Assembly (NCBI GenBank): GCA_019694165.1
Contig: JAIBCL010000003.1
Coordinates: forward strand, 248,001-312,000
Source: Verrucomicrobiaceae bacterium
GTDB lineage: Bacteria; Verrucomicrobiota; Verrucomicrobiia; Verrucomicrobiales; Verrucomicrobiaceae
DNA length: 64,000 nt
Direction of reading: 5' to 3'
Within the stretch, counting starts at the first letter, position 1. The number at the start of each line of letters is the position of its first letter. This document shows positions 1-64,000 of the stretch, piece after piece. The translations under genes were made by a program, and so were the position numbers. Below the pieces are notes generated by a model that saw only the letters and a program-made list of their open reading frames with translations, searched no databases and was not told the origin of the DNA.

Positions 1-539
1 GTGCCGAGGCGTCGCTTGTCACGGAAATACACATGCGTCGTCATCTTGTAGCGCTGCGACGGATCAGGATCACGCTCATCCTTGAGCACCTTCAAGTTCA
101 CAAAACCCCACGCGCCGCCGACATCGACGAGGTTGTTGTTCTTGCTGCCATGAAACTCCACCAGCCCGAGGTCCGGCTTCACCCAGTGCAGGCCATCGTC
201 GCTCTCCGCATAAGCCGCACGCCAGCGCGCCGAGGTCACACTGTTCTTCACGTCATCATCGAACGCGACATACCAGAGCCGATACTTCCCACCGTCCTTG
301 ATGATCGAGCCATAAAACTGCACGCCCATCGCATCCGGTGCTCCAGTCCCGCCACGCTGCAGCAACGGATTCGCCGCGTGCTTCACCGGCTGCCGCATCT
401 CGAGCCGCAGATTCTGCGTGTGCGGGATCGAGACGTTGTCGAAAGCGAAGAGCGTGGTGGCCTTGGTTTCATCAAAGAGTTCCGCAGCCCCAAGCGCGGA
501 ACTCATCAGCAGGGTCAAAGCTGCGAGCAGTCGGTTCAT
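1..539 (-). CDS. Five-bladed-propeller glycosidase-like secreted protein (3' part outside window)
   Basis: The first 179 codons are visible; the gene runs off the left edge. The protein begins MNRLLAALTLLMSSALGA, a typical signal peptide, so it should be exported. The segment YAESDDGLHWVKPDLGLVE followed by GSKNNN matches the repeat style of the protein at 18872-20260 (ESDDGIHFTRPKLGLIE, GTKDNN), so the two are paralogues of the GH43/GH32-like beta-propeller type. The start ATG (539-537) overlaps the stop of the upstream esterase as ATGA, which suggests translational coupling and places it at the distal end of the catabolic operon. The substrate is unknown. Confidence 0.75.
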   Translation of the reverse strand, partial: MNRLLAALTLLMSSALGAAELFDETKATTLFAFDNVSIPHTQNLRLEMRQPVKHAANPLLQRGGTGAPDAMGVQFYGSIIKDGGKYRLWYVAFDDDVKNSVTSARWRAAYAESDDGLHWVKPDLGLVEFHGSKNNNLVDVGGAWGFVNLKVLKDERDPDPSQRYKMTTHVYFRDKRRLG

Positions 540-2188
540 GGTGCCTCAACGTCGAAGTCCGAGAACAACACGCACCAGTTCCACAGCGGATACGATTGCC
601 CCGCTCGTGTGCCATAAGCCGCATCGGCAAACGTATGCACCGAGCGCTCAGGATCGGAGTCGCGGACGTTGCCGTAGCTGAACGATCGCATCGCGACAAT
701 CGACTGCCCCACGGCGAACGGAGTTCCGTTGCGCAACTCGCGCGGCTCGTAGCGCAGCACAGTCACGCCGCTCTCTTCATGCACCTGACGAATCGCGACG
801 CGTGAGTTCGTGCCGGACGTGTTGGTGACAAAGAACGCGCCTTCGTCCGTGAGCGGTTTCAGCTCCTTGGATGCGCTCTTCGTCAGCACCAGTTCTTCCG
901 TTGCTTGTCCGTCGGTCTCGGGCCCTTTGCGAATCGCAGCGATGCTGCCCAGCGCCGATGCAAACGGATACCCATAGCTCACGCGGCACTTCTCATCGGC
1001 TGGCAGCGCTTTGTCGAAACGAATGCGCAGGCTCGTCGGAGAAATGATCTCCACCTTGGTCAGCGTGATCACTCGACTGCCATGAACGCGGAAGCCCGCG
1101 AGGGAACTGAAGCCGCCATCAATCGCCGACTCTTCTCTCGCGAGAAACGTGGTGTCGATCACCAACGGCGGACGTGGCACCGTAAACTCGATCACCACGC
1201 CATCCCGCGACGCCTCCAGCTTTGCACGACGCGGACGCAAGGGCTGCCAGTCCTCGCCCTCATCCAGCACGCGATGCATCACCTTGCCCACCTGCTCGCC
1301 CCACCAGCGTTCACCATCGGCAGACAGATGAATCGGATCGCCATACCGACCCAGCGTCGTTCGGCTGTTGATCGCGCTCGCCACCGCGTAGTGCGGCCCC
1401 ACGAGATGGATCGAAGCATCCGCATCCGCCGCCATCATCTGCGCCTCACCCGCAGGACCGAGCGTCTGATACGTGAAGATCGGCAGCTCGCCCTTCTGCC
1501 CCGTGATCGCATACAAGTCCGCCGACCATTGCTTGCGATACGCGATGAGTTGATCGCGATACCACGCGAGCCCGTCCTTACGCGGCAGCTCCGCATCCCA
1601 ACGCGTCGGCACGATGCCGCCCGTCGGCCCTCCATTGCCCTCGCCCTGCATCCAGTAGAGCACCCTCATTTCAAACTTCGCGCTCATCGCCTTCGCCTGT
1701 GCCATCGCACGTCGCGCATCATCCAGACTCGTTTTGTAGTAGCCGCCGCCGTGCTTCTTCGCCTCGGGAGTCCGTTGATCGGTGGATAAGTCCGCACTCG
1801 ACAGCTCTTGAATCTGCCGCCCGCCCTGTCCCGCACACGCGACGAGAAACTTCGCTGCCTTCTTCTCAACCTTCAGCACCGAAGCCCAGTGATCCGCCAT
1901 CCCATTCGCCACCGTCTCACCGAGCCCTCCATTTGCCGTCGCCTTCAATGGCACCAACACGAATTGATCGTCTGGACGCTTCTCCGGGGCCGATGAATTG
2001 TCCTTGGGCAACCACGTCCGCACGCTCCGCTGAAACATCAAATTGCCGAAGCCGGTGTCTTTGGTGCTGACAACCGGCAGCGACTCCGAGCCATCGCACA
2101 ACGACTGCCCCATCATCCAGATGCCGGAGATGGTGGGTTCGGCTAGTGCTTGGGTGATGAGGAAGGGAAGAAGGACGAAGCGCTTCAT
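536..2188 (-). CDS. SGNH/sialate O-acetylesterase-like secreted esterase
   Basis: A 550-residue protein with signal peptide MKRFVLLPFLITQALA. It has the SASA/SGNH-hydrolase pattern: the nucleophile block with MMGQSLCDGSES near residues 25-36, a central WMQGEGNGG block (about residue 180), and a GDPIHLSADG block (about 285) carrying the Asp and His of a catalytic triad. The remaining C-terminal half looks beta-rich with no motif I can name. The family removes acetyl groups from sugars, so it probably deacetylates the polysaccharide handled by this locus. It overlaps the next gene by 4 bp. It is separated from the rest of the minus-strand run by the RAYT/repeat insertion at about 2260-3425, which may have displaced its original promoter. 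Confidence 0.8.
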   Translation of the reverse strand: MKRFVLLPFLITQALAEPTISGIWMMGQSLCDGSESLPVVSTKDTGFGNLMFQRSVRTWLPKDNSSAPEKRPDDQFVLVPLKATANGGLGETVANGMADHWASVLKVEKKAAKFLVACAGQGGRQIQELSSADLSTDQRTPEAKKHGGGYYKTSLDDARRAMAQAKAMSAKFEMRVLYWMQGEGNGGPTGGIVPTRWDAELPRKDGLAWYRDQLIAYRKQWSADLYAITGQKGELPIFTYQTLGPAGEAQMMAADADASIHLVGPHYAVASAINSRTTLGRYGDPIHLSADGERWWGEQVGKVMHRVLDEGEDWQPLRPRRAKLEASRDGVVIEFTVPRPPLVIDTTFLAREESAIDGGFSSLAGFRVHGSRVITLTKVEIISPTSLRIRFDKALPADEKCRVSYGYPFASALGSIAAIRKGPETDGQATEELVLTKSASKELKPLTDEGAFFVTNTSGTNSRVAIRQVHEESGVTVLRYEPRELRNGTPFAVGQSIVAMRSFSYGNVRDSDPERSVHTFADAAYGTRAGQSYPLWNWCVLFSDFDVEAP

Positions 2189-2265
2189 GATTGTCTTGAG
2201 GCTATGTGATCACGAAAGCTGGGGCTGGCGAATGTCTTTCGGACTTTGATCGTCTTGTCGGCCTG

Positions 2266-2369
2266 CGAAAGCGGTGTGGCGCTTCGCTTCCCACCGCACT
2301 CCAAGACGCTATCGCGGTATCGAATGTCGCGAAGCGTCTTGGAGTGCGGCGGCTGTGACGCCGCTTTCG
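2266..2369. repeat. REP-like imperfect palindrome upstream of the RAYT gene
   Basis: CCGCACTCCAAGACGCT (2294-2310) is repeated inverted as AGCGTCTTGGAGTGCGG (2333-2349). Outside it, CGAAAGCGG (2266-2274) pairs with CCGCTTTCG (2361-2369). The same words recur in the array at 3001-3420 on the other side of the RAYT gene. This is the arrangement expected for a REP/BIME mobilised by the adjacent transposase. Confidence 0.85.
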
Positions 2370-2431
2370 AACGCCCCCGCGCACAGAACATCCCGATTGA
2401 TTCCACCTCCCATCTCTCAACGATCCCACCA

Positions 2432-3001
2432 ATGACTCCCGACCAAGACGCCAAACTGCCGTGGCCGCACGCCCCGCTGCATCGTCTCGGAGAACGCGGC
2501 ATCTACTTCGTCACCGCAGCGACCTATCGAAAGCTCCACCACTTCCGCAGCGCCGAACGTCTGGCCGTGCTCCATCGCGGTCTTCTCAAAGTCTGCGCCG
2601 ACTTCGGATGGCGGCTTGAAGCGTGGGCCGTGTTTTCGAATCACTATCACTTCGTCGCCGAGTCTCCCGCCAATGCCGAAAGTCTCCCGACCATGCTGGG
2701 ACTCCTCCACGAAAAGACCGCGAAGTGGATCAACAAGCTCGACCACGAACCCGAACGCAAGGTGTGGCACAACTACCGCGAGACGCTCCTGAGCTTCGAG
2801 CGATCCTATTTCGCCCGGCTCAACTACACCCATCGAAACGCCGTGAAGCACGGCTTGGTGCAACGAGCCGCCGATTATCCGTGGTGCTCCGCCGCCTGGT
2901 TCGAGCGCCACACCAGCCCTGCGATGGTCAAAGCCATCACTCGCTTCAAAACGGACCACGTAAGCCTCGAAGACGAGTTCGACGTTGCCGCTGATTGGTA
3001 A
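2432..3001 (+). CDS. REP-associated tyrosine transposase (RAYT, Y1/HUH family)
   Basis: A 189-residue single-strand nuclease of the IS200/RAYT (Y1_Tnp) type. The HUH motif is SNHYHFV (His71 and His73) and the probable catalytic tyrosine is Tyr132 in NYTHRNAVKHGLV, which matches the Y-x-H-x-N-x-V-K-x-G-L-V signature. The start at 2432 (MTPDQDAK) is preferred; the frame is open back to 2246, but that stretch is the REP palindrome and not coding-like. The stop codon ends exactly where the 140-bp repeat array begins. The gene lies on the plus strand inside a minus-strand operon. RAYTs are known to act on REP palindromes, and no IS ends or target duplications were seen. Confidence 0.9.
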   Translation: MTPDQDAKLPWPHAPLHRLGERGIYFVTAATYRKLHHFRSAERLAVLHRGLLKVCADFGWRLEAWAVFSNHYHFVAESPANAESLPTMLGLLHEKTAKWINKLDHEPERKVWHNYRETLLSFERSYFARLNYTHRNAVKHGLVQRAADYPWCSAAWFERHTSPAMVKAITRFKTDHVSLEDEFDVAADW

Positions 3002-3420
3002 CGAGAGTCGCGAAGCGTCTTGGAGTGCGGTGGCCGTGACACCGCTTTCGAACGTCTCCTCGTGTTCGATAGCAACTCGCGCGAACGAAAGCGGTGTCGC
3101 CGAGCGCAGCATGTGATGCCGCGGTTGGAGCCAAACGGCAACGAAAGTCGCGAAGCGTCTTGGAGTGCGGTGGCTGTGACACCGCTTTTGAGCGTCGCCA
3201 GGTGTTCGACAGCACCCCGCGTGAACGAAAGCCGTGTCGCCGAGCACAGCATGTGATGTCGCGGTTGGAGCCCAGCGGCAACGAGAGTCGCGAAGCGTCT
3301 TGGAGTGCGGTGGCCGTGACACCGCTTTCGAACGTCTCCTCGTGTTCGATAGCAACTCGCGCGAACGAAAGCGGTGTCGCCGCCCCTTCAGGGCTCTGCC
3401 ACCGCACTCCACGACGCTGC
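3001..3420. repeat. 140-bp tandem REP-like array (2.7 units plus inverted tail)
   Basis: Units begin at 3001, 3141 and 3281 with exact 140-bp spacing. Each contains GTCGCGAAGCGTCTTGGAGT followed by the sequence ACACCGCTTT, and 85 bp into the unit CGAAAGCGGTGTCGCCG (3086 and 3366; one change at 3226). The third unit is cut short at about 3378. It is followed by GCCACCGCACTCC (3398-3410), an inverted copy of the unit start with one mismatch nearby. The words are the same as in the palindrome at 2266-2369. The array fills the whole gap between the RAYT stop and the stop of the next gene. Confidence 0.9.
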
Positions 3421-3425
3421 CGCGC

Positions 3426-5855
3426 TCATCGAAGCTCCTTCATCAACAGTTCCTGCATCGTAGTCTCCGGCAGGCCATCCAAGGGGTGACGCACTTCACA
3501 TTTCACACCGAGCGGACCCAACACATCTTGAAGCATCAAGCCGAGCACAGCGCTGTGCGTGGGATCGGTCTGCACTTCTCCTTTGACGGGTGGCTTGTCT
3601 TCCTTCGCGATCACGATGAATGCGGGAGGATCATCAGCGCTGGCGTGCGACATCGGCGACCACTCGCGAAGATCGGCGAGGTGTTTCTCACGATTCGCGA
3701 GGAAGGGCGCGAAGGTTTCTTTGCGTGTCTTGCCGACGTAGCCGAAGGCGTGGCCGCCGTATTCGCTGTTGGGGATCCATTCGACGAGTTGCTTCGGATC
3801 AAGCGACGGCTGCGGAGCTTTCGTTACCGTGGCAATCAAACGCGTGGATTCGTGAGCGATGGGATCAGCGCTCTCCGCATCGGCCATGTCGTCGTGCATC
3901 GCGAGCCACAGGGATGAACATCCACCCGCGCTTACGCCACTGGCCGCGATGCGCGTCTTGTCGAGATGCCACTCGGCGGCTTTCGAGCGCAGATGCTGCA
4001 AGGCACGCGCGGCATCCATCAGCGGCCATTGCAGCGGTGGCGTGATCTTCGTCGCGGCGTTCGCATCGGCGAGGAACCGGTAGTTGATCGAAGCTACGGA
4101 GATTCCGGCATTGAGGAACGCGCGCACGTCGAGGTGCTGATGGATGTCCGTCTTGTCCTGAGCGCCCCAACCGCCGCCGTGAATGTAGAAGACGACAGGA
4201 GATGGCGTCTCCGACTTCGCCAGCCACACGTCCATTGTCTGACGGAAGTGATTGCCATACGGCACATCGACGAACGTCGCAGGCGTGGCATCCGCCGTGG
4301 CGGTGAGTGATGCTTTTTGCACCTCGGCGGGCGGCATCCAGCCATTGGGGCGCTTCTCATCCGGCTCGTAAGCGCAAGTGATGAAGTAGAGCCCATCCGC
4401 AGCGAGCTTCTGCGGTGGCACGTTCACCTGCACTTGAGTGAAGCCATCGGCGAACCAACTCTCGTAGCCATCCGCTGCGACGGGTTTCAAGGCGCGACCG
4501 TTGAGGCGCACATCGAGCTTCGTGGGCGCGCGATACGGCAATCGCACTCTGAAGCCGATGCCGTGCGTGATCTTCGCATCGGCTGTCGCCGCGAGCAGTT
4601 GCTCGTCGGGCATCTCCATCGCCACTTTCAGCTCGGGACCTGATTGAATAAACTTCTTCACCGCTTCAGGGAACTCCTTCGCGACGATCATCTTCTTCGC
4701 CGCCGAAGTCGTTGCCACCACGAGACTCTCGCGGCCCACCGTTTGCGGATAAAGGAAGCCGAGTGCGAAGTCGCTTTGCTGATTCCACAGCTCTTCGCGG
4801 CTCGCGCGCAGTTCCGTCGCGTTACGGCCATACGCGGTGACATAATGACCAACGAAGTGCCTCATGCGATTCACCGGGTAGCCAGCGCGGCGCTCATCCA
4901 GCCACGCCTCGTTGCCGATCTTCATGAGTCCCTTCATGCGAGCGACAAGGCTCTGCTCCCACGCGACCTCCTGCGTGATGACCATCGTGTGATACTTCGC
5001 GTAGCTGTAGTGCGCCGAATAGAAGAGCGGCATGCCGTGCCAGAGCTTCTTGCCGAGCGGCGCGAGTTCCGGTCCCCAAAACGTGCGCTGCGCATCAGCT
5101 TCGAAGCGATCCGAGGGAAAGCCTGCCTCCTTGCCCGCAGCGATCATCGCCTCCGTCACACGCCAGTCCCACGGACGCAGCGCGTAATTTGAATACGCCG
5201 CGCCCGTGACCTCCGTCATGATCTGGCCGTGATACATCTGCCGCGAGCCAAGCTGTTCCGGCGCATACTCTTGCAAGCCAGTGCCGTGCAGGTCCGCGTG
5301 GACCTCGGGTTTGTATTCATCGATCACCGACAACACCGCCGCGAGTTCCGGTGCGTCCTCCGGCTTGATCAGCGACAGCGACTTCACATCCCACAGCTTC
5401 CCCACGCGCCCATTGCCCGTGTAAGGATCAACGCCGTGCTCGTTGCGGAAGCGATCCGTGTAAAACATCGCCAGCGGATTCACGCACGGCATGATCAGCA
5501 CGATCTGCTTCTTCCGCGTCTCCACCGCGAGCGGATCATCGCTCAAGCACCACTCCGCAAAGGCCATCGCACCCGTCGTGCCCGTGCGCTCAGGGCCGCT
5601 GTGCAGCGTGGTGACGAGGCACACTTGTTTGTCGGTGTTCTTCACCGTTGGGTCCGTGATCTTGAGCAGATACACCGGCATGTTTTGTCCGCTCAACGCG
5701 CGTGATTCGAGCACCGCGACCTTTGGATGCGACTTCTTCCAGAAGGCGAGGGTGCCCACATATTCCTCCCAGGTGAGGCGGTGCATCGGCGGATACTTTT
5801 CCTGCGCGAGCAGAGGCGAGAGCAGACAGCAGAGGGCAAGGATGAAGCGTTTCAT
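3426..5855 (-). CDS. Fusion of M14-type zinc carboxypeptidase domain and alpha/beta-hydrolase esterase
   Basis: An 809-residue secreted protein with signal peptide MKRFILALCCLLSPLLAQ. The N-terminal domain (about 25-400) has the M14 zinc motif LHSGPERTG (His85, Glu89) and a further candidate zinc ligand in VHADLHGTG (His186 or His190). The C-terminal domain (about 530-800) is a BD-FAE-like esterase: oxyanion motif HGGGW (559-563), nucleophile elbow GVSAGG (Ser642), and plausible Asp753 and His767. Peptidase plus carbohydrate esterase in one chain is unusual. In a saccharide locus it may act on a peptide- or ester-decorated glycan, but this is inference. The next upstream gene ends 84 bp away across a hairpin. 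Confidence 0.8.
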   Translation of the reverse strand: MKRFILALCCLLSPLLAQEKYPPMHRLTWEEYVGTLAFWKKSHPKVAVLESRALSGQNMPVYLLKITDPTVKNTDKQVCLVTTLHSGPERTGTTGAMAFAEWCLSDDPLAVETRKKQIVLIMPCVNPLAMFYTDRFRNEHGVDPYTGNGRVGKLWDVKSLSLIKPEDAPELAAVLSVIDEYKPEVHADLHGTGLQEYAPEQLGSRQMYHGQIMTEVTGAAYSNYALRPWDWRVTEAMIAAGKEAGFPSDRFEADAQRTFWGPELAPLGKKLWHGMPLFYSAHYSYAKYHTMVITQEVAWEQSLVARMKGLMKIGNEAWLDERRAGYPVNRMRHFVGHYVTAYGRNATELRASREELWNQQSDFALGFLYPQTVGRESLVVATTSAAKKMIVAKEFPEAVKKFIQSGPELKVAMEMPDEQLLAATADAKITHGIGFRVRLPYRAPTKLDVRLNGRALKPVAADGYESWFADGFTQVQVNVPPQKLAADGLYFITCAYEPDEKRPNGWMPPAEVQKASLTATADATPATFVDVPYGNHFRQTMDVWLAKSETPSPVVFYIHGGGWGAQDKTDIHQHLDVRAFLNAGISVASINYRFLADANAATKITPPLQWPLMDAARALQHLRSKAAEWHLDKTRIAASGVSAGGCSSLWLAMHDDMADAESADPIAHESTRLIATVTKAPQPSLDPKQLVEWIPNSEYGGHAFGYVGKTRKETFAPFLANREKHLADLREWSPMSHASADDPPAFIVIAKEDKPPVKGEVQTDPTHSAVLGLMLQDVLGPLGVKCEVRHPLDGLPETTMQELLMKELR

Positions 5856-5919
5856 GGTCGGCAGTTGATCCGATTCGCAATCGAGTCCGAGAGGTAAGAA
5901 GGCGGGCTATGGGACTTCG

Positions 5920-5940
5920 GCTTCGGTTGCCAACCGAAGC
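5920..5940 (-). terminator. Perfect 9-bp hairpin at the 3' end of the sialidase-like gene
   Basis: GCTTCGGTT (5920-5928) and AACCGAAGC (5932-5940) form a perfect stem with a 3-nt loop. The stem begins in the last base of the stop codon of the gene at 5940-6998. There is no T-run on either side, so it may be an mRNA-stabilising or attenuating hairpin rather than a full intrinsic terminator. Confidence 0.5.
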
Positions 5941-6998
5941 TACTTCAGAGGGGCGCTCCAGATGGCCACACCCATGTGATAGCGCTGATGGTTCTCGCTC
6001 GCCTTGGAATACCAGGCGGTGACGAGCTTGCCATCTGCTCGCTGCACCGTGCTGGGGTAGCCGCAGTCGGACTCCAGCGTGTTCGCGATGCGCACGGGCT
6101 CGGTCCACGTCTTGCCTTCATCGCTCGTGATCTTCGCCAGCACACCCGTCTCGCCTTTGATGCGACTGCCATGCGTGAGCAGGATGCGTCCGTCTTTGAG
6201 TCGAAGCAGATGGCCGTTGATCTCGTTCTTCTGCGTCACGCGATTCGGCTCACCCCAAGTCACGCCGTCGTCCTCGGAGATATACAAATCCATCGCCGTC
6301 TCGCGTGCCGCTGCCATCCAGCGTTTGCCGCCGAGGTGTAGTATGGTCGTCTCGTTGCTCTTCGGTCCGATGATGCTGGTGCGCTTCCAGGTCTTGCCAT
6401 CGTCATCACTGCGGAAGTGCCACGAGCGGTAGCCTTTCGTCTTCGTGCTCTTCGTCGCATCCACCCACTCGCCGCCGTAGCATGAGACATGCAGCGAGCC
6501 GTCGTCGCCTTGCTTGATGTCACCGAAGGGGATGTAGTTCGTCCAGCCTGCATCCGGTGCTGGGAAGTCTTTGATCTGTGACCAAGTCCTTCCGCCATCG
6601 CTGCTGCGGCACACCCAGAGAGAAAGGATGTCATCGCGAAACACCGCCTGTTTCGGACGCTGAGGTTGCTTCACATTCGTCCACCCCGAGCACAGGACGA
6701 TAAGGTCTCCGTTCTTTGCCAGGCCAGCAGCGACATTCATGCGGTTCGTGTCCGCATCATTCGGCGCGGGAACACCGCGCTTCTCCCAGAACAGGCCGTC
6801 CATGCTGTTCCAGCATTCTGCCGCACCCGCCATCTGTCCGTGGCTAGGCTTGCCAAAGATCGTGGTATTGATGCTGCCGTCTGGGAGCACGGTGAGGTTT
6901 GGCCACGCGCACACGTTGTCGATCGCGATGAAGCGCTGGATGTCTTGGGCAAAGAGCGAAGTGCCGAGAGCGAAGAGGAAAATTAAGAGGCGGTGCAT
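5940..6998 (-). CDS. Secreted sialidase-like six-bladed propeller (BNR repeats)
   Basis: 352 residues from MHRLLIFLFALGTSLFAQ, a signal peptide. The frame is open 20 codons further up, but the signal peptide marks the start at 6998. Asp-box repeats are visible: SSDGGRTWSQ, SDDDGKTWKR, SEDDGVTWGE and SDEGKTWTE, the hallmark of sialidase (GH33-like) propellers. An FIAIDNVCAWPNLTVLPDG opening is typical of the Verrucomicrobia/Planctomycetes members. True sialic acid specificity is not shown; no nan genes are nearby. It sits downstream of the MFS gene (52-bp gap) in the catabolic run. Confidence 0.8.
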   Translation of the reverse strand: MHRLLIFLFALGTSLFAQDIQRFIAIDNVCAWPNLTVLPDGSINTTIFGKPSHGQMAGAAECWNSMDGLFWEKRGVPAPNDADTNRMNVAAGLAKNGDLIVLCSGWTNVKQPQRPKQAVFRDDILSLWVCRSSDGGRTWSQIKDFPAPDAGWTNYIPFGDIKQGDDGSLHVSCYGGEWVDATKSTKTKGYRSWHFRSDDDGKTWKRTSIIGPKSNETTILHLGGKRWMAAARETAMDLYISEDDGVTWGEPNRVTQKNEINGHLLRLKDGRILLTHGSRIKGETGVLAKITSDEGKTWTEPVRIANTLESDCGYPSTVQRADGKLVTAWYSKASENHQRYHMGVAIWSAPLK

Positions 6999-7050
6999 AG
7001 GGAAGGGGAGTCTTGGCCCAAACGTCGCTCGAAGCCCCGTCCTCACATCG

Positions 7051-8304
7051 CTACTCAAACACCTTCTTGTTCGGATTGATGAACAACCACGCGACCGCGC
7101 CCATCAGGAAGAGTCCGCCGATGAGGAGCACCGGCGCATTCCAGTCATAGTGCTTTTGCAACCACACGACCAGCAGCGGACTGATCACGCTGCCGATCTG
7201 GCCCGACGTATTCATCGCCGCACCAACGACGGCCGCGTGACTGCCGCCAATGTCGATCACCGTGCCCCATGACGCCCCAAGCGTGAACATGCTCGCGGCT
7301 ACCGCGATCGCGATGCACCACGCGGCGAGCACGGGCTGATGCGTGGTCGTCGCGAGCAGCATGGCAATGCCAGCGACGAGATACGAAAATGCCCCGACAC
7401 TCACTCGCCCAACGCGCAAGCCGAAGCGTCGCGTCATGAAGTCGGTCGAGACGCCGCCGAGCAAGTCAGCGGTGACGCTCAAGATCAGTGGCAATCCGGA
7501 GAAGAACCCAAGCTGCATCGAGTCGAAGCCGTGCTGCTCCTTCAGATAATCCGGCAGCCAGGTGATGCAGAAGTAGAAGCCGAAGCTGTTCGGGAAATAC
7601 ATCAGGCACAGCGGCAGCGTGTTGCGATGACTGAACAACTGCTCCCAATACGCCCAGCCCGCGTGATGCCCGGCGCTGTTGTCGCGACCCGCCTTGATCT
7701 TCTCCAGTTCATCTCTGCTCACCGATGGATGCTCCTCCGGCTCATCGCGGAACCAGCGAAACCATGCAATCGCCCAAACGATGCCCGGAATGCCGAAGAT
7801 CAAAAACACCCATCGCCAACCGACTTGATGCATCAGCCAGAGCGCCAGCATCGGTGTGAGTCCTCCCGCCAGATGCGCCGCGGCGAAGAAGATTCCCTGG
7901 ATCGTCCCTCGCTCGCTGCGCGGAATCCAGCGCGAGAACGTGCGTGCCACACCCGGCCACGCGCCTGCCTCACCAATGCCGAAGAGGAAACGAATGACGA
8001 GCATTGAACCGAAATTCCAAGCTGCCGCCGTTAGCATCGTGAAGGCCGACCAGCACGCCACGATGCGCGTCAACACCCGCCGCGTGCCGATGCGATCCGC
8101 CCACCACGCCGTCGGAATCTCAAACGCCGCATACGCGATCGCGAACGCGCTGTAGATCCAGCTCATCTGATCCTTGTCGAGCCCGAGATCAGTCCGGATG
8201 CTCGGCGACATCGTGGCGATGCATGCACGATCCAGATACGTGATGCCGGCGAGAGCAAGCATGAAGCCGACGACGCGGTAGCGGGTGCGTGTTGGAATGG
8301 TCAT
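7051..8304 (-). CDS. MFS transporter, anion:cation symporter type (hexuronate/sugar-acid-like)
   Basis: 417 residues, polytopic (about 12 membrane segments). The start MTIPTRTRYRVVGFMLALAG at 8304 is chosen because the open frame further upstream runs through an inverted repeat and is not coding-like. Early motifs TYLDRACIATMSPSI and FEIPTAWWADRIGTRRVL fit the ACS subfamily (ExuT/GudP-like), which imports sugar acids such as hexuronates and galactonate. It has enzymes for sugar acids on the same strand upstream, consistent with uptake of the locus substrate across the inner membrane. Specificity is inferred from context. Confidence 0.85.
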   Translation of the reverse strand: MTIPTRTRYRVVGFMLALAGITYLDRACIATMSPSIRTDLGLDKDQMSWIYSAFAIAYAAFEIPTAWWADRIGTRRVLTRIVACWSAFTMLTAAAWNFGSMLVIRFLFGIGEAGAWPGVARTFSRWIPRSERGTIQGIFFAAAHLAGGLTPMLALWLMHQVGWRWVFLIFGIPGIVWAIAWFRWFRDEPEEHPSVSRDELEKIKAGRDNSAGHHAGWAYWEQLFSHRNTLPLCLMYFPNSFGFYFCITWLPDYLKEQHGFDSMQLGFFSGLPLILSVTADLLGGVSTDFMTRRFGLRVGRVSVGAFSYLVAGIAMLLATTTHQPVLAAWCIAIAVAASMFTLGASWGTVIDIGGSHAAVVGAAMNTSGQIGSVISPLLVVWLQKHYDWNAPVLLIGGLFLMGAVAWLFINPNKKVFE

Positions 8305-8348
8305 CAGGGGTGTTGAGACTTGGTTGTTGGGCGGGGGTAAGGAATTGA

Positions 8349-8426
8349 TGACAGGAGAATGTGGGCAGGAGAATGAAACTGATGTCTTCTGAAATGAATT
8401 ATTCTCTTGTCCCCATTCTCCTGTCA
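8349..8426. repeat. 26-bp imperfect inverted repeat built from CAGGAGAAT words
   Basis: TGACAGGAGAAT (8349-8360) pairs perfectly with ATTCTCCTGTCA (8415-8426). The inner 14 bp of each arm (8361-8374 and 8401-8414) match with three differences, and the loop is 26 bp. Within each arm a CAGGAGAAT-like word occurs twice at 14-bp spacing. It fills the gap between the LamG gene stop and the MFS start. Confidence 0.8.
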
Positions 8427-8442
8427 CAAAAGGAATAACAGA

Positions 8443-10386
8443 TCAGCGACCCATCGTCATTCCTGCCCGGAAGTTCCCCACGGCTTCACTTGTGCGCAGC
8501 GCACGGCCATACACGCGCAGCGACTTCACGCCTGCGCCGAGTTGCATCTCTGCCGCGCCATTCGGCGTGCGCAACGTGGGGCTGTAGCGACCCCAGCCGA
8601 ACTGACGCTCTTCGCCGCCATCGCAGAGGATGCCGTTGATGACGAAGGTGATGATCTTCGGTCCGCCATCGACGGTGATGACGACATGCTGCGGCTTGCC
8701 GGTCGCGAGCTTGCCTTGATCGCTGTCCCATGACGCCTCCTGGCGGCCATCGTTCATCGTGAAGTGAAGTGCACCGTTGTCGGCAACGCTGAGCGTGATG
8801 CCTTTGCGATTCGCATCGCGACTGTCGAGGAGCACCTGGCCGGGCTTGAGAGAATCGAGTTGCAACCACGCATCGAAGCTGAAGCCGGTGCGCGTGTCTC
8901 GTGCGCCGTAGTCAGCGCGCTTGGTGTCACGGAAGTTGAGGCCCGGCAGTCTCGCCATCCTGACCTTTGACGCCCCGCCCTGGACCTCCATGACCATGCC
9001 CTCCTTTGCCTCCGTGCGGTTGTCCCATTGGTTGAACAAACCATCGACCAACGGCTGCGCGATCTCATGCAGACGCGCGGCGTTCTTTTGCGTCTCGGTG
9101 ATGTAAAACTTGCCGTCTTCCTCGACGAGATCGGGATAGCTCATGCGGATGTAAGGATCGTCGTCGTAGAGCGCGATCTCGGGCTGCGACCACTCGATGC
9201 GTTTGCCCTCGGGCGTATCGACTTCGCGTCCGGCCATGAGCCACGCGGGATTGCGATCATCATACGGACTGCCCGCCGCACCGACGATCGCCGCAGGCAT
9301 CCCGCCCGCCTTGTCCGCCGTCATGCGACCGATGAACGAACCGCCATGATTGTGGAACCAGTAGAGGAATTTCCCGTTCGAGCAGTTCCACGCGAAGTTC
9401 GCCGCGCGCGGATGCTTCACATGTGCTCCACCGGGCGTGTAGGTCATGTAAGCCGGTGCAGTCCACTTGTGACCGCCATCCCTGCTGTAAGCGACCACCG
9501 GCCAGCCGTCGATGGTGCGATACACGCAGAAGAGCGAGCCATCGCTGAGCTTCGACACGCTCTGTTCCTCCGCCACACGGCCACCGCCCGCAGGCGTGCG
9601 CAGGCCGATGTCGCCATCCGGCAAGGTCTCGAAGGTGATCTTCGCCGGATCACGCTCGGTGAGGATGTTCGTGCTCTTCAGGAACGCGCCTTCGGATTGC
9701 GAGAAGAAACCCTCGCCCATCGCGCCCACCTTGTGCAGCACCATGATCGCGGCATTACCGAGGATCAGCGGACGACCCACATTCCAGAAGAAGCGCAGCT
9801 TGCCGCCATAGATGTTGCTACGGTCGCACTCGAACTCGCGCACGGGAATCTCGTGCCGCTGCGCAGACCAGGTCCGTCCGTGATCATCGCTGTATTTGAA
9901 GACGTAGTGCCCCAGCGAATCGACGCGCGTATAGACGCCTTTGTCCTCACGCTTCACCTCGCGCACGTTGTCCGTGTTGTGATTGTAGAACGCATAGATG
10001 CGGCCATACGGCGTCTTCAAAAGCACGACGTAACTCGCCTCCGGTCCATCCGCCGGCTCGATGTCCACCTGCTTCCCCCAGGTGCGACCACGATCCGTGC
10101 TGCGCATGGAAACAATGTGCTGCCCGCCCGCGCCTTCGTGTCCCGAGCCCGTCGTAATCGCGCACAACCACGCGCCATCATCCGTCTTCACGATGTAAGG
10201 CTGGTCCGCGTAACCCTCGCTCGGGATGTTGAAGCCAGTCGTGATGTTTCGGGAGTCGATGCCAGCGGGGAGCACGGGCTTCTTGGCTGGAGCTTTGGCT
10301 TTTGCCTTCGGCGCGGGGGCTTGAGCGTGCGCCAGCGTGCTCGCACCGAGCAGCGTGATCAGAAGGAAGCATGACAGCGTGTTCAT
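8443..10386 (-). CDS. Secreted sialidase-fold (BNR) protein with C-terminal LamG-like domain
   Basis: 647 residues with signal peptide MNTLSCFLLITLLGASTLAHAQ followed by an Ala/Lys/Pro linker. A propeller spans about 45-450 with Asp boxes SMRSTDRGRTWG, YSDDHGRTWS and YSRDGGHKWT. The last ~180 residues (GFSFDAWLQLDSLKPGQVLL, TLRTPNGAAEMQLGAGVKSL) look like a concanavalin/LamG jelly-roll that could bind carbohydrate. The combination suggests a glycan-active enzyme with its own binding module. It follows the aldolase gene by 18 bp. The activity cannot be read from sequence. Confidence 0.8.
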   Translation of the reverse strand: MNTLSCFLLITLLGASTLAHAQAPAPKAKAKAPAKKPVLPAGIDSRNITTGFNIPSEGYADQPYIVKTDDGAWLCAITTGSGHEGAGGQHIVSMRSTDRGRTWGKQVDIEPADGPEASYVVLLKTPYGRIYAFYNHNTDNVREVKREDKGVYTRVDSLGHYVFKYSDDHGRTWSAQRHEIPVREFECDRSNIYGGKLRFFWNVGRPLILGNAAIMVLHKVGAMGEGFFSQSEGAFLKSTNILTERDPAKITFETLPDGDIGLRTPAGGGRVAEEQSVSKLSDGSLFCVYRTIDGWPVVAYSRDGGHKWTAPAYMTYTPGGAHVKHPRAANFAWNCSNGKFLYWFHNHGGSFIGRMTADKAGGMPAAIVGAAGSPYDDRNPAWLMAGREVDTPEGKRIEWSQPEIALYDDDPYIRMSYPDLVEEDGKFYITETQKNAARLHEIAQPLVDGLFNQWDNRTEAKEGMVMEVQGGASKVRMARLPGLNFRDTKRADYGARDTRTGFSFDAWLQLDSLKPGQVLLDSRDANRKGITLSVADNGALHFTMNDGRQEASWDSDQGKLATGKPQHVVITVDGGPKIITFVINGILCDGGEERQFGWGRYSPTLRTPNGAAEMQLGAGVKSLRVYGRALRTSEAVGNFRAGMTMGR

Positions 10387-10404
10387 GGCGTTGAGCTGGT
10401 GGGG

Positions 10405-11112
10405 TTACATGATCTTGAACTTGCGGAAGGCATCGCGTGCGCTCATGCCTTTCTCCAATGCTTGGCGGACGAGCTTCTCTCCTCGCGCCTTTTCGAGCGC
10501 TTTCGCGAAGACTTCGCGCTCCGCCTTGCGCGGCACCACGCACACGCCGTCGAGATCCCCGAAGATGATGTCGCCCGGCTCGGCGCGCACATTGCCGATT
10601 TGGAGAGAGCATCGGAAGTCGATCACCTTCCCGCGCGGCGCTTGATCTTGGGCATAGCGACCATGCGAGAAGCAGGGAAAGCCCATTTCGAGAATGCCGC
10701 GCGTGTCGCGCGACCAGCCGTCCATCACCGCGCCCACGGCACCGAGCTTCTGCGCGCGCAGGCTCATCAGCTCGCCCCAGAGCGCATACTCAGGCGAGGC
10801 GCCGGCGCAGAGGTAAACCTCGTTGCGCTTCAGATCATCCAGCGCGTGCAGCATCAGGCCAAACGGCTGCGCCATCACTGGATTCTTCCCGCTTGGTTCG
10901 CCGTCAGCGACCATGTCCGCTTCCAGCACCGGCATCGCACGACCGATCACGACCATGTCATCGCGCAACGGCTGGATCTTCGGCGGGAGGAATTGCCTCT
11001 GAAAACCCAGCTGGTCCATGATGTCGCCCACGACCGCAGTGAAGAGTTCGCGCCGGGCAAGCGCGAAGAGTTCGTCATCATCACGCCACAGTTTGGCAGT
11101 CTTCGTCTTCAT
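10405..11112 (-). CDS. RraA-family protein, probable HMG/2-keto-acid aldolase
   Basis: 235 residues of the RraA/dimethylmenaquinone-methyltransferase-like fold. It has the segment GELMSLRAQKLGAVGAVMDG followed by WSRDTRGI (the DGxxRD metal/substrate motif) and PGDIIFGDLDGVCVVP. Family members with these residues are class II aldolases cleaving 4-hydroxy-2-keto acids to pyruvate. Its start overlaps the stop of the dehydratase gene by ATGA. This strongly suggests that it cleaves the 2-keto-3-deoxy acid made by that enzyme. RNase E inhibition is unlikely here. Confidence 0.82.
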   Translation of the reverse strand: MKTKTAKLWRDDDELFALARRELFTAVVGDIMDQLGFQRQFLPPKIQPLRDDMVVIGRAMPVLEADMVADGEPSGKNPVMAQPFGLMLHALDDLKRNEVYLCAGASPEYALWGELMSLRAQKLGAVGAVMDGWSRDTRGILEMGFPCFSHGRYAQDQAPRGKVIDFRCSLQIGNVRAEPGDIIFGDLDGVCVVPRKAEREVFAKALEKARGEKLVRQALEKGMSARDAFRKFKIM

Positions 11113-12275
11113 ACGTAATAGTTGCGGCCCTCTGGTTGAGTTTGGAAACCCGGATGCGCACGCAGCACATCTTCATTCACATCGAAGCCCAGGCCTGGAC
11201 GATCCGGCAGCTCGAAGTGGCCGTTCACAATCGGCAGCGGATGCGACAGGCATTCATCGCGCCACGGCACATCCTTGAGCATGAACTCCTGACGGAAGAA
11301 GTTCGGGATCGTGGCCATCGTGTGCGCGGACGCGATGGTGGAGAAGGGGCCGTTCGGATTGTGCGGAGCGAATGGCACGTTGTAGGTCTCGGCCATGTTC
11401 GCCATCTTCCGCATCTCGCTGATGCCGCCGCAGCGCGTGATGTCCGGCATCACGAAGTCCGCCGCCTGCTGCTCCAGCACCGTGCGCAGCATGAAGCGGC
11501 TGTGCAGGCGCTCGCCCACGCACACGGGCAGCGGGATCCGTTTGCGGATGTCGGCGATGCTCTGCGGGAACTCCGGCAGGCACGGCTCCTCATACCACAT
11601 GCAGTTGAACTTCAAATCGGCGAGCCGGTGCGCCATCTCCACCGCCGTCGGGCCATTGAGAAACGCATGTGTCTCGATGGCAATCGCCACATCGCGCCCC
11701 ACCGCCTCGGCTACAGCGGCCACGACATCCACCGCGCGCTGCTTTTGCGCCTCGGTGAGCGAGCCGTTCGCGCTGAGGTCGTCACCATACCAGTAACTCG
11801 TGTGAGCGAACGGATCGAACTTCAGCGCGGTGAATCCTTTCGCCACCGTTTCGCGCGCCTGCCGCGCGTAATCCTCCGGCGTGTGGCCGCCTTCGATGAA
11901 CCAGTAGTTCGCGTAGAGCTGGATCTTCTTCCGATACGCGCCGCCGAGCAACTCATACACCGGCGCGCCGAGCGCCTTGCCCTTGATGTCCCACAGCGCG
12001 ATGTCCACCGCACTTATCGCCGAGAGCAACGGCCCCGCCTGACCGAGCCAGTTCATGTCGCGATAAATCTTTGTCCACAGGAAGTCGATCTGCCGCGCGT
12101 CCTTGCCGAGAATGAAATGGCCGACATGCCTGCACGCGGCTTCGACGAGCGGCGAGCCCGGCCAGTTCGTGGCCTCTCCCCAGCCGTGAATGCCGGCGTC
12201 GGTCTCGATCTTCATCAGGGTCCAATTGTATTTGATGCCCTCGACGAGGTAGGTGGTGGTGCGTGTGATTTTCAT
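11109..12275 (-). CDS. Enolase-superfamily sugar-acid dehydratase (galactonate-dehydratase-like)
   Basis: 388 residues; the start MKITRTTTYLVEG at 12275 is preferred to an ATG 30 bp upstream. Mandelate racemase/muconate lactonizing layout: capping domain, then a barrel with FTALKFDPF, metal-ligand strands AIAIETHAFLNG, WYEEP and VGERLHSR, and catalytic His in FAPHNPNGP. The His in ETH and the His in PHNP fit the GalD (D-galactonate dehydratase) subgroup. Such enzymes turn an aldonate into a 2-keto-3-deoxy acid. It is coupled to the RraA aldolase and to an MFS sugar-acid transporter, giving a short oxidative route. The exact acid is unknown. Confidence 0.85.
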   Translation of the reverse strand: MKITRTTTYLVEGIKYNWTLMKIETDAGIHGWGEATNWPGSPLVEAACRHVGHFILGKDARQIDFLWTKIYRDMNWLGQAGPLLSAISAVDIALWDIKGKALGAPVYELLGGAYRKKIQLYANYWFIEGGHTPEDYARQARETVAKGFTALKFDPFAHTSYWYGDDLSANGSLTEAQKQRAVDVVAAVAEAVGRDVAIAIETHAFLNGPTAVEMAHRLADLKFNCMWYEEPCLPEFPQSIADIRKRIPLPVCVGERLHSRFMLRTVLEQQAADFVMPDITRCGGISEMRKMANMAETYNVPFAPHNPNGPFSTIASAHTMATIPNFFRQEFMLKDVPWRDECLSHPLPIVNGHFELPDRPGLGFDVNEDVLRAHPGFQTQPEGRNYYV

Positions 12276-12301
12276 GGGTTGGGTTGCGGGGAGTGTCGGT
12301 T

Positions 12302-14557
12302 TCACAGTTTTGAGGTCTCCAGCTTGCCAAACATGATGCGATCAGTGCTGCCGCCGGAGCCTTGGGTGACGGTGAACCATATCGAGCCCTCATGTTGGCG
12401 GAAGGTTGGATACTGGAACGAGTTCGGGGACTCGAAGCGGTATTTGCGCTCCCAGTTCACGCCGTCGCGAGACACTTCGATGTTGAAGATGTAGCGCCCG
12501 ACTCCGTGTCCGTTGGTGATGCGCGTGGCTTCCTGCCAGCCGAGGTAATAGAGGCCGTTGAACTTGTCGAAGGTGGGCTTGGAGTTGCTGCCTTTGCTGA
12601 CAAAGGGTCGAGGCTCGCCTTGCGCCCAGGTCTTGCCGTCCTTGCTCGTCGTGAAGACGTAGTTGCGGTCGCCGCTCTCGGTGCGGCAGATGGCCATCCA
12701 GGTGCCATCAGGCAGGCGATTGACGGACGACTCGGTGAGCCTGCGCTCGGCGGGTTCGTTGTAGTGGCCGATGACTTCGATGGTGTCGCGTGACTCGTTC
12801 AGCATCGCGAGCGCGTTCTGCGCACCGGGGAAGTTGTTGATCGCGAGATAGGTCTTGCCGTCGATGACCTTGAACGCATCGAGCAGGTAGAGACCGAAGG
12901 CCTTGGCGGGTTGCTTGAAGCCGTGCTTGGCAGCATCCGCGTGGAAATACTGCGGCTGCATGTCGAAGGTGCCGTCGCTGGTCTTGAGCTTCACGCGATG
13001 GATGTCCGGCGCGAAGGTGAGCGAGCCGATGTCGAAGTCGCGATACCACGTCTGCGACTGGCTCTTGCCGCTCTGGTCCTCGCACGCAAAGAAGCAACGC
13101 AGCGTGGTGTCGTTCAGCTTGATGATGCGCGGGACAAAGCAGGCACCCACTGGCAGCGTTTCATTGCCAAAACCCTGTGCGGACTTCGCCATCGGCACGA
13201 CTCGGTCCACGTTCATCGTCTTCACATTCACAATCGTCAGCACGCAATACTGGGCAGTCCCCGCGCCGTGACCCGGCTTGATGTCATTGTCGTGCTCGAC
13301 GATGAAAGCGCGCTCGCCAACCAAGACGAGGTCCGCATCGTGCGCACCCTTCACCTGCGGTGCGCTGACTTTGATGAGTTTGGAGAGGATTTCATCGCCC
13401 GCGCGTTTCGGGTTCCAGCCGGGCGGGAGCAATGCTGGCTTGTCGAGCTTGTTGATGACTTGCTTCAGGGACACCGCCCGCGAGACATCCTTGCCTGTGG
13501 CCACGTCTTCCTCGCGGAACTTCGCCAACAAGATCTCGCCTGCGCCATTGCGGTCGCGGTCATAAGTGATCCAGATGACGCAGTCCTTGTCCTGCACGCC
13601 GTCGGGGTAAGAGACGCCGCCGCGTTCATCGAGCAGCAGGCCATCATTCCATGTCGCACCATCGTCGCTCGAAAGCTGCGCCGTGAGATGACTGCGGCCT
13701 TTGAAGTTGTGATGGTTCACGAGAAGGAGATTACCGGAGGCGAGTCGGCGGATGAAAAAGCGCGAGCCGGGGCTCTTGATCGTGCTCGCCATGCCTTCGC
13801 TCCAAGTGCGTCCTTTGTCAGTGGAGTGGCTTTGCCAGAGCACCCCGCTGTCGGTGCGAATGAGCATCCAGAGGCGGCCATCCTTGAGTTCGATAATCAT
13901 GTTCTCCAGCGCCCACGGCCGTGATTTGACCGCGCCGTGAAGCTTCCATGTCCGACCTTCATCGGTGGAGATGCCCACGCCGTGGAGGGTGGGTGTCTGT
14001 TGGTCGTTGTAGCCTGTGCTCCACGCACGGACGGGTTTCTCCGCCAGCGTCACTGGCATGAGCCACTCACCTGTGGACAGCACGGTGACCTTGTTCATGC
14101 GGAAGGCGAAGGGCACATCATACCCGAGACGAAACTCTGCGCCCCACACCGGTGGCGAAGCATCGGGATCATCGCAGATGCGAGCCCACACGTCGTGCTT
14201 CGCGGTTTCCTTGTTGCCGCGATTGAAGATATACCAAAGCCGTCCCTTCGGATCGATCCAGAGGGTGGGATCAAAGCAGCGAGTGCCGTCGCTCATCGGC
14301 AATGCCATCGCCTCAGGCGCGCTGAAGGTTTTTCCGCCGTCATCACTGCGTGAAAGCACGACAGTGTTGTCCGGCGATGGCTCCTTTGGTCCGCCGGTGA
14401 ACCAAGAAGCAAACAGGCGGCCCTTCGCTGTCCATTCGAGTCCGGGAATACCCTGCCAGGTGCGCTTGGTCAGATCGATGGTGATGGGTTCAGCGGCGTG
14501 CAGAGCTGCCAGCGGCGCGAGCAGGAGAGCTAGGCGGAGGATAAGGGTGCTTTTCAT
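12302..14557 (-). CDS. Secreted large sialidase-like protein with two propeller regions
   Basis: 751 residues from MKSTLILRLALLLAPLAALHAAEP (signal peptide); an in-frame ATG 75 bp upstream is ignored. Asp boxes in the N-terminal half are SDDGGKTFSA, STDEGRTWKL, STDKGRTWSE and SSDDGATWND. Another set in the C-terminal half includes TSKDGKTWAQ and SRDGVNWER. The chain is about twice the usual single-propeller length and appears to hold two propellers split near residue 390. It lies 22 bp after the dehydrogenase and 26 bp before the dehydratase, inside the operon. The glycosidic substrate is unknown. Confidence 0.8.
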   Translation of the reverse strand: MKSTLILRLALLLAPLAALHAAEPITIDLTKRTWQGIPGLEWTAKGRLFASWFTGGPKEPSPDNTVVLSRSDDGGKTFSAPEAMALPMSDGTRCFDPTLWIDPKGRLWYIFNRGNKETAKHDVWARICDDPDASPPVWGAEFRLGYDVPFAFRMNKVTVLSTGEWLMPVTLAEKPVRAWSTGYNDQQTPTLHGVGISTDEGRTWKLHGAVKSRPWALENMIIELKDGRLWMLIRTDSGVLWQSHSTDKGRTWSEGMASTIKSPGSRFFIRRLASGNLLLVNHHNFKGRSHLTAQLSSDDGATWNDGLLLDERGGVSYPDGVQDKDCVIWITYDRDRNGAGEILLAKFREEDVATGKDVSRAVSLKQVINKLDKPALLPPGWNPKRAGDEILSKLIKVSAPQVKGAHDADLVLVGERAFIVEHDNDIKPGHGAGTAQYCVLTIVNVKTMNVDRVVPMAKSAQGFGNETLPVGACFVPRIIKLNDTTLRCFFACEDQSGKSQSQTWYRDFDIGSLTFAPDIHRVKLKTSDGTFDMQPQYFHADAAKHGFKQPAKAFGLYLLDAFKVIDGKTYLAINNFPGAQNALAMLNESRDTIEVIGHYNEPAERRLTESSVNRLPDGTWMAICRTESGDRNYVFTTSKDGKTWAQGEPRPFVSKGSNSKPTFDKFNGLYYLGWQEATRITNGHGVGRYIFNIEVSRDGVNWERKYRFESPNSFQYPTFRQHEGSIWFTVTQGSGGSTDRIMFGKLETSKL

Positions 14558-14579
14558 GTTTGGTGTGAGATGGGTTTGT

Positions 14580-15614
14580 TTATGCCTGCGCCACGACGTT
14601 TTGCAGCGCGCGCCCTTCCGCCAGCGCATCAAGGTTTGCCGCCATCTTGGTCCAACGGCGCTCGACCATGGCGTGCGTCCAGGCGCAGAGGTGCGGCGTC
14701 ATGACGATGTTCTCCAGTTCATGAAACGGAGCCGTCGATGGCAGCATCACGTCGAAGCCGCTGGCGGGATAGCGATACCAGACATCGAGTGCCGCGCCGG
14801 CGATGCGCCTGGATTTCAAAGCCTCGTAAAGCGCCTGCTCGTCCGCCACTTCGGCGCGCGCCACATTCACGAGCTGTGCCGTCGGCTTCATCCACGACAG
14901 GCGCTCGGCATTCAGCAAACCGCGCGTGCTTTCGGTGAGCGGGCAGCACACGACGACGTGATCGCTGGTCTCCAGCAACTCGCGCAAGCGCTCCGGTCCG
15001 CCAATCCATTCGAGCAGCGGATCACCTTCATGCGTCGCGCGCGAACGCACCGCGCGCAGCTTCATGCCAAACGCGTGCGCACGCACGGCGATCTCACGCC
15101 CAATGGTGCCGTAGCCGATCAAGCCCAGCGTGCTGCCGCACAACTCATCGTGCGGAATGCCATCACGACGACCCGTTCCTTCCCACGAGCCCTGACGAAA
15201 CGCGCGATCCCGCCGCACCATGCCCGTTGTCAGCGCCACGAGCGCGCCCATCGTGTATTCGGCGATCGGAGTCGCGTGCTCATACACATTGCACAGCGCG
15301 CAGCCCTTCGGCAGAGCCTTCGCATCATACGCGTCCACGCCCGCGCCCGGCGCTTGGATCATCCGCAGCGTCGTCGTCGCATCCTTCCACTCCGCTTTCC
15401 AGCCGAGCGAGATCATCGCCGTGGCTTTCGACAAAGCCTCGCGCAACGCCGCGATGTCGCCTTCATCCGGCAGCGTGATGATCTGCCAGCCGTTGCGAAG
15501 CAGGCGGCGCAGGCGCGGTTCGTTGTCGCAAGCGGTGCGACCATAGAGGATCAATGACCGAGTGCTGTAACTGGAGTTCATGAGCGCGATGCGATGCGTG
15601 AACGGTGTGTGCAT
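14580..15614 (-). CDS. D-isomer-specific 2-hydroxyacid dehydrogenase (NAD-binding)
   Basis: 344 residues from 15614, where ATG overlaps the TGA of the isomerase gene (TGATG); MNSSYSTRSL at 15581 is an alternative start. The Rossmann motif is GLIGYGTIGREIA, the catalytic Arg lies in VNVARAEV, and the late His lies in MTPHLCAW. The order is that of the D-2-hydroxyacid dehydrogenase family (phosphoglycerate, glyoxylate and hydroxypyruvate reductases). In this locus it could reduce or oxidise a 2-keto/2-hydroxy acid from sugar-acid breakdown. The stop is 22 bp before the sialidase-like gene. Confidence 0.85.
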   Translation of the reverse strand: MHTPFTHRIALMNSSYSTRSLILYGRTACDNEPRLRRLLRNGWQIITLPDEGDIAALREALSKATAMISLGWKAEWKDATTTLRMIQAPGAGVDAYDAKALPKGCALCNVYEHATPIAEYTMGALVALTTGMVRRDRAFRQGSWEGTGRRDGIPHDELCGSTLGLIGYGTIGREIAVRAHAFGMKLRAVRSRATHEGDPLLEWIGGPERLRELLETSDHVVVCCPLTESTRGLLNAERLSWMKPTAQLVNVARAEVADEQALYEALKSRRIAGAALDVWYRYPASGFDVMLPSTAPFHELENIVMTPHLCAWTHAMVERRWTKMAANLDALAEGRALQNVVAQA

Positions 15615-16321
15615 CAGGCCTTCGGGTATTCCTGGCAGAGATAGAAGTCGCGAGGCTCGTCCTCGATGATCTCGGGGAAACGGATCGCCCACGAATCAAA
15701 GAAGACGTTGTCATTCCAGTCGTCGCACACGCTGGAGATCTCGCTGCTGAGCGAGTAGCGCCCGCCTTCAAACTCCCAACCCGTGCCTTCCTCGGCCCAG
15801 AATTGATGGATCGTTCCCGGCGGAATCGTGAGGCTCTCCCCAGGCGTCAGGCGCACGATCTCGCGCGGGCCGAGCATGCGCGTGCAGGCATTCACCTGAA
15901 TGGGGAAGCGCTCATCCGACCAGCCGCCCTTCGGCGTGGCCTTGGTGAGTTGCACGAGGATGTTGCCGCCGTGACGGCAGATGATGTCTTCGCGCTTGGC
16001 ACGATGATAGTGGGCCGGTGCGCGCTGATTGTCCGGATCAATGAGCAGCTTCTCGGCATACGCCTTCGGGTAACGCGGATCATTGGAGCGGCCATTGCGC
16101 AGCGTGAAGAGCACGCGTCCGATTTCCTCGAACCGGCCGCTGCCGAAATCGGTGACATCCCAACCGAGCATGCAATCACGCACTTCATCGTGCGCGGAGC
16201 CCGCCTTGTTCCACTGATCGAGACTCCAGCGCGCATAGGGCGGCAGCGCGAAGTTGAAATGCTCCGCCACATGGATGGCAATGCGGAGGCTGCGGTTAAT
16301 CGTGGAGCGAGTGAGTGGCAT
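15614..16321 (-). CDS. D-lyxose ketol-isomerase-like cupin
   Basis: 235 residues. It matches the D-lyxose isomerase cupin family: MPLTRSTINRSL start, AHYHRAKREDIICRHGG with the His/His/Glu metal ligands, and PPGTIHQFW with the final His. Characterised members interconvert D-lyxose with D-xylulose and D-mannose with D-fructose using Mn2+. As the first gene of the minus-strand run, directly facing the LacI regulator, it defines the operon's 5' end. It suggests that an aldose such as lyxose or mannose is released by the locus. Confidence 0.85.
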   Translation of the reverse strand: MPLTRSTINRSLRIAIHVAEHFNFALPPYARWSLDQWNKAGSAHDEVRDCMLGWDVTDFGSGRFEEIGRVLFTLRNGRSNDPRYPKAYAEKLLIDPDNQRAPAHYHRAKREDIICRHGGNILVQLTKATPKGGWSDERFPIQVNACTRMLGPREIVRLTPGESLTIPPGTIHQFWAEEGTGWEFEGGRYSLSSEISSVCDDWNDNVFFDSWAIRFPEIIEDEPRDFYLCQEYPKA

Positions 16322-16361
16322 GGTGAGCGAAGTCGGGGTTCATTGAAAATGATTTTTGATA

Positions 16362-16390
16362 ATAAAACGGAATTCCTGGCTCGCTCTCAA
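16362..16390 (-). promoter_or_regulatory. Candidate promoter of the minus-strand catabolic operon
   Basis: Reading the minus strand, TTGAGA (16390-16385) is followed after 17 bp by TTTTAT (16367-16362); TATTAT (16364-16359) is an alternative at 20-bp spacing. It lies about 40 bp before the isomerase start, in the only AT-rich stretch of the divergent region. This is pattern matching to a sigma-70 consensus and is tentative. Confidence 0.35.
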
Positions 16391-16398
16391 TGGCGGTC

Positions 16399-16417
16399 GC
16401 GTGTTATTGTAACACGC
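16399..16417. promoter_or_regulatory. Perfect palindrome, candidate LacI-type operator
   Basis: GCGTGTTA (16399-16406), centre TTG, TAACACGC (16410-16417): two perfect 8-bp arms. It ends 4 bp before the ATG of the LacI-family regulator and lies in the divergent promoter region. Binding there would block the regulator's own translation-start region and could affect the divergent operon. LacI-family sites usually have an even, CG-type centre; the 3-bp centre is slightly atypical. Confidence 0.65.
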
Positions 16418-16421
16418 CATC

Positions 16422-17480
16422 ATGCCTGAGAAGCCTTCTGCCAACCTTCGCGCCATCGCCACAATGGCGGACGTGTCGCCCATGACCGTCTCCCGTGTGT
16501 TGAGAAACTCGCCGCGCGTCACCACCGAGACGCGCGAACGCGTGCTCGCTGCGACGGCGAAACTCGATTACCAGCCCGACCCGCATCTCAGCCGCATGAT
16601 GCATCTCGTGCGCGGACGAAAGGCGAAGGCCGAGCGCGGGGTCATCGCCCTCATCCGCGAGCATGTGCCACGCGATGTGCTTCACGATCCCGCTTATCAA
16701 TACGTGGACTTTACCGACATCGAGCGTCGCGCCGCGCAGCACGGCTATCGCGCGGAGGAGTTTTGGCTCGGTCGCAACAACCTCACTGCCAGACGCCTCA
16801 CCAGCATCCTGCAAGCACGCGGCATCGAAGGCATCATCGTATCGCCACAATCATCGAAGCTGCTCTGCGCCGGCATTGATTACTCATGCTTCGCCTCCGT
16901 AGCCATCGCCCGCGGCCTGCCCGATCCACCGCTGCATCGCGCCATGGCCGATATGATGCTCGGCATCCAGACCGCCACCGTTGAACTCACGAGACGCGGC
17001 TACCGGCGCATCGGCCTCGCCATCACGCGCTGGATCGACGACCGATCCCACAACTTCTACAGCGGCGCGATGCTGCATTTTCAGCAAAGCCTGCCGCCAC
17101 GCCAGCGCGTGCCCCTTCTGCTCTTCCCTCACAACGACATCGCGAGCTGCCGCGATATCTTCACTGCTTGGATGAAAAAGCACCGCCCCGACGCGCTCAT
17201 CTCCTTCGACACGCATGTGCCCGGCTGGCTGAAGCAACTCCGCCTCCGTTTCCCCGAAGACATCGGCTTCGTCGCCCACGACTGGAATCCAAAAAGCCAC
17301 GGCCTCGCAGGCATCAGCCACCGCCGCGACCAAACCGCCGCCGCAGCCGTCGATCTCCTCGCCACCCAGCTCCTCCATAACGAACGCGGCATCCCCGCAG
17401 TGCCCCGCCAGATCATGATTACACCGGAGTGGGTGGAGGGAGCGAGTGTCAGAAAGATCGTGCACTTCGGGGCAAAGTAG
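16422..17480 (+). CDS. LacI-family transcriptional regulator
   Basis: 352 residues. The N-terminal helix-turn-helix reads LRAIATMADVSPMTVSRVLR (about 8-27), close to the LacI signature, followed by the hinge-type NSPRVTTETRERVLAATAKLDYQP. The rest is a periplasmic-binding-protein-like ligand domain (LVEANVP-type motifs are absent, but GYRRIGLAI and DIGFVAHDW are typical). It probably senses a sugar or sugar acid and controls the divergent catabolic operon and itself through the palindrome at 16399-16417. No ribosome-binding site is obvious upstream. Confidence 0.9.
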   Translation: MPEKPSANLRAIATMADVSPMTVSRVLRNSPRVTTETRERVLAATAKLDYQPDPHLSRMMHLVRGRKAKAERGVIALIREHVPRDVLHDPAYQYVDFTDIERRAAQHGYRAEEFWLGRNNLTARRLTSILQARGIEGIIVSPQSSKLLCAGIDYSCFASVAIARGLPDPPLHRAMADMMLGIQTATVELTRRGYRRIGLAITRWIDDRSHNFYSGAMLHFQQSLPPRQRVPLLLFPHNDIASCRDIFTAWMKKHRPDALISFDTHVPGWLKQLRLRFPEDIGFVAHDWNPKSHGLAGISHRRDQTAAAAVDLLATQLLHNERGIPAVPRQIMITPEWVEGASVRKIVHFGAK

Positions 17481-17613
17481 CGAACCCGCCGTCACGCATC
17501 GGTCACAGGCATCGCTGCTGCTCCCGTCGCAGACCGTCCATTGCCATGAGCAGGGCGAGCCAGGTCCATCAACTCTGTGCAACGCCATGATCACCGGCGG
17601 GTTGAAGTCGCGC

Positions 17614-18513
17614 ATGAAAATCCTTCTTTTGCTCTGCTGCCTGCTTCTCGCTCACACCGTTGCCCGCGCCCAGGTGCAAGCCCCGTGGGTGCTGCCAGAC
17701 ATCAACTCGCCACGCGTAAAGCGAGTGCTCTTCGACAGCGCCGCGGCGAAACAGCAGGTGAGCTGCTACGTCTTCACACCCGAGCCGTATGACCGCAGCA
17801 CAGACCAGCGCTTTCCCGTGCTCTACTGGTTACACGGCAGCGGCGGCAGCTCGGCGCAGGCCGTGATGAGCCACACGCGACGTTACGCCGCCGCCATGCG
17901 TGAGGGGAAGATGCCGCTGATGATCATCGTCTTCCCCAACGGACTGCCCAACGGCATGTGGTGCGACTGGAAGGACGGCTCGATCAAACTCGAGACCATC
18001 GTGCTCAAGGAACTCATCCCGCACATCGACCGCACCTATCGCACTGTCGCCGCTCGTGAGGGCAGAATCATCGAGGGCTTCAGCATGGGCGGCTATGGCT
18101 CCGCGCGCCTGGCGCTCGCCCACCCGGATATGTTTTGTGCCGCATCGCCCATGGGCGCCGGTCCCATGCAGCCCGAGTTCACCGAGACACCGCGCGCCAG
18201 CCCGCGCATGCGCGAGCGTCTGTTCCGCTCTGTCTATGGCGGCGACATGGATTGCTACCGTGCGCTGAGCCCGTGGAAGCTCGCCGAGGTGAATGCCGCG
18301 AACCTGCGCTCCGGTCTGCTGCTGCGCCAGATCGTGGGCGAGAAGGATGAGACAATGCCAAACAACCGCGCCTTCCACCAGCATCTGGAGCAGTTGAAAA
18401 TCCCGCACACCTATCGCGAGCTGCCCGGCATCCCGCATAACCCCGACCAGGTGCTGGACGCCCTCGGCGAGGACAACTGGAAGTTCTACGTGGAGGCGTT
18501 GCGGAAGAAGTAG
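17614..18513 (+). CDS. Secreted alpha/beta-hydrolase esterase (esterase D/feruloyl-esterase-like)
   Basis: 299 residues from MKILLLLCCLLLAHTVARAQ, a signal peptide; the frame is open upstream to 17446 but overlaps the regulator end. Motifs: LYWLHGSGGS (oxyanion region), GFSMGGYGSARLALAHPDMF (nucleophile Ser in GFSMGG), and a late His in ELPGIPHNPDQ. This is the PF00756 putative-esterase family, which includes feruloyl and acetyl xylan esterases. It sits 133 bp after the LacI gene on the same strand, so it may belong to the same carbohydrate locus. Confidence 0.8.
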   Translation: MKILLLLCCLLLAHTVARAQVQAPWVLPDINSPRVKRVLFDSAAAKQQVSCYVFTPEPYDRSTDQRFPVLYWLHGSGGSSAQAVMSHTRRYAAAMREGKMPLMIIVFPNGLPNGMWCDWKDGSIKLETIVLKELIPHIDRTYRTVAAREGRIIEGFSMGGYGSARLALAHPDMFCAASPMGAGPMQPEFTETPRASPRMRERLFRSVYGGDMDCYRALSPWKLAEVNAANLRSGLLLRQIVGEKDETMPNNRAFHQHLEQLKIPHTYRELPGIPHNPDQVLDALGEDNWKFYVEALRKK

Positions 18514-18871
18514 CGTCGCAAAACCAGACGCCCGCCCGGAGCGTCATGCGCCTGTCACTGCGTTGTCTGCTTCGCCCCCGGCTGTCCGGTCAATTGTTAC
18601 GTCGTGGCTCACGTTCCGCATCCGGCCGCGCCTCCCACGCCCGCAGATTGCGGAAGCTCGCTTCGGTTCCAACGCCGAGCATGATGCTGTGCTTCGCGAG
18701 TTCGACCATCGCTTGGATCGGCGGATCTGCTGCGTGAACGACAGCGACACATTCAGCCGACAGAATACTGAAACCACTCGGAACAGTCCTGGCAGAAACA
18801 GACCTGGGCAAAGCCACGGGACAGCAGACCAAGCTGGTCGATCCCCTGCTCTTCCGAGCTGGAGGATCAAG
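18514..18871. other. Intergenic stretch, mostly without recognisable content
   Basis: 358 bp between convergent genes. Apart from the coding remnant at 18590-18733 (minus strand), no intact gene, RNA or strong terminator was recognised. Two short palindromic words (for example near 18785-18850) are too weak to call. Confidence 0.5.
18590..18733 (-). pseudogene. Remnant of a protein C-terminus
   Basis: The minus-strand frame reads IQAMVELAKHSIMLGVG followed by TEASFRNLRAWEARPDAE and a stop. The text has the look of the end of a jelly-roll (DUF1080/LamG-type) domain, where xFRNLRxWEA is common, but there is no upstream domain or start. It ends close to other non-coding sequence. It is most simply a decayed gene end. 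The family resemblance is from memory and unverified. Confidence 0.4.
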
Positions 18872-20260
18872 TCACTTAGCCCACCGCAGCGCATACAGGT
18901 CCGCGTCCTTCATCTGCACTCGGAGCGTGATGGTCTGGCCGGTGAGCTTGGACACGTCGAGGACGTTGGCTTCGAACTCGTCGCCGAAGATCTCAGCGGA
19001 CTTGGCGAGCACTTTGCCCGTATCGTCGAGGGCTTCGATCTTCAAGAAGCCGACGGCGGACGTGGCGGAGTTGAGCACGAGCTTGGAGCCGGTGACTTTG
19101 ATCGGCTTCGTGGTGAACTCGCCGCCCTTCGCGTCGGCGTGCATGGAGGCGAAGCCTTGCTTGCGCACCATGAGACGGCGGATGCGATGATCGGGATGGC
19201 GGTAGTGCTCGCTGATGTAGAGCGACCATTCCTTCTCGCTCGACTCATAGATGCCGCAGGCGGTCATGTTGCTGCGCTCGGTCCAGTTGTCGATGTCGGG
19301 GCCAGGGCGCACCCAGGCTTCCAGGAAGGGACGATCCCAGTGTGTGCCATCGCGGCTGGACATGAAGACAGCATCGCTCACGCCGGGGCCGCCTTTGTGT
19401 CCGGGCACCTTCACGCGCGAGGTGGCAAAGCGTTTCGGGAACGACAGGAACAGGTGCGGCGCAGTGGGGCATGGGACCGTGGCGCTGGTGTAGAAGTGCT
19501 CCGCTGGCACGTCCTTCGCGTAACTGTGCGGCACACCATCGCTCCACGCGAGGAAGTCATTCGAGGTCATGCTTTGGATGGCGCGCACCTTGTTGGAGAA
19601 GATGCGGCTGAAGCTCATGTAGCGGCTGCGTGTGCTGTCCCAGAACGCGAGGTTCTGCGAGTCGAACGCGCCCTTCGTGATCGCTGGCTCGGGCTTCATC
19701 TTCTTCCAATGAATGCCGTCGGGCGAGGTGAAGGCATACAGCCCGCCGGGTGTCTCGCCTTGCGCCCAGTTCTTGCCCGGCTGCTTGACGCCTCCGAGCG
19801 CCTTGTAGCGTTCGTCGGGTTTCGCATTCGGATTCGAGTCGAGGAAGGGCGCGAAGTTGTGCGACTCGACCCCACGCCAGATGACGTTGTTGTCCTTGGT
19901 GCCGCCGGCTTCGATGAGACCCAGCTTGGGCCGCGTGAAGTGGATCCCGTCGTCGCTCTCCACCACGCACGTCACCTGCGCATCGCTGTGATCGCTGCCA
20001 CCATCCGAGCCGCGATAGTAGAGGCGCACCTTTTTGCCATCCTGAATGACGGAGAAGTAGCCGCAGGTTTGCCCCTCCCATGGCTGATCGGTGCTGAGCA
20101 CGACCTCGCGCCGCACCGGCTCGGCGAGTTTCAAGGCGACGCCGCTTTTCTGCGCGACGAGATACTCATCCACGAACAGCTCCCAGCGTGAACCGATGTC
20201 GAGCGGGGGGGCCGCTTGGGCGGCAAAGGCGAGCGTCAGAAACAGGGCGGTGATTCTCAT
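18872..20260 (-). CDS. Secreted five-bladed-propeller glycosidase-like protein
   Basis: 462 residues with signal peptide MRITALFLTLAFAAQAAP and the opening LDIGSRWELFVDEYLVAQ, typical of a Planctomycetes/Verrucomicrobia family annotated as glycosyl-hydrolase-like. Repeated blades contain VESDDGIHFTRPKLGL, TSPDGIHWKKMKPEP and SSRDGTHWDRPFLEAW. The C-terminal ~90 residues form a small beta-sandwich-like domain. It is a paralogue of the truncated protein at 1-539 (shared ESDDGxH..PxLGLxE and GxKxNN). It faces the DUF1501 gene at 20484 across a 223-bp divergent region. The enzymatic activity is not known. Confidence 0.75.
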   Translation of the reverse strand: MRITALFLTLAFAAQAAPPLDIGSRWELFVDEYLVAQKSGVALKLAEPVRREVVLSTDQPWEGQTCGYFSVIQDGKKVRLYYRGSDGGSDHSDAQVTCVVESDDGIHFTRPKLGLIEAGGTKDNNVIWRGVESHNFAPFLDSNPNAKPDERYKALGGVKQPGKNWAQGETPGGLYAFTSPDGIHWKKMKPEPAITKGAFDSQNLAFWDSTRSRYMSFSRIFSNKVRAIQSMTSNDFLAWSDGVPHSYAKDVPAEHFYTSATVPCPTAPHLFLSFPKRFATSRVKVPGHKGGPGVSDAVFMSSRDGTHWDRPFLEAWVRPGPDIDNWTERSNMTACGIYESSEKEWSLYISEHYRHPDHRIRRLMVRKQGFASMHADAKGGEFTTKPIKVTGSKLVLNSATSAVGFLKIEALDDTGKVLAKSAEIFGDEFEANVLDVSKLTGQTITLRVQMKDADLYALRWAK

Positions 20261-20483
20261 GGCGGTGGCGGATGATGATGAAATGGGCTGTCGGCGGGGC
20301 GCGGCTCAGACTCGATGCGGTTTCAATACGCCGGCCGGACGCAGTCTGATCAAAGTTTGGGCGGCAGCCGGTGCTTCATTGAAGACCGTTCAGCCACCAT
20401 GAGGCGCACATGGTGCGTTCCTGAGGCGTTTGGATGACAACATCGCCGGCGGCCCGCCGTAGTAGTGCGCGTTTTTCGCAACC

Positions 20484-21920
20484 ATGAGCCCGCCGCTCTT
20501 CCGTCCAGCTTTGAACCGCCGAACCTTTCTCCAGGCTTCGACGCTGGGGCTTGCCGGCTTGCGATTCGGGCCGGGTGCGCTGGCATCGACTGGACCGGTG
20601 GTGAAGCTGCCGGTGGCCGCGAAACCGGCAAAATCGACGGTTCTCTTTTTCCTCTGTGGCGGCGCATCGCACATCGACATGTGGGACATGAAGCCGGATG
20701 CGCCGCGCGAGTATAGGGGTGAGTTCAAGCCCGTCCGCACCACGTCACCGGACATTCATTTGTGCGAGCACCTGCCGCTGCTGGCAAAGCAGGCGCACCA
20801 CTTTTCGCTCGTGCATGGAGTGACGGACGGCGGACTGGCCACGGGCGATCACCACGCGGGCTATTACTACAATCTCACCGGCCATGTGCCCGACGCGACC
20901 TTCAAGCAGCAGGGCAACGACCGCCGGCCGTACCGCGAAGACTGGCCTTACATGGGCTGCGTGGTCGGCGCAAAGCGGCCCGTGCATCCCGGCCTGCCGC
21001 AGATCATCTCGCTGCCGCACAAACCGAGCAAGCTGCCCTACACGCGCCCCGGTCAGTTCGCGGGCCGTCTGGGAGTCGAACACGATCCATTTTATCTCAT
21101 CGGCGACTTCGATCATCCGCTGCGGTTTGCCTCTCCCACCCTCACGCTGCAGGGCAAGGGCATGACCGCCGCGCGTATGGAAGACCGCCGCTCGCTGCTC
21201 GCCGCGTTCAACGAAGCCCAGACCGAACTCGACACCGAAGCCGAGGTGCAAAGTCTCATCCGTCATCAAGAGCGCGCATTCTCCCTTCTCTCGTCATCAG
21301 CCGCCGCCGAAGCCTTCGACATCACGAAGGAATCGCCAAAGCTGCGCGAGCGCTACGGCAACAACATCAACGCGATGAGCCTGCTCATGGCGCGGCGTCT
21401 CGTGGAGGCGAACGTGCCCTTCGTCACCGTGTTTTGGAAAGAAGACGAGAGCACCGCGAACCAATGCAAGAGCGCGGGAGGTTGGGACACACACGGGGAC
21501 AACTTCAACTGCCTCAAGAACTATCTGTTGCCGCCGTTCGACCGCGCCCTCTCGGCGTTCATCGAGGATCTGTCATCGCGCGGCCTGCTCGACGAGACTC
21601 TCGTGCTCGTCACCAGCGAGATGGGCCGCACGCCGAAGGTCGGCGACCGGCGCTCCGGTGGCGTGGCGGGAGCCGGTCGCGATCACTGGACTGCCTGCAT
21701 GAGCGTGCTGATGGCCGGCGGCGGCATCAGCGGCGGACAGGTCTTTGGAGAAACCGATGCGCGCGCCGAGCTGCCCAAGGACAATCCCATCCGGCCCGAG
21801 GACATCGCGAAGACGGTCTATTACTCCATGGGCATCGACGATCTCAGCGCGACCGACGCGCTGGGCCGGCGCTACAATCTGCTCGATGAGGGCAGGGCGC
21901 TGACGGCGCTCTTTGGTTGA
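20484..21920 (+). CDS. DUF1501 protein (sulfatase-like fold), Tat-exported
   Basis: 478 residues. A twin-arginine leader NRRTFLQASTLGLAGLRFG predicts folded export. DUF1501 landmarks: VLFFLCGGASHIDMWDMKPDAP, CEHLPLLAKQAHHFSLVHGV, WDTHGDNF, LVTSEMGRTPKV, AGRDHWTACMSVLMAGGGI and the ending DALGRRYNLLDEG. The family has an alkaline-phosphatase/sulfatase-type fold; its substrate has not been defined. Unlike three others in this window, it has no cytochrome-type partner next door. It diverges from the propeller gene at 18872-20260. Confidence 0.85.
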   Translation: MSPPLFRPALNRRTFLQASTLGLAGLRFGPGALASTGPVVKLPVAAKPAKSTVLFFLCGGASHIDMWDMKPDAPREYRGEFKPVRTTSPDIHLCEHLPLLAKQAHHFSLVHGVTDGGLATGDHHAGYYYNLTGHVPDATFKQQGNDRRPYREDWPYMGCVVGAKRPVHPGLPQIISLPHKPSKLPYTRPGQFAGRLGVEHDPFYLIGDFDHPLRFASPTLTLQGKGMTAARMEDRRSLLAAFNEAQTELDTEAEVQSLIRHQERAFSLLSSSAAAEAFDITKESPKLRERYGNNINAMSLLMARRLVEANVPFVTVFWKEDESTANQCKSAGGWDTHGDNFNCLKNYLLPPFDRALSAFIEDLSSRGLLDETLVLVTSEMGRTPKVGDRRSGGVAGAGRDHWTACMSVLMAGGGISGGQVFGETDARAELPKDNPIRPEDIAKTVYYSMGIDDLSATDALGRRYNLLDEGRALTALFG

Positions 21921-22014
21921 TCGCGGGTCGGCGAACATGGCGTTGAAGCGCGCTGCTTCAGCTGGCCGGCTGGCAAGTGCTTGACAACGCGCGCATCAGA
22001 CGCAAGAGCGCCGC

Positions 22015-23112
22015 ATGTGGATCGATCAAGCGCGCGACCCATGCAGAAAAGGAAATGGAGGCGATCTCAAATCTCTGACGGGGCTGCGAGGAGTCGCCGC
22101 CGCCGTGGTCTTCCTCGCGCATTTCCACTTTCAGGGTCTCTTTCCGTCATGGGAACGGGCGCTGGCGCTGGTGGAATGGCATAACGAGGCGGTGGACCTT
22201 TTTTTCTGGCTCAGCGGCTTCGTCATGACGCTGGCTTATCTGAAAAACTTCGGCGTGCGAACACCGGGTTTTTGGAAAGGCTATTTCACGGCCCGGCTGG
22301 CGCGGGTGTTCCCGGTGCATCTGCTGTCCTTCTCGGTCATGCTGCTCCTTTTCGTGGCAGGAGCGGTGGTCCTGCGGAAGTGGCCGGCCTACCTGGACAC
22401 CCGCACGGTCGTGTCAAACCTGCTGCTCGTTCAGAACTGGCCGGCCGTGAATCTCGGAAGCCTAAACATCGCCTCATGGTCCTTGAGCGTGGAATGTTTC
22501 TGTTATGTGGTCGTCACGCCGCTGGCATTCATATGTGCCGTAAGGATCGACAAGACATGGATTCTTGCGGCCGGCGTCCTGGCAGCATTGGCGGTGCGTG
22601 TGTCCATTCCCACGCTCACGCACGGCTATGTAAGCCTGGGGAGGGGAGTAAGCGGTTTCTTCGGCGGGGCGCTCCTGTTCAGGCTGTGGCAGTCGAATGC
22701 AGGCAGGGGCGCGGGTTGGTGGGCGACGGCCGGCACCGTCTGGCTGCTGGTCGGAGTCGCAGCGCGGGCATGGTGGCAGGTGGATGGCCGCTGCCTGATG
22801 CCGGCTTTTCCGGCGATCATCTACGGTCTGGCGGTTCCGCCGGCAGGACACCGCGCCGGGTTGTTCCTCTCCTCACGACCCGCCGTGTGGCTCGGGGACA
22901 TCTCTTACTCAATTTACATGTGGCACATCCCCCTCGGGATGGTCCCCATCTATCATTTGCGCCCTCATGTCGTGGGCTGGAGTGCCGGCGGCCGGCTGAC
23001 CTGGATCGTGGCGGAGATGGCTTTGGTGCTGACCGTATCCCATCTTTCTTACTATCGGTTTGAAACGCCCGCACGCCGCAGAATCCGCGCCCGAACCCAG
23101 TCGTCGACGTGA
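22015..23112 (+). CDS. Acyltransferase 3 family membrane protein (OafA/YrhL-like)
   Basis: 365 residues, about ten membrane segments. The opening KSLTGLRGVAAAVVFLAHFHF carries the signature RG and the active-site His of the family. VDLFFWLSGFVMTLAY and WLGDISYSIYMWHIPLG are also typical. Such proteins O-acylate surface polysaccharides or other glycans in the inner membrane. It sits between two DUF1501 genes on the same strand. The start at 22015 is the first ATG in frame; a later start would remove the family's N-terminal motif. Confidence 0.85.
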   Translation: MWIDQARDPCRKGNGGDLKSLTGLRGVAAAVVFLAHFHFQGLFPSWERALALVEWHNEAVDLFFWLSGFVMTLAYLKNFGVRTPGFWKGYFTARLARVFPVHLLSFSVMLLLFVAGAVVLRKWPAYLDTRTVVSNLLLVQNWPAVNLGSLNIASWSLSVECFCYVVVTPLAFICAVRIDKTWILAAGVLAALAVRVSIPTLTHGYVSLGRGVSGFFGGALLFRLWQSNAGRGAGWWATAGTVWLLVGVAARAWWQVDGRCLMPAFPAIIYGLAVPPAGHRAGLFLSSRPAVWLGDISYSIYMWHIPLGMVPIYHLRPHVVGWSAGGRLTWIVAEMALVLTVSHLSYYRFETPARRRIRARTQSST

Positions 23113-23145
23113 TGGAGCCCTGGCTTCGGCTGCGTTTTGCTGCAC

Positions 23146-23604
23146 ATGGATACGTCCACATCTTCGTCCGACTTCTTCCCGTGGTGGCTGCCGGTGGCGA
23201 TCATCGGCGGTTTCGTGGTCTTCTTCCCCGCGCTGTGGTGTGGCATCGTGTGGATCATGAGCCGCGCGGGCGGCTGGAACCGTCTGGCGGCGCGTTACCC
23301 CGCGGGCACGCGCGCGCCCGAGGGCGAGGAGTGCCGGCGAGTTTTCGGCATGGTGGGCATGGCGCGCTACAAGGGTATTCTGAAGCTGCACTTCGCGCGC
23401 GACGGCTTCTTCATGGAGGTGATGCCGATCTTCAAGATCGGCCATCCGCCACTCTTCATCCCGTGGGCCGAGGTGGTGGACCGAAAGCCGTTTCAACTGC
23501 TCTGGTTCCGCACCGTGCGGCTCACCATCGGCTCGCCCGCCGCGGGCACCATCACGCTGCCCGCGGATCTGGTGGAAAAGCACCAGCCGGGCGGAAGGAT
23601 GTGA
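23146..23604 (+). CDS. Small membrane protein of unknown function
   Basis: 152 residues from [11 protein letters not shown] (an ATG 9 bp upstream is possible). One clear membrane segment, [21 protein letters not shown] (about 12-33), is followed by a soluble beta-rich domain ending [15 protein letters not shown]. The pattern of short beta strands around [13 protein letters not shown] resembles PH-like membrane-associated domains. It lies between the acyltransferase and a DUF1501 gene. No function is assigned. Confidence 0.65.
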
Positions 23605-23686
23605 GCGCCCTCCAAATCGGAGAATGAGACGACGAGTCTCCGGCAAAACAGCGTCACGCGCAGCGTTTGCATTGCCAATCCTGGTC

Positions 23687-25108
<1,422 letters not shown>

Positions 25109-25114
25109 GCGGAG

Positions 25115-25879
25115 CTACATCCACCCGCGCCAGCGGTACACCCATGAGCCGAGCAGCTCGTGGAACCAGGTGCTGAAGATGTCCATGCCGTTGTAGTGCG
25201 GCGGGTGGAGCCAGTCCACACTGTCCTCGCGCAGCAGCGAGGAGCGGATGTTGCACGGTGCGCACCTCACATCGAGGCCGGCTTTTCGGAAGGTCGCCTC
25301 AGCCCGGCGCATGTGGCTGGCTGATGTGACAATGATGAGCGACTTCCAACCCCGCTCTTTTGCGAGAGCGGCGGTCTTCAGCGCTTCGTCGTGCGTGTCC
25401 ACGCACAGGCCCAGGCTGACGACGGGTTCCGGCAGGACGCGCCAGGAGTCGATCCACGCCTTCACGGCATCAGCTTCGGACTCCCAAGCGCCGCCTCGAA
25501 AGTACCCACCGCCGCCGAAGACGAGGGTGCGGGATTTTCCACGCCGCGCCAGATCGACGGATGTCATCAGGCGGTCGGCACCCTGGGTGAAATGAAAGGC
25601 CACAAGCTCGTTCGCTGACGGCTCCCCGGTGCCGCCGAGAGAGATGATGGCATCAGCAGCCGGGAGCCTGGCGGGCTCGACACCGACCCACGGGCGCTCC
25701 AGCATCGCGAGCAGGCAGGACGGCACGGGAGTGCACAGCACCAGCGTGAACAGCAGCCACGGCGCGCCGAGCAGCAGCGCCTCACGCCAGCGCCGCCGCC
25801 ACACGAGCGCGGCGAGCAGCGCGGTGAGGCCCAGCCATGCCAGTCCGACCGGTTCGATGAATGCAATGATGGTTTTCAA
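25115..25879 (-). CDS. DUF218 (YdcF/SanA-like) membrane protein
   Basis: 254 residues from a TTG start at 25879 (LKTIIAFIEPVGLAW); the ATG at 25942 would begin inside the mscL terminator, so it is disfavoured. Two N-terminal membrane segments (VGLAWLGLTALLAALVW and LLLGAPWLLFTLVLCTPV) precede a DUF218 domain: ADAIISLGGTG, TLVFGGGGYFRG, SDAVKAWIDSW-like and LIIVTSASHMRRAEATF. The ASHMxRA motif is the family signature. Relatives (ElyC, SanA) affect envelope polysaccharide synthesis. It converges on the DUF1501 gene with a 6-bp gap. Confidence 0.8.
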   Translation of the reverse strand: MKTIIAFIEPVGLAWLGLTALLAALVWRRRWREALLLGAPWLLFTLVLCTPVPSCLLAMLERPWVGVEPARLPAADAIISLGGTGEPSANELVAFHFTQGADRLMTSVDLARRGKSRTLVFGGGGYFRGGAWESEADAVKAWIDSWRVLPEPVVSLGLCVDTHDEALKTAALAKERGWKSLIIVTSASHMRRAEATFRKAGLDVRCAPCNIRSSLLREDSVDWLHPPHYNGMDIFSTWFHELLGSWVYRWRGWM

Positions 25880-25940
25880 GCGCGGATCACATGACCGGGT
25901 GGTGCGTGAATGCAACCGCCGATGACCCGGTTCCGAAATC

Positions 25941-25983
25941 AAAAGAAACCCGGTGCCGGCACGCGCATGCGTCCGGCACCGGG
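25941..25983 (-). terminator. Intrinsic terminator of mscL
   Basis: Perfect 11-bp stem CCCGGTGCCGG (25949-25959) with CCGGCACCGGG (25973-25983), a 13-nt loop, and on the minus strand a T-rich tail TTTCTTTT (25948-25941). It begins 33 bp after the mscL stop. Confidence 0.9.
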
Positions 25984-26015
25984 CCGCGGGGCCTGAGAGT
26001 GCAGGCTGTGCCGGG

Positions 26016-26378
26016 TTACTTTTTCAGGAGATCGCGGATTTCGGTGAGCAGCACCACGTCAGCCGGCGGAGCGGGCGGGGACTCCTCCTTCTTTTTCTCA
26101 GTCATGGCCTTGAGCTTGTTCATAGGCTTGACGAAGACAAAGAAGACCACGGCGGCCAACAGGAGGAAGTTCAGCACGCCGGAGCCGAGGTTCCACACAC
26201 CGTCGAGCAGGGCGCTGGCGGCACCCTTGCCCGTCACGATGCCCACGACCGGATTGATGACGCCGTTTACCACGCCATCGACCAGCTTCCCAAATGCACC
26301 GCCGATGACCACGCCGACGGCGAGATCGATGACGTTGCCCTTCAATGCGAACTCTTTGAACTCGGATATTAGACTCAT
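26016..26378 (-). CDS. mscL: Large-conductance mechanosensitive channel MscL
   Basis: 120 residues, within the usual size range. The N-terminus MSLISEFKEFALKGNVIDLA and the pore helix VGVVIGGAFGKLVDGVV are diagnostic; the second membrane segment is FLLLAAVVFFVFVKPM. The C-terminus has a charged EKKKEE linker and a terminal helix VVLLTEIRDLLKK. It forms a homopentameric inner-membrane valve opened by tension under hypo-osmotic shock. It is monocistronic, with a strong terminator 33 bp downstream. Confidence 0.97.
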   Translation of the reverse strand: MSLISEFKEFALKGNVIDLAVGVVIGGAFGKLVDGVVNGVINPVVGIVTGKGAASALLDGVWNLGSGVLNFLLLAAVVFFVFVKPMNKLKAMTEKKKEESPPAPPADVVLLTEIRDLLKK

Positions 26379-26589
26379 AGCGCTTCGGTTTTACGAAGTC
26401 CGAATTCAAAAAGCAATCAGTAATTCACATCGCCAAATCATCACCAGCCAGCACCAAGCATCCCGCGCGCCGGAACCACCCGCCTCCCCCGGCGAGACCA
26501 CCGGCAGCCCGGGGCAGCTTTCGCCGCCCTTTGATTCGATTTCTCCGCGCTGACTGCCGGAAGGGAGAACTGCAGTGAGTACTGCAATC

Positions 26590-28194
26590 CTACCGCCCCG
26601 GCACCATCAGCGTGAAGGGCCACACGTACGCCTGCAGGAACACGAGGACGCCGACGAGCGCGGCGAGCACGATGCTGTGAATGAAGACGTAGCGCAGGAT
26701 GCGGCCTTCGTGGCCGAACCAGCCGGTGGCCGTGCTCGCCACCACGATGCTCTGTGCATCGATCATCTTGCCCATGACGCCGCCGGTGCTGTTCGCGGTG
26801 GCCATGAGCACAGGGCTGATGCCCACCTGATTCGCCGTGATGGTCTGCAGGCTGCCGAAGATCACGTTCGACGATGTATCGGACCCGGTCAGCGCGACGC
26901 CCAGCCACCCGAGCAGTGTGCCGAAGAATGGATAGAGCACGCCGGTCTTCGAGAGCGCGAGTCCCATCGTGGCATCACAGCCGGAGTATTTGGTAACGTA
27001 GCCGAGCGCTAGCATCGCGGCGATGGTCGCCAGCGAGTAACGCAGACGCCAGAGACACTCGACGTAGAGCCGGGCCATGCGCGGGATGGAATAGCGCATC
27101 AGCAGCCCGGAGAGCAGCGCCGCGGCGAGAATGCCCGTGCCCGTGGCCGAGACGAGGTTCAGTTTGAACTCGGCCTTTTCCGGCGGAGCACCTTCCGGTG
27201 CCACGGGCGGCACCCGCTGCACGACGTTATGGAGACCCGGCACGGGCAGGGTGCGGTTGAACAAATCATCGCACCGCTTCTTCACGGGGCCGAGGCTCCA
27301 GATGAAGACCACAACGCTGAGGATGATCCACGGCGACCAGCAGAGCCAGCGCGCGGGATGGTGCGCGGCCTCCGACTCCAGTGCGCGGTGGCGAATTTTC
27401 AAGACGACGATCACCGCCGCGAGCGAGGTGATCGACGAGACGATGTCCACGAGCCAGGGGCCGTGGAAGTTCGACAGCAGGAACTGCGGCACGGCAAAGG
27501 CGAGGCCGGCCGCAAGCGCGATGCTCCACGTCTCGCGGACGCCCTTCCAGCCATCGTAAGCAGCGACGACCCAGAAGGGTACGAGCAGGGAGAAGAACGG
27601 AAGCTGGCGGCCGGCCATTTTCGAAAGCGTGAGCAGGTCAATGCCGGTCACGGAATTCAGCGCGATGAGCGGAGTCCCCATCGCGCCGAAGGCCACCGGC
27701 GCGGTGTTCGCGATGAGCGCAAGGCCGCACGATTGCAGCGGCTTGAAGCCGAGCTGGATGAGCAGCGCCGCAGTCACCGCCACGGGCGAGCCGAAGCCCG
27801 CCGTGCCCTCGAAGAAGGCACCGAAGCAAAACGCGATGAGGATCACCTGAGAGCACGGATCGGGGGCGATGCGCACGAGCTGGTTCTTGAGCACGTCAAA
27901 CCAGCCTTTGTCCACCGTGAGCTTGTAGAGGAATATGATGTTCAGGATCATCCAGCCGATGGGCAGCAGGCCGTAGCACGCGCCATTGAGCGCCGCCATG
28001 CCCGCCGTCTTCGCCGGCATGTCGCAGCCGAAGACCGCCACGCCGAGCGCCAGCAGCAGCGCCGCGATGGCGGCCTTGTGCACGGGCATGTGGCCCCAGG
28101 CGATCATGCCTAGCAGCGCCACGACGGGGACGGCTGCGAGCACGGTGGAAAGCACCGGATGGTGAAGCGGATCGTAGTTTTGCAGCCAGGTCAT
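26590..28194 (-). CDS. L-lactate permease family transporter (LctP)
   Basis: 534 residues from MTWLQNYDPLHHPVLSTVLA; an ATG 18 bp upstream is possible. About 12-14 membrane segments. The motifs CFGAFFEGTAGFGSPVAVTA, LIANTAPVAFGAMGTP and ALTGSDTSSNVIFGSLQ are the LctP family signatures. It transports lactate (or glycolate) with protons across the inner membrane. No lactate dehydrogenase is adjacent, so the substrate rests on homology. Confidence 0.92.
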   Translation of the reverse strand: MTWLQNYDPLHHPVLSTVLAAVPVVALLGMIAWGHMPVHKAAIAALLLALGVAVFGCDMPAKTAGMAALNGACYGLLPIGWMILNIIFLYKLTVDKGWFDVLKNQLVRIAPDPCSQVILIAFCFGAFFEGTAGFGSPVAVTAALLIQLGFKPLQSCGLALIANTAPVAFGAMGTPLIALNSVTGIDLLTLSKMAGRQLPFFSLLVPFWVVAAYDGWKGVRETWSIALAAGLAFAVPQFLLSNFHGPWLVDIVSSITSLAAVIVVLKIRHRALESEAAHHPARWLCWSPWIILSVVVFIWSLGPVKKRCDDLFNRTLPVPGLHNVVQRVPPVAPEGAPPEKAEFKLNLVSATGTGILAAALLSGLLMRYSIPRMARLYVECLWRLRYSLATIAAMLALGYVTKYSGCDATMGLALSKTGVLYPFFGTLLGWLGVALTGSDTSSNVIFGSLQTITANQVGISPVLMATANSTGGVMGKMIDAQSIVVASTATGWFGHEGRILRYVFIHSIVLAALVGVLVFLQAYVWPFTLMVPGR

Positions 28195-28271
28195 GCGAGC
28201 GGGAGCGCGCATTCAAGCGGGAGGGGCTGCATTTGTCGAGACGGGAAATCGCGCCAACAGGGAAGCGCGCG

Positions 28272-28736
28272 TCAGAACCGGATGTCGGTCACACCGTGAG
28301 CGGAAAGGCAACGGTTGATGTCCGCTGCGGCACGAGCGCCGGCCTCCCGCAATGACTCCGCAGGCTCGCCCGCCTTCGCCAGATCCCGCCACGCTTTCAG
28401 CATGGGCGGCCACGCCTTGGCAAGATCGTCGGCCAGGCCGGCGACGGGCACCTTCTCCATCCGCTGCGCGAGCGCGGCCGCCAGTTGCCCGCGCGCGGCG
28501 GCATCCGCGGCGTCGGGCTGCGACTGGCGCCACACGATGATCTCGCGCACGGCGGCGGTGAACCTGCCAAGCGCGGCCTGTTCCTCGTTTCCCCGCCTGA
28601 TGATGTCCTCGCGCTGTTGCTTGGCGGACTTGGGTTTCTCCTGCTTCTTGCATCCCGCGCATGCGAGGGCGAAGGCGACGAGAAGAAGCTGCGGAAGCAG
28701 GCGGCGCATGAGTTTCATCGTGCGCGCGGCGCTCAT
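28272..28736 (-). CDS. Small lipoprotein of unknown function
   Basis: 154 residues with a lipoprotein signal: MRRLLPQLLLVAFALACAGC (lipobox LACAGC). The mature part is helical and charged (KQQREDIIRRGNEEQAALGRF) with no recognised domain. The start at 28736 overlaps the DUF1501 stop as ATGA, so it is probably translated with that gene; a start at 28718 or 28709 would also fit the signal. It may be a small partner of the DUF1501 module, by position only. Confidence 0.7.
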   Translation of the reverse strand: MSAARTMKLMRRLLPQLLLVAFALACAGCKKQEKPKSAKQQREDIIRRGNEEQAALGRFTAAVREIIVWRQSQPDAADAAARGQLAAALAQRMEKVPVAGLADDLAKAWPPMLKAWRDLAKAGEPAESLREAGARAAADINRCLSAHGVTDIRF

Positions 28737-30175
28737 GCGAGGATGGGTTTCACGAGCTTCCCCGCCACGTCGGTGAGGCGGAAGTCGCGGCCTTGGAAGG
28801 GGAAGATGAAACGGTCGTGCTGGATGCCCATGAGATGGAGGAAGGTGGCGTGGAAATCGTTCACCGTGACCTTCCCCTCGACGACATCGAAGCCGAAGTC
28901 ATCCGTCGCGCCATGCGTGAACCCGGCCTTCACGCCGCCACCGGCGAGCCAGCCCGTGAAGGCGTCACGATGATGCTCACGGCCATACTCGCCGCCTTCC
29001 TTCTGCGCACCCTGTGAGTATGGCGTGCGGCCGAACTCGGACACGAACATGACGAGCGTGTCCTTGAGCATGTCACGGTCAGCGAGGTCCTGCAGCAGCG
29101 CGGCGGTCGGCTGGTCGATCTCCTGTGTGTTTTTGGCAAAGCCGACCTTAAGACCGCCGTGATGATCCCAGCCGGGATGGTAGAGCTGCACGAAACGCAC
29201 GCCGCTCTCACTCATGCGGCGGGCGAGCACGCAGTTGCAGGCGTAGCTGCCGGGATTCTTCACGTCGGGGCCGTAGCGTTCGAGAGTCTCCGGCTTTTCA
29301 TCCGCGATGCTGACAAGGCCGGGCACCGAAGTCTGCATGCGGAAGGCCATTTCGTACTGCTCGATGCGGGCGCTGATCTCGGCCTCTCCCCGGCGCGCCA
29401 GCTCGTCCTGCTGCACCTCGCGCAGACGGTCGAGCATCTTGCGGTTCAGTGTGGCGGGAAGGCCGGGCGGGTTGTTCAAGTACAGCACCGGTTCCGCGCC
29501 GGCGCGGAAGGGCACGGCCTGATGCTGTGAAGGAAGAAAGCCGCTGTCCCAGAGGCGCGAGGAGAGCGGCTGGTCGGCGATCTTTTTCGTCACCAACACG
29601 ATGAAGGCGGGCAGGTTTTCGTTCTCGGAGCCGAGGCCGTAGCTGATCCACGCGCCCATGCTCGGGCGGCCGGGAAGCTGCGCGCCGCTGTTGAGGAAGA
29701 TGATGGCGGGATCGTGATTGACCGCGTCGGACACCATGCCTTTGAGGAAGCAGATGCGGTCGGCCTGTTTGGCGAGGTGCGGAAGCCGGTCGCTCATCCA
29801 CGCGCCGCTCTGGCCATGCTGCTTGAATTCAAACGCCGATCCCTGCATCGGGAAGCTGGCCTGCAGCTTCGACATGCCCAGCGGCTTGCGGCCATTGAAG
29901 ACCGAGGCAGGCAGAGGCTCCTGCTCGTGCTCCTTGAGCGTGGGCTTGTAATCGAAGGAGTCGAGCTGCGACATGCCGCCGCTCATGAAGAGGCAGATGA
30001 CGCGCTTTGCCTTCGGCGCGAAGTGCGGCAGTGCGGGCAGCCCCCCGCGAGCGTGCGCGGACAATTCCGCGCCGAGCAACGTGGCGAGCGCCGCGCCGCC
30101 AACTCCGCAGCCCGTGCGCGAGAGCCACTCACGGCGCGTGAGCTGGCTGGGGTCGGTGTAGCGATGGCATTGCAT
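28733..30175 (-). CDS. DUF1501 protein (sulfatase-like fold), Tat-exported
   Basis: 480 residues with Tat motif TRREWLSRTGCGVGGAALAT. Landmarks: VICLFMSGGMSQLDSFDYKP, FKQHGQSGAWMSDRLPH, KGMVSDAVNHDPAIIFLNSG, YHPGWDHHGG, FVSEFGRTPYSQG and REHHRDAFTGWLAGGG. It follows the DUF1549/DUF1553 cytochrome protein by 12 bp, forming the common two-gene pair of Planctomycetes and Verrucomicrobia. The function of the pair is not established; a role in handling large substrates at the envelope has been suggested only by co-occurrence. Confidence 0.9.
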   Translation of the reverse strand: MQCHRYTDPSQLTRREWLSRTGCGVGGAALATLLGAELSAHARGGLPALPHFAPKAKRVICLFMSGGMSQLDSFDYKPTLKEHEQEPLPASVFNGRKPLGMSKLQASFPMQGSAFEFKQHGQSGAWMSDRLPHLAKQADRICFLKGMVSDAVNHDPAIIFLNSGAQLPGRPSMGAWISYGLGSENENLPAFIVLVTKKIADQPLSSRLWDSGFLPSQHQAVPFRAGAEPVLYLNNPPGLPATLNRKMLDRLREVQQDELARRGEAEISARIEQYEMAFRMQTSVPGLVSIADEKPETLERYGPDVKNPGSYACNCVLARRMSESGVRFVQLYHPGWDHHGGLKVGFAKNTQEIDQPTAALLQDLADRDMLKDTLVMFVSEFGRTPYSQGAQKEGGEYGREHHRDAFTGWLAGGGVKAGFTHGATDDFGFDVVEGKVTVNDFHATFLHLMGIQHDRFIFPFQGRDFRLTDVAGKLVKPILA

Positions 30176-30187
30176 GGCGGGTGAATC

Positions 30188-33100
30188 CTAGTAGCTCGAA
30201 ACGAACGCATCGCTGCTGATGAGCGCCCGGGTCATGAGCATGGTGGCGGCGACTTCCGGGGCGGGCAGTTTGTCGTCGGGTTTTGATGCGCCGGTCGCGG
30301 CCAAGAGTGCGGCGGCATCTCCGGTGTTCTTTGAGTAATGCTCGCGCGCTTCGTTGATGAGCGCATCCATCGCCTGCATTTGCTTCCCGGTCGGCGCGCG
30401 AGCCGTGAGAAGGCGGAACGCTTCGGTTACGCGATCACTCTGCTGCCCGGCTGCCGGATGAGCGCGCACGAGCTTCTCGGCGAGCACGCGCGCGGCTTCG
30501 AGGAAACCGGTGTCGTTCATCACGGCGAGAGCTTGCAGCGGCGTGAGCGTGGACTCGCGGCGCACGAGGCAAAACTCGCGCGTCGGCGCATCGAAGACGC
30601 TCATCGTCGGCGGCGGGCAGGTGCGACGCCAGAAGGTGTAGAGGCTGCGGCGGTAAAGCTTGTCGCCAGTGTCCTGCTCGTAGTTGTGCTGCGTGCCGCT
30701 GTCTTCCCAGAGGCCGGCCGGCTGGTAGGGCTTCACGCTTGGGCCGCCGATGGCCGGATTCAGCAGGCCGCTGGCGCCCAGCGCGGCATCGCGAACCTGC
30801 TCGGCGGGCAGACGAAAGCGCGGGCCGCGCGCGAGCAGCCGGTTGTCGGGGTCGCTCTTGCGGATCGAGGGATCGGCAGGGATGGAAGACTGCCGGTAGG
30901 TCTTGGTCAGCACGATCTCGCGCAGCAGCGCCTTGATATCCCAGCCGCCGTCCATGAAATGCGCGGCCAGCCAGTCGAGCAATGCCGGATTCGACGGCAC
31001 ACGGCCCTGCACGCCGAAGTCTTCCTGCGTGGCGACGATGCCCTTGCCGAAGAGCATGGCCCAAAGACGATTCACTTCGACACGCGCCGTGAGCGGATTC
31101 TGGCGATCCGTCATCCACTGCGCAAGACCCCGGCGATCAGGAGGCGCGCCTTTCGGATATGGCAGCAGGGCCTCCGGCGTGCCGGGCTGCACGGGCTCGG
31201 CCGGCTGGCGGAAATCGCCGCGCGTAAGCATCGACGTGGGCCGGCGCTCCCCAGACATTTCATTCATCACCATCAGCTCGGTGAGGTGGGTGGAGAATTC
31301 GCTTTCGGCCTTGCGCGCCTGCGTGAGCTTCTGCCACGCGGCTTTGCCCTCCGCATCCACCTCGCGCACGAACCAGTCCAGCCAGGCCACGTCCCCGCCG
31401 TCGATCTTCCCGCCGCCGAGCAGCGCCATCTCCGGCACGCTGAGCTGCGCGTCGTAGCCGCGCAGTTCATCGAGCGCGGCATCGCGCAGGCCGCTGTCGA
31501 GATTCCGCCCGCCGAGCTGAAGCATGATCTGCTCGCCGCCGGTGGCGTCGGCCACCTTCAGCGCATCGAGATCCCCCCACTCCGCGAGGTAGTCGATGTC
31601 CTTGTACAAATGATCGCGGATGATCTGCGACTTCATCTGCCGGCCATCGACGAAGAGCTTCATCCCGGCCGCACGGCTGGAGCCGTCGTAGGTGAAACCG
31701 ATGTGCCGCCACCCGGCGAAGTCGAGACTCTCCGGCACCTGGATGCGGATCGCATTGCCGGGGTAGAAGTGGCCGAGCGTGGCGGTGAGCCTGCCGTTCT
31801 CGAAAGTCAGCTCGTAGCCGCGGTTTGCCGCATCAAGCCCGCCGCGCGTGCGGTGAAGGATCACGCCCTTGTCCGGCACCTTGGCGCACCGGAACCAGAA
31901 CGAGAAGCTGAACGGCTGCCAGCGCAGGTAGTGGGCGAGCTTTGGCACACCGTACTTTTTTGGCTTGTCCTTCGGGAAGACACAGCCATTGCCGAACTTC
32001 CCGCTCGCATCCACGCCCGTCATGACCGCGCCCACGCCGCCGGCGGATGGATCGCTGTCCGGCAGAAAGGTGCGCTGCTTCATGTCCACGATGTCGAAGC
32101 TCTGATACAGCTCCGGCTGGCGGGCCACCGATGGCCTGCGCATCTGTGCCGCCGAGCCTCCGGCGAGGGAGGCCCAGAGGCTGGCGCCGGCCGGCGGCGC
32201 ATTGGTTTTCAGCCATCCATCAAATCGGGGCTTCGCTCCGGCGTGCGCGGCACGCAGTTCGTCCTCGGCCTTATTCACCTCGAGCTTGAGCTGCTCGTGC
32301 TTTGCAGCCTCCCCCTGTTTGTACACGAAGGTCGTGGGCGCGGGGATGCCGTTCGTGAAGCGGGAGAAGAGGCCGAGCTCGTCGATGTTGTTCACGAAGG
32401 CGGCCAGGCGGTAGTAGTCCTTCCTCGTCAGAGGATCGTACTTGTGATCGTGGCAGCGGCAGCACTCCAAGGTGAGGCCGAGCACGGCCGTGGCGGTGGT
32501 CTTCACGCGGTCGAACACCTGGTCCCAACGGAACTCGTCAGGGTCGCTGCCAGACTCGTTCGACTGCACCGGCAGACGGTGAAAGGCGGTGGCCACGATC
32601 TGGTCCTGCGTCGCGTGAGGCAGCATGTCGCCGGCCATCTGCCACTGGATGAACTTGTCGTAGGGCAGGTTGTCATTGAACGCGCGGATCACCCAGTCGC
32701 GCCACGGCCAGACTTCGGAGTCGGCGTCCTCGTGGCGGCCATACGTGTCACCATAGCGTGCGGCATCCAGCCACACGACGGCCATCCGCTCGCCGTAGTG
32801 CGGAGACTTCAAAAGGCGATCGACCACGGCTGCGCAGGCTCGATCGACTGCGTCGGCCTGACCGGTCTGACTCGCGGCGTTCAGAAACTCATTCAGTTCC
32901 TCCAGCGTCGGTGGCAGGCCCGTAAGCGCAAAGGTCACACGGCGCAGCCATTCCTCATGTGGCGCCTCGGCAGCCGGCTTCCAGCCTTGCTTCGTCAAGG
33001 CATCGCGCACGATTGCATCCACCGGATGTGTCACACCCGGCGTGGCGGGCACGGGTGGTGCCACCACCGGCGTGAAGGACCAGTGCTTCTCATACTTCGC

Positions 33101-33448
33101 ACCCTGGGCGATCCATCGCGCAAGCAGCGCCTTCTCCTTGTCCGTCACCGCATCATGCTTCTCCGGCGGCGGCATCACCTCGTCTTCATCAGCGGAAGAG
33201 ATGCGCTCCAGCAGCTCGCTGGCGCCGGGATCACCGGGCACCACGGCCTTTTTCTCCACGGCCACCTCGCACACGTCGAGCCGCAGCTTGCCTTTCCGCT
33301 TCGCCGCGTCCGCACCATGGCAGGCAAAGCACTTCTGCGCCAGCAGCGGACGGACCTCGAAGTTGTAGGACACCTGCGCCTCGTCCGCCGGCAGCGCCGC
33401 CCCGCCGCACAACCATCCGGCACCACACGCCAGCACCAGCGCGCGCAT
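30188..33448 (-). CDS. Cytochrome c (PSCyt1) - DUF1549 - LamG - DUF1553 protein
   Basis: 1086 residues from MRALVLACGAGWLCGGAALP, a signal peptide; the open frame upstream to 33643 is rejected as non-coding. The N-terminus has the haem motif CFACHG and PSCyt1 text RPLLAQKCFACHG. Next is DUF1549 (PVDAIVRDALTKQGW to LECCRCHDHKYDPLT, with a second CxxCH). About 490-720 is a concanavalin/LamG insertion (FSFSFWFRCAKVPDKGVI). DUF1553 ends the protein (LARWIAQG-type start, PLTARVEVNRLWAMLFGKG, STLTPLQALAVMNDTGFLEAARV). It is probably a periplasmic haem protein acting with the DUF1501 partner. Confidence 0.9.
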   Translation of the reverse strand: MRALVLACGAGWLCGGAALPADEAQVSYNFEVRPLLAQKCFACHGADAAKRKGKLRLDVCEVAVEKKAVVPGDPGASELLERISSADEDEVMPPPEKHDAVTDKEKALLARWIAQGAKYEKHWSFTPVVAPPVPATPGVTHPVDAIVRDALTKQGWKPAAEAPHEEWLRRVTFALTGLPPTLEELNEFLNAASQTGQADAVDRACAAVVDRLLKSPHYGERMAVVWLDAARYGDTYGRHEDADSEVWPWRDWVIRAFNDNLPYDKFIQWQMAGDMLPHATQDQIVATAFHRLPVQSNESGSDPDEFRWDQVFDRVKTTATAVLGLTLECCRCHDHKYDPLTRKDYYRLAAFVNNIDELGLFSRFTNGIPAPTTFVYKQGEAAKHEQLKLEVNKAEDELRAAHAGAKPRFDGWLKTNAPPAGASLWASLAGGSAAQMRRPSVARQPELYQSFDIVDMKQRTFLPDSDPSAGGVGAVMTGVDASGKFGNGCVFPKDKPKKYGVPKLAHYLRWQPFSFSFWFRCAKVPDKGVILHRTRGGLDAANRGYELTFENGRLTATLGHFYPGNAIRIQVPESLDFAGWRHIGFTYDGSSRAAGMKLFVDGRQMKSQIIRDHLYKDIDYLAEWGDLDALKVADATGGEQIMLQLGGRNLDSGLRDAALDELRGYDAQLSVPEMALLGGGKIDGGDVAWLDWFVREVDAEGKAAWQKLTQARKAESEFSTHLTELMVMNEMSGERRPTSMLTRGDFRQPAEPVQPGTPEALLPYPKGAPPDRRGLAQWMTDRQNPLTARVEVNRLWAMLFGKGIVATQEDFGVQGRVPSNPALLDWLAAHFMDGGWDIKALLREIVLTKTYRQSSIPADPSIRKSDPDNRLLARGPRFRLPAEQVRDAALGASGLLNPAIGGPSVKPYQPAGLWEDSGTQHNYEQDTGDKLYRRSLYTFWRRTCPPPTMSVFDAPTREFCLVRRESTLTPLQALAVMNDTGFLEAARVLAEKLVRAHPAAGQQSDRVTEAFRLLTARAPTGKQMQAMDALINEAREHYSKNTGDAAALLAATGASKPDDKLPAPEVAATMLMTRALISSDAFVSSY

Positions 33449-33780
33449 GGCGCGGAAGGGCACGTGATGCGGTATGGCGGAGACGGGGAAACTGCCGGGG
33501 GTGCGTTTCACAAAGACAATGCGAAGTGGAGTGTGATGGTTGATGCCGCTGCCGCAACCTGATTTGTTGCAGCGTTTTTGCGCAGGTCTCCGTGAAAACG
33601 CAGGGCATGCGCATAAATGGCCGACCGAGGGAGTCTTCCACAAGATTCACGGCCCCCCGATTGTTCCTTGAGTGCAATCTGTGATCCCTCTTGAATCGGC
33701 GGGAGGCCCCGCAACGACCGGGTTTTCAGTGTCATCGCGTGCGCAAGCCCTGACGCCATGACCGCACCTCTTCCCCCAGG
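33449..33780. other. 5' region of the cytochrome gene, no gene seen
   Basis: 332 bp upstream of the minus-strand cytochrome gene. It probably holds its promoter. I see no protein with coding character, RNA gene or clear operator. The palindromic element at 33781-33925 follows it. Confidence 0.5.
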
Positions 33781-33925
33781 GGTTGCGCATGAAATGCCTC
33801 TGTGAGTCTGGTGCTTCTGAGTTGTCCCACATGATTCAGGGTTCCACAGATGGATTCAGAAGAAGTCCAATCCGTGGTCGCCCTGAATCCGTGGGAATTC
33901 ACTCAGAGGCCATTCATGCGTAAGC
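33781..33925. repeat. Palindromic intergenic element of about 145 bp
   Basis: The left half (GCGCATGAAATGCCTCTG, 33785-33802) recurs inverted near the right end (CAGAGGCCATTCATGCG, 33904-33920) with small gaps. An inner pair, CCACATGATTCAGGG (33827-33841) and the inverted CCCTGAATCCGTGG (33881-33894), continues the symmetry. The centre contains short CCACAGATGGATTC / GATTGGACTTC-type words that also roughly mirror each other. The layout is MITE- or REP-like, with no coding capacity. Confidence 0.6.
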
Positions 33926-33994
33926 CCTGCTCTTCCCCTGCCCACGCTGGAATTTCATTTCCACCCGGAAGTCTTCCCTCTATCATCTCCGGCA

Positions 33995-34474
33995 ATGATC
34001 GCTGCCACCGCCGTCTCCACCCAGCCGCGTATCGAGCCGGCTACGCTCGAGGACATGCCCCAGCTCGTCGAGCTGCTCGTCGCCCTTTTCAGCGAGGAGG
34101 CTGACTTCGCGCCTGACCGGCAGAAGCAGGAGCACGGCCTCCGCCTCATCCTCGAGCAGCCAAACCGCGGCCGAATCTTTGTCCTGCGCACCGATCACCA
34201 GGTTATCGGCATGGTGAACCTGCTTTTTACCATTAGCACCGCCGAGGGCGGCCTCGTCGTGCTCATGGAGGACGTCATCGTCCATCCCCAGCACCGCCGC
34301 CAGGGCTACGGCGGCCTCCTGCTCGAGCATGCCATCGAGTTCGCCAAAGAGCGCGGCTTCAAACGCATCACGCTCCTCACCGACAAGATCAGCGCCGAGT
34401 CCCAGGACTTCTTCCAGCGCCACGGCTTCCATTTCTCCACCATGATCCCGATGCGCCTCGTGTTCGACGAATGA
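33995..34474 (+). CDS. GNAT-family N-acetyltransferase
   Basis: 159 residues. The acetyl-CoA motif is RRQGYGGLLLEHAIEFAKERG (in the form Q/R-x-x-G-x-G), preceded by the beta4 strand MEDVIVHPQ; the C-terminal DFFQRHGFHF is the usual motif B end. It transfers an acetyl group from acetyl-CoA to an amine, but the substrate cannot be predicted. It begins a plus-strand run with two membrane proteins, though the 54-bp gap to the next start is not tight. Confidence 0.85.
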   Translation: MIAATAVSTQPRIEPATLEDMPQLVELLVALFSEEADFAPDRQKQEHGLRLILEQPNRGRIFVLRTDHQVIGMVNLLFTISTAEGGLVVLMEDVIVHPQHRRQGYGGLLLEHAIEFAKERGFKRITLLTDKISAESQDFFQRHGFHFSTMIPMRLVFDE

Positions 34475-34528
34475 CGCCGCGCTGCATGCCAGAGCGCGTG
34501 TCATTCCATTCTCCATTCGTCATTTCGC

Positions 34529-34837
34529 ATGACCGCGCCCGATCCACCCGACTTCGACCTCGCCCACCGCACCGAGCGCGTGACGAACATCTCGCCAGCG
34601 TCGGATGCCTTCGTGCTCTTCACCCTTTTCACGCTCTTCTTCACCCTCGCCTGCTTCGCGCTCTGGATGTGGTTCATCTGGCGGAAAGGCCGGAACCTCT
34701 GCGCCGAAGAGCAGTTCGAAGCCACGCTCGATCAAATCTCCACCCAGCCCGTCGCACGCCTCGCTGATGATTCCGCCAGCGAAGAGGATCAAACCAGCGC
34801 GCCATGGGAGAAGCCGGCGGACTGGTGGAAGAAGTGA
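34529..34837 (+). CDS. Small single-span membrane protein, unknown
   Basis: 102 residues. One long hydrophobic segment, AFVLFTLFTLFFTLACFALWM (about 27-47), is flanked by an acidic N-terminus and a charged C-terminal tail ending ADWWKK. No known domain was recognised. The gene lies 26 bp before the start of the next membrane protein, so the two may be cotranscribed. Confidence 0.6.
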   Translation: MTAPDPPDFDLAHRTERVTNISPASDAFVLFTLFTLFFTLACFALWMWFIWRKGRNLCAEEQFEATLDQISTQPVARLADDSASEEDQTSAPWEKPADWWKK

Positions 34838-34862
34838 AGCAAGCTCGTGCGTATCCAGCAAC

Positions 34863-35744
34863 ATGGGATCGAGCGATCAACCCTATGTTCCGCCGCCGCC
34901 GTCCATCGACACCGGTTCCGACGGATCTTCGCATCGTTTTGAACCAGCGCAGTCCGTGGCCGGCGTGCCGCAGAAGCGCGCACCCGAAGCCAGCTCTCCC
35001 GAGGCACATGCGGCCAAGGAAGTCCGCAATTCATCACTTGATCCCGAAGCTGGATGCGTGGCCTGGGCGGTCGCCGTCGTCAGAGATGCGGCCGCCTATC
35101 CGCTGCGAAAAGATGGGTGGGCCACCATTATTCCTGGAGCCATCTTGGCGGTGTTGCTCGGGATTGGTTCCGTAGCGCCGCTCTTTGGAGTTTTCTCCAC
35201 CTTGTTTGGCGTAGGTTTTTTCGCCGCATACTACTTCGAAGTCATTGAGACGACCATGAGCGGCAAGGACTCAGCGCCCGACTGGCCGGGTTTATCCAAC
35301 ATGACAGACGATGTGTGGCGGCCGGCTTTCGAGATTGTCGGCATTTATCTCATCTCCTTTTTCCCAGAAATGCTTTATTCCGCGAGAACTCCCGAAATGC
35401 CGTCACCCTACACCGGATTGATCGCCATTGTCCTCGATCTGCTCGGTTCGATCTACCATCCGATGGCTTGTGTCGCGCTGATCATGCACGGATCGTTCAT
35501 TGCCGCACTCCCGCACAAGGTGCTCCCTGCCATCGCCCGCAGCTTGCCAGGATACCTTGTTCCTGTCGGATTCCTTCTGCTCGTCAAAGCGGGCATCGGG
35601 CTGATCATGGAGGTGGTCGAGCCGCTTCCCGCAATATTTGCGATCATCCTCGCGGCGATGATTGCCTTTTTCACGCTGATCATCCAGGCACGCCTCGCCG
35701 GTCTCGCCGGCAGACGGTTTCGTGACAGGCTGGACTGGGACTGA
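34863..35744 (+). CDS. Polytopic membrane protein (DUF4013-like)
   Basis: 293 residues from MGSSDQPYVPPPPSID; the frame is open to 34605 but that part overlaps the previous gene in another frame. A proline/charged N-terminal tail (about 1-75) precedes roughly six membrane segments, e.g. ATIIPGAILAVLLGIGSV, GFFAAYYFEVIETTMSG and LPAIFAIILAAMIAFFTLI. The DDVWRPAFEI motif and the overall layout resemble DUF4013-type proteins. Function unknown. Confidence 0.65.
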   Translation: MGSSDQPYVPPPPSIDTGSDGSSHRFEPAQSVAGVPQKRAPEASSPEAHAAKEVRNSSLDPEAGCVAWAVAVVRDAAAYPLRKDGWATIIPGAILAVLLGIGSVAPLFGVFSTLFGVGFFAAYYFEVIETTMSGKDSAPDWPGLSNMTDDVWRPAFEIVGIYLISFFPEMLYSARTPEMPSPYTGLIAIVLDLLGSIYHPMACVALIMHGSFIAALPHKVLPAIARSLPGYLVPVGFLLLVKAGIGLIMEVVEPLPAIFAIILAAMIAFFTLIIQARLAGLAGRRFRDRLDWD

Positions 35745-35812
35745 CTCTCATCGCACTGCCGGCGCGTCCGGCATCCGTGCCATTATTGTGAACTCGACCA
35801 GCGTGCCGGTTC

Positions 35813-38800
35813 TTACTTCGGTGCCATTTTGAAATCCAGCCGCCCATCTCGACGCACATGCGGCAGCGTGGCTCCGGTCTTTGCTGAATCAGCACCTGCG
35901 GGCTTTGCCTCGATGCTGCGCCCTTTGCCTGCTTTCGGTTGGTTCATCGCGTCCTTGATCTCGATGGCGGCACTCAGCGGCGTCTTCACCGGGAGCTTTT
36001 CTTCCGGCTCGCCGAACGTGCAGTTTTCAAACACGCAATTCTTCGTGGCCAGGGCAAAGCTCTCGGGCGCGCGGCAGTGGATGAAGCGGCAGTTTCGGAT
36101 GCTCAGCCAATCCTTGGTAACCTCCGCGCCGGCGTCTTCCTTGTAGGCGATTGGCACGAGGTCCATGTCGTAAAAGGTGCATGAGTCCAGCTTCATGCCC
36201 ACTTCGCCGAGCTTCCAACCCTGCATGAAGGAGCCGGTGAACACGCAGTTCGTGAAGCTCCACTTGCTGCTGAAGAAGCTGACTCCCCATATGCCTTCCT
36301 TCGCGAAGGCGCAGTCCTGAAACAAGCTGTTCCTCGCCTCGAGGCTGCCGCCGAGATCGGCCGTCATCTTCACATCGCGGAACAGCCCGCCGTCCGCCTT
36401 CCACGAGCCTTCCAGCAGATGAAAGCGCACGCCTTCCATCTTCATGCCCGGCAGGCTGGTGACGTCTCCACGTATCTCGTCTGACTGGTTCTTGGTTCCA
36501 TTTCCAGCCGCCCCGATGTCGATGCGCCGAAACGGGCGGTAGGTGCCTGCGGGGATCGTGATCTTGCCTGTCCACGCACCGGCCTTCAGCAGGCGCTCGC
36601 GCATCTCCGGCACGGTGGAGACTTGATCCTCCAACGCCCTCACGCTGCCGGCGCGCACCCGCAGGGACTTCAGCGTAACCGTGGTGTCCGCCGGGAAAAT
36701 CTCGACGGGCTTCGACACCTTCGAGTAGTCGCCGAAGTGCATCACGCGCCGCTCGCCGTTCACGCTGATGCTTTGAGAGTTCGGCATGATGCGCCAGCGG
36801 ATCGTCACAAACTCGTTCGCCGGAATGCGCCCCCTGCCCGGCACATGGCGCGCTCCGCCCGCGTCGTCGTCAAAGCGCAGCTCGTCCTGATTGCGCTCCC
36901 AGTTGAAGATCACAGTCTTCTGCGCGTAGGCCATGCGCAGGTTCACGCTGTCCGTCTTCGCCACGATGATGAACTCCACCGGCGGCGCATATTTCTCCGG
37001 AGACGTGAATCGATCCTTGCCCTTCAGCACGATCTCCTTGCCGCCCTCGACGAGCTCCGCCGCCTCATCCAGCATCTCGGCGCGCTCGCGGGCGAGCGCT
37101 TCGAGCCGGTCGCCGGCCAGCTTCGCGTCATCGAGCTTCGCGGCCTTCGTCCACTCCGCCAGAGCGGCCTTCAGCACGTCCTCGTATTTGGCAAACAGGC
37201 CCGTGGTCCCCTTGCTCCGCTCAGCCTCGATGGGCTTGAAGCTCGTGCGGTAGGTGCCGCGCAGTGTTTTCAGCGTGGCGGGCAAATCCGCCGCGTCATC
37301 CGCTGGCAGCGCCTCGCCCGACTCGATGCGCTGCTTTTCCTCGCGCAAAGCCAGCGCCTCCTGCAGCTTCGCAGCGGCCGTGGCCTTGCCAAGCTCGCGC
37401 TCGAGCGCCGCGACGTACTTCGTGTTCAGGTCCGCGAGCTTCTCCCGATGCTGGCCCAGCACATCGCGCTCCAGCGCCGCGCGGAAGCCTGTCTCCAGCT
37501 CACGCAGCCGCTTCGCTCCGTCGCTCTCCACGACGGGCGGCGCGGCTTCCTTCGTCACCGGCGCAGCGACTGGCGCGGAAGCCGGCACGTCATCCCACTC
37601 GATGACGAATGCACGACCCGCCTCGAGGCTCCCGACGCCCCAGATCAGCGGTATCGTGTCGCCGGCAGTCAGCTTGAGCACATAATTTTTCTCCGGCTCC
37701 GAGTCGGGCGACGACCTTGATCCCTGCCATCGCGTGAACTCAAACGGCTCGCCCGTGATCCACTTCCACACGATGCCCTCGCGAAAGCCGCCGATGGTGG
37801 CCATGCGCTGGGGTGCCTGGCTCAGCATCGGCGGCAGAGCCTGATCCAGCCAGTCCATCTCCGCCTGGCTCGTGATCGTGAGCAGATGTGCGCCGAGGCT
37901 CTCGGCATGCTTCTGCGCATTGTTGAAAGCCATGCGCTCTTCCACGAGCTGATAGCGATGCCCGCCGTGGTCCACGACGGGAAACTTCGAGAGCGGACTT
38001 CCCTTCGGCGCGTTCGGCTCGCGCTGCACAACGGCGCTCGTGGCGGGCGCGGGCGTTGCCGTCGGCGGCTTCTCAGCCGCCGGGTTGGTCTCCACCACCC
38101 GCGGCTTCGGCGGCTCGGGCTTTGGCGGCTCAGTTTGAATCTCGCCGGCCGACGATGGCGTGGCAGGCGCATCACTGCGCTTCAGCAAGAAGAAGCCCGC
38201 ACCGCCGAGCACTACCAGCGCCGCCGTGGTGATGATCCCCCACGGCGCGCCTTTTGGCGGTGGAGGCGGCGGCACATTCTGGCGCGGCCTCGGCTGCATT
38301 CCGGCGGGCCGCTGTTGCTGCTGCGTCTTCGCCTTCGCCACTGGCACGGTAAGGATGCAATCCAAGTCACGGCGAATCTCCCGCGCGCTCTGGTAGCGCT
38401 GCTTCACGTCGTGCTCCATCGCCTTGCGCACGATGGCGTCGAAGCGTTTGTCGCAGCCCGTCGCCTCGCCCGGCATTTGGAAAAACCCGCGCGGGATCTT
38501 GCCGGTGAGCATGTTGTAAAGCATCACGCCCACTGCGTAGAGGTCGGCGCGGCCATCGACATTCGTGCCCTCGATCAGCGTCTCCGGTGCCACAAAGTCC
38601 GGCGTGCCCATCGCCATGCCGGTACGCGTCAGCCCGCTCGTCTGCGCGGGATCATGCATGCGCGCGAGGCCGAAGTCGGCCACCTTCACCGCGCCCTCGC
38701 GATTGATGAGGATGTTCGCCGGCTTGATGTCGCGGTGGATCACGCCGTGCTCATGCGCATAGGCCAGCGCATCGCAGACGTGCGCCGTGATCGCCAGAGC

Positions 38801-39196
38801 GTGATCGACGGAGAGCTTCCCCTGCTGTTGCAGCATCTTCCACACATCCGTGCCGTCGATGTACTCCATCACGAAGTACAAAAGCCCGTCACTGGTGGTG
38901 CCGAAATCATAAACAGCCACGATCGCCGGATGATTCAGCTTCGCCATCGTGCGCGCCTCGTTCTTGAAGCGCTCGATGAACTCCGTCTCGTCGTCCGCGG
39001 CCTCGGGAGGCAGCACCTTGATCGCCACCATGCGATCCAGCGAAGTCTGCCTCGCCTTGTAAACCGCGCCCATGCCGCCCAGCCCGAGCACCGACCACTC
39101 GTCATACTGCGGCAGCATCGCATGCATGTGCTCCGGCGCCGGCGGTGACCATCGGCCTCCGGCAGTGGGACGTGGAGCGGGCGTTTCCTCGTTCAT
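35813..39196 (-). CDS. Hanks-type Ser/Thr kinase with C-type-lectin-like, coiled-coil and beta-helix output domains
   Basis: 1127 residues. Kinase domain (about 30-290) is intact: GLGGMGAVYKA, VAIKVLP, HRDIKPANIL, KVADFGLARM and APETL. A proline-rich linker (QNVPPPPPPKGAP) leads to one membrane segment (WGIITTAALVVLGGAGFFLL, about 320-340). Outside are a C-type-lectin-like region (HRYQLVEERMAFNNAQKHAE ... TRWQGSRSSPDSEPE ... FVIEWDD, about 410-545), a charged coiled-coil (about 560-720), a beta-sandwich (about 730-860) and repeats suggesting a beta-helix (about 880-1080). It probably senses an extracytoplasmic ligand. No phosphatase gene is adjacent. Confidence 0.9.
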   Translation of the reverse strand: MNEETPAPRPTAGGRWSPPAPEHMHAMLPQYDEWSVLGLGGMGAVYKARQTSLDRMVAIKVLPPEAADDETEFIERFKNEARTMAKLNHPAIVAVYDFGTTSDGLLYFVMEYIDGTDVWKMLQQQGKLSVDHALAITAHVCDALAYAHEHGVIHRDIKPANILINREGAVKVADFGLARMHDPAQTSGLTRTGMAMGTPDFVAPETLIEGTNVDGRADLYAVGVMLYNMLTGKIPRGFFQMPGEATGCDKRFDAIVRKAMEHDVKQRYQSAREIRRDLDCILTVPVAKAKTQQQQRPAGMQPRPRQNVPPPPPPKGAPWGIITTAALVVLGGAGFFLLKRSDAPATPSSAGEIQTEPPKPEPPKPRVVETNPAAEKPPTATPAPATSAVVQREPNAPKGSPLSKFPVVDHGGHRYQLVEERMAFNNAQKHAESLGAHLLTITSQAEMDWLDQALPPMLSQAPQRMATIGGFREGIVWKWITGEPFEFTRWQGSRSSPDSEPEKNYVLKLTAGDTIPLIWGVGSLEAGRAFVIEWDDVPASAPVAAPVTKEAAPPVVESDGAKRLRELETGFRAALERDVLGQHREKLADLNTKYVAALERELGKATAAAKLQEALALREEKQRIESGEALPADDAADLPATLKTLRGTYRTSFKPIEAERSKGTTGLFAKYEDVLKAALAEWTKAAKLDDAKLAGDRLEALARERAEMLDEAAELVEGGKEIVLKGKDRFTSPEKYAPPVEFIIVAKTDSVNLRMAYAQKTVIFNWERNQDELRFDDDAGGARHVPGRGRIPANEFVTIRWRIMPNSQSISVNGERRVMHFGDYSKVSKPVEIFPADTTVTLKSLRVRAGSVRALEDQVSTVPEMRERLLKAGAWTGKITIPAGTYRPFRRIDIGAAGNGTKNQSDEIRGDVTSLPGMKMEGVRFHLLEGSWKADGGLFRDVKMTADLGGSLEARNSLFQDCAFAKEGIWGVSFFSSKWSFTNCVFTGSFMQGWKLGEVGMKLDSCTFYDMDLVPIAYKEDAGAEVTKDWLSIRNCRFIHCRAPESFALATKNCVFENCTFGEPEEKLPVKTPLSAAIEIKDAMNQPKAGKGRSIEAKPAGADSAKTGATLPHVRRDGRLDFKMAPK

Positions 39197-39601
39197 TCGC
39201 GTCGGATGCTAGCGGCTCGGCTGAAAATGTGAAGCAGGAAACTCACCATCGCGGGCGCGAGGCACCGGCACGGCGCGGCCCCTGGCGGTCACATCCAGCA
39301 GGATTGACGGGTGGGGCGGATTGTCCTCAATCCGCCGCGTTAGGCCGGGAACCCTCCGCATGAAGCCAAACTTGAACGAAACCCTTGATGTCCGCCCGGC
39401 GGCGCTTGCAGGAGCAAGCGCCCTACCCGTCAACCTTGCTGAATCACACCACTGGCGATGCCCCTGATGTCCACGAGCACGAAGACTCACCAACCCGCTC
39501 GTCAGTTGGATCAGTGCTTCGAGGTTGCCGGAAAAACTGATGGTGTTTCAGCCGCGATTGAGCGACCTGTTGCGCGGGTGTTTCTCTCCTGAATCGAGCC
39601 G
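39197..39601. repeat. Intergenic region with two REP-like hairpins
   Basis: 405 bp between divergent genes. Two strong stems are seen: GGCGGATTG/CAATCCGCC (39315-39336, loop TCCT) and GGCGCTTGC/GCAAGCGCC (39401-39422, loop AGGA). Both have 9-bp perfect stems and 4-nt loops, so they look like one family of small palindromes. No gene or RNA is recognised; promoters for the kinase and GH44 genes must lie here but are not obvious. Confidence 0.7.
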
Positions 39602-42600
39602 ATGAAATCGTGGATCACCAGTCTCGCCGCTCTTCTTCTGACCTTGCCGTCGGCTTTTGCCACGCAGCCCCACTACCTCGCCGCCTACGATGGCGCGCTT
39701 CAGGGAACGTGGACGCACTTTGTCTGGGATCTCGCGGGGCCGGTGAATGTGAACTTGTCAGCATCGGCTCCGGGGCGGGCGGGGAATGCCATCGAGGTGT
39801 GGCCTGATCCGGGCAACTCGTATTGGGCCTTCGGCCTGCAGGATGTGACCTCGGGCTATGTGCATCAATGGAAGCACATGAACGAGATGCGCACCGTGGA
39901 GTTCGACATCTACCTGGAGCCGGGCTCGACGGGCGTGGAGGACATCCTGCTCTGGCCCACGGGCAACTATGACGTGCCCACCTCGCCACATCTCATCGAC
40001 CTGATTCCCGGCTGGGCGTCGATGACGAACGCGCAGCGCTACGGTCAGTGGTTTCACATCACGGTCGATCTCACGCAGTGGCAGCCGGGATTGAAGGCGT
40101 TCTCCGGCATCCTCATCGCGAGCTGGGGCACGGGCGCGCCGCATTATCGTGTGATGAATGTGAAGCTCGGCTGGGCGGATGACGTGACGCCGCCGGTGCT
40201 CGCAACGAATGCGCCGGGCTACAATGCAGCGGCGCATCGGCTGGATTTGTCCTTCACCACGGATGAACCAACGGTGTGCGCGATCGAATACGGCATCGGC
40301 GGCTACGACAGCCGCACATGGTCGGACGAGTCGCGGAACTGGCAGACCTTTGATCCGCGCGATCATCAAAACCTCACGCACGCCGCGTCGCTGCCGAACC
40401 TGATTCCGGGAGCGACGTATCAATACAAGATCATCGCGATGGACCATCGCACCGACGCATCGGCCACGCCGAATCGTGCGACCTACACGAGCACCTTCAC
40501 CGTGCCGGGGCCGCCCTACACGCCGCCTTCGCCGCCGACGCTGACGTATGTGCAGGCATACAATGGCGCGCTGGTGGGTGACTGGGTGCGCTCGGCTTGG
40601 GAGCAAAACGGACCGTTGTTCACAGACTTCGCTGCTGCCGCTCCGGGGCGCTCGGGTCATGCCATCGAGGTGCGCTTTGATCCGTCGAACGTCTTCGAAG
40701 CCATCGGACTCGCGGAGCGTCGCCTGGGGTGGGACAATCAGTGGAAGTTCTTCAATGAGTTCCGCACCATCGAGTTCGACGTGTATTTCGAGCCGGACTC
40801 GGCCGGGCACGATGGCCTCGTCGCGTATCTCGATGACACGAGTCTCGCGGAGAACGAGCCTTACCTCACCGACCTCATTCCCGGCTGGCTGGACATGACG
40901 CCCGCGCAGAAGTTCGGCCAGTGGATTCACATCACGCTCGACCTCCAGCGCATGAAACCGAAGTGGCCCGCCTTCGCCGGCTTCCTTCTCTATAACAACG
41001 CGGGCGCGGCGACCACGCACTTCCGCCTGGCTGATGTCAAAGCAGGCTGGGCACCGGACACCACGCCGCCGGTCATCACGGTGAACTCCGGCACCCTGAG
41101 CTACGACTACCAGCAGTTCACGCTCGCGTTTGGCACGGATGAACCGGCGGTGTGCCAGATTGATTTCGGCATCGGCGGCTACACCAGCACGGTGCAGACC
41201 GAGCCGAATGGCTGGGCTGATTTCGCACCTGCGACGCGTCCGCTCACCACGCACTCCGCGCTGCTCACGAACCTCACGCCGAATGCGACGTATCAGTATC
41301 GCATCATCGCGCGCGATCACCGCACGGACACGAACGCCACGCCGAACCAGGGCACGCTCACCGGCACCTTCACCGTGCCGCCGATTCCGACCACGCCGCC
41401 CTCGCTCTCGCCCATCACGGTGAGTGACATCACGGGCAATCGCGCGACGATCTCGTGGACTGCCGAGCGTCCCTGCACTGCGGTGGTGACTTATCAAAAG
41501 ACCGGCGGACAACCGGTGACGCGCACCCTGAGCACCTTCGCGAGCAGCCAGTCGCTGATCATTGATCTGATCGAGCCGCTCACGACTTACACGGTCACCG
41601 TCGCGGCCACGGATTCATTCCACTTCACCACCACGGGCAGCACCACCTTCACCACCACCGCCGCCGCTACGCCGACGGTGACGATCACCGCGGACACCGC
41701 ACACACGCGCCCGATCTCGCCGTGGATCTACGGCATCAACGACATCATCGGCTTTGACAGCAACGGCACCTGGAACCGCCTCATGCAGCGCAGCACCACG
41801 CCGCGCCATCTCACGCTCGGTCGCTACGGTGGCAATCGCTGGACGGCCTACAACTGGGAGAACAACGCCTCCAACGCGGGCAACGACTGGTATTACCAGA
41901 GCGATGATTTCCTCATCAGCAGCTCCACGCCGAACGAAGCCATCCGCGAACCCGTGGCGGATCTGCGCACGCGCGGCATGGCCTCGCTCATCACGGTGCC
42001 GATGCTCGGCTATGTCGCCGCCGACAAAAGCGGGCCGGTCGATTTGAATGATCCCACGCATCTCGCCACGCGCTTCAAGCAGCTCGTGTATCGCAAAGGC
42101 ACGGCCTTCACCGCCACGCCGTCCACCTCGGATGCCTTCGTCTATGCTGACGAGTCCGTCTGGTCGCTGCGCAATCTTTTCCCCGGCGACATCTACGGCG
42201 ACGCGCAGATGCCGGTGTTCATCAGCCTCGACAACGAACCCGATCTGTGGCCGAGCACGCACGCCGAGATCACGCGCACGCCGGTGAACTCCGACGCCTA
42301 CATCCAGAAGACCATCGACCTCAGCAGCGCCATCAAGGACACCGCGCCGAACGCCGTCATCTTCGGCCCCGCGCACTACGGCTTCCTCGGCATGTATAAC
42401 TGGCAGGTCGAGCCCGGCTTCCCGAACACCATGTGGTTCACCGACAAGTATCTGCTTGCGATGAAGAACGCCTCGCAGACCGCCGGCCACCGCCTCGTCG
42501 ATGTGTATGACGTTCACTGGTATGTCGATGCGCGCGTGCCCGGCACCAGCACATCCATCGGCAGCCTGCGCGGCGCGACACTCAACAGCGCGGAGATCGA

Positions 42601-43600
42601 CGCCATCGTGCAAAACCCGCGCAGCCTCTGGGACACCGCCTATCAGGAGGACTCGTGGATCAGCAACGACGTCCTCGGCAGCCCCATCTACATCTTGAAG
42701 CGCTTGCAGGACAAGATCGACGCCGGCTGGCCCGGCACGAAGCTCGCCGTCACCGAATACAACGGCGCGGGCGACAACCACATAGCCGGCAGCATCGCGC
42801 AGTGCGACTACCTCGGCATCTTCGGTCAGCGCGGCATCTTCGCCGCCACCTTCTGGCCCATGAGCGAGAGCTACTCGTTCATCCTCGCCGGATTCAAAAT
42901 GTATCGCGACTACGACGGCAGCCTCGGATCATTCGGCGACATCTCCGTGCCCACGACCTCCAGCGACACGTCCAAGGTCTCCGCCTACATCAGCCGCGAC
43001 AGCACCAACGCGAACCGCCATGTCATTGTCGCCATCAATCGCTCACCAACGAGTCAGGACGTGTCCTTCGCCAGCATCTCCGCGTCCGGCATCGCGCGCG
43101 TGTATCGGCTGCAAGGCACGCAAACCACACCGGTCTTCGTCGGCGAAGTGCCCGCTGATTTGTCGAACTGGGTCGTCACCCTGCCGCCGCTCAGCATCTC
43201 CACCATCGAGATCACCCCCGCGCTCACGCCCATCGAGGCGTGGCGCCTCGCCAAATTCGGCAGCGCCGCCAACACCGGCAACGGAGCCGACACCGCCACG
43301 CCCGCTCACGACGGCATCCCGAACCTCATCAAGTATGCGCTGAACCTCGATCCCTTCACCGCTGCCAGTCATCCCATCACCACCGACACGACAACCGGCC
43401 ATCTCCGTCTCACCATCCCGCGCAATCCCGCTGCCACCGACGTGACCTGCACCATCGAGATCAGCACCGATCTCACCACTTGGACCACCACCGGCACCAC
43501 CATCGAAGTCAACAACGCCACCACCCTTCGAGCGCGCGACAACCTCCCCATCGGCGATGGCCCGCGGCGCTTCCTGCATCTTAAGGTGACGAGGCCGTAA
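39602..43600 (+). CDS. Secreted GH44 endoglucanase/xyloglucanase with duplicated N-terminal modules
   Basis: 1332 residues with a short signal peptide (SWITSLAALLLTLPSAFA). Two homologous modules (about 25-300 and 310-595) open with YDGALQGTWTHFVWD and YNGALVGDWVRSAWE and end in FN3-like strands. A further FN3-like domain spans about 605-690. The GH44 domain (about 700-1215) starts SPWIYGINDIIGF; the putative acid/base is Glu879 in SLDNEPDLW and the nucleophile Glu1052 in VTEYNGAG. The C-terminus has a Verrucomicrobia-type HDGIPNLIKYALNLDPF tail, probably for sorting or attachment. It should cut beta-1,4-glucan backbones. Confidence 0.85.
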   Translation: MKSWITSLAALLLTLPSAFATQPHYLAAYDGALQGTWTHFVWDLAGPVNVNLSASAPGRAGNAIEVWPDPGNSYWAFGLQDVTSGYVHQWKHMNEMRTVEFDIYLEPGSTGVEDILLWPTGNYDVPTSPHLIDLIPGWASMTNAQRYGQWFHITVDLTQWQPGLKAFSGILIASWGTGAPHYRVMNVKLGWADDVTPPVLATNAPGYNAAAHRLDLSFTTDEPTVCAIEYGIGGYDSRTWSDESRNWQTFDPRDHQNLTHAASLPNLIPGATYQYKIIAMDHRTDASATPNRATYTSTFTVPGPPYTPPSPPTLTYVQAYNGALVGDWVRSAWEQNGPLFTDFAAAAPGRSGHAIEVRFDPSNVFEAIGLAERRLGWDNQWKFFNEFRTIEFDVYFEPDSAGHDGLVAYLDDTSLAENEPYLTDLIPGWLDMTPAQKFGQWIHITLDLQRMKPKWPAFAGFLLYNNAGAATTHFRLADVKAGWAPDTTPPVITVNSGTLSYDYQQFTLAFGTDEPAVCQIDFGIGGYTSTVQTEPNGWADFAPATRPLTTHSALLTNLTPNATYQYRIIARDHRTDTNATPNQGTLTGTFTVPPIPTTPPSLSPITVSDITGNRATISWTAERPCTAVVTYQKTGGQPVTRTLSTFASSQSLIIDLIEPLTTYTVTVAATDSFHFTTTGSTTFTTTAAATPTVTITADTAHTRPISPWIYGINDIIGFDSNGTWNRLMQRSTTPRHLTLGRYGGNRWTAYNWENNASNAGNDWYYQSDDFLISSSTPNEAIREPVADLRTRGMASLITVPMLGYVAADKSGPVDLNDPTHLATRFKQLVYRKGTAFTATPSTSDAFVYADESVWSLRNLFPGDIYGDAQMPVFISLDNEPDLWPSTHAEITRTPVNSDAYIQKTIDLSSAIKDTAPNAVIFGPAHYGFLGMYNWQVEPGFPNTMWFTDKYLLAMKNASQTAGHRLVDVYDVHWYVDARVPGTSTSIGSLRGATLNSAEIDAIVQNPRSLWDTAYQEDSWISNDVLGSPIYILKRLQDKIDAGWPGTKLAVTEYNGAGDNHIAGSIAQCDYLGIFGQRGIFAATFWPMSESYSFILAGFKMYRDYDGSLGSFGDISVPTTSSDTSKVSAYISRDSTNANRHVIVAINRSPTSQDVSFASISASGIARVYRLQGTQTTPVFVGEVPADLSNWVVTLPPLSISTIEITPALTPIEAWRLAKFGSAANTGNGADTATPAHDGIPNLIKYALNLDPFTAASHPITTDTTTGHLRLTIPRNPAATDVTCTIEISTDLTTWTTTGTTIEVNNATTLRARDNLPIGDGPRRFLHLKVTRP

Positions 43601-43768
43601 AGTGCGCGGGCAGGGGTGGCTTGCGTTTGCTTGCACTTCCCTCTTTCGCTATCGCGAGCCATGCCAGCCGCTCGATTGCGGATCGTGTGTAGAGGCCGGA
43701 TTCCACGCTGGCGGGATCGTTTCGCGTTCAGTCAGTTCAAATCACTGACCGCGATCACCTCGGCTCTC

Positions 43769-46700
43769 TCACCTCGCCGTCACCGCCGCCGACTTCCTCA
43801 CTTTCAGCAACAACGGGAAACTCGTCTGCACGCCGGCGCTGTCTTGTTCGGTGCGGGCGGAGATAACGGCGGCGTGGACGAGGCGGTCTTGTTCTTCGGC
43901 CCACTTCGCGCACGTGAGGAAGATTTCGCGCTCGTTTTCCTTCTCGCGCACCTGCACGCCGTTGAGGCCGATGTTATCGACGATGATGCCGAACGGCAGG
44001 TTGTGAACGTCGAAGTTCAGCAGCGCGTCGTTGCCGTGGCGCTCGACGCGAATCCACGCCTTCGCGCTCTTTCCGGGCTCGATGGTGAGTTCGAGCGGCT
44101 TCTTGAGATCGGCGAGCTTTTGCATCGCGGGCTTGCCTGCGACTTCGGGCTCGATGAAGGCGCTGACCTTCGCCATCGCGGCAAGCGCGGGCGCTGCGAA
44201 TCCGGTGACGAGCTTGCACGTCTTTGCGCCGGCGATCATCGAGCACGCGGTGATTTTCATTTTGCTCCAGTCGGCGTTCTTCGGCGCATCCGGCGCGGCG
44301 AAGAGCGAGCCATTCGCGATGTCGAGTCCTGCCGGAATGACGACGGGCGTGGAGAGGATGAAACCGGCGGGCGCGTCGGCGATATTCACCTCGATCGGTC
44401 CGTCGAATCCGTCTTTGCGATCAGCACGCAGCGAAAAGCCGACCGCGCCTCCAGCCGGCAGCGGAATCTTCCCGGCATCCATCGCGACACTGAAGTCCGG
44501 CGCTGGCTCGCGGATGGTGAGCCGATACACCGAGCGCTCGCCGCTCCAGCCGCGCGTGTCGGTCACCTTGATGAGATAGCGGCCATCCTTCGGCGCGGTG
44601 AAGGTGAGCTGCGAGTCAGTGCGCATCTTCCGATAGCCCGCGTCGTCGTTTGCATAGTTCAGCGTGAAGGTCGGCAAACCGTTCGGCACAAATTTCGCAC
44701 CGAGCGGCTTCGGCTCGACGACGTAGCACGGCTCATCGAGCGAGTGCGCGGTGGCGCTGGTGTCGAAGTAAGCGCGGCGCTTGTTGCCTGCGGCGTAAAA
44801 GAGAAATCCGCTGTCCGGACCGCGCGGCAGACGGAAGATGCGCGTCACGTCGCCGGAGAGATAGACGTAATCGTTTAAGTCCATCTCCTGCCAGTTTTGC
44901 AGACGAATGTCGGGATTGTCGGCATCGACGCTGCGAAAGTTGATCCACGAATCGCGCACGGCCTGCAGCAACATGCGCGGCACCGGATTGCCCGCGGCAT
45001 CGAGCATCTCGATCTTCGTATCGGCCGGAGAGCCCGCGACTGTGGCGAGCGTCTCGATTACGAGCGGCTTCCCCGCTTTTGCCTCGATGGCAAACAGATC
45101 GGCATCCGCGTCGTCGCTGCGGTCGTGATGCAGCACTCCGTTCACGCTCGAGGGCCACGTGATCGGCTGCGCCTTGGCCGACGAATCGTTTGGCTCGGTC
45201 TCATCGACATGCGCGAGCGTCGTCACGGCGAGTTGCACCGGCTTGCGACTGCGGATGGTCTTCGTGTCGATCGGCACGTTCATCATGCCCGCCTTCGCCG
45301 GAGCTGCAGTGCAGACTTTTTCAGCGGCAAGATTGTGGCCGATCAATCTCACGCACACATCTTTTCCCGCCTGCGCCGACAGCGGGAACCATCCCGTCAC
45401 ATACGGCAGCGCGCCAGCCGTGAGCCGGTAGATGTAATCCGGCGAGCCCTCGAGCGTGACCTCACTCACGCGAATCTGGTATTCGCCATCCGCCGGTGCC
45501 TTGAAGGCGAGAAACGGATCCGTCCCGCTGTCGAGTCCGCGATTCGACGCGAGCACCTTGCCGCCCGCATCGAGCAAGGCGAGCGCTGGCGTCAGCGCCT
45601 TCGACTCGATGGCCTTGATGCCGAGATCGAAGACGATCGTCTCGCCTTTCTTCGCCTGGAATTTGAAGACGTCGTTCTGTCCGACCTCGGTCAGCTTCCC
45701 CCACACGCTGATCGGCAGCGTGATCTTCATCGGCTCATTCTTGAGCGTCAGCGCGGAGGTCGAGATCATCGGAAGATCATCGACATGCAGTTTCACGCGC
45801 GTCGATTCGCCGCCGCCCGATGTCATCCACATGTCGTAGCTGCCACGGGGCACTGTAGCATCGACCTTGATGCGCACCTTGGTCCGGTCGGCCGTTCCAT
45901 CAGGCAGGATCTCGCCGTGAATGCCGGGATTCGAGAACATCACCTTCGTCGCCGCGATGAGATTCTTGCCGGTGACCGTCACAGGTCGTGTGCCGGCGAT
46001 CTGCGCGCCACGCGGCTCGATCTTCGTGATGTCGGCTTTCAACGGAGGAGGCGGCATCACCGCTTTGCCAGTCGCCGCGTCATAAACGCCGAGCGTGCCG
46101 TCGAGCCGGCCTGCGGCAAATTGCGTTTTATTCGCAAAGGCCAGCGCCTGTGGCCAGTCGCTTTGCTTTTCGAGCAACAGCTTTTCCGTTACATCCGCCG
46201 CATTCCAGACCTTCACCGTCTTGTCCGATGCAGACGACACGAGCGTTTTGCCATCAGCCGAGAAGGCGACTTTCAGCACCGCACCTTCATGAGCGAAGCG
46301 CGTTTGTAGCAGCGGATTCGTTCCCTCTTTCGCGTTCGTGCTCACCTGCCAGACGCGGATGCGATTGTCCGCCCCGCCGCCGAGCAATTGTTTGCCGTCC
46401 GGCGTGAAGGCCACGGTGTATTGCTCCTTCGTCGGCTGCGAAAATGTGTCGAGTCGTCCGCCTTCAGGCAGGCTCCAGAGCTTCACCGTGCGATCCGCAC
46501 TCGCGCTGGCGAGCACCTTGCCGTCCGGTCGAAACGCCACGCCAAACACAGCGGCATTGTGACCCCGCAGCATCTTCATTTCCGCGCCCGACTCGGCGTC
46601 CCACAGCTTGATCCTCTGATCATAGCCGCCCGTCGCGATCTGTTTTCCATCTGGCGAAATCGCGAGCGCATAGCACGCATCGGTGTGGCCTTCATACGAC

Positions 46701-47389
46701 TTCACATGCACGCCGTCGGCCACTCGCCAGCGATGCACATCACCCGCGATGCCCGCTTCACCACCGGCCGCATAAACCGACGCGCCATCCGGCGAGAAGG
46801 CGAGCGCGTTCACCTGACCTTTGAATCCAGCCAGCTTCCGCACCACCGCGCGAGTGACCGGATTGATCAGCTCCACTTCGCCGTAGCGACCAACGGCGAT
46901 GAACTGCGTCTTCTCCGAAAACGCCAGCGCATGAATCGCCCGCTTCACTTCGCCCTTCGGCGCGATCTTCGGCGTCGCGACCTCCCGCCGCGTCGCCGTC
47001 TTCTGCCCCGCCACCAATGCCGGGCCTTTCGCTCCCGCATCGATCCACGCCTTAAACAACGCGATCTCCTCCGCGCTCAAGTGCTCGCGTTTCCCTGGCG
47101 GCATAAACTGATTCTTGCCCGTCTTCCCCGAGCGACCTTCGAGAAACTTCACCAGCAAGCTGTCAGTCCCTTTGCCCGCCTCGACCGCTTTCCCTGTCTT
47201 CCCACCCGCCATCAAACCGGCGAATGAATCCAGCTTCAAATCTCCGTCCGCGTCGTCTTCCGAGTGGCATTCCACGCAGTGCTTGTCGAGCAATGGGAAG
47301 ATGTCTTTTTGAAAGTCGGCAGCCTTTGCAAGACCGACGAAGGAAACAAAAGTGAGGGCCAGCCCTGCAATTGGAACAAATCGTTTCAT
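43769..47389 (-). CDS. PSCyt1 cytochrome c - WD40 - pre-peptidase-domain protein
   Basis: 1206 residues with signal peptide MKRFVPIAGLALTFVSFVGLAKA. The planctomycete-type cytochrome c has CVECHSEDDADGDLKLD and ends RGFMPPGK-like QFMPPGKREHLSAEEI. About 150-440 holds six or so WD40 repeats (GHTDACYALAISPDGKQIAT, GHNAAVFGVAFRPDGKVLAS). Then an IPT-like domain (PVTVTGKNLIAATKVMF) and several pre-peptidase C-terminal-type domains (DVFKFQAKKGETIVFDLG). It is the last gene of a three-gene minus-strand operon with 47408 and 49607. It is a secreted haem-binding propeller protein of unknown role. Confidence 0.9.
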   Translation of the reverse strand: MKRFVPIAGLALTFVSFVGLAKAADFQKDIFPLLDKHCVECHSEDDADGDLKLDSFAGLMAGGKTGKAVEAGKGTDSLLVKFLEGRSGKTGKNQFMPPGKREHLSAEEIALFKAWIDAGAKGPALVAGQKTATRREVATPKIAPKGEVKRAIHALAFSEKTQFIAVGRYGEVELINPVTRAVVRKLAGFKGQVNALAFSPDGASVYAAGGEAGIAGDVHRWRVADGVHVKSYEGHTDACYALAISPDGKQIATGGYDQRIKLWDAESGAEMKMLRGHNAAVFGVAFRPDGKVLASASADRTVKLWSLPEGGRLDTFSQPTKEQYTVAFTPDGKQLLGGGADNRIRVWQVSTNAKEGTNPLLQTRFAHEGAVLKVAFSADGKTLVSSASDKTVKVWNAADVTEKLLLEKQSDWPQALAFANKTQFAAGRLDGTLGVYDAATGKAVMPPPPLKADITKIEPRGAQIAGTRPVTVTGKNLIAATKVMFSNPGIHGEILPDGTADRTKVRIKVDATVPRGSYDMWMTSGGGESTRVKLHVDDLPMISTSALTLKNEPMKITLPISVWGKLTEVGQNDVFKFQAKKGETIVFDLGIKAIESKALTPALALLDAGGKVLASNRGLDSGTDPFLAFKAPADGEYQIRVSEVTLEGSPDYIYRLTAGALPYVTGWFPLSAQAGKDVCVRLIGHNLAAEKVCTAAPAKAGMMNVPIDTKTIRSRKPVQLAVTTLAHVDETEPNDSSAKAQPITWPSSVNGVLHHDRSDDADADLFAIEAKAGKPLVIETLATVAGSPADTKIEMLDAAGNPVPRMLLQAVRDSWINFRSVDADNPDIRLQNWQEMDLNDYVYLSGDVTRIFRLPRGPDSGFLFYAAGNKRRAYFDTSATAHSLDEPCYVVEPKPLGAKFVPNGLPTFTLNYANDDAGYRKMRTDSQLTFTAPKDGRYLIKVTDTRGWSGERSVYRLTIREPAPDFSVAMDAGKIPLPAGGAVGFSLRADRKDGFDGPIEVNIADAPAGFILSTPVVIPAGLDIANGSLFAAPDAPKNADWSKMKITACSMIAGAKTCKLVTGFAAPALAAMAKVSAFIEPEVAGKPAMQKLADLKKPLELTIEPGKSAKAWIRVERHGNDALLNFDVHNLPFGIIVDNIGLNGVQVREKENEREIFLTCAKWAEEQDRLVHAAVISARTEQDSAGVQTSFPLLLKVRKSAAVTAR

Positions 47390-47407
47390 CGACTGAAGTG
47401 CTGGCGG

Positions 47408-49597
47408 TTAGTGATTAAACAAAAACTCCTTCGAACTCATCAGGCTCCAGAACACGTCTTCGAGCGTGGTGCGTTTGTCGGCGGGTGCGGCGGACTTGAA
47501 GAGGGCGGTGACTTTTTGTTTCTCCGCAGCCGTGGGCTCGCGGGAGAGGACGCTGAGGTAGATTTCATCGACGAGAGCGGCGTCGGGCAACTTCGCGGCG
47601 AGGAGTTTGTCGATACGGTTGTCTTTCTGCGCGAGCTTCTCGTTCAGCGTCTCGCCGTTCGCGATGTGGAGCGCCTGGGCCATGCTGGGTTCGTTCGTGC
47701 GTTCGCACTCGCAAGTCTGCACGCGGTCGGGACGGCCGAAGGATTTGAGGAAGTAGGACGAGATGTTTGAGTCCGGAAGCTGGAGCGCGCGGAAGCCCAT
47801 TGGGTAGGCCTCGCCCATCTTCTTGTTTTGATTGCGACGGTCCGTGCTGAAGCTCGTGGGTGCGCCACTGACCTGCGAGATCGCGTCGATGAGCACCTCG
47901 GCCTTCAGGCGACGCGGATAAAAGCGCGAGTAGAAACGCGAGTCGGCCACATTGCCGGGCAGCGACACGCTGGAGCGCTGATAGGTCTCGCTCTGCATAA
48001 TGGTGCGCATGAGCGACTTCAGATCGAACTTGTTCTTCACGAGGAACTCCGACGCAGCAGCGAAGAGCTTTTCATTGCTGGCTGGATTCGTGATGCGCAC
48101 GTCATCGACAGACTCGACGAGGCCGACGCCGAAGAAGTTCGCCCACACGCGGTTCGTGATGGCGCGCTTGAACCAGCGGTTTTCCGGCGAGGCGAGCCAG
48201 TTCGCTAGCGGCACGCGGCGATCTTCGGTGGAGGTCATCGAGACGGGCTTCAGCACTTCGAGCGCCCGCGGCGGCTGCGGCTTGCCGGTGAGCGGCTGCA
48301 CGAGATCGCCTTCGGTGGCGGAGAAAATCACGCGCTCATCGGCGATCTGGCCGTTCTTCGCGCGAACTCGCGAGAAGAGATTCGAGAAGGCGAAGTACTC
48401 GTCGTTCGTCCACTTCTCCATCGGATGGTTGTGGCACTTTGCGCAGGCGATCGACATGCCGAGGAAGGCGACGGACACGGTCTCGGCGAGTTTGGTGGGC
48501 TCATCATGCAGCAAGAAGAAATTGCCCGCGCCATTCTCGAACGTGCTGCCAGTGGCGGTGAGAAGCTCGCGCACCATCTCGTCCCACGGCGTGTTCGCGG
48601 CCACGTGATGACGAATCCAGCCGTAGTAGGACCACATCGACTGCACGGGCAGCTTGTCGCTATTCACGAGCAGCAGATCGCTCCAGCGATACGACCAGTA
48701 ATCGACGAACTCCGGCCGCTTCAGCAGCGTCTCGATCAGGCGATCGCGTTTGTCTGGCGATTTGTCGGCGAGGAACTGCCGCACTTCATCGGAGGTCGGC
48801 AGCACGCCTGTCGTGTCGAGGAAGGCTCGGCGAATGAAATCGTGATCATCGCAGCGAGGCGAAGGCGGCGTGTTCAGCTCGCGCAGTTTTTCCAGCACGA
48901 GTTCGTCGATGAAATTGCGTGGCTTCATCTGCGCGAAGGCCGCTTCATCGGCCTTGCTTTGCTGCGGCACGGTCACGGTGACGATCGCGAGCCGGCTCAG
49001 GAACCACGCGCTCACCGTGCCCTCGCCGGCACCGGTTACTTTCACGAGGCCGTTGTCATCGACCGTGGCGACCGACGCATTGCTCGCATTGAACTTCGCC
49101 CAGCGCGTCGCATCCATCACGCGGCCATCGGTGAAGCGCGCCGTCACTTTGATCTGCTGCGCCGTTCCCGGCTTCGTCATCAAATGCGGCGGCGACACCT
49201 CGAGACTCGCGATGCGCGCATCGTCTGCCTTTGGACCCGGCGCACCGGCGGCGATCCAGTCGGCGAGGATCTTATATTCGGGCGAGTTCGCGTCGAAGCG
49301 CTTGTCGCCCTTGTGTGGCACCATCTTTGTCGCCTTCAGCAACAGCAAGCTGCGGCCCGGATCTTCCAGACTGACGCGTCGTCCATTCGCATGACGGGTG
49401 ATGCTCAAATAGTCGCCGTCATCATCGAATCCACGCAGCGACAATTTGAATCCACCCTGCCCCGCCGCCGCGCCATGACACGCCCCCATCGCACAGCCGT
49501 AGCGCGTGAGGATGGGCTGGACTTCGTTGCGGAAGGAGACTTCGGCAGCAGAAAGCGACAGGGCTCCAAGAAGGAACAGAATACCAAATCGGATCAT
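47408..49597 (-). CDS. DUF1549/DUF1553 protein with cytochrome-like and BIG2 domains
   Basis: 729 residues with signal peptide MIRFGILFLLGALSLSA. The N-terminal cysteine motif is RYGCAMGACHG, i.e. C-x4-C-H rather than the usual CxxCH. A BIG2-like domain follows (MKVTARFTDGRVMDA-type text, VATVDDNGLVKVTGAGEG). DUF1549 includes IACAKCHNHPMEKWTNDEYF (a CxxCH), and DUF1553 ends VTALFKSAAPADKR ... VFWSLMSSKEFLFNH. It sits 9 bp after the DUF1501 gene and 18 bp before the WD40 gene. Confidence 0.9.
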   Translation of the reverse strand: MIRFGILFLLGALSLSAAEVSFRNEVQPILTRYGCAMGACHGAAAGQGGFKLSLRGFDDDGDYLSITRHANGRRVSLEDPGRSLLLLKATKMVPHKGDKRFDANSPEYKILADWIAAGAPGPKADDARIASLEVSPPHLMTKPGTAQQIKVTARFTDGRVMDATRWAKFNASNASVATVDDNGLVKVTGAGEGTVSAWFLSRLAIVTVTVPQQSKADEAAFAQMKPRNFIDELVLEKLRELNTPPSPRCDDHDFIRRAFLDTTGVLPTSDEVRQFLADKSPDKRDRLIETLLKRPEFVDYWSYRWSDLLLVNSDKLPVQSMWSYYGWIRHHVAANTPWDEMVRELLTATGSTFENGAGNFFLLHDEPTKLAETVSVAFLGMSIACAKCHNHPMEKWTNDEYFAFSNLFSRVRAKNGQIADERVIFSATEGDLVQPLTGKPQPPRALEVLKPVSMTSTEDRRVPLANWLASPENRWFKRAITNRVWANFFGVGLVESVDDVRITNPASNEKLFAAASEFLVKNKFDLKSLMRTIMQSETYQRSSVSLPGNVADSRFYSRFYPRRLKAEVLIDAISQVSGAPTSFSTDRRNQNKKMGEAYPMGFRALQLPDSNISSYFLKSFGRPDRVQTCECERTNEPSMAQALHIANGETLNEKLAQKDNRIDKLLAAKLPDAALVDEIYLSVLSREPTAAEKQKVTALFKSAAPADKRTTLEDVFWSLMSSKEFLFNH

Positions 49598-49606
49598 GAT
49601 TCTATA

Positions 49607-50986
49607 TCAGGCGAAAAGTTCCCTCACCGGCGCCATTCCGCGATCGACGACAGGGAACGGTCTTCCTTGCGGGCCGGGGATCTCGGTTTCGAGGTCGATG
49701 CCGAGGGAGTCGTAGATGGTGGCGACGATGTCGCCGGGCTGGACGGGGCGTTCGGCAGGGTAGGCGCCGATGTCGTCGCTCTTGCCGATGACGCGACCGC
49801 CTTTCACGCCGCCGCCGGCGAAGGTGACGGTCCAGCAGTTTGGCCAGTGATCGCGGCCACCGGCAGGATTCACCTTGGGCGTGCGGCCGAATTCGGCGAG
49901 GCAGGTGACCATCGTGTCACCCAGCATGCCGCGCTGGAAGAGATCCTCGATCAGCGCGGTGTAGCCCTGGTCATACATCGGTGCGACGATGTCCCGCATG
50001 CCTTCGATGCTGGTGAAGGGCTTGCTGCCGTGGATGTCCCATGTGATCTCGCCGAAGACGGTGATGAAGGTGTTCACCGTGACGAAACGCACGCCGCGCT
50101 CGACGAGACGACGCGCGAGCAGGCAGCTCTGACCGAAGCGATTCATGCCGTAGCGCTCGCGCACTTTCATCGGCTCCTTCGTCAGATCGAAGGCCTCGCG
50201 CGCCTCGGTGCTGGTCATGAGGCGGTAAGCGGAGGCGAAGTTCGCGTCCATGAGTTTCGCCGTCTCGCTCGATTCAAAATTCTTCACCGAGCTGTCCACC
50301 AGCTCGCGCAGTTCTTTGCGGCGTTGCAAACGCACCTCGCCGATTTCCTTCGGCGGCAGCAGGTCGGGCACCTTGAAATCCTTCGACGACGGATCGGAAT
50401 TCAGCACGAAAGGGTCGTTCGCCTTGCCGAGAAAGCCGGCGTCCTGCCCATGCGGCATGTTGCCGCCCGTCGGGCCCATCGTCTCCGGCAGAATGATGTG
50501 GCCGGGCAAATCGGTGCGTCGTCCTTTGAGAAACGTGAGCGCGCTGCCGACATGCGGCGTGTTGATGCCGCCGGTGAAGAGCCGGCCCGTCTGCATCATC
50601 TGATGCCCCGTGTCATGCACGGCAGCAGCGGTGTGATACACGCTGCGGATCAGCGAGAATTTGTCCGCCATCTTCGCGTGCAGCGGCAGTATCTCCGATA
50701 TCTCAAACGCATCGCTCTTGGTGCGGATCGGTTTGAAGGGCCCGCGAATCTCGCTCGGTGCATCCGGCTTCATGTCCCAGAGATCGAGCTGGCTCGGCGC
50801 GCCGAGATTGAAAATCATGATGCACGAGCGCGAGTCCTTCGACTTGTCCACGGCCCCGGCCGCGCGCAGCGCTTCGAACGACGGCAGCGTCAGCCCCAGC
50901 GCGCCGAGCGCGCCGGCCTGGAGAAAATCGCGGCGCGTGATGCCGTCGCAGTTGGTGATCGAGCCTTTGCCGGAGAAGGTGAACAT
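49607..50986 (-). CDS. DUF1501 protein (sulfatase-like fold), Tat-exported
   Basis: 459 residues with leader ITRRDFLQAGALGALGLTLP (twin-arginine). Landmarks: CIMIFNLGAPSQLDLWDMKPD, FSLIRSVYHTAAAVHDTGHQ, CLAEFGRTPKVNPAGGRDHW and TVTFAGGGVKGGRVIGKSDDI. It heads the three-gene set 49607-47408-43769, which is a standard Verrucomicrobia/Planctomycetes arrangement. It is a separate lineage from the 28733 and 23687 proteins, closer to the 20484 one in its ending (ETEIPGPQGRPFPVVDRG). Confidence 0.9.
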   Translation of the reverse strand: MFTFSGKGSITNCDGITRRDFLQAGALGALGLTLPSFEALRAAGAVDKSKDSRSCIMIFNLGAPSQLDLWDMKPDAPSEIRGPFKPIRTKSDAFEISEILPLHAKMADKFSLIRSVYHTAAAVHDTGHQMMQTGRLFTGGINTPHVGSALTFLKGRRTDLPGHIILPETMGPTGGNMPHGQDAGFLGKANDPFVLNSDPSSKDFKVPDLLPPKEIGEVRLQRRKELRELVDSSVKNFESSETAKLMDANFASAYRLMTSTEAREAFDLTKEPMKVRERYGMNRFGQSCLLARRLVERGVRFVTVNTFITVFGEITWDIHGSKPFTSIEGMRDIVAPMYDQGYTALIEDLFQRGMLGDTMVTCLAEFGRTPKVNPAGGRDHWPNCWTVTFAGGGVKGGRVIGKSDDIGAYPAERPVQPGDIVATIYDSLGIDLETEIPGPQGRPFPVVDRGMAPVRELFA

Positions 50987-51110
50987 GGCGGTATGCGTTG
51001 TTTGAGGCGGAAAATACGCCCAACGATACGACGGAATATCGAATCGGGAATGGAGTATCCTGCTGGCGAGCGGCCATTAACGGCCGCCGGAGCGCGAAGT
51101 CCTCGTGGGT

Positions 51111-51842
51111 TCAGACTGGCTTCACTGAAAAATCACTGTCGTCCAGCGAGCGGAGCACCAGCTCACGCGGGACGCAGAAATCATCCATCTCGATGCAGCT
51201 CACGATACCGTCGGCGATGTGGCTGGGTTTGAGGAAAAGCTGGGTCGGTGCCTCTCTCTCGCTGGCATCAGACCAGAAGGCCGTGTCGACACCGCCGGGA
51301 AGAACCGCAGTGACCCGGATGCGATGGGCGGCGGCCTCTTCAGCGAGGCCTTGAGTAAAACCCCTCACGCCCCATTTGGCGGCGCAATACACCGTCTCGC
51401 TCGGAATGCCGCGCAGGCTGGCGGTGGAGATGACATTGATGATGTGGCCGCGCGCTTGCGGGATCATCGCCTTCAAGGCGGCCTGCGAGCCGAGGATGGT
51501 GCCCTTGAGGTTCACGTCGAGCATGAGGTCGATCTCGGCCTCGGTGTAGTCGGGAATCCAGCGATGGCGGGCAAGGCCTGCGTTGTTCACCCAGACGGCG
51601 ATGGGGCCGAGCTGCGCGACGATTTGATCGACGGCAGCCTGCACATCCGTGGCGCGGGTGACGTCACACCGGACTGCGCTGGCCTTGTCTTTGCCGAGTG
51701 CCGCTACGGCGGATTTCAGGGCGGCCTCGTCAGTGTCGATGAGGGCCACGCTAGCCCCCCGCGCAGTGAGGGCGGACGCAGTGGCAAAGCCGATGCCTTT
51801 GGCACCACCGGTGACAGCGCAGACTTGGTTGGTGAGATTCAT
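51111..51842 (-). CDS. Short-chain dehydrogenase/reductase
   Basis: 243 residues of the classical SDR family: cofactor motif TGGAKGIGFATASAL, the NNAG motif in WVNNAGLA, catalytic Ser in INVISTASLRG and YCAAK. NAD(P)(H) is the expected cofactor; the acidic residue after beta2 (LIDTDEAAL) favours NAD. The substrate is unknown. Its start overlaps the stop of the TrkA-C gene by 4 bp (ATGA), indicating coupled expression. Confidence 0.9.
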   Translation of the reverse strand: MNLTNQVCAVTGGAKGIGFATASALTARGASVALIDTDEAALKSAVAALGKDKASAVRCDVTRATDVQAAVDQIVAQLGPIAVWVNNAGLARHRWIPDYTEAEIDLMLDVNLKGTILGSQAALKAMIPQARGHIINVISTASLRGIPSETVYCAAKWGVRGFTQGLAEEAAAHRIRVTAVLPGGVDTAFWSDASEREAPTQLFLKPSHIADGIVSCIEMDDFCVPRELVLRSLDDSDFSVKPV

Positions 51843-52537
51843 GCGGTAGGAGTCAGAGTAGAAAGCGGCTGCGTCATCGCCTGAAGAGCGGATTCCTTGC
51901 CATACGCGGTGAGGACATCACCAGCCTCAATCAAATCGTCACGGCTGGGGATGCCGTGGCGGGTGGCACCGTCACGTTTGATGGCCAGGATGACGACTCC
52001 GCGATCCCAAGGCCGCGAATCACGCAGCGTGCGGCCTGCGAGAAAAGTATCCGGCAGCACTTCGATTTCGGAGACGACGTATCCATGCTGGATGCGAAGC
52101 AGCAGTTCGTAGTCGAGCGCACGCACCATGCCAGTGCTCTCGAGCGCACGCTGAATGAGATGATCCACGGCCTTCTGAAACCAGCTCAGGCGTGAGACGA
52201 CGAACAGCGCGGCGAGGCCGCCGATCAACCAGCTAAACATGAGTACCGCATTACCGCCGGAGCCGGTTTGAAGGATCGTAACGACGAGTGTGGCGAGGGC
52301 GGAGGTGAGACCCACATTGCCGACGAGAATGAGGTCGCGGATGATGCGGCGGCGCACGGGGTGATTCACCACCATCTCAGCTTCCTTCGTGGTGAACCCG
52401 ACGCCGAAGAATGCAGAGTATGACTGGAAACTGGCGGTGTCCCAGCTCAGCCCGGTCATCATCAGTGCCGTCGCACCCACTCGAACCGCAAGGAGCGAAA
52501 CGAGAGCGATGATGAGAAGGGCGATGACGGGAGCCAT
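51839..52537 (-). CDS. Membrane protein with C-terminal TrkA-C domain
   Basis: 232 residues. Two N-terminal membrane spans (VIALLIIALVSLLAVRVGATA and LFVVSRLSWFQKAV-preceding segment LMFSWLIGGLAALFVV) and an internal one are followed by a RCK/TrkA-C domain (SEIEVLPDTFLAGRTLRDSRP, ILAIKRDG, IEAGDVLTAYG). TrkA-C domains bind ligands and gate ion or divalent-anion transport. The protein has no visible transporter pore of known type, so it may be a regulatory membrane protein. Overlaps the SDR gene. Confidence 0.75.
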   Translation of the reverse strand: MAPVIALLIIALVSLLAVRVGATALMMTGLSWDTASFQSYSAFFGVGFTTKEAEMVVNHPVRRRIIRDLILVGNVGLTSALATLVVTILQTGSGGNAVLMFSWLIGGLAALFVVSRLSWFQKAVDHLIQRALESTGMVRALDYELLLRIQHGYVVSEIEVLPDTFLAGRTLRDSRPWDRGVVILAIKRDGATRHGIPSRDDLIEAGDVLTAYGKESALQAMTQPLSTLTPTA

Positions 52538-52582
52538 GTGATGAATGGACGAGCGACGAAATCCGGATGACGGAAAGTTCGA

Positions 52583-52990
52583 TCAGGGGTCTTTCTTGCC
52601 GACGGCTGCGGCTGGCGTGGGATAGACTTTTTCACTGATGGATTTGTCGTGATCGTACTCTTGCTCCTTCAGCAGCCGGCCCTCGCGGTTCCAGTAGCGG
52701 TTGCTGCCGTGGCGCTGGCCGTTTTCAAAATGTGTCTCGGTCGAGGGCTGGCCGTTGTCCCACCACTCGCGCACCACGCCGTGCGGCTTGCCGTTTTTCA
52801 TCGGGTACTCGGCGCGCATTTGGCCGTTGGCGTGCTTGTCCTGCGCGATGCCGTTGAAGGGCTTGCCGTTGAGAAAGAAGCTCTCGTCTTTCCACTCGAG
52901 CTGGCCGTAGGGGACCACCGGCTGCTTCTTGCAACCACCAGGAAGCAGGCACACGACAAGCGCCGCGATGAGGAGAAAGGGCCGGTTCAT
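52583..52990 (-). CDS. MORN-repeat-like lipoprotein
   Basis: 135 residues from MNRPFLLIAALVVCLLPGGC (lipobox LPGGC). The mature part shows antitoxin/MORN_2-type repeats: NGKPFNGIAQDKHANGQMRA, NGKPHGVVREWWDNGQPSTE and NGQRHGSNRYWNREGRLL. These GxxxGxxxxYYxNGxL repeats form a beta-meander on the cell surface or periplasm. The open frame continues up to 53098 but has no coding look. The function is unknown. Confidence 0.7.
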   Translation of the reverse strand: MNRPFLLIAALVVCLLPGGCKKQPVVPYGQLEWKDESFFLNGKPFNGIAQDKHANGQMRAEYPMKNGKPHGVVREWWDNGQPSTETHFENGQRHGSNRYWNREGRLLKEQEYDHDKSISEKVYPTPAAAVGKKDP

Positions 52991-53102
52991 AGCAGGCCAA
53001 GTGTGGCAGCGGACGTTTGTGGCGGCAAGCGCGAGTCTTGAAACCGCCGTGGGCGGGCAACGCCCGTCAGCGGTCCGCCACCAGGCAGCCATTTCCATAC
53101 GC

Positions 53103-53134
53103 CATGAAGGCGGGTCTCACGACCCGCCTTCATG
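53103..53134. repeat. Perfect 14-bp hairpin after tsf
   Basis: CATGAAGGCGGGTC (53103-53116), loop TCAC, GACCCGCCTTCATG (53121-53134). It lies 36 bp past the tsf stop codon, in the 179-bp gap to the lipoprotein start. There is no T-run on either strand, so it may act as a processing or REP-like hairpin as well as, or instead of, a terminator. Confidence 0.65.
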
Positions 53135-53169
53135 AAGTGGATGAATCTGCACGAGACAGGGGACGCAGC

Positions 53170-53766
53170 TCAAATCTCCTCGCCCACCGCGTACCGCACG
53201 AAGCGGCGGATGACGAGGTTCTCACCGATCTCGGCAATCTTGCTCTTGAGCAGGTCGCGGATAGTCATGTCCGGGTTCTTGATGAATGCCTGCTCAAGGA
53301 GGCAGTTCTCGGCGAAGACCTTCTCGATCTTCCCGTCCACGATCTTGTCCACGATGTTCGCGGGCTTGCCTTTGACCTGCTCGGCGGCGATTTCGCGCTC
53401 CTTCGCGATGAACTCGGCCGGCACGTCCTCGCGCTGGAGGAAACGCGGATTCGATGCGGCGATGTGAAGGGTGATGTCCTTCACAAGTTCCCGGAAGTTG
53501 TCGTTCTTCGCCACGAAATCCGTTTCGCAATTCACCTCGATGAGCACGCCGACGCGGCCGGCGAGGTGGATGTAGGAGGCGATGATACCTTCCTTCGTCT
53601 GGCGGTCTGCCTTTTTGTCTGCCTTGGCGATGCCCTTCTTGCGAAGGATCGTCTCGGCTTTCTCAAGGTCGCCGTCGGCTTCCGTGAGCGCGGCCTTGCA
53701 CTCCATCATGCCGACGTTGGTTTTTTCGCGGAGGGTTTTGACGAGTTCAGCGGTAATCTGAGCCAT
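53170..53766 (-). CDS. tsf: Elongation factor Ts
   Basis: 198 residues. N-terminal UBA-like domain with LREKTNVGMMECKAAL, and the EF-Tu-contact motif ETDFVAKNDNFREL. It is the short form (E. coli EF-Ts is about 280) lacking the long coiled-coil subdomain, as in Thermus and many Verrucomicrobia. It exchanges GDP for GTP on EF-Tu. It follows rpsB by 55 bp in the classic rpsB-tsf order. Confidence 0.97.
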   Translation of the reverse strand: MAQITAELVKTLREKTNVGMMECKAALTEADGDLEKAETILRKKGIAKADKKADRQTKEGIIASYIHLAGRVGVLIEVNCETDFVAKNDNFRELVKDITLHIAASNPRFLQREDVPAEFIAKEREIAAEQVKGKPANIVDKIVDGKIEKVFAENCLLEQAFIKNPDMTIRDLLKSKIAEIGENLVIRRFVRYAVGEEI

Positions 53767-53821
53767 GGGGGGACGGTGAAATGGAGGGGTGTAAGATGAG
53801 TATGACGGATTGCCGCCGCGT

Positions 53822-54511
53822 TTAGCGCTTCGCCTCGGCCATGCCGACGATGATGGGGTCGATCAGCTTCTGCAGAATGATGCGGATGGAGCGGATGGCA
53901 TCGTCATTCGCCGCGATGGGATAGCTCACGAGGTCGGGATTCGCATTCGTGTCAACCAGCGCGACGATCGGGATGCCCAGACGTTGCGCCTCATGCACGG
54001 CGATGTGCTCGCGGTGGGCGTCCACGATGACCACGGCGTCCGGCAGCCTGTCCATGGCACGGATGCCCTTGAGGTTGCGCTCGAGCTTGGCCTTCTCGCG
54101 GTTCAGCGCCGCCAGCTCCTTTTTGCTCATCATCTTGAACTCAGGCTTCTTCTCGATGTCGTCGAGGTAGGCCCAGCGGGCGATGCTCTTCTTGATGGTG
54201 TCGTTGTTCGTGAGCGTGCCGCCGAGCCAGCGGTGATTGACGTAAAACTGGCCGCAAGCCTCGGCCGCCTCCTTCACGGCCTCCTGCGCCTGACGCTTGC
54301 AGCCGACGAAGAGAATGCGCTTCCCTTTGCGGGCCAGCTCGCTCAGGAATTCCGCGGCGGCATCGATCTGTTTGACGGTCTCCTCAAGGTTGAGGATGTG
54401 GATTTGATTGCGCGACTCGAGGATGAATGGCTTCATCTTCGGGTTCCAGCGCTTCGTCTGGTGTCCAAAATGGACTCCGGCTTCGACGAGTTCGGCAAGT
54501 GCTTGGGACAT
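53822..54511 (-). CDS. rpsB: 30S ribosomal protein S2
   Basis: 229 residues with hallmark LVEAGVHFGHQTKRWNPKMK, ILFVGCKRQAQEAV, NHRWLGGTLTNN and GIPIVALVDTNANPDLV. It binds the 30S head/body junction. The start is MSQALAELVEAG at 54511. Upstream (54512-54680) are two small hairpins, so a regulated leader is plausible. Downstream tsf completes the conserved operon. Confidence 0.97.
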   Translation of the reverse strand: MSQALAELVEAGVHFGHQTKRWNPKMKPFILESRNQIHILNLEETVKQIDAAAEFLSELARKGKRILFVGCKRQAQEAVKEAAEACGQFYVNHRWLGGTLTNNDTIKKSIARWAYLDDIEKKPEFKMMSKKELAALNREKAKLERNLKGIRAMDRLPDAVVIVDAHREHIAVHEAQRLGIPIVALVDTNANPDLVSYPIAANDDAIRSIRIILQKLIDPIIVGMAEAKR

Positions 54512-54541
54512 GGCGTGCTTCTAGGTGCCGTCTTCCGCACG

Positions 54542-54576
54542 TCCTCCACCCGGAGGAACGCTCGACCACAGGTCGA
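54542..54576 (-). promoter_or_regulatory. Two tandem hairpins in the rpsB leader
   Basis: TCCTCC(ACCC)GGAGGA (54542-54557) and TCGACC(ACA)GGTCGA (54562-54576) lie 31-65 nt upstream of the rpsB ATG. Both are perfect 6-bp stems. rpsB leaders that bind S2 are known in other bacteria; these hairpins could play that part, but no consensus was matched. Confidence 0.4.
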
Positions 54577-54680
54577 TTCGGTTGAGCAGGCGTTGTTGGG
54601 TTTGCCTTTGCGCCCGACGTCATTGCCCGGCGAAAAGGGCCGCTATCGTAAGGGCGATGCATGTTTGGGCAAGCAGTTTT

Positions 54681-55919
54681 TCAAGCGCCTGAATCCGTCA
54701 AACTCATCACCCCCAAGCTCTTCATCTCCACACCAGGGAACACCACTTTCGCCTGCTCGTTGCTCAGGCCGAGCGAACCGCGCAGCACTTCGCCGAAGAC
54801 GACGCGGAAATCCGTCTCCGGCTTGATGCCGCCAGGGCCCAGCGGATTGCTCTCATCGGTCGCTTCCATCGGCCACGGGCCGAACACACGGCCGCCTTTC
54901 ACGCGATCTCCGAGCGCCATGAAGGTGAAGGCGCGTCCGTGATCGGTGCCGAGCGAGGCGTTTTCATAAATGCGCCGGCCGAACTCGGTGGTGATCATGA
55001 TGGTGTAGTTCGCGCGGTGACTCTTCAAATCGGCATCGAGTGCGGCGATGCCATCAGCGAGCGTCTGGATGCGCTCGGCTTGCGAGCCATTGGCCGTGCC
55101 CTGGAAGAAGTGCGTGTCCCAATTGCCGAGGTCGATGCACGCGACTTCAAGACCGACGCGCGCCTTGATGAGCCGTGCGATCTCCGCGAGGCCGCTGGCG
55201 AAATCGTTCTTCGCATACTCCGCGCCATTTTCGGGCGTGTAGTCTTTGCCTTGCAGCGCGGAGACTCGTTTGAAGAGATCGAGCGTCTCCGTACCGCGCT
55301 CGCCGAGCAATGTCACGTCAGCGCCGTAGAGCGAGCGCAAGGCGGAGACGATGTCGTCTTCATGGCCCGCAGGTGATTTGATCGCGATGTCGTTGATGTG
55401 CTCCAGCACACTCGCCGCCGGAGCGCCTCGCAACGACTCGGGCAGAGTTTTGCCAATGGCGACGGCTGAGAGCGGCGATTGTTTCCGGTCGCTGCGCGCG
55501 CGCATGAACCGCCCGAGCCAACCACCACCGACCGTTTGCTCCGTGGCCGACACGCCGTGCTCCATCTGGTCCTGGCATTCAAAGTGGGAGCCGGTCGTGT
55601 TGTCGGTGATGCCCACCGACTGCACCGCACCCAGCCGACCTTCTTTGAACAAACTCTCAAACGGTCGCAGCGCGGGATGCAGCGCATAGTGATCGGTGAG
55701 CTTGATCGACGCATCGCTCGCCGAGCCGGGCCGCTTGATGGAGAGCGTGGGCCGCTGGCGGTAGTAGGCATCGTCAGCATACGGCACCCACATGTTCGTC
55801 GTGTCCGCCCCGCCACGGAGGAAGACGCAGATCATCGTGTGAGTCGTCTCCTTCGCCGCCGCAGCCGTGGCAGCGAAGGCGAGTTGCGAGAGAAGAGCGC
55901 GGCGGGTGAGGAGGGGCAT
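54681..55919 (-). CDS. DUF1501 protein (sulfatase-like fold), partner of DUF1800
   Basis: 412 residues with Tat-type leader TRRALLSQLAFAATAAAA. Landmarks: ICVFLRGGADTTNMWVPYAD, HPALRPFESLFKEGRLGAVQ, ACIDLGNWDTHFFQ and TEFGRRIYENASLGTDHGRAF. This short subtype lacks the cytochrome partner and instead pairs with DUF1800 (56599-58131), with two small membrane genes between. The GADTTNMWVP and TDHGRAF motifs differ from those of the other four DUF1501 proteins here. Function unknown. Confidence 0.9.
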   Translation of the reverse strand: MPLLTRRALLSQLAFAATAAAAKETTHTMICVFLRGGADTTNMWVPYADDAYYRQRPTLSIKRPGSASDASIKLTDHYALHPALRPFESLFKEGRLGAVQSVGITDNTTGSHFECQDQMEHGVSATEQTVGGGWLGRFMRARSDRKQSPLSAVAIGKTLPESLRGAPAASVLEHINDIAIKSPAGHEDDIVSALRSLYGADVTLLGERGTETLDLFKRVSALQGKDYTPENGAEYAKNDFASGLAEIARLIKARVGLEVACIDLGNWDTHFFQGTANGSQAERIQTLADGIAALDADLKSHRANYTIMITTEFGRRIYENASLGTDHGRAFTFMALGDRVKGGRVFGPWPMEATDESNPLGPGGIKPETDFRVVFGEVLRGSLGLSNEQAKVVFPGVEMKSLGVMSLTDSGA

Positions 55920-55925
55920 GGCCGT

Positions 55926-56279
55926 TCAAGGTGCGGACGGTTTTGTCTTTGCGATTGCGCGATCGCGACGGGAATAAAAGAACTCGAAAAGGCTCTTCAC
56001 GATCACAGTTAGGATCGCTGCCGTGAGCCAGCCGGCGAGCGCCATTGCCACAATACCCGCTGGCTCGGGGAAACTATCCCAAACAGTCTTGTCACCTGTG
56101 ACGCGATAAAGAGCCAGCGGAACGAGCAAGCAGCACAGAACCGACCACGCCAACAAGCCAGCCCACGTTCTCCAAAAAATGCGGAGATATTTTTGCCGTT
56201 TGGCTGCGCCTAGTAGCAGGGGTGCGAAGACAAGCCCGACCATCAGGAGAAGACATGTCCAGTTGGCGATCGATTGCAT
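55926..56279 (-). CDS. Small membrane protein of unknown function
   Basis: 117 residues from MQSIANWTCLLLMVGLVFA (a 23-codon upstream extension runs into the preceding gene). Three membrane segments (LLLMVGLVFAPLLLG, LAWSVLCCLLVPLALY, IVAMALAGWLTAAILTVIV) and a charged C-terminus RRDRAIAKTKPSAP. No family recognised. It lies 11 bp after the PLDc_N-like gene and 7 bp before the DUF1501 start. Confidence 0.55.
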   Translation of the reverse strand: MQSIANWTCLLLMVGLVFAPLLLGAAKRQKYLRIFWRTWAGLLAWSVLCCLLVPLALYRVTGDKTVWDSFPEPAGIVAMALAGWLTAAILTVIVKSLFEFFYSRRDRAIAKTKPSAP

Positions 56280-56289
56280 ATCGGAGAAG

Positions 56290-56568
56290 TTACACAGGCG
56301 ACGACGGCCCCCGGCTGTTGTCATTGGGTCCGGCGTTGTTTCTGACAAACGGAGGACACAGGAAAAGATAGGCGACGATGCCGAGCACCGGAGCCATCGT
56401 GATCACGAGAAACCAGAGAATCTTGTCGCCGGTCTCAAACTTGGTGGCGCGCAGGATTTGGAAGAGGCAGATCCAGTAAACGACGACGTAAATAATCCAG
56501 CCGATCAGGAAAATCCGGCCGAGAGGGTCTGCACCGCCGAAGAACGAAGTTGGGAGGTTGAATTTCAT
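56290..56568 (-). CDS. Small membrane protein, PLDc_N-like
   Basis: 92 residues with two hydrophobic spans, RIFLIGWIIYVVVYWICLF and ILWFLVITMAPVLGIVAYLF. The segment KILWFLVITMAPVLGIVAYL resembles the phospholipase D N-terminal (PLDc_N) membrane motif (xxW..v....PvlG.i.Y), although no PLD catalytic domain is present. It is 30 bp after the DUF1800 gene. Confidence 0.6.
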   Translation of the reverse strand: MKFNLPTSFFGGADPLGRIFLIGWIIYVVVYWICLFQILRATKFETGDKILWFLVITMAPVLGIVAYLFLCPPFVRNNAGPNDNSRGPSSPV

Positions 56569-56598
56569 GCGTGGACAGAATACAAAATTGATTCCGCA

Positions 56599-58131
<1,533 letters not shown>

Positions 58132-58138
58132 GGGGGCA

Positions 58139-58249
58139 AGTATTCAGTTTTCAGTGGTCAGTGTTCAGTGGCGCAAGCGTTGGCGGTGGCATCTGCGTGT
58201 TCGGCTCAGCGACTGAATACTGAATACTGAAAACTGAACACTGAATACT
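58139..58249. repeat. Inverted array of 7-bp NNTCAGT repeats
   Basis: AGTATTCAGT (58139-58148) pairs with ACTGAATACT (58240-58249). The left arm reads ATTCAGT, TTTCAGT, GGTCAGT, GTTCAGT: four consecutive heptamers. The right arm, read inverted, is ATTCAGT, GTTCAGT, TTTCAGT, ATTCAGT, ATTCAGT. A unique ~42-bp centre separates them. The element fills the gap between the DUF1800 gene start and the next gene's stop. Confidence 0.85.
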
Positions 58250-58260
58250 CCGGCAACACA

Positions 58261-58755
58261 TCACGCCTGCACGACAGCGGGCGCTTCCACCTGCGGCTTC
58301 ACAAACCACGACCTCACACTGATGCCCCAGCCCATCACAGCGATGAGCGGTAGCACGAGCACCCAGCCGACGAGCGGCAGCAGCGCGGAGCCGACGAGGA
58401 CGAATCCGCCGCGCATCGTTTGCTTCCACGGATTCGAGGAGGCCAGGTAGGGCCAGACTTTGCGGCCGATGAAAGTGGCGAGTCCGTCGGCGCTGGCGAA
58501 GCCCCAGAGCAGGAGAATGGTCAGCGGAATGACACCGGCGAGACCGGCTTTGCCGAGCTTGCTGAGAATCGCGATCGTGATGAGCAGCGGCACGATGCCG
58601 ATGATCAATGACTTGATGTTGCCCGTGGCGGCGACTCGCGCGCGCTTTTCAGCCGCCGTCGGCCAAAGCGCCTGACCGCAAAGCCAGAGCGAAGGAAGTG
58701 CGATGATGAATCCGGCGGCGATGGCCACCCACATGAAAATGGTTGAGATAAGCAT
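58261..58755 (-). CDS. Polytopic membrane protein of unknown function
   Basis: 164 residues with about four membrane segments: ISTIFMWVAIAAGFIIALPSL, LIIGIVPLLITIAIL, GVIPLTILLLWGFASADGL and LLPLVGWVLVLPLIAVMGWG. A KRARVAATGNIKSL loop follows the first. No domain recognised. It lies 11 bp beyond the repeat element at 58139-58249. Confidence 0.7.
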   Translation of the reverse strand: MLISTIFMWVAIAAGFIIALPSLWLCGQALWPTAAEKRARVAATGNIKSLIIGIVPLLITIAILSKLGKAGLAGVIPLTILLLWGFASADGLATFIGRKVWPYLASSNPWKQTMRGGFVLVGSALLPLVGWVLVLPLIAVMGWGISVRSWFVKPQVEAPAVVQA

Positions 58756-58891
58756 GGTGAAGTTGGAGAGGGTGTTGGTTGAGTGTTGGAGGGTGTAACG
58801 GTGGAGTTGAAGGGTGGTAACGGACGAAGTGAAAATGTTTGGGCTGATGGCGAAGATTGCCTTTTTGCGGGCTGATGGCTAAACTCCAGCC

Positions 58892-59143
58892 ATGAACGCC
58901 ACGACCTTGGATGCTCTGATGTCGCCCGTAGCGGGTTGCCTCGACGAACCGTCGTTGAAGGCGCTTGTGCAATTGCGTGCCTCACCCGAAGCTGTAGCCC
59001 GTGTAGAGTGGCTGGCGGAACGAGCGAATGAGGGTGAACTGACCGCGGAACAACGCGCAGAATACGAAAGCTGCGTTCTCTTCGCCAACTTCCTCGGCGT
59101 CCTACAGTCGAAGGCTCGTCGCAAAATCAATGGAGCGGTCTGA
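58892..59143 (+). CDS. Small protein coupled to HNH nuclease
   Basis: 83 residues (MNATTLDALMSPVAGCLDEP), mostly helical and acidic, ending QSKARRKINGAV. It overlaps the HNH gene by one base (TGATG). Small helical proteins with a RxxxLxxRANEGxLTxEE-like text (here ERANEGELTAEQRAEYES) are often found just upstream of HNH genes in Planctomycetes and Cyanobacteria. It may be a partner or antitoxin of the nuclease; this is positional inference. Confidence 0.7.
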   Translation: MNATTLDALMSPVAGCLDEPSLKALVQLRASPEAVARVEWLAERANEGELTAEQRAEYESCVLFANFLGVLQSKARRKINGAV

Positions 59144-59541
59144 TGGGGGTCTCGGCTGCAGCTCGTCGCTGGGTGCGAGAGGTCTCGCTGGGACGCTGCG
59201 AGTACTGTCGCATGGCCGAAGCTTGGGAACCCTACTTCCACTACCATGTGGAGCACATCATCGCCCGGCAACATGGCGGAAATGATGATCGGTCGAATCT
59301 CGCTTTCTCATGCAACCACTGCAATCTGCTGAAGGGTCCAAACATATCGAGCATCGACCCTGACACAGGGAAAATGACGGCTCTCTTCCATCCGCGAAGC
59401 CAAGAGTGGAAAGACCATTTCGTGCGCGAGGGTGGCCTCATCATCGGTCGGACTGGGATCGGGCGGACGACGGTTTTTCTGTTGCAGATGAATGCGCCGC
59501 ATCGCGTGGAACTCCGAATAGAGAATGGCGATGAGTTCTAG
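59143..59541 (+). CDS. HNH endonuclease
   Basis: 132 residues. Zinc-binding Cys pairs CEYC and CNHC frame the HNH core VEHIIARQHGGNDDRSNLAF. The short size and lack of other domains suggest a free-standing homing-type or defence-type nuclease. Coupled translationally to the small helical protein upstream. Nothing around it looks like an intron, intein or phage. Confidence 0.88.
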   Translation: MGVSAAARRWVREVSLGRCEYCRMAEAWEPYFHYHVEHIIARQHGGNDDRSNLAFSCNHCNLLKGPNISSIDPDTGKMTALFHPRSQEWKDHFVREGGLIIGRTGIGRTTVFLLQMNAPHRVELRIENGDEF

Positions 59542-59550
59542 AGGAATAGA

Positions 59551-59934
59551 TCACTTCACCTTTTGATCAGCGGGCTGCTTCGGCTTGATTTTCTGGAAGG
59601 TCTCGCGCTGCTCGGGAGTGAGGTCTTTGTCGATGTCGGTGACGGCGCGATCGACGATGTCCCAGATGCGTGTGATGCCTTCGGCGCGGAGGGCGGTGAG
59701 TTCTTGCACGGCGCTTTCAGTGCGGGCGTCGAATTTCTTCCGCTGCTCGTCGGTCGGGTGAAGTTTTTCGAGCTGCTTCATCGCGGCGCTTTTCCAGAAG
59801 GTGGGCTGCTCCTTCTTTTTGTTGATGGCGGAGGTGAGGCCCACGCCAAGGACGAAGCCGACCGCAACGCTGACGAAGACGAGCAGCGAGAGCAGGAGGC
59901 CCACTTTCAGGCGACGGCTGCGAATCAGGGCCAT
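59551..59934 (-). CDS. CpxP/Spy- or CnrX-like periplasmic protein
   Basis: 127 residues. An N-terminal anchor (KVGLLLSLLVFVSVAVGFVLG) precedes a helical periplasmic part with two LTxxQ-like motifs, KLHPTDEQRKKFD and DLTPEQRETFQ, as in CpxP/Spy and heavy-metal sensors such as CnrX. It overlaps the preceding membrane gene by 10 bp and completes an ECF module. It may sense envelope or metal stress. Confidence 0.7.
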   Translation of the reverse strand: MALIRSRRLKVGLLLSLLVFVSVAVGFVLGVGLTSAINKKKEQPTFWKSAAMKQLEKLHPTDEQRKKFDARTESAVQELTALRAEGITRIWDIVDRAVTDIDKDLTPEQRETFQKIKPKQPADQKVK

Positions 59935-60218
59935 GAGAGGTCGTTGGTGATGGTGCGCTCGACGGCGGGTCGCTCAATGCGGAATTCATACCAGTCGGCA
60001 AAAGCGAACCCGGCGGCGATGAGGCCAACGGCAACCGTCGCAAAAATGGCGCGCAGGCCGAGTGCGCTGACGATGTCCTCCCACGGCTCGGCCACGGTTT
60101 CGCGGCTGCGCGCGAGGACGCGGGTGGCGCAGCCAAAGGGCAGGTCGGGCAGCGCTTCATCGAGGAGGCCGTCGGCTTGTCTGGCGAGCTTTTGCCAGCG
60201 TTGGTCGAAGTCAGTCAT
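59925..60218 (-). CDS. Single-span membrane protein, probable anti-sigma factor
   Basis: 97 residues. A cytoplasmic N-terminal helix (MTDFDQRWQKLARQADGLLD) precedes one membrane span (ATVAVGLIAAGFAFADWY, about 60-77) and a short periplasmic tail. The layout fits a CnrY- or RseA-type anti-sigma factor. It lies 6 bp after the sigma gene and overlaps the CpxP-like gene. No classical zinc anti-sigma motif is visible. Confidence 0.6.
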   Translation of the reverse strand: MTDFDQRWQKLARQADGLLDEALPDLPFGCATRVLARSRETVAEPWEDIVSALGLRAIFATVAVGLIAAGFAFADWYEFRIERPAVERTITNDLSWP

Positions 60219-60224
60219 GGCGTG

Positions 60225-60818
60225 TCATTGAAATTCACTCTTCATCTGCTGCCGCGCGAGTTTTCGCAGCTTCAACCGTGCGCGCATGGCTCGCATTTTC
60301 ACCATGGGCCGCGTCCAGCCGGTGAGCTGGCTGATCTCGGCGGTGGAGCGTTGTTCGAGATCGAGGAGCGTGAGCACGAGGCGATCGGGAGGCGAAAGCT
60401 GCGCGAGCAATCGGGCGACGATGGTCTTCGCATCCGATGAAGAATGATGCGTCGGCTCTTGAGTCTGGTGGTTGTTGAGAAAGTCCATCCACTCCGCCTC
60501 GCCCTCGCTCAGATCGGCGAAGCGCCACTCGGGTCGCGAGCGCTCGGCGCGCAGAGCATCGAGACAAGTGCGCACGGTGAGTCGCGAGACCCAATGCTCG
60601 AAGGGAACGCCGTCGCGATGCTCGTAGGCTTCGAGGCGCTGGAAGATTTTCACGAACACGTCCTGCACGAGATCCTCTTCGCTCTCGCGACGCGGCAAAT
60701 GATTCCGCACGAGTCGCCGCACCAGCGGATGCAGATGCGCGATGAGCGACTCCGCGGCTGGCGAGTCGCCTTTGCGCACGAGCGCGATGCATGATTGCAC
60801 GTCGAAGGCGTCCGGCAT
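60225..60818 (-). CDS. ECF-family RNA polymerase sigma factor
   Basis: 197 residues from MPDAFDVQSCIALVRKGD (the frame upstream to 60908 is not coding-like). Region 2 reads RRESEEDLVQDVFVKIFQ; region 4 reads LLDLEQRSTAEISQLTGWTRPMVKMRAMRARLKLRKLARQ (residues about 148-190). It is followed tightly by a membrane protein and a periplasmic sensor, so it is probably released from the membrane on an envelope signal. Target promoters are unknown. Confidence 0.92.
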   Translation of the reverse strand: MPDAFDVQSCIALVRKGDSPAAESLIAHLHPLVRRLVRNHLPRRESEEDLVQDVFVKIFQRLEAYEHRDGVPFEHWVSRLTVRTCLDALRAERSRPEWRFADLSEGEAEWMDFLNNHQTQEPTHHSSSDAKTIVARLLAQLSPPDRLVLTLLDLEQRSTAEISQLTGWTRPMVKMRAMRARLKLRKLARQQMKSEFQ

Positions 60819-60944
60819 CACGATGGGCTGGTTTTGGAAGAGCGGTGGCGCACACGCGAATTCAAACGCGAATCTGTGTGCGGCGGTAACGATAAATCCC
60901 GAGGACATCGCAAGCGGCGTGGTCGAGGTGCATGTGTGCCCGCC

Positions 60945-63914
60945 CTACTTCAGGCTCTTGATGAACAAAATCAGCGACTGGATCTGCGACTCGTTCAGGA
61001 TGCCGTTGTAGATCGGCATGCCGGCGTCGAATTTCTCGAAGCCCTTCACGACTTTCGCGGGCGGATTCACGATGGACTCGTGCAGGTAGGCTTCGTCGGC
61101 CTTCACCTTGAGCGGTGTCTTCACGTTTTCGCCGTTCGCTTTGCCGATCTCGCGCTCGGTGCCGAAGATGCCGCGCCAGCTCGGGCCGACTTTGCCGACT
61201 GTCGTGCCATCCGTGCTGTGGCAGGCCATGCAGCCGACCATTTGATAAAGCCGCTGGCCTTCCTCGACGGTCGGTTTTGCCAGCGCCACGTCGGCGGTCT
61301 TGCGCGGTGTGAGATCGACCTTGATGTCGCCGAAGCCTTCCTTCACCGGATCAAAGGTCATCAGGTCCCACGGCGAGAAGTAGGCCGTGTTCTCCGCCTT
61401 CAAGCCCGCCTCGCTCTTCAATCCCCAGCCGATGCGCATTTGATGCACGCCCGCTTTCATGTCGGGAATGCCGACCAGCACGCTCATGCCGTCTTTGCTC
61501 AAATAAGCGCTGCTCGCGTTCACCCATTCCTGGCCAGGCGTGCCGTCGAGCTTGAGATGCGGCGAGCCGTACTCAGCCGTGCGCTTGTAGTTCCAGCGCT
61601 CGGCGCTGTAGCTTGCGGGATCGGGGGCCAGCTTCGCGTCGAGCTTCGCATTGAAGCGGAGAAGCAGGCCTTTGTCCGTCGGCGTGCATTCCTTCAGCAT
61701 CACGCGCTCGCCGCCGGTGTAGCGGATGCGCGCGAGGCCGCTGATCTTCTTCGCGGTGGTGCCCCAGATTTGGAACCCGACCACATAGAGCTGTCCATCC
61801 GCGGGATTCACATGCGCATTGAGCGGGCCGAAATCGAAGTCGCGCCAGAAGCTCATCACCGTCGCCTGCGGGCGCTGGAAGCGCGTGTTCATGAGCACGC
61901 GGAAAAGCTCGGGCCGGTTGTAGCCGACGAGCATGAACTCATCGTTCAGCGGCCCCATCTTCGCGTCCGTCAGCCACACCTGCGACACCGAACTCGGATT
62001 CACCGGATGCGGGATCCACGTCAGCGGCTCGGTGATCGTCTCGGGATACTGCTCCTTCGGCGCGATGGTCGGCAGGTGACCGTAGAAATGGTGATCGCTG
62101 ATGATGTGCAGCGGCGTGCTCGGTACATAGTTCCCCTGCTGATCACTCGCGGTGACGAGCCCCGTCTTCGGATGCACACCGAGGAAAGGCTGGCGGAGGC
62201 CATAGCCGATCACCTCAAAGCTCTTCCCATCCGGCGCGACCTTGATCACCGTGCCATTGTGCTTCCCGAACGTCGTGCCCTCCTGCCCGCCTTTGGAAAT
62301 GTAAAGCTCACCCTTCGGCCCCAGCTTCATCGAGTTCGGGAACTCCCGCGTCTCCGCCGTCTGCGCGAAGAGATTGCAGAACATCTCGTAGCGATCGCAC
62401 TCGCCGTCGCCGTTCGTGTCGAGGAGTTTCCAGATGCCGTTGCGGTCGAAGACGAGGATGTCAGAGGTCAGAGAGGCAGAGATCAGAGGATCAGAAGTCG
62501 GACCCTCAGATTTCGAAGCAGCCGACGAATCGCCACTCGTTCCCGAACGAGATTGCTGACCTCTGAGGCTCTGACGCTCTGACTTCTGTGGCTCTGACCC
62601 CTGACCTCTGACCACAATGCTCATCGGCTCATGCAGCCCGCTGGCAAACCGCTTCCACTTCACCTCCTTCAAGTCGCTCACGAGGCCGGAGATCAGCCAC
62701 ACATCGCCATCCATCGTCACACCGACGGCGTTACCCTTGTCATCAAGGAAGTCGATGTCCGCGAGACGCACGTTGCGCTTCCACGGATTCTCCAGCGGCA
62801 GCGGGATGTCATCGAGGACGTAGGACGGCGCTTTGGCGTGTTCGAGTTCCGCGTGGGTGGTGATGGCTTGGGGCCAGTGCTGGAGCAGCTTTGTTCCACC
62901 CACCTGGCCTCTGGCAGTGTTCAAAAGTCGGTTTCGCTCGTCCGGAGGAAGAAGTCTTCCAACCGCACCTTTCGGTAAGTCACGGTGATGTGCAGGAAAA
63001 TCTGTGACGGAGACGCCGCACGCCCACTTCATGTCCACAGATGGCAAAACTTGAAACCGGCACCCCTTATCGAATGCTCGTTTGATCGGCAGACCTGTCC
63101 TGCCGTCACTCTGCCCAATCACCGATTGGTCTGGAAAGCCCTCGCGATAGAACATGGTTTCGTTGTGTCTTGCCACACACCGGTCCCAAATTAGCACTGC
63201 GGAATCGGCGTCCACATCCGCGCTAATCAATTCCAACACCTGAACCCCATTCACGGAATAGTCGAGTACTGTGGCAGGTCCATTAACAACGAGGCCATTG
63301 AACCTTCCGATGCCGGATTGAATCGGCCCCTTCCCCACCTCCTCCTTGCTCGGCCCTGAATCACGCGGATCGGTGAAGCTCGGTTTGTCGCCGACCTGCC
63401 AGCCCGGATAGATGCCGTTTGCCAGCCACACCTTGCCAATCGGCTTCGGCAGATCGTCCTGACCGTCTTTGGTCTTCTGGCCGGCGATGTGATACGAGCC
63501 GGGCGCGAGGCCGTCGGGCGTGACGGGTGGTTTTCCTTCCTCGCCCTCCCATATGCAGGCGATGCGGAGAAGATCGGTGTCGAAGCAGGCCCAGAGATTG
63601 TGACCGAGATTCAGGATGATGCCGCGCGGCGTGAGGTTGTCCTTCGGGAACCCTTCGCCGACATCGCGTGCATCGAGCACGCTGCTGAAGAACGGGAAAT
63701 CTTTCTCATAAAAATCGCCCCACGGTGATGGCGGCGGCGGAGGTGGCACAGGCGGCTTCGTTTTGGCCTTCACCTTCACGGGCTTTTCGGCTCCGGCTTC
63801 CTTCTTGCCGCCCGCCTTCTTCCCATCCGCCGGCTTGTCACCCGCCGCGCGGACTGGCGAAACGAAAACGGACAGCCCAAGCAAGGCGGAGAAGATGGTG
63901 GCGCGGCGGATCAT
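60945..63914 (-). CDS. Secreted cytochrome c / sorbosone-dehydrogenase-like propeller protein with an in-frame repeat insertion
   Basis: 989 residues from MIRRATIFSALLGLSVFVSPVRAAG (signal peptide) and a Lys/Ala/Pro linker. The region SPWGDFYEKDFPFFSSVLDA resembles the DUF6797-type family. The middle (about 480-830) is propeller-like, with KLGPKGELYISKGGQEGTTF and GYGLRQPFLGVHPKTGLV, as in glucose/sorbosone dehydrogenase-type proteins. A C-terminal cytochrome c has VGCMACHSTDGTTVGKVGPS and GMPIYNGILNESQIQ. A 51-residue Ser/Gly/Glu-rich insert comes from the 153-bp element at 62460-62612. It is likely a periplasmic electron-transfer protein. Confidence 0.88.
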   Translation of the reverse strand: MIRRATIFSALLGLSVFVSPVRAAGDKPADGKKAGGKKEAGAEKPVKVKAKTKPPVPPPPPPSPWGDFYEKDFPFFSSVLDARDVGEGFPKDNLTPRGIILNLGHNLWACFDTDLLRIACIWEGEEGKPPVTPDGLAPGSYHIAGQKTKDGQDDLPKPIGKVWLANGIYPGWQVGDKPSFTDPRDSGPSKEEVGKGPIQSGIGRFNGLVVNGPATVLDYSVNGVQVLELISADVDADSAVLIWDRCVARHNETMFYREGFPDQSVIGQSDGRTGLPIKRAFDKGCRFQVLPSVDMKWACGVSVTDFPAHHRDLPKGAVGRLLPPDERNRLLNTARGQVGGTKLLQHWPQAITTHAELEHAKAPSYVLDDIPLPLENPWKRNVRLADIDFLDDKGNAVGVTMDGDVWLISGLVSDLKEVKWKRFASGLHEPMSIVVRGQGSEPQKSERQSLRGQQSRSGTSGDSSAASKSEGPTSDPLISASLTSDILVFDRNGIWKLLDTNGDGECDRYEMFCNLFAQTAETREFPNSMKLGPKGELYISKGGQEGTTFGKHNGTVIKVAPDGKSFEVIGYGLRQPFLGVHPKTGLVTASDQQGNYVPSTPLHIISDHHFYGHLPTIAPKEQYPETITEPLTWIPHPVNPSSVSQVWLTDAKMGPLNDEFMLVGYNRPELFRVLMNTRFQRPQATVMSFWRDFDFGPLNAHVNPADGQLYVVGFQIWGTTAKKISGLARIRYTGGERVMLKECTPTDKGLLLRFNAKLDAKLAPDPASYSAERWNYKRTAEYGSPHLKLDGTPGQEWVNASSAYLSKDGMSVLVGIPDMKAGVHQMRIGWGLKSEAGLKAENTAYFSPWDLMTFDPVKEGFGDIKVDLTPRKTADVALAKPTVEEGQRLYQMVGCMACHSTDGTTVGKVGPSWRGIFGTEREIGKANGENVKTPLKVKADEAYLHESIVNPPAKVVKGFEKFDAGMPIYNGILNESQIQSLILFIKSLK
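62460..62612 (-). repeat. Palindromic TCAGAG-repeat element inserted in-frame in a coding sequence
   Basis: GTCAGAGGTCAG (62460-62471) pairs perfectly with CTGACCTCTGAC (62601-62612). Both arms are runs of seven- to eight-base TCAGAG-type repeats, and the centre holds CTCGTTC/GAACGAG (62536-62551). The element is 153 bp, exactly 51 codons, and contains no stop in the gene's frame. It splits the family text between SIVV and ILVFDRNG. Confidence 0.85.
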
Positions 63915-64000
63915 GTGGTGATGGAACGCTACTGCTGCGGCTGGAATTTCCGCCGTCAACGTGGGGCGAGCCGCTGGCTTGCCCGCAATGGGAACGCGCC

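Follow-up and report, generated by a model that had tools for sequence, protein, structure and literature searches.

An in-frame palindromic insert in a Verrucomicrobiaceae cytochrome c gene probably belongs to a set of dispersed, largely lineage-specific heptanucleotide arrays

Among the simple repeats of bacteria, heptanucleotide repeats form a recognised yet unexplained class. Of all long simple repeats, heptamers are the commonest in most genomes, as Mrazek et al. are quoted in PMC4679880, and arrays of TAACTGA have been described in Beggiatoaceae (PMC4679880). GGGNATC arrays occur in Xanthomonas and Nostoc and are under-represented in coding DNA (PMC4692102), which also cites heptamers of Calothrix. 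The P6b stem-loop of the tRNA-Leu(UAA) intron in cyanobacteria is a hairpin built from degenerate heptanucleotide repeats that pair with each other (PMC3488679). Palindromes within translated genes are likewise on record: Rickettsia palindromic elements (RPEs) are in-frame palindromes whose copies within a family share both the whole sequence and the encoded peptide (PMC10969869), and the coding palindromes of Nematomorpha mitochondria place inverted repeats inside translated genes (PMC6649704). The literature that we searched describes no heptamer palindromes in coding DNA of Verrucomicrobia.

Here, we analyzed such an insert in the window, a whole stretch of 64,000 nucleotides from a Verrucomicrobiaceae bacterium (contig JAIBCL010000003.1; genome G000). 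The features concerned, numbered from the first letter of the window, are as follows.

60945..63959, minus strand: host gene, encoding a 1004-aa protein (DUF6797 / propeller-like / cytochrome c)
62460..62612, minus strand: in-frame palindromic heptamer-repeat insert, 51 codons, missing in 28 of 50 homologues
62556..62612, minus strand: gene-5' arm of the insert, GTCAGAG units mostly 7-8 nt apart, reading VRGQGSEPQKSERQSLRGQ
62511..62555, minus strand: spacer, with a small hairpin at 62536-62551, single-copy in the genome
62460..62510, minus strand: gene-3' arm, complementary TCTGA units 7 or 8 nt apart, reading SEGPTSDPLISASLTSD
58143..58249, no strand: second inverted heptamer-array pair of the window, TTCAGTG ... 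CACTGAA, intergenic, with a spacer of about 40 bp and lying between two minus-strand ORFs

The host protein carries DUF6797, a partial match to DUF7133 (propeller-like) and a C-terminal cytochrome c domain, and its homologues in the family are mostly 61-83% identical to it over the best segment. A small HNH endonuclease gene (PF01844) lies near the cytochrome gene, at 59143-59541. In the AlphaFold model, the propeller-like part has low confidence (mean pLDDT 40.5); locally, strands are modelled at residues 59-64 and 111-117, with the insert between them as coil (pLDDT 25-32). This low-confidence model agrees weakly with the insert forming a loop between strands. The homologue alignments seemed to have another gap, at residues ~247-360; this proved to be a fast-evolving region and not an insert.

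A sequence-only reading of this DNA had described a palindromic element with terminal inverted repeats, internal TCAGAG arms and a central hairpin, 153 bp long and free of stops. Its coordinates are correct, and each of these features was recovered. The 12-bp ends are perfect inverted repeats (62460-62471, GTCAGAGGTCAG; 62601-62612, CTGACCTCTGAC), and a 39-nt arm pair (62457-62495 / 62570-62608) is complementary at 77%. The TCAGAG units form two inverted arms and are spaced 7-8 nt apart, so that the periodicity is loose, with 7- and 8-nt steps mixed (lag-7 p = 0.02). The central hairpin reads CTCGTT-CCCG-AACGAG (62536-62551). Folded as single-stranded DNA, the insert has a z of -5.2, with none of 200 dinucleotide shuffles folding equally well, and a slightly shorter stretch of it reaches z = -6.3. 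Its 153 nt make exactly 51 codons, with no stop in the gene frame, whereas each of the remaining five frames holds two to three. Pure CTCTGAC heptamers in the gene-3' arm would give a stop in every frame; the spacing of 7 or 8 nt between TCTGA units keeps TGA out of the gene frame, and SEGPTSDPLISASLTSD has no in-frame TGA.

The 51 codons had been equated with 51 added residues. The codon count stands, whereas the net gain over empty homologues is smaller: in place of the 53 residues of the window, these have VR-GSD-IL, and the outermost repeat letters of the insert overlap the conserved V-R and S-D codons, which by sequence comparison puts the gain at about 46 residues (138 nt). No target-site duplication was visible when the insert ends were compared with empty homologues, at a divergence that could hide a very short one. 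Reading the window insert also revealed no GTAG/GGAG-tagged hairpin of 20-40 nt (REP/RAYT type).

We then compared this turn across 50 distinct homologues including the window, drawn from 31 named Verrucomicrobiaceae loci and further relatives. In 28 of them the two strands are joined by a tight turn of the shortest form, for example VVR-GSD-ILVFDR or VAR-KGE-LFVFDR. One of these insert-free forms is L060, probably a contig of the congener G001 to judge from matching coordinates. An orthologue alignment had been set beforehand as a check, a domain conserved in all orthologues being the outcome that would speak against an insertion; because 28 of 50 homologues are without the insert, the claim of an in-frame palindromic insertion without counterpart in most orthologues survives it. 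Extra residues at the same turn occur in 21 other homologues, 15 of which carry in-frame inserts of heptamer type, with these units:

GAACATT inserts: L035, L049, L050, L052
GAGATGG inserts: L034, L037, L039, L051, L056
AATCAGG inserts: L045, L053, L058
GTCAAGG insert: L061
AAGATTC insert: L065
NNNNGGA insert: L041

The inserts of L033, L054, L064 and L079 at that site (128 aa in L054) were considered and rejected as heptamer arrays. At L054:4973-6562, the roughly 120 extra residues at the propeller turn are not heptameric and look coiled-coil-like by eye.

Including the window, 14 of the 16 heptamer-type inserts show lag-7 periodicity at p <= 0.02, the exceptions being L053 and L061. Five fold strongly (z <= -3; window, L034, L051, L035 and L049), and those of L039, L050 and L058 fold no better than shuffles. 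Other genera carry different heptamer arrays in this one loop, which a reading of the window by itself could not reveal, and the amino-acid sequences differ entirely between heptamer flavours. On the gene tree, a quick reconstruction with a weak backbone on which gains and losses are not separable, the presence of inserts needs at least 13 changes, nine of them forced by starred branches; neighbours of which one is filled and the other empty are, for example, L056/L055, L061/L057 and L053/L044. The close relatives L039 and L051 differ by 45 nt in frame, corresponding to the spacer plus the inverted arm, which indicates that an arm can be gained or lost whole.

To see what recurs elsewhere, the genome of the window was searched with the insert. 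Many short matches were returned, nearly all to the arms, and no credible second copy of the spacer or of the whole element was found in G000. The matching places are TCAGAG arrays with 7-nt steps in both orientations, and the pattern CAGAGGTCAGAGGTCAG gave 64 matches at <=2 mismatches against 2 for the reversed control. We grouped the TCAGAG arrays into about 18 separate loci, both coding and intergenic. Thus, the terminal repeats were found elsewhere, inside and outside genes, as the sequence-only reading had proposed to check, but its repeated 153-bp element was not: only the heptamer arms recur. We read 13 loci in detail. Four of them (the window insert, C32, C56 and C22:128738) lie within apparent genes and keep the frame; most of the others are intergenic, several directly before an apparent start codon.

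A census of periods 4-13 in an 844-kb sample of G000 showed period 7 as the sole clear peak, with 12 arrays against 0-1 at each other period. Further period-7 heptamers in this sample include TTCAGTG, GAATGCC and ATTCGTC. An inverted partner lies near 9 of 52 period-7 arrays, and the palindrome is thus optional rather than the rule. In the array at L021:1502-1635, GGTCAGA is followed by many successive GGTCGGA units without variation, a single variant of the unit having been amplified within an older array. From these observations, the insert is probably made up of two degenerate arrays of a heptanucleotide (consensus TCAGAGG) that face each other as inverted copies across a unique spacer. The observation made from the sequence alone is confirmed and its interpretation partly supported.

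The flavour of the insert tends to be one that is abundant in the host genome. Three flavours were counted per megabase in 36 genomes of the family, the counts including the insert itself. G000 ranks first of 36 for GTCAGAG; for GAACATT, G030 ranks first and G026 sixth; for GAGATGG, G014 ranks first, G035 ninth and G027 twenty-fifth. All six genomes carry the matching insert in this gene, and the rank sum of insert flavour against genome abundance gave p = 0.002 by permutation. The link is not strict, as flavours are not exclusive: G027 has a CCATCTC insert and ranks 25th of 36 for that pattern. The match between flavour and genome indicates that arrays at different loci of one genome are related, for which slippage at each locus alone is insufficient.

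Similar arrays were found in linkers of other proteins. The C32 gene linker has eight TCAGARG-type units in G000 and five in the congener G001, a difference of 21 nt, or exactly three units; no smaller number of whole units would preserve the frame. This change in copy number by whole units is a finding for the C32 locus. In the C56 gene, of PSD1/DUF1549 type as inferred from its sequence, GTCAGAG units occupy the linker before NPIDAF in G000; in other genera this linker holds GGTTCTC (L214), a GATTTGA palindrome (L218, L219) or AAATCCA (L236), and others have no array. With these two linkers, the pattern extends beyond a single gene.

Taken together, the account that we consider likely as a whole is as follows. 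The insert would belong to the dispersed heptamer arrays of G000, whose consensus is largely lineage-specific, and would be translated as a flexible loop at a predicted beta-turn of the propeller-like domain. New loci would receive their arrays by seeding in trans; purely local slippage would leave a heptamer shared by unrelated loci unexplained, and no seeding machinery was found. Once in place, arrays may lengthen or shorten through slippage by 7 nt at a time, as the 21-nt difference at C32 suggests, and the inverted partner may arise by replication template switching across the hairpin. Slippage and template switching are deduced here from end states. Whatever the flavour, the two arms of a locus match each other, as expected if one was copied locally from its partner. 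Arrays within genes would survive only where they are in frame, free of stops and placed at a tolerant turn or linker, a filter that is visible as a pattern in the data. Within this account, the likeliest reading of the insert is that repeat DNA has been tolerated and has become new protein sequence, and we claim no function for it.

For Verrucomicrobiaceae as a whole, a stronger version is possible and offered tentatively: an active, trans-acting process, via some polymerase or recombination route, may write heptamer arrays characteristic of each genome into many loci, in many cases together with an inverted copy, repeatedly adding in-frame loops at the same positions of conserved proteins. 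As the engine of the arrays, RAYT/Y1 transposases were considered and rejected, being present nearly everywhere in numbers unrelated to array abundance (16 Y1 transposases in G000, 7 in G014 and 39 in G012).

One point against this account is that a single ancestral array drifting in place could look like repeated insertion. An array would have been present at the loop from the start, its unit drifting in each lineage and the whole often being lost, so that the flavours reflect turnover in place. The position is indeed identical in all carriers, some flavours are common to clades, and units do morph within single arrays, as at C22:378083-378154 (L022, in the window's genome), where one array shifts stepwise from ATCACCG to ATCACTG to ACCTCTG. 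However, the 28 homologues with the minimal turn hold no remnant, several empty and filled sisters are close, and drift would need to proceed in concert across the genome for the flavour to match it. We regard this explanation as rather unlikely.

Also unlikely, and somewhat more so, is a MITE- or RPE-like element, that is, a 153-bp palindrome transposed as a unit via its terminal inverted repeats and in frame by chance. The perfect 12-bp repeats, the absence from relatives and the in-frame insertion are what such an element would present, and G014 offers a further resemblance. In that genome, 17 of 25 GGAGATG arrays lie immediately after a GC hairpin (GGCGNC-loop-GNCGCC), compared with 7% of random positions, as in an interspersed composite element. 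In this composite (stretches L162-L181), the stem bases vary in matched pairs, and several arrays are followed on their far side by another hairpin. A similar GC hairpin opens the inserts of L034, L039, L051 and L056, and none of the G014 kind was seen at the G000 loci read. These data support a hairpin-plus-array unit dispersed in the G014 lineage, which leaves a mobile-element origin open. For the window insert, however, the spacer and whole element lack a second copy in G000, the arms are tandem heptamers, no target-site duplication is visible, and Y1 transposase counts do not track array abundance. That the insert is a selected feature, a DNA or mRNA hairpin or a disordered Ser/Gly/Glu loop that slows translation, binds a regulator or docks a partner, is very improbable: the fold is strong, the frame open throughout and one loop repeatedly occupied, but most homologues lack an insert, three inserts fold no better than shuffles, and the amino-acid sequences are wholly different between flavours.

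Recurrent in-frame arrays in the same loops of conserved proteins, with a consensus that tends to follow the host genome, provide a natural experiment on how heptanucleotide repeats spread, by local slippage or by seeding in trans, and also on the origin of new protein segments from repeat DNA. They also carry a warning that Ser/Gly/Gln/Glu-rich inserts of this kind in proteins of Verrucomicrobia are repeat DNA, not conserved domains.

Among known systems, MITEs share terminal inverted repeats with the insert but not, as far as is visible here, a target-site duplication. The coding palindromes of Nematomorpha differ in that both arms encode conserved protein, whereas here the palindrome is an extra, non-conserved loop. 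Resemblance to RPEs, the closest precedent for palindromes in frame, had been proposed and holds for size (about 150 bp), palindromic structure and in-frame position inside unrelated genes; it does not extend to membership in a family of ~150-bp copies, since the heptamer alone is common to the loci, and the insert is not an RPE. The nearest structural parallel is P6b, which likewise has paired degenerate heptamers, changes in repeat number and distinct repeat classes; by this analogy, the insert resembles a P6b heptamer hairpin set in a protein loop under reading-frame constraint instead of a loop of catalytic intron RNA. With dispersed heptanucleotide repeats (LSSR), the arrays share 7-nt units at many loci, on both strands, mostly intergenic and with a genome- or lineage-specific consensus; tandem 7-nt units in the genome arrays and loci in excess of chance, the marks of an LSSR/STRR-like class, were both found. 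Unlike published LSSR, which are reported mainly from between genes, those described here are degenerate, often form inverted pairs and stand in frame at recurrent loops of conserved genes. Dispersed heptamer repeats are known; what stands out here is that units differing by lineage are found in frame, again and again, in the same loops.
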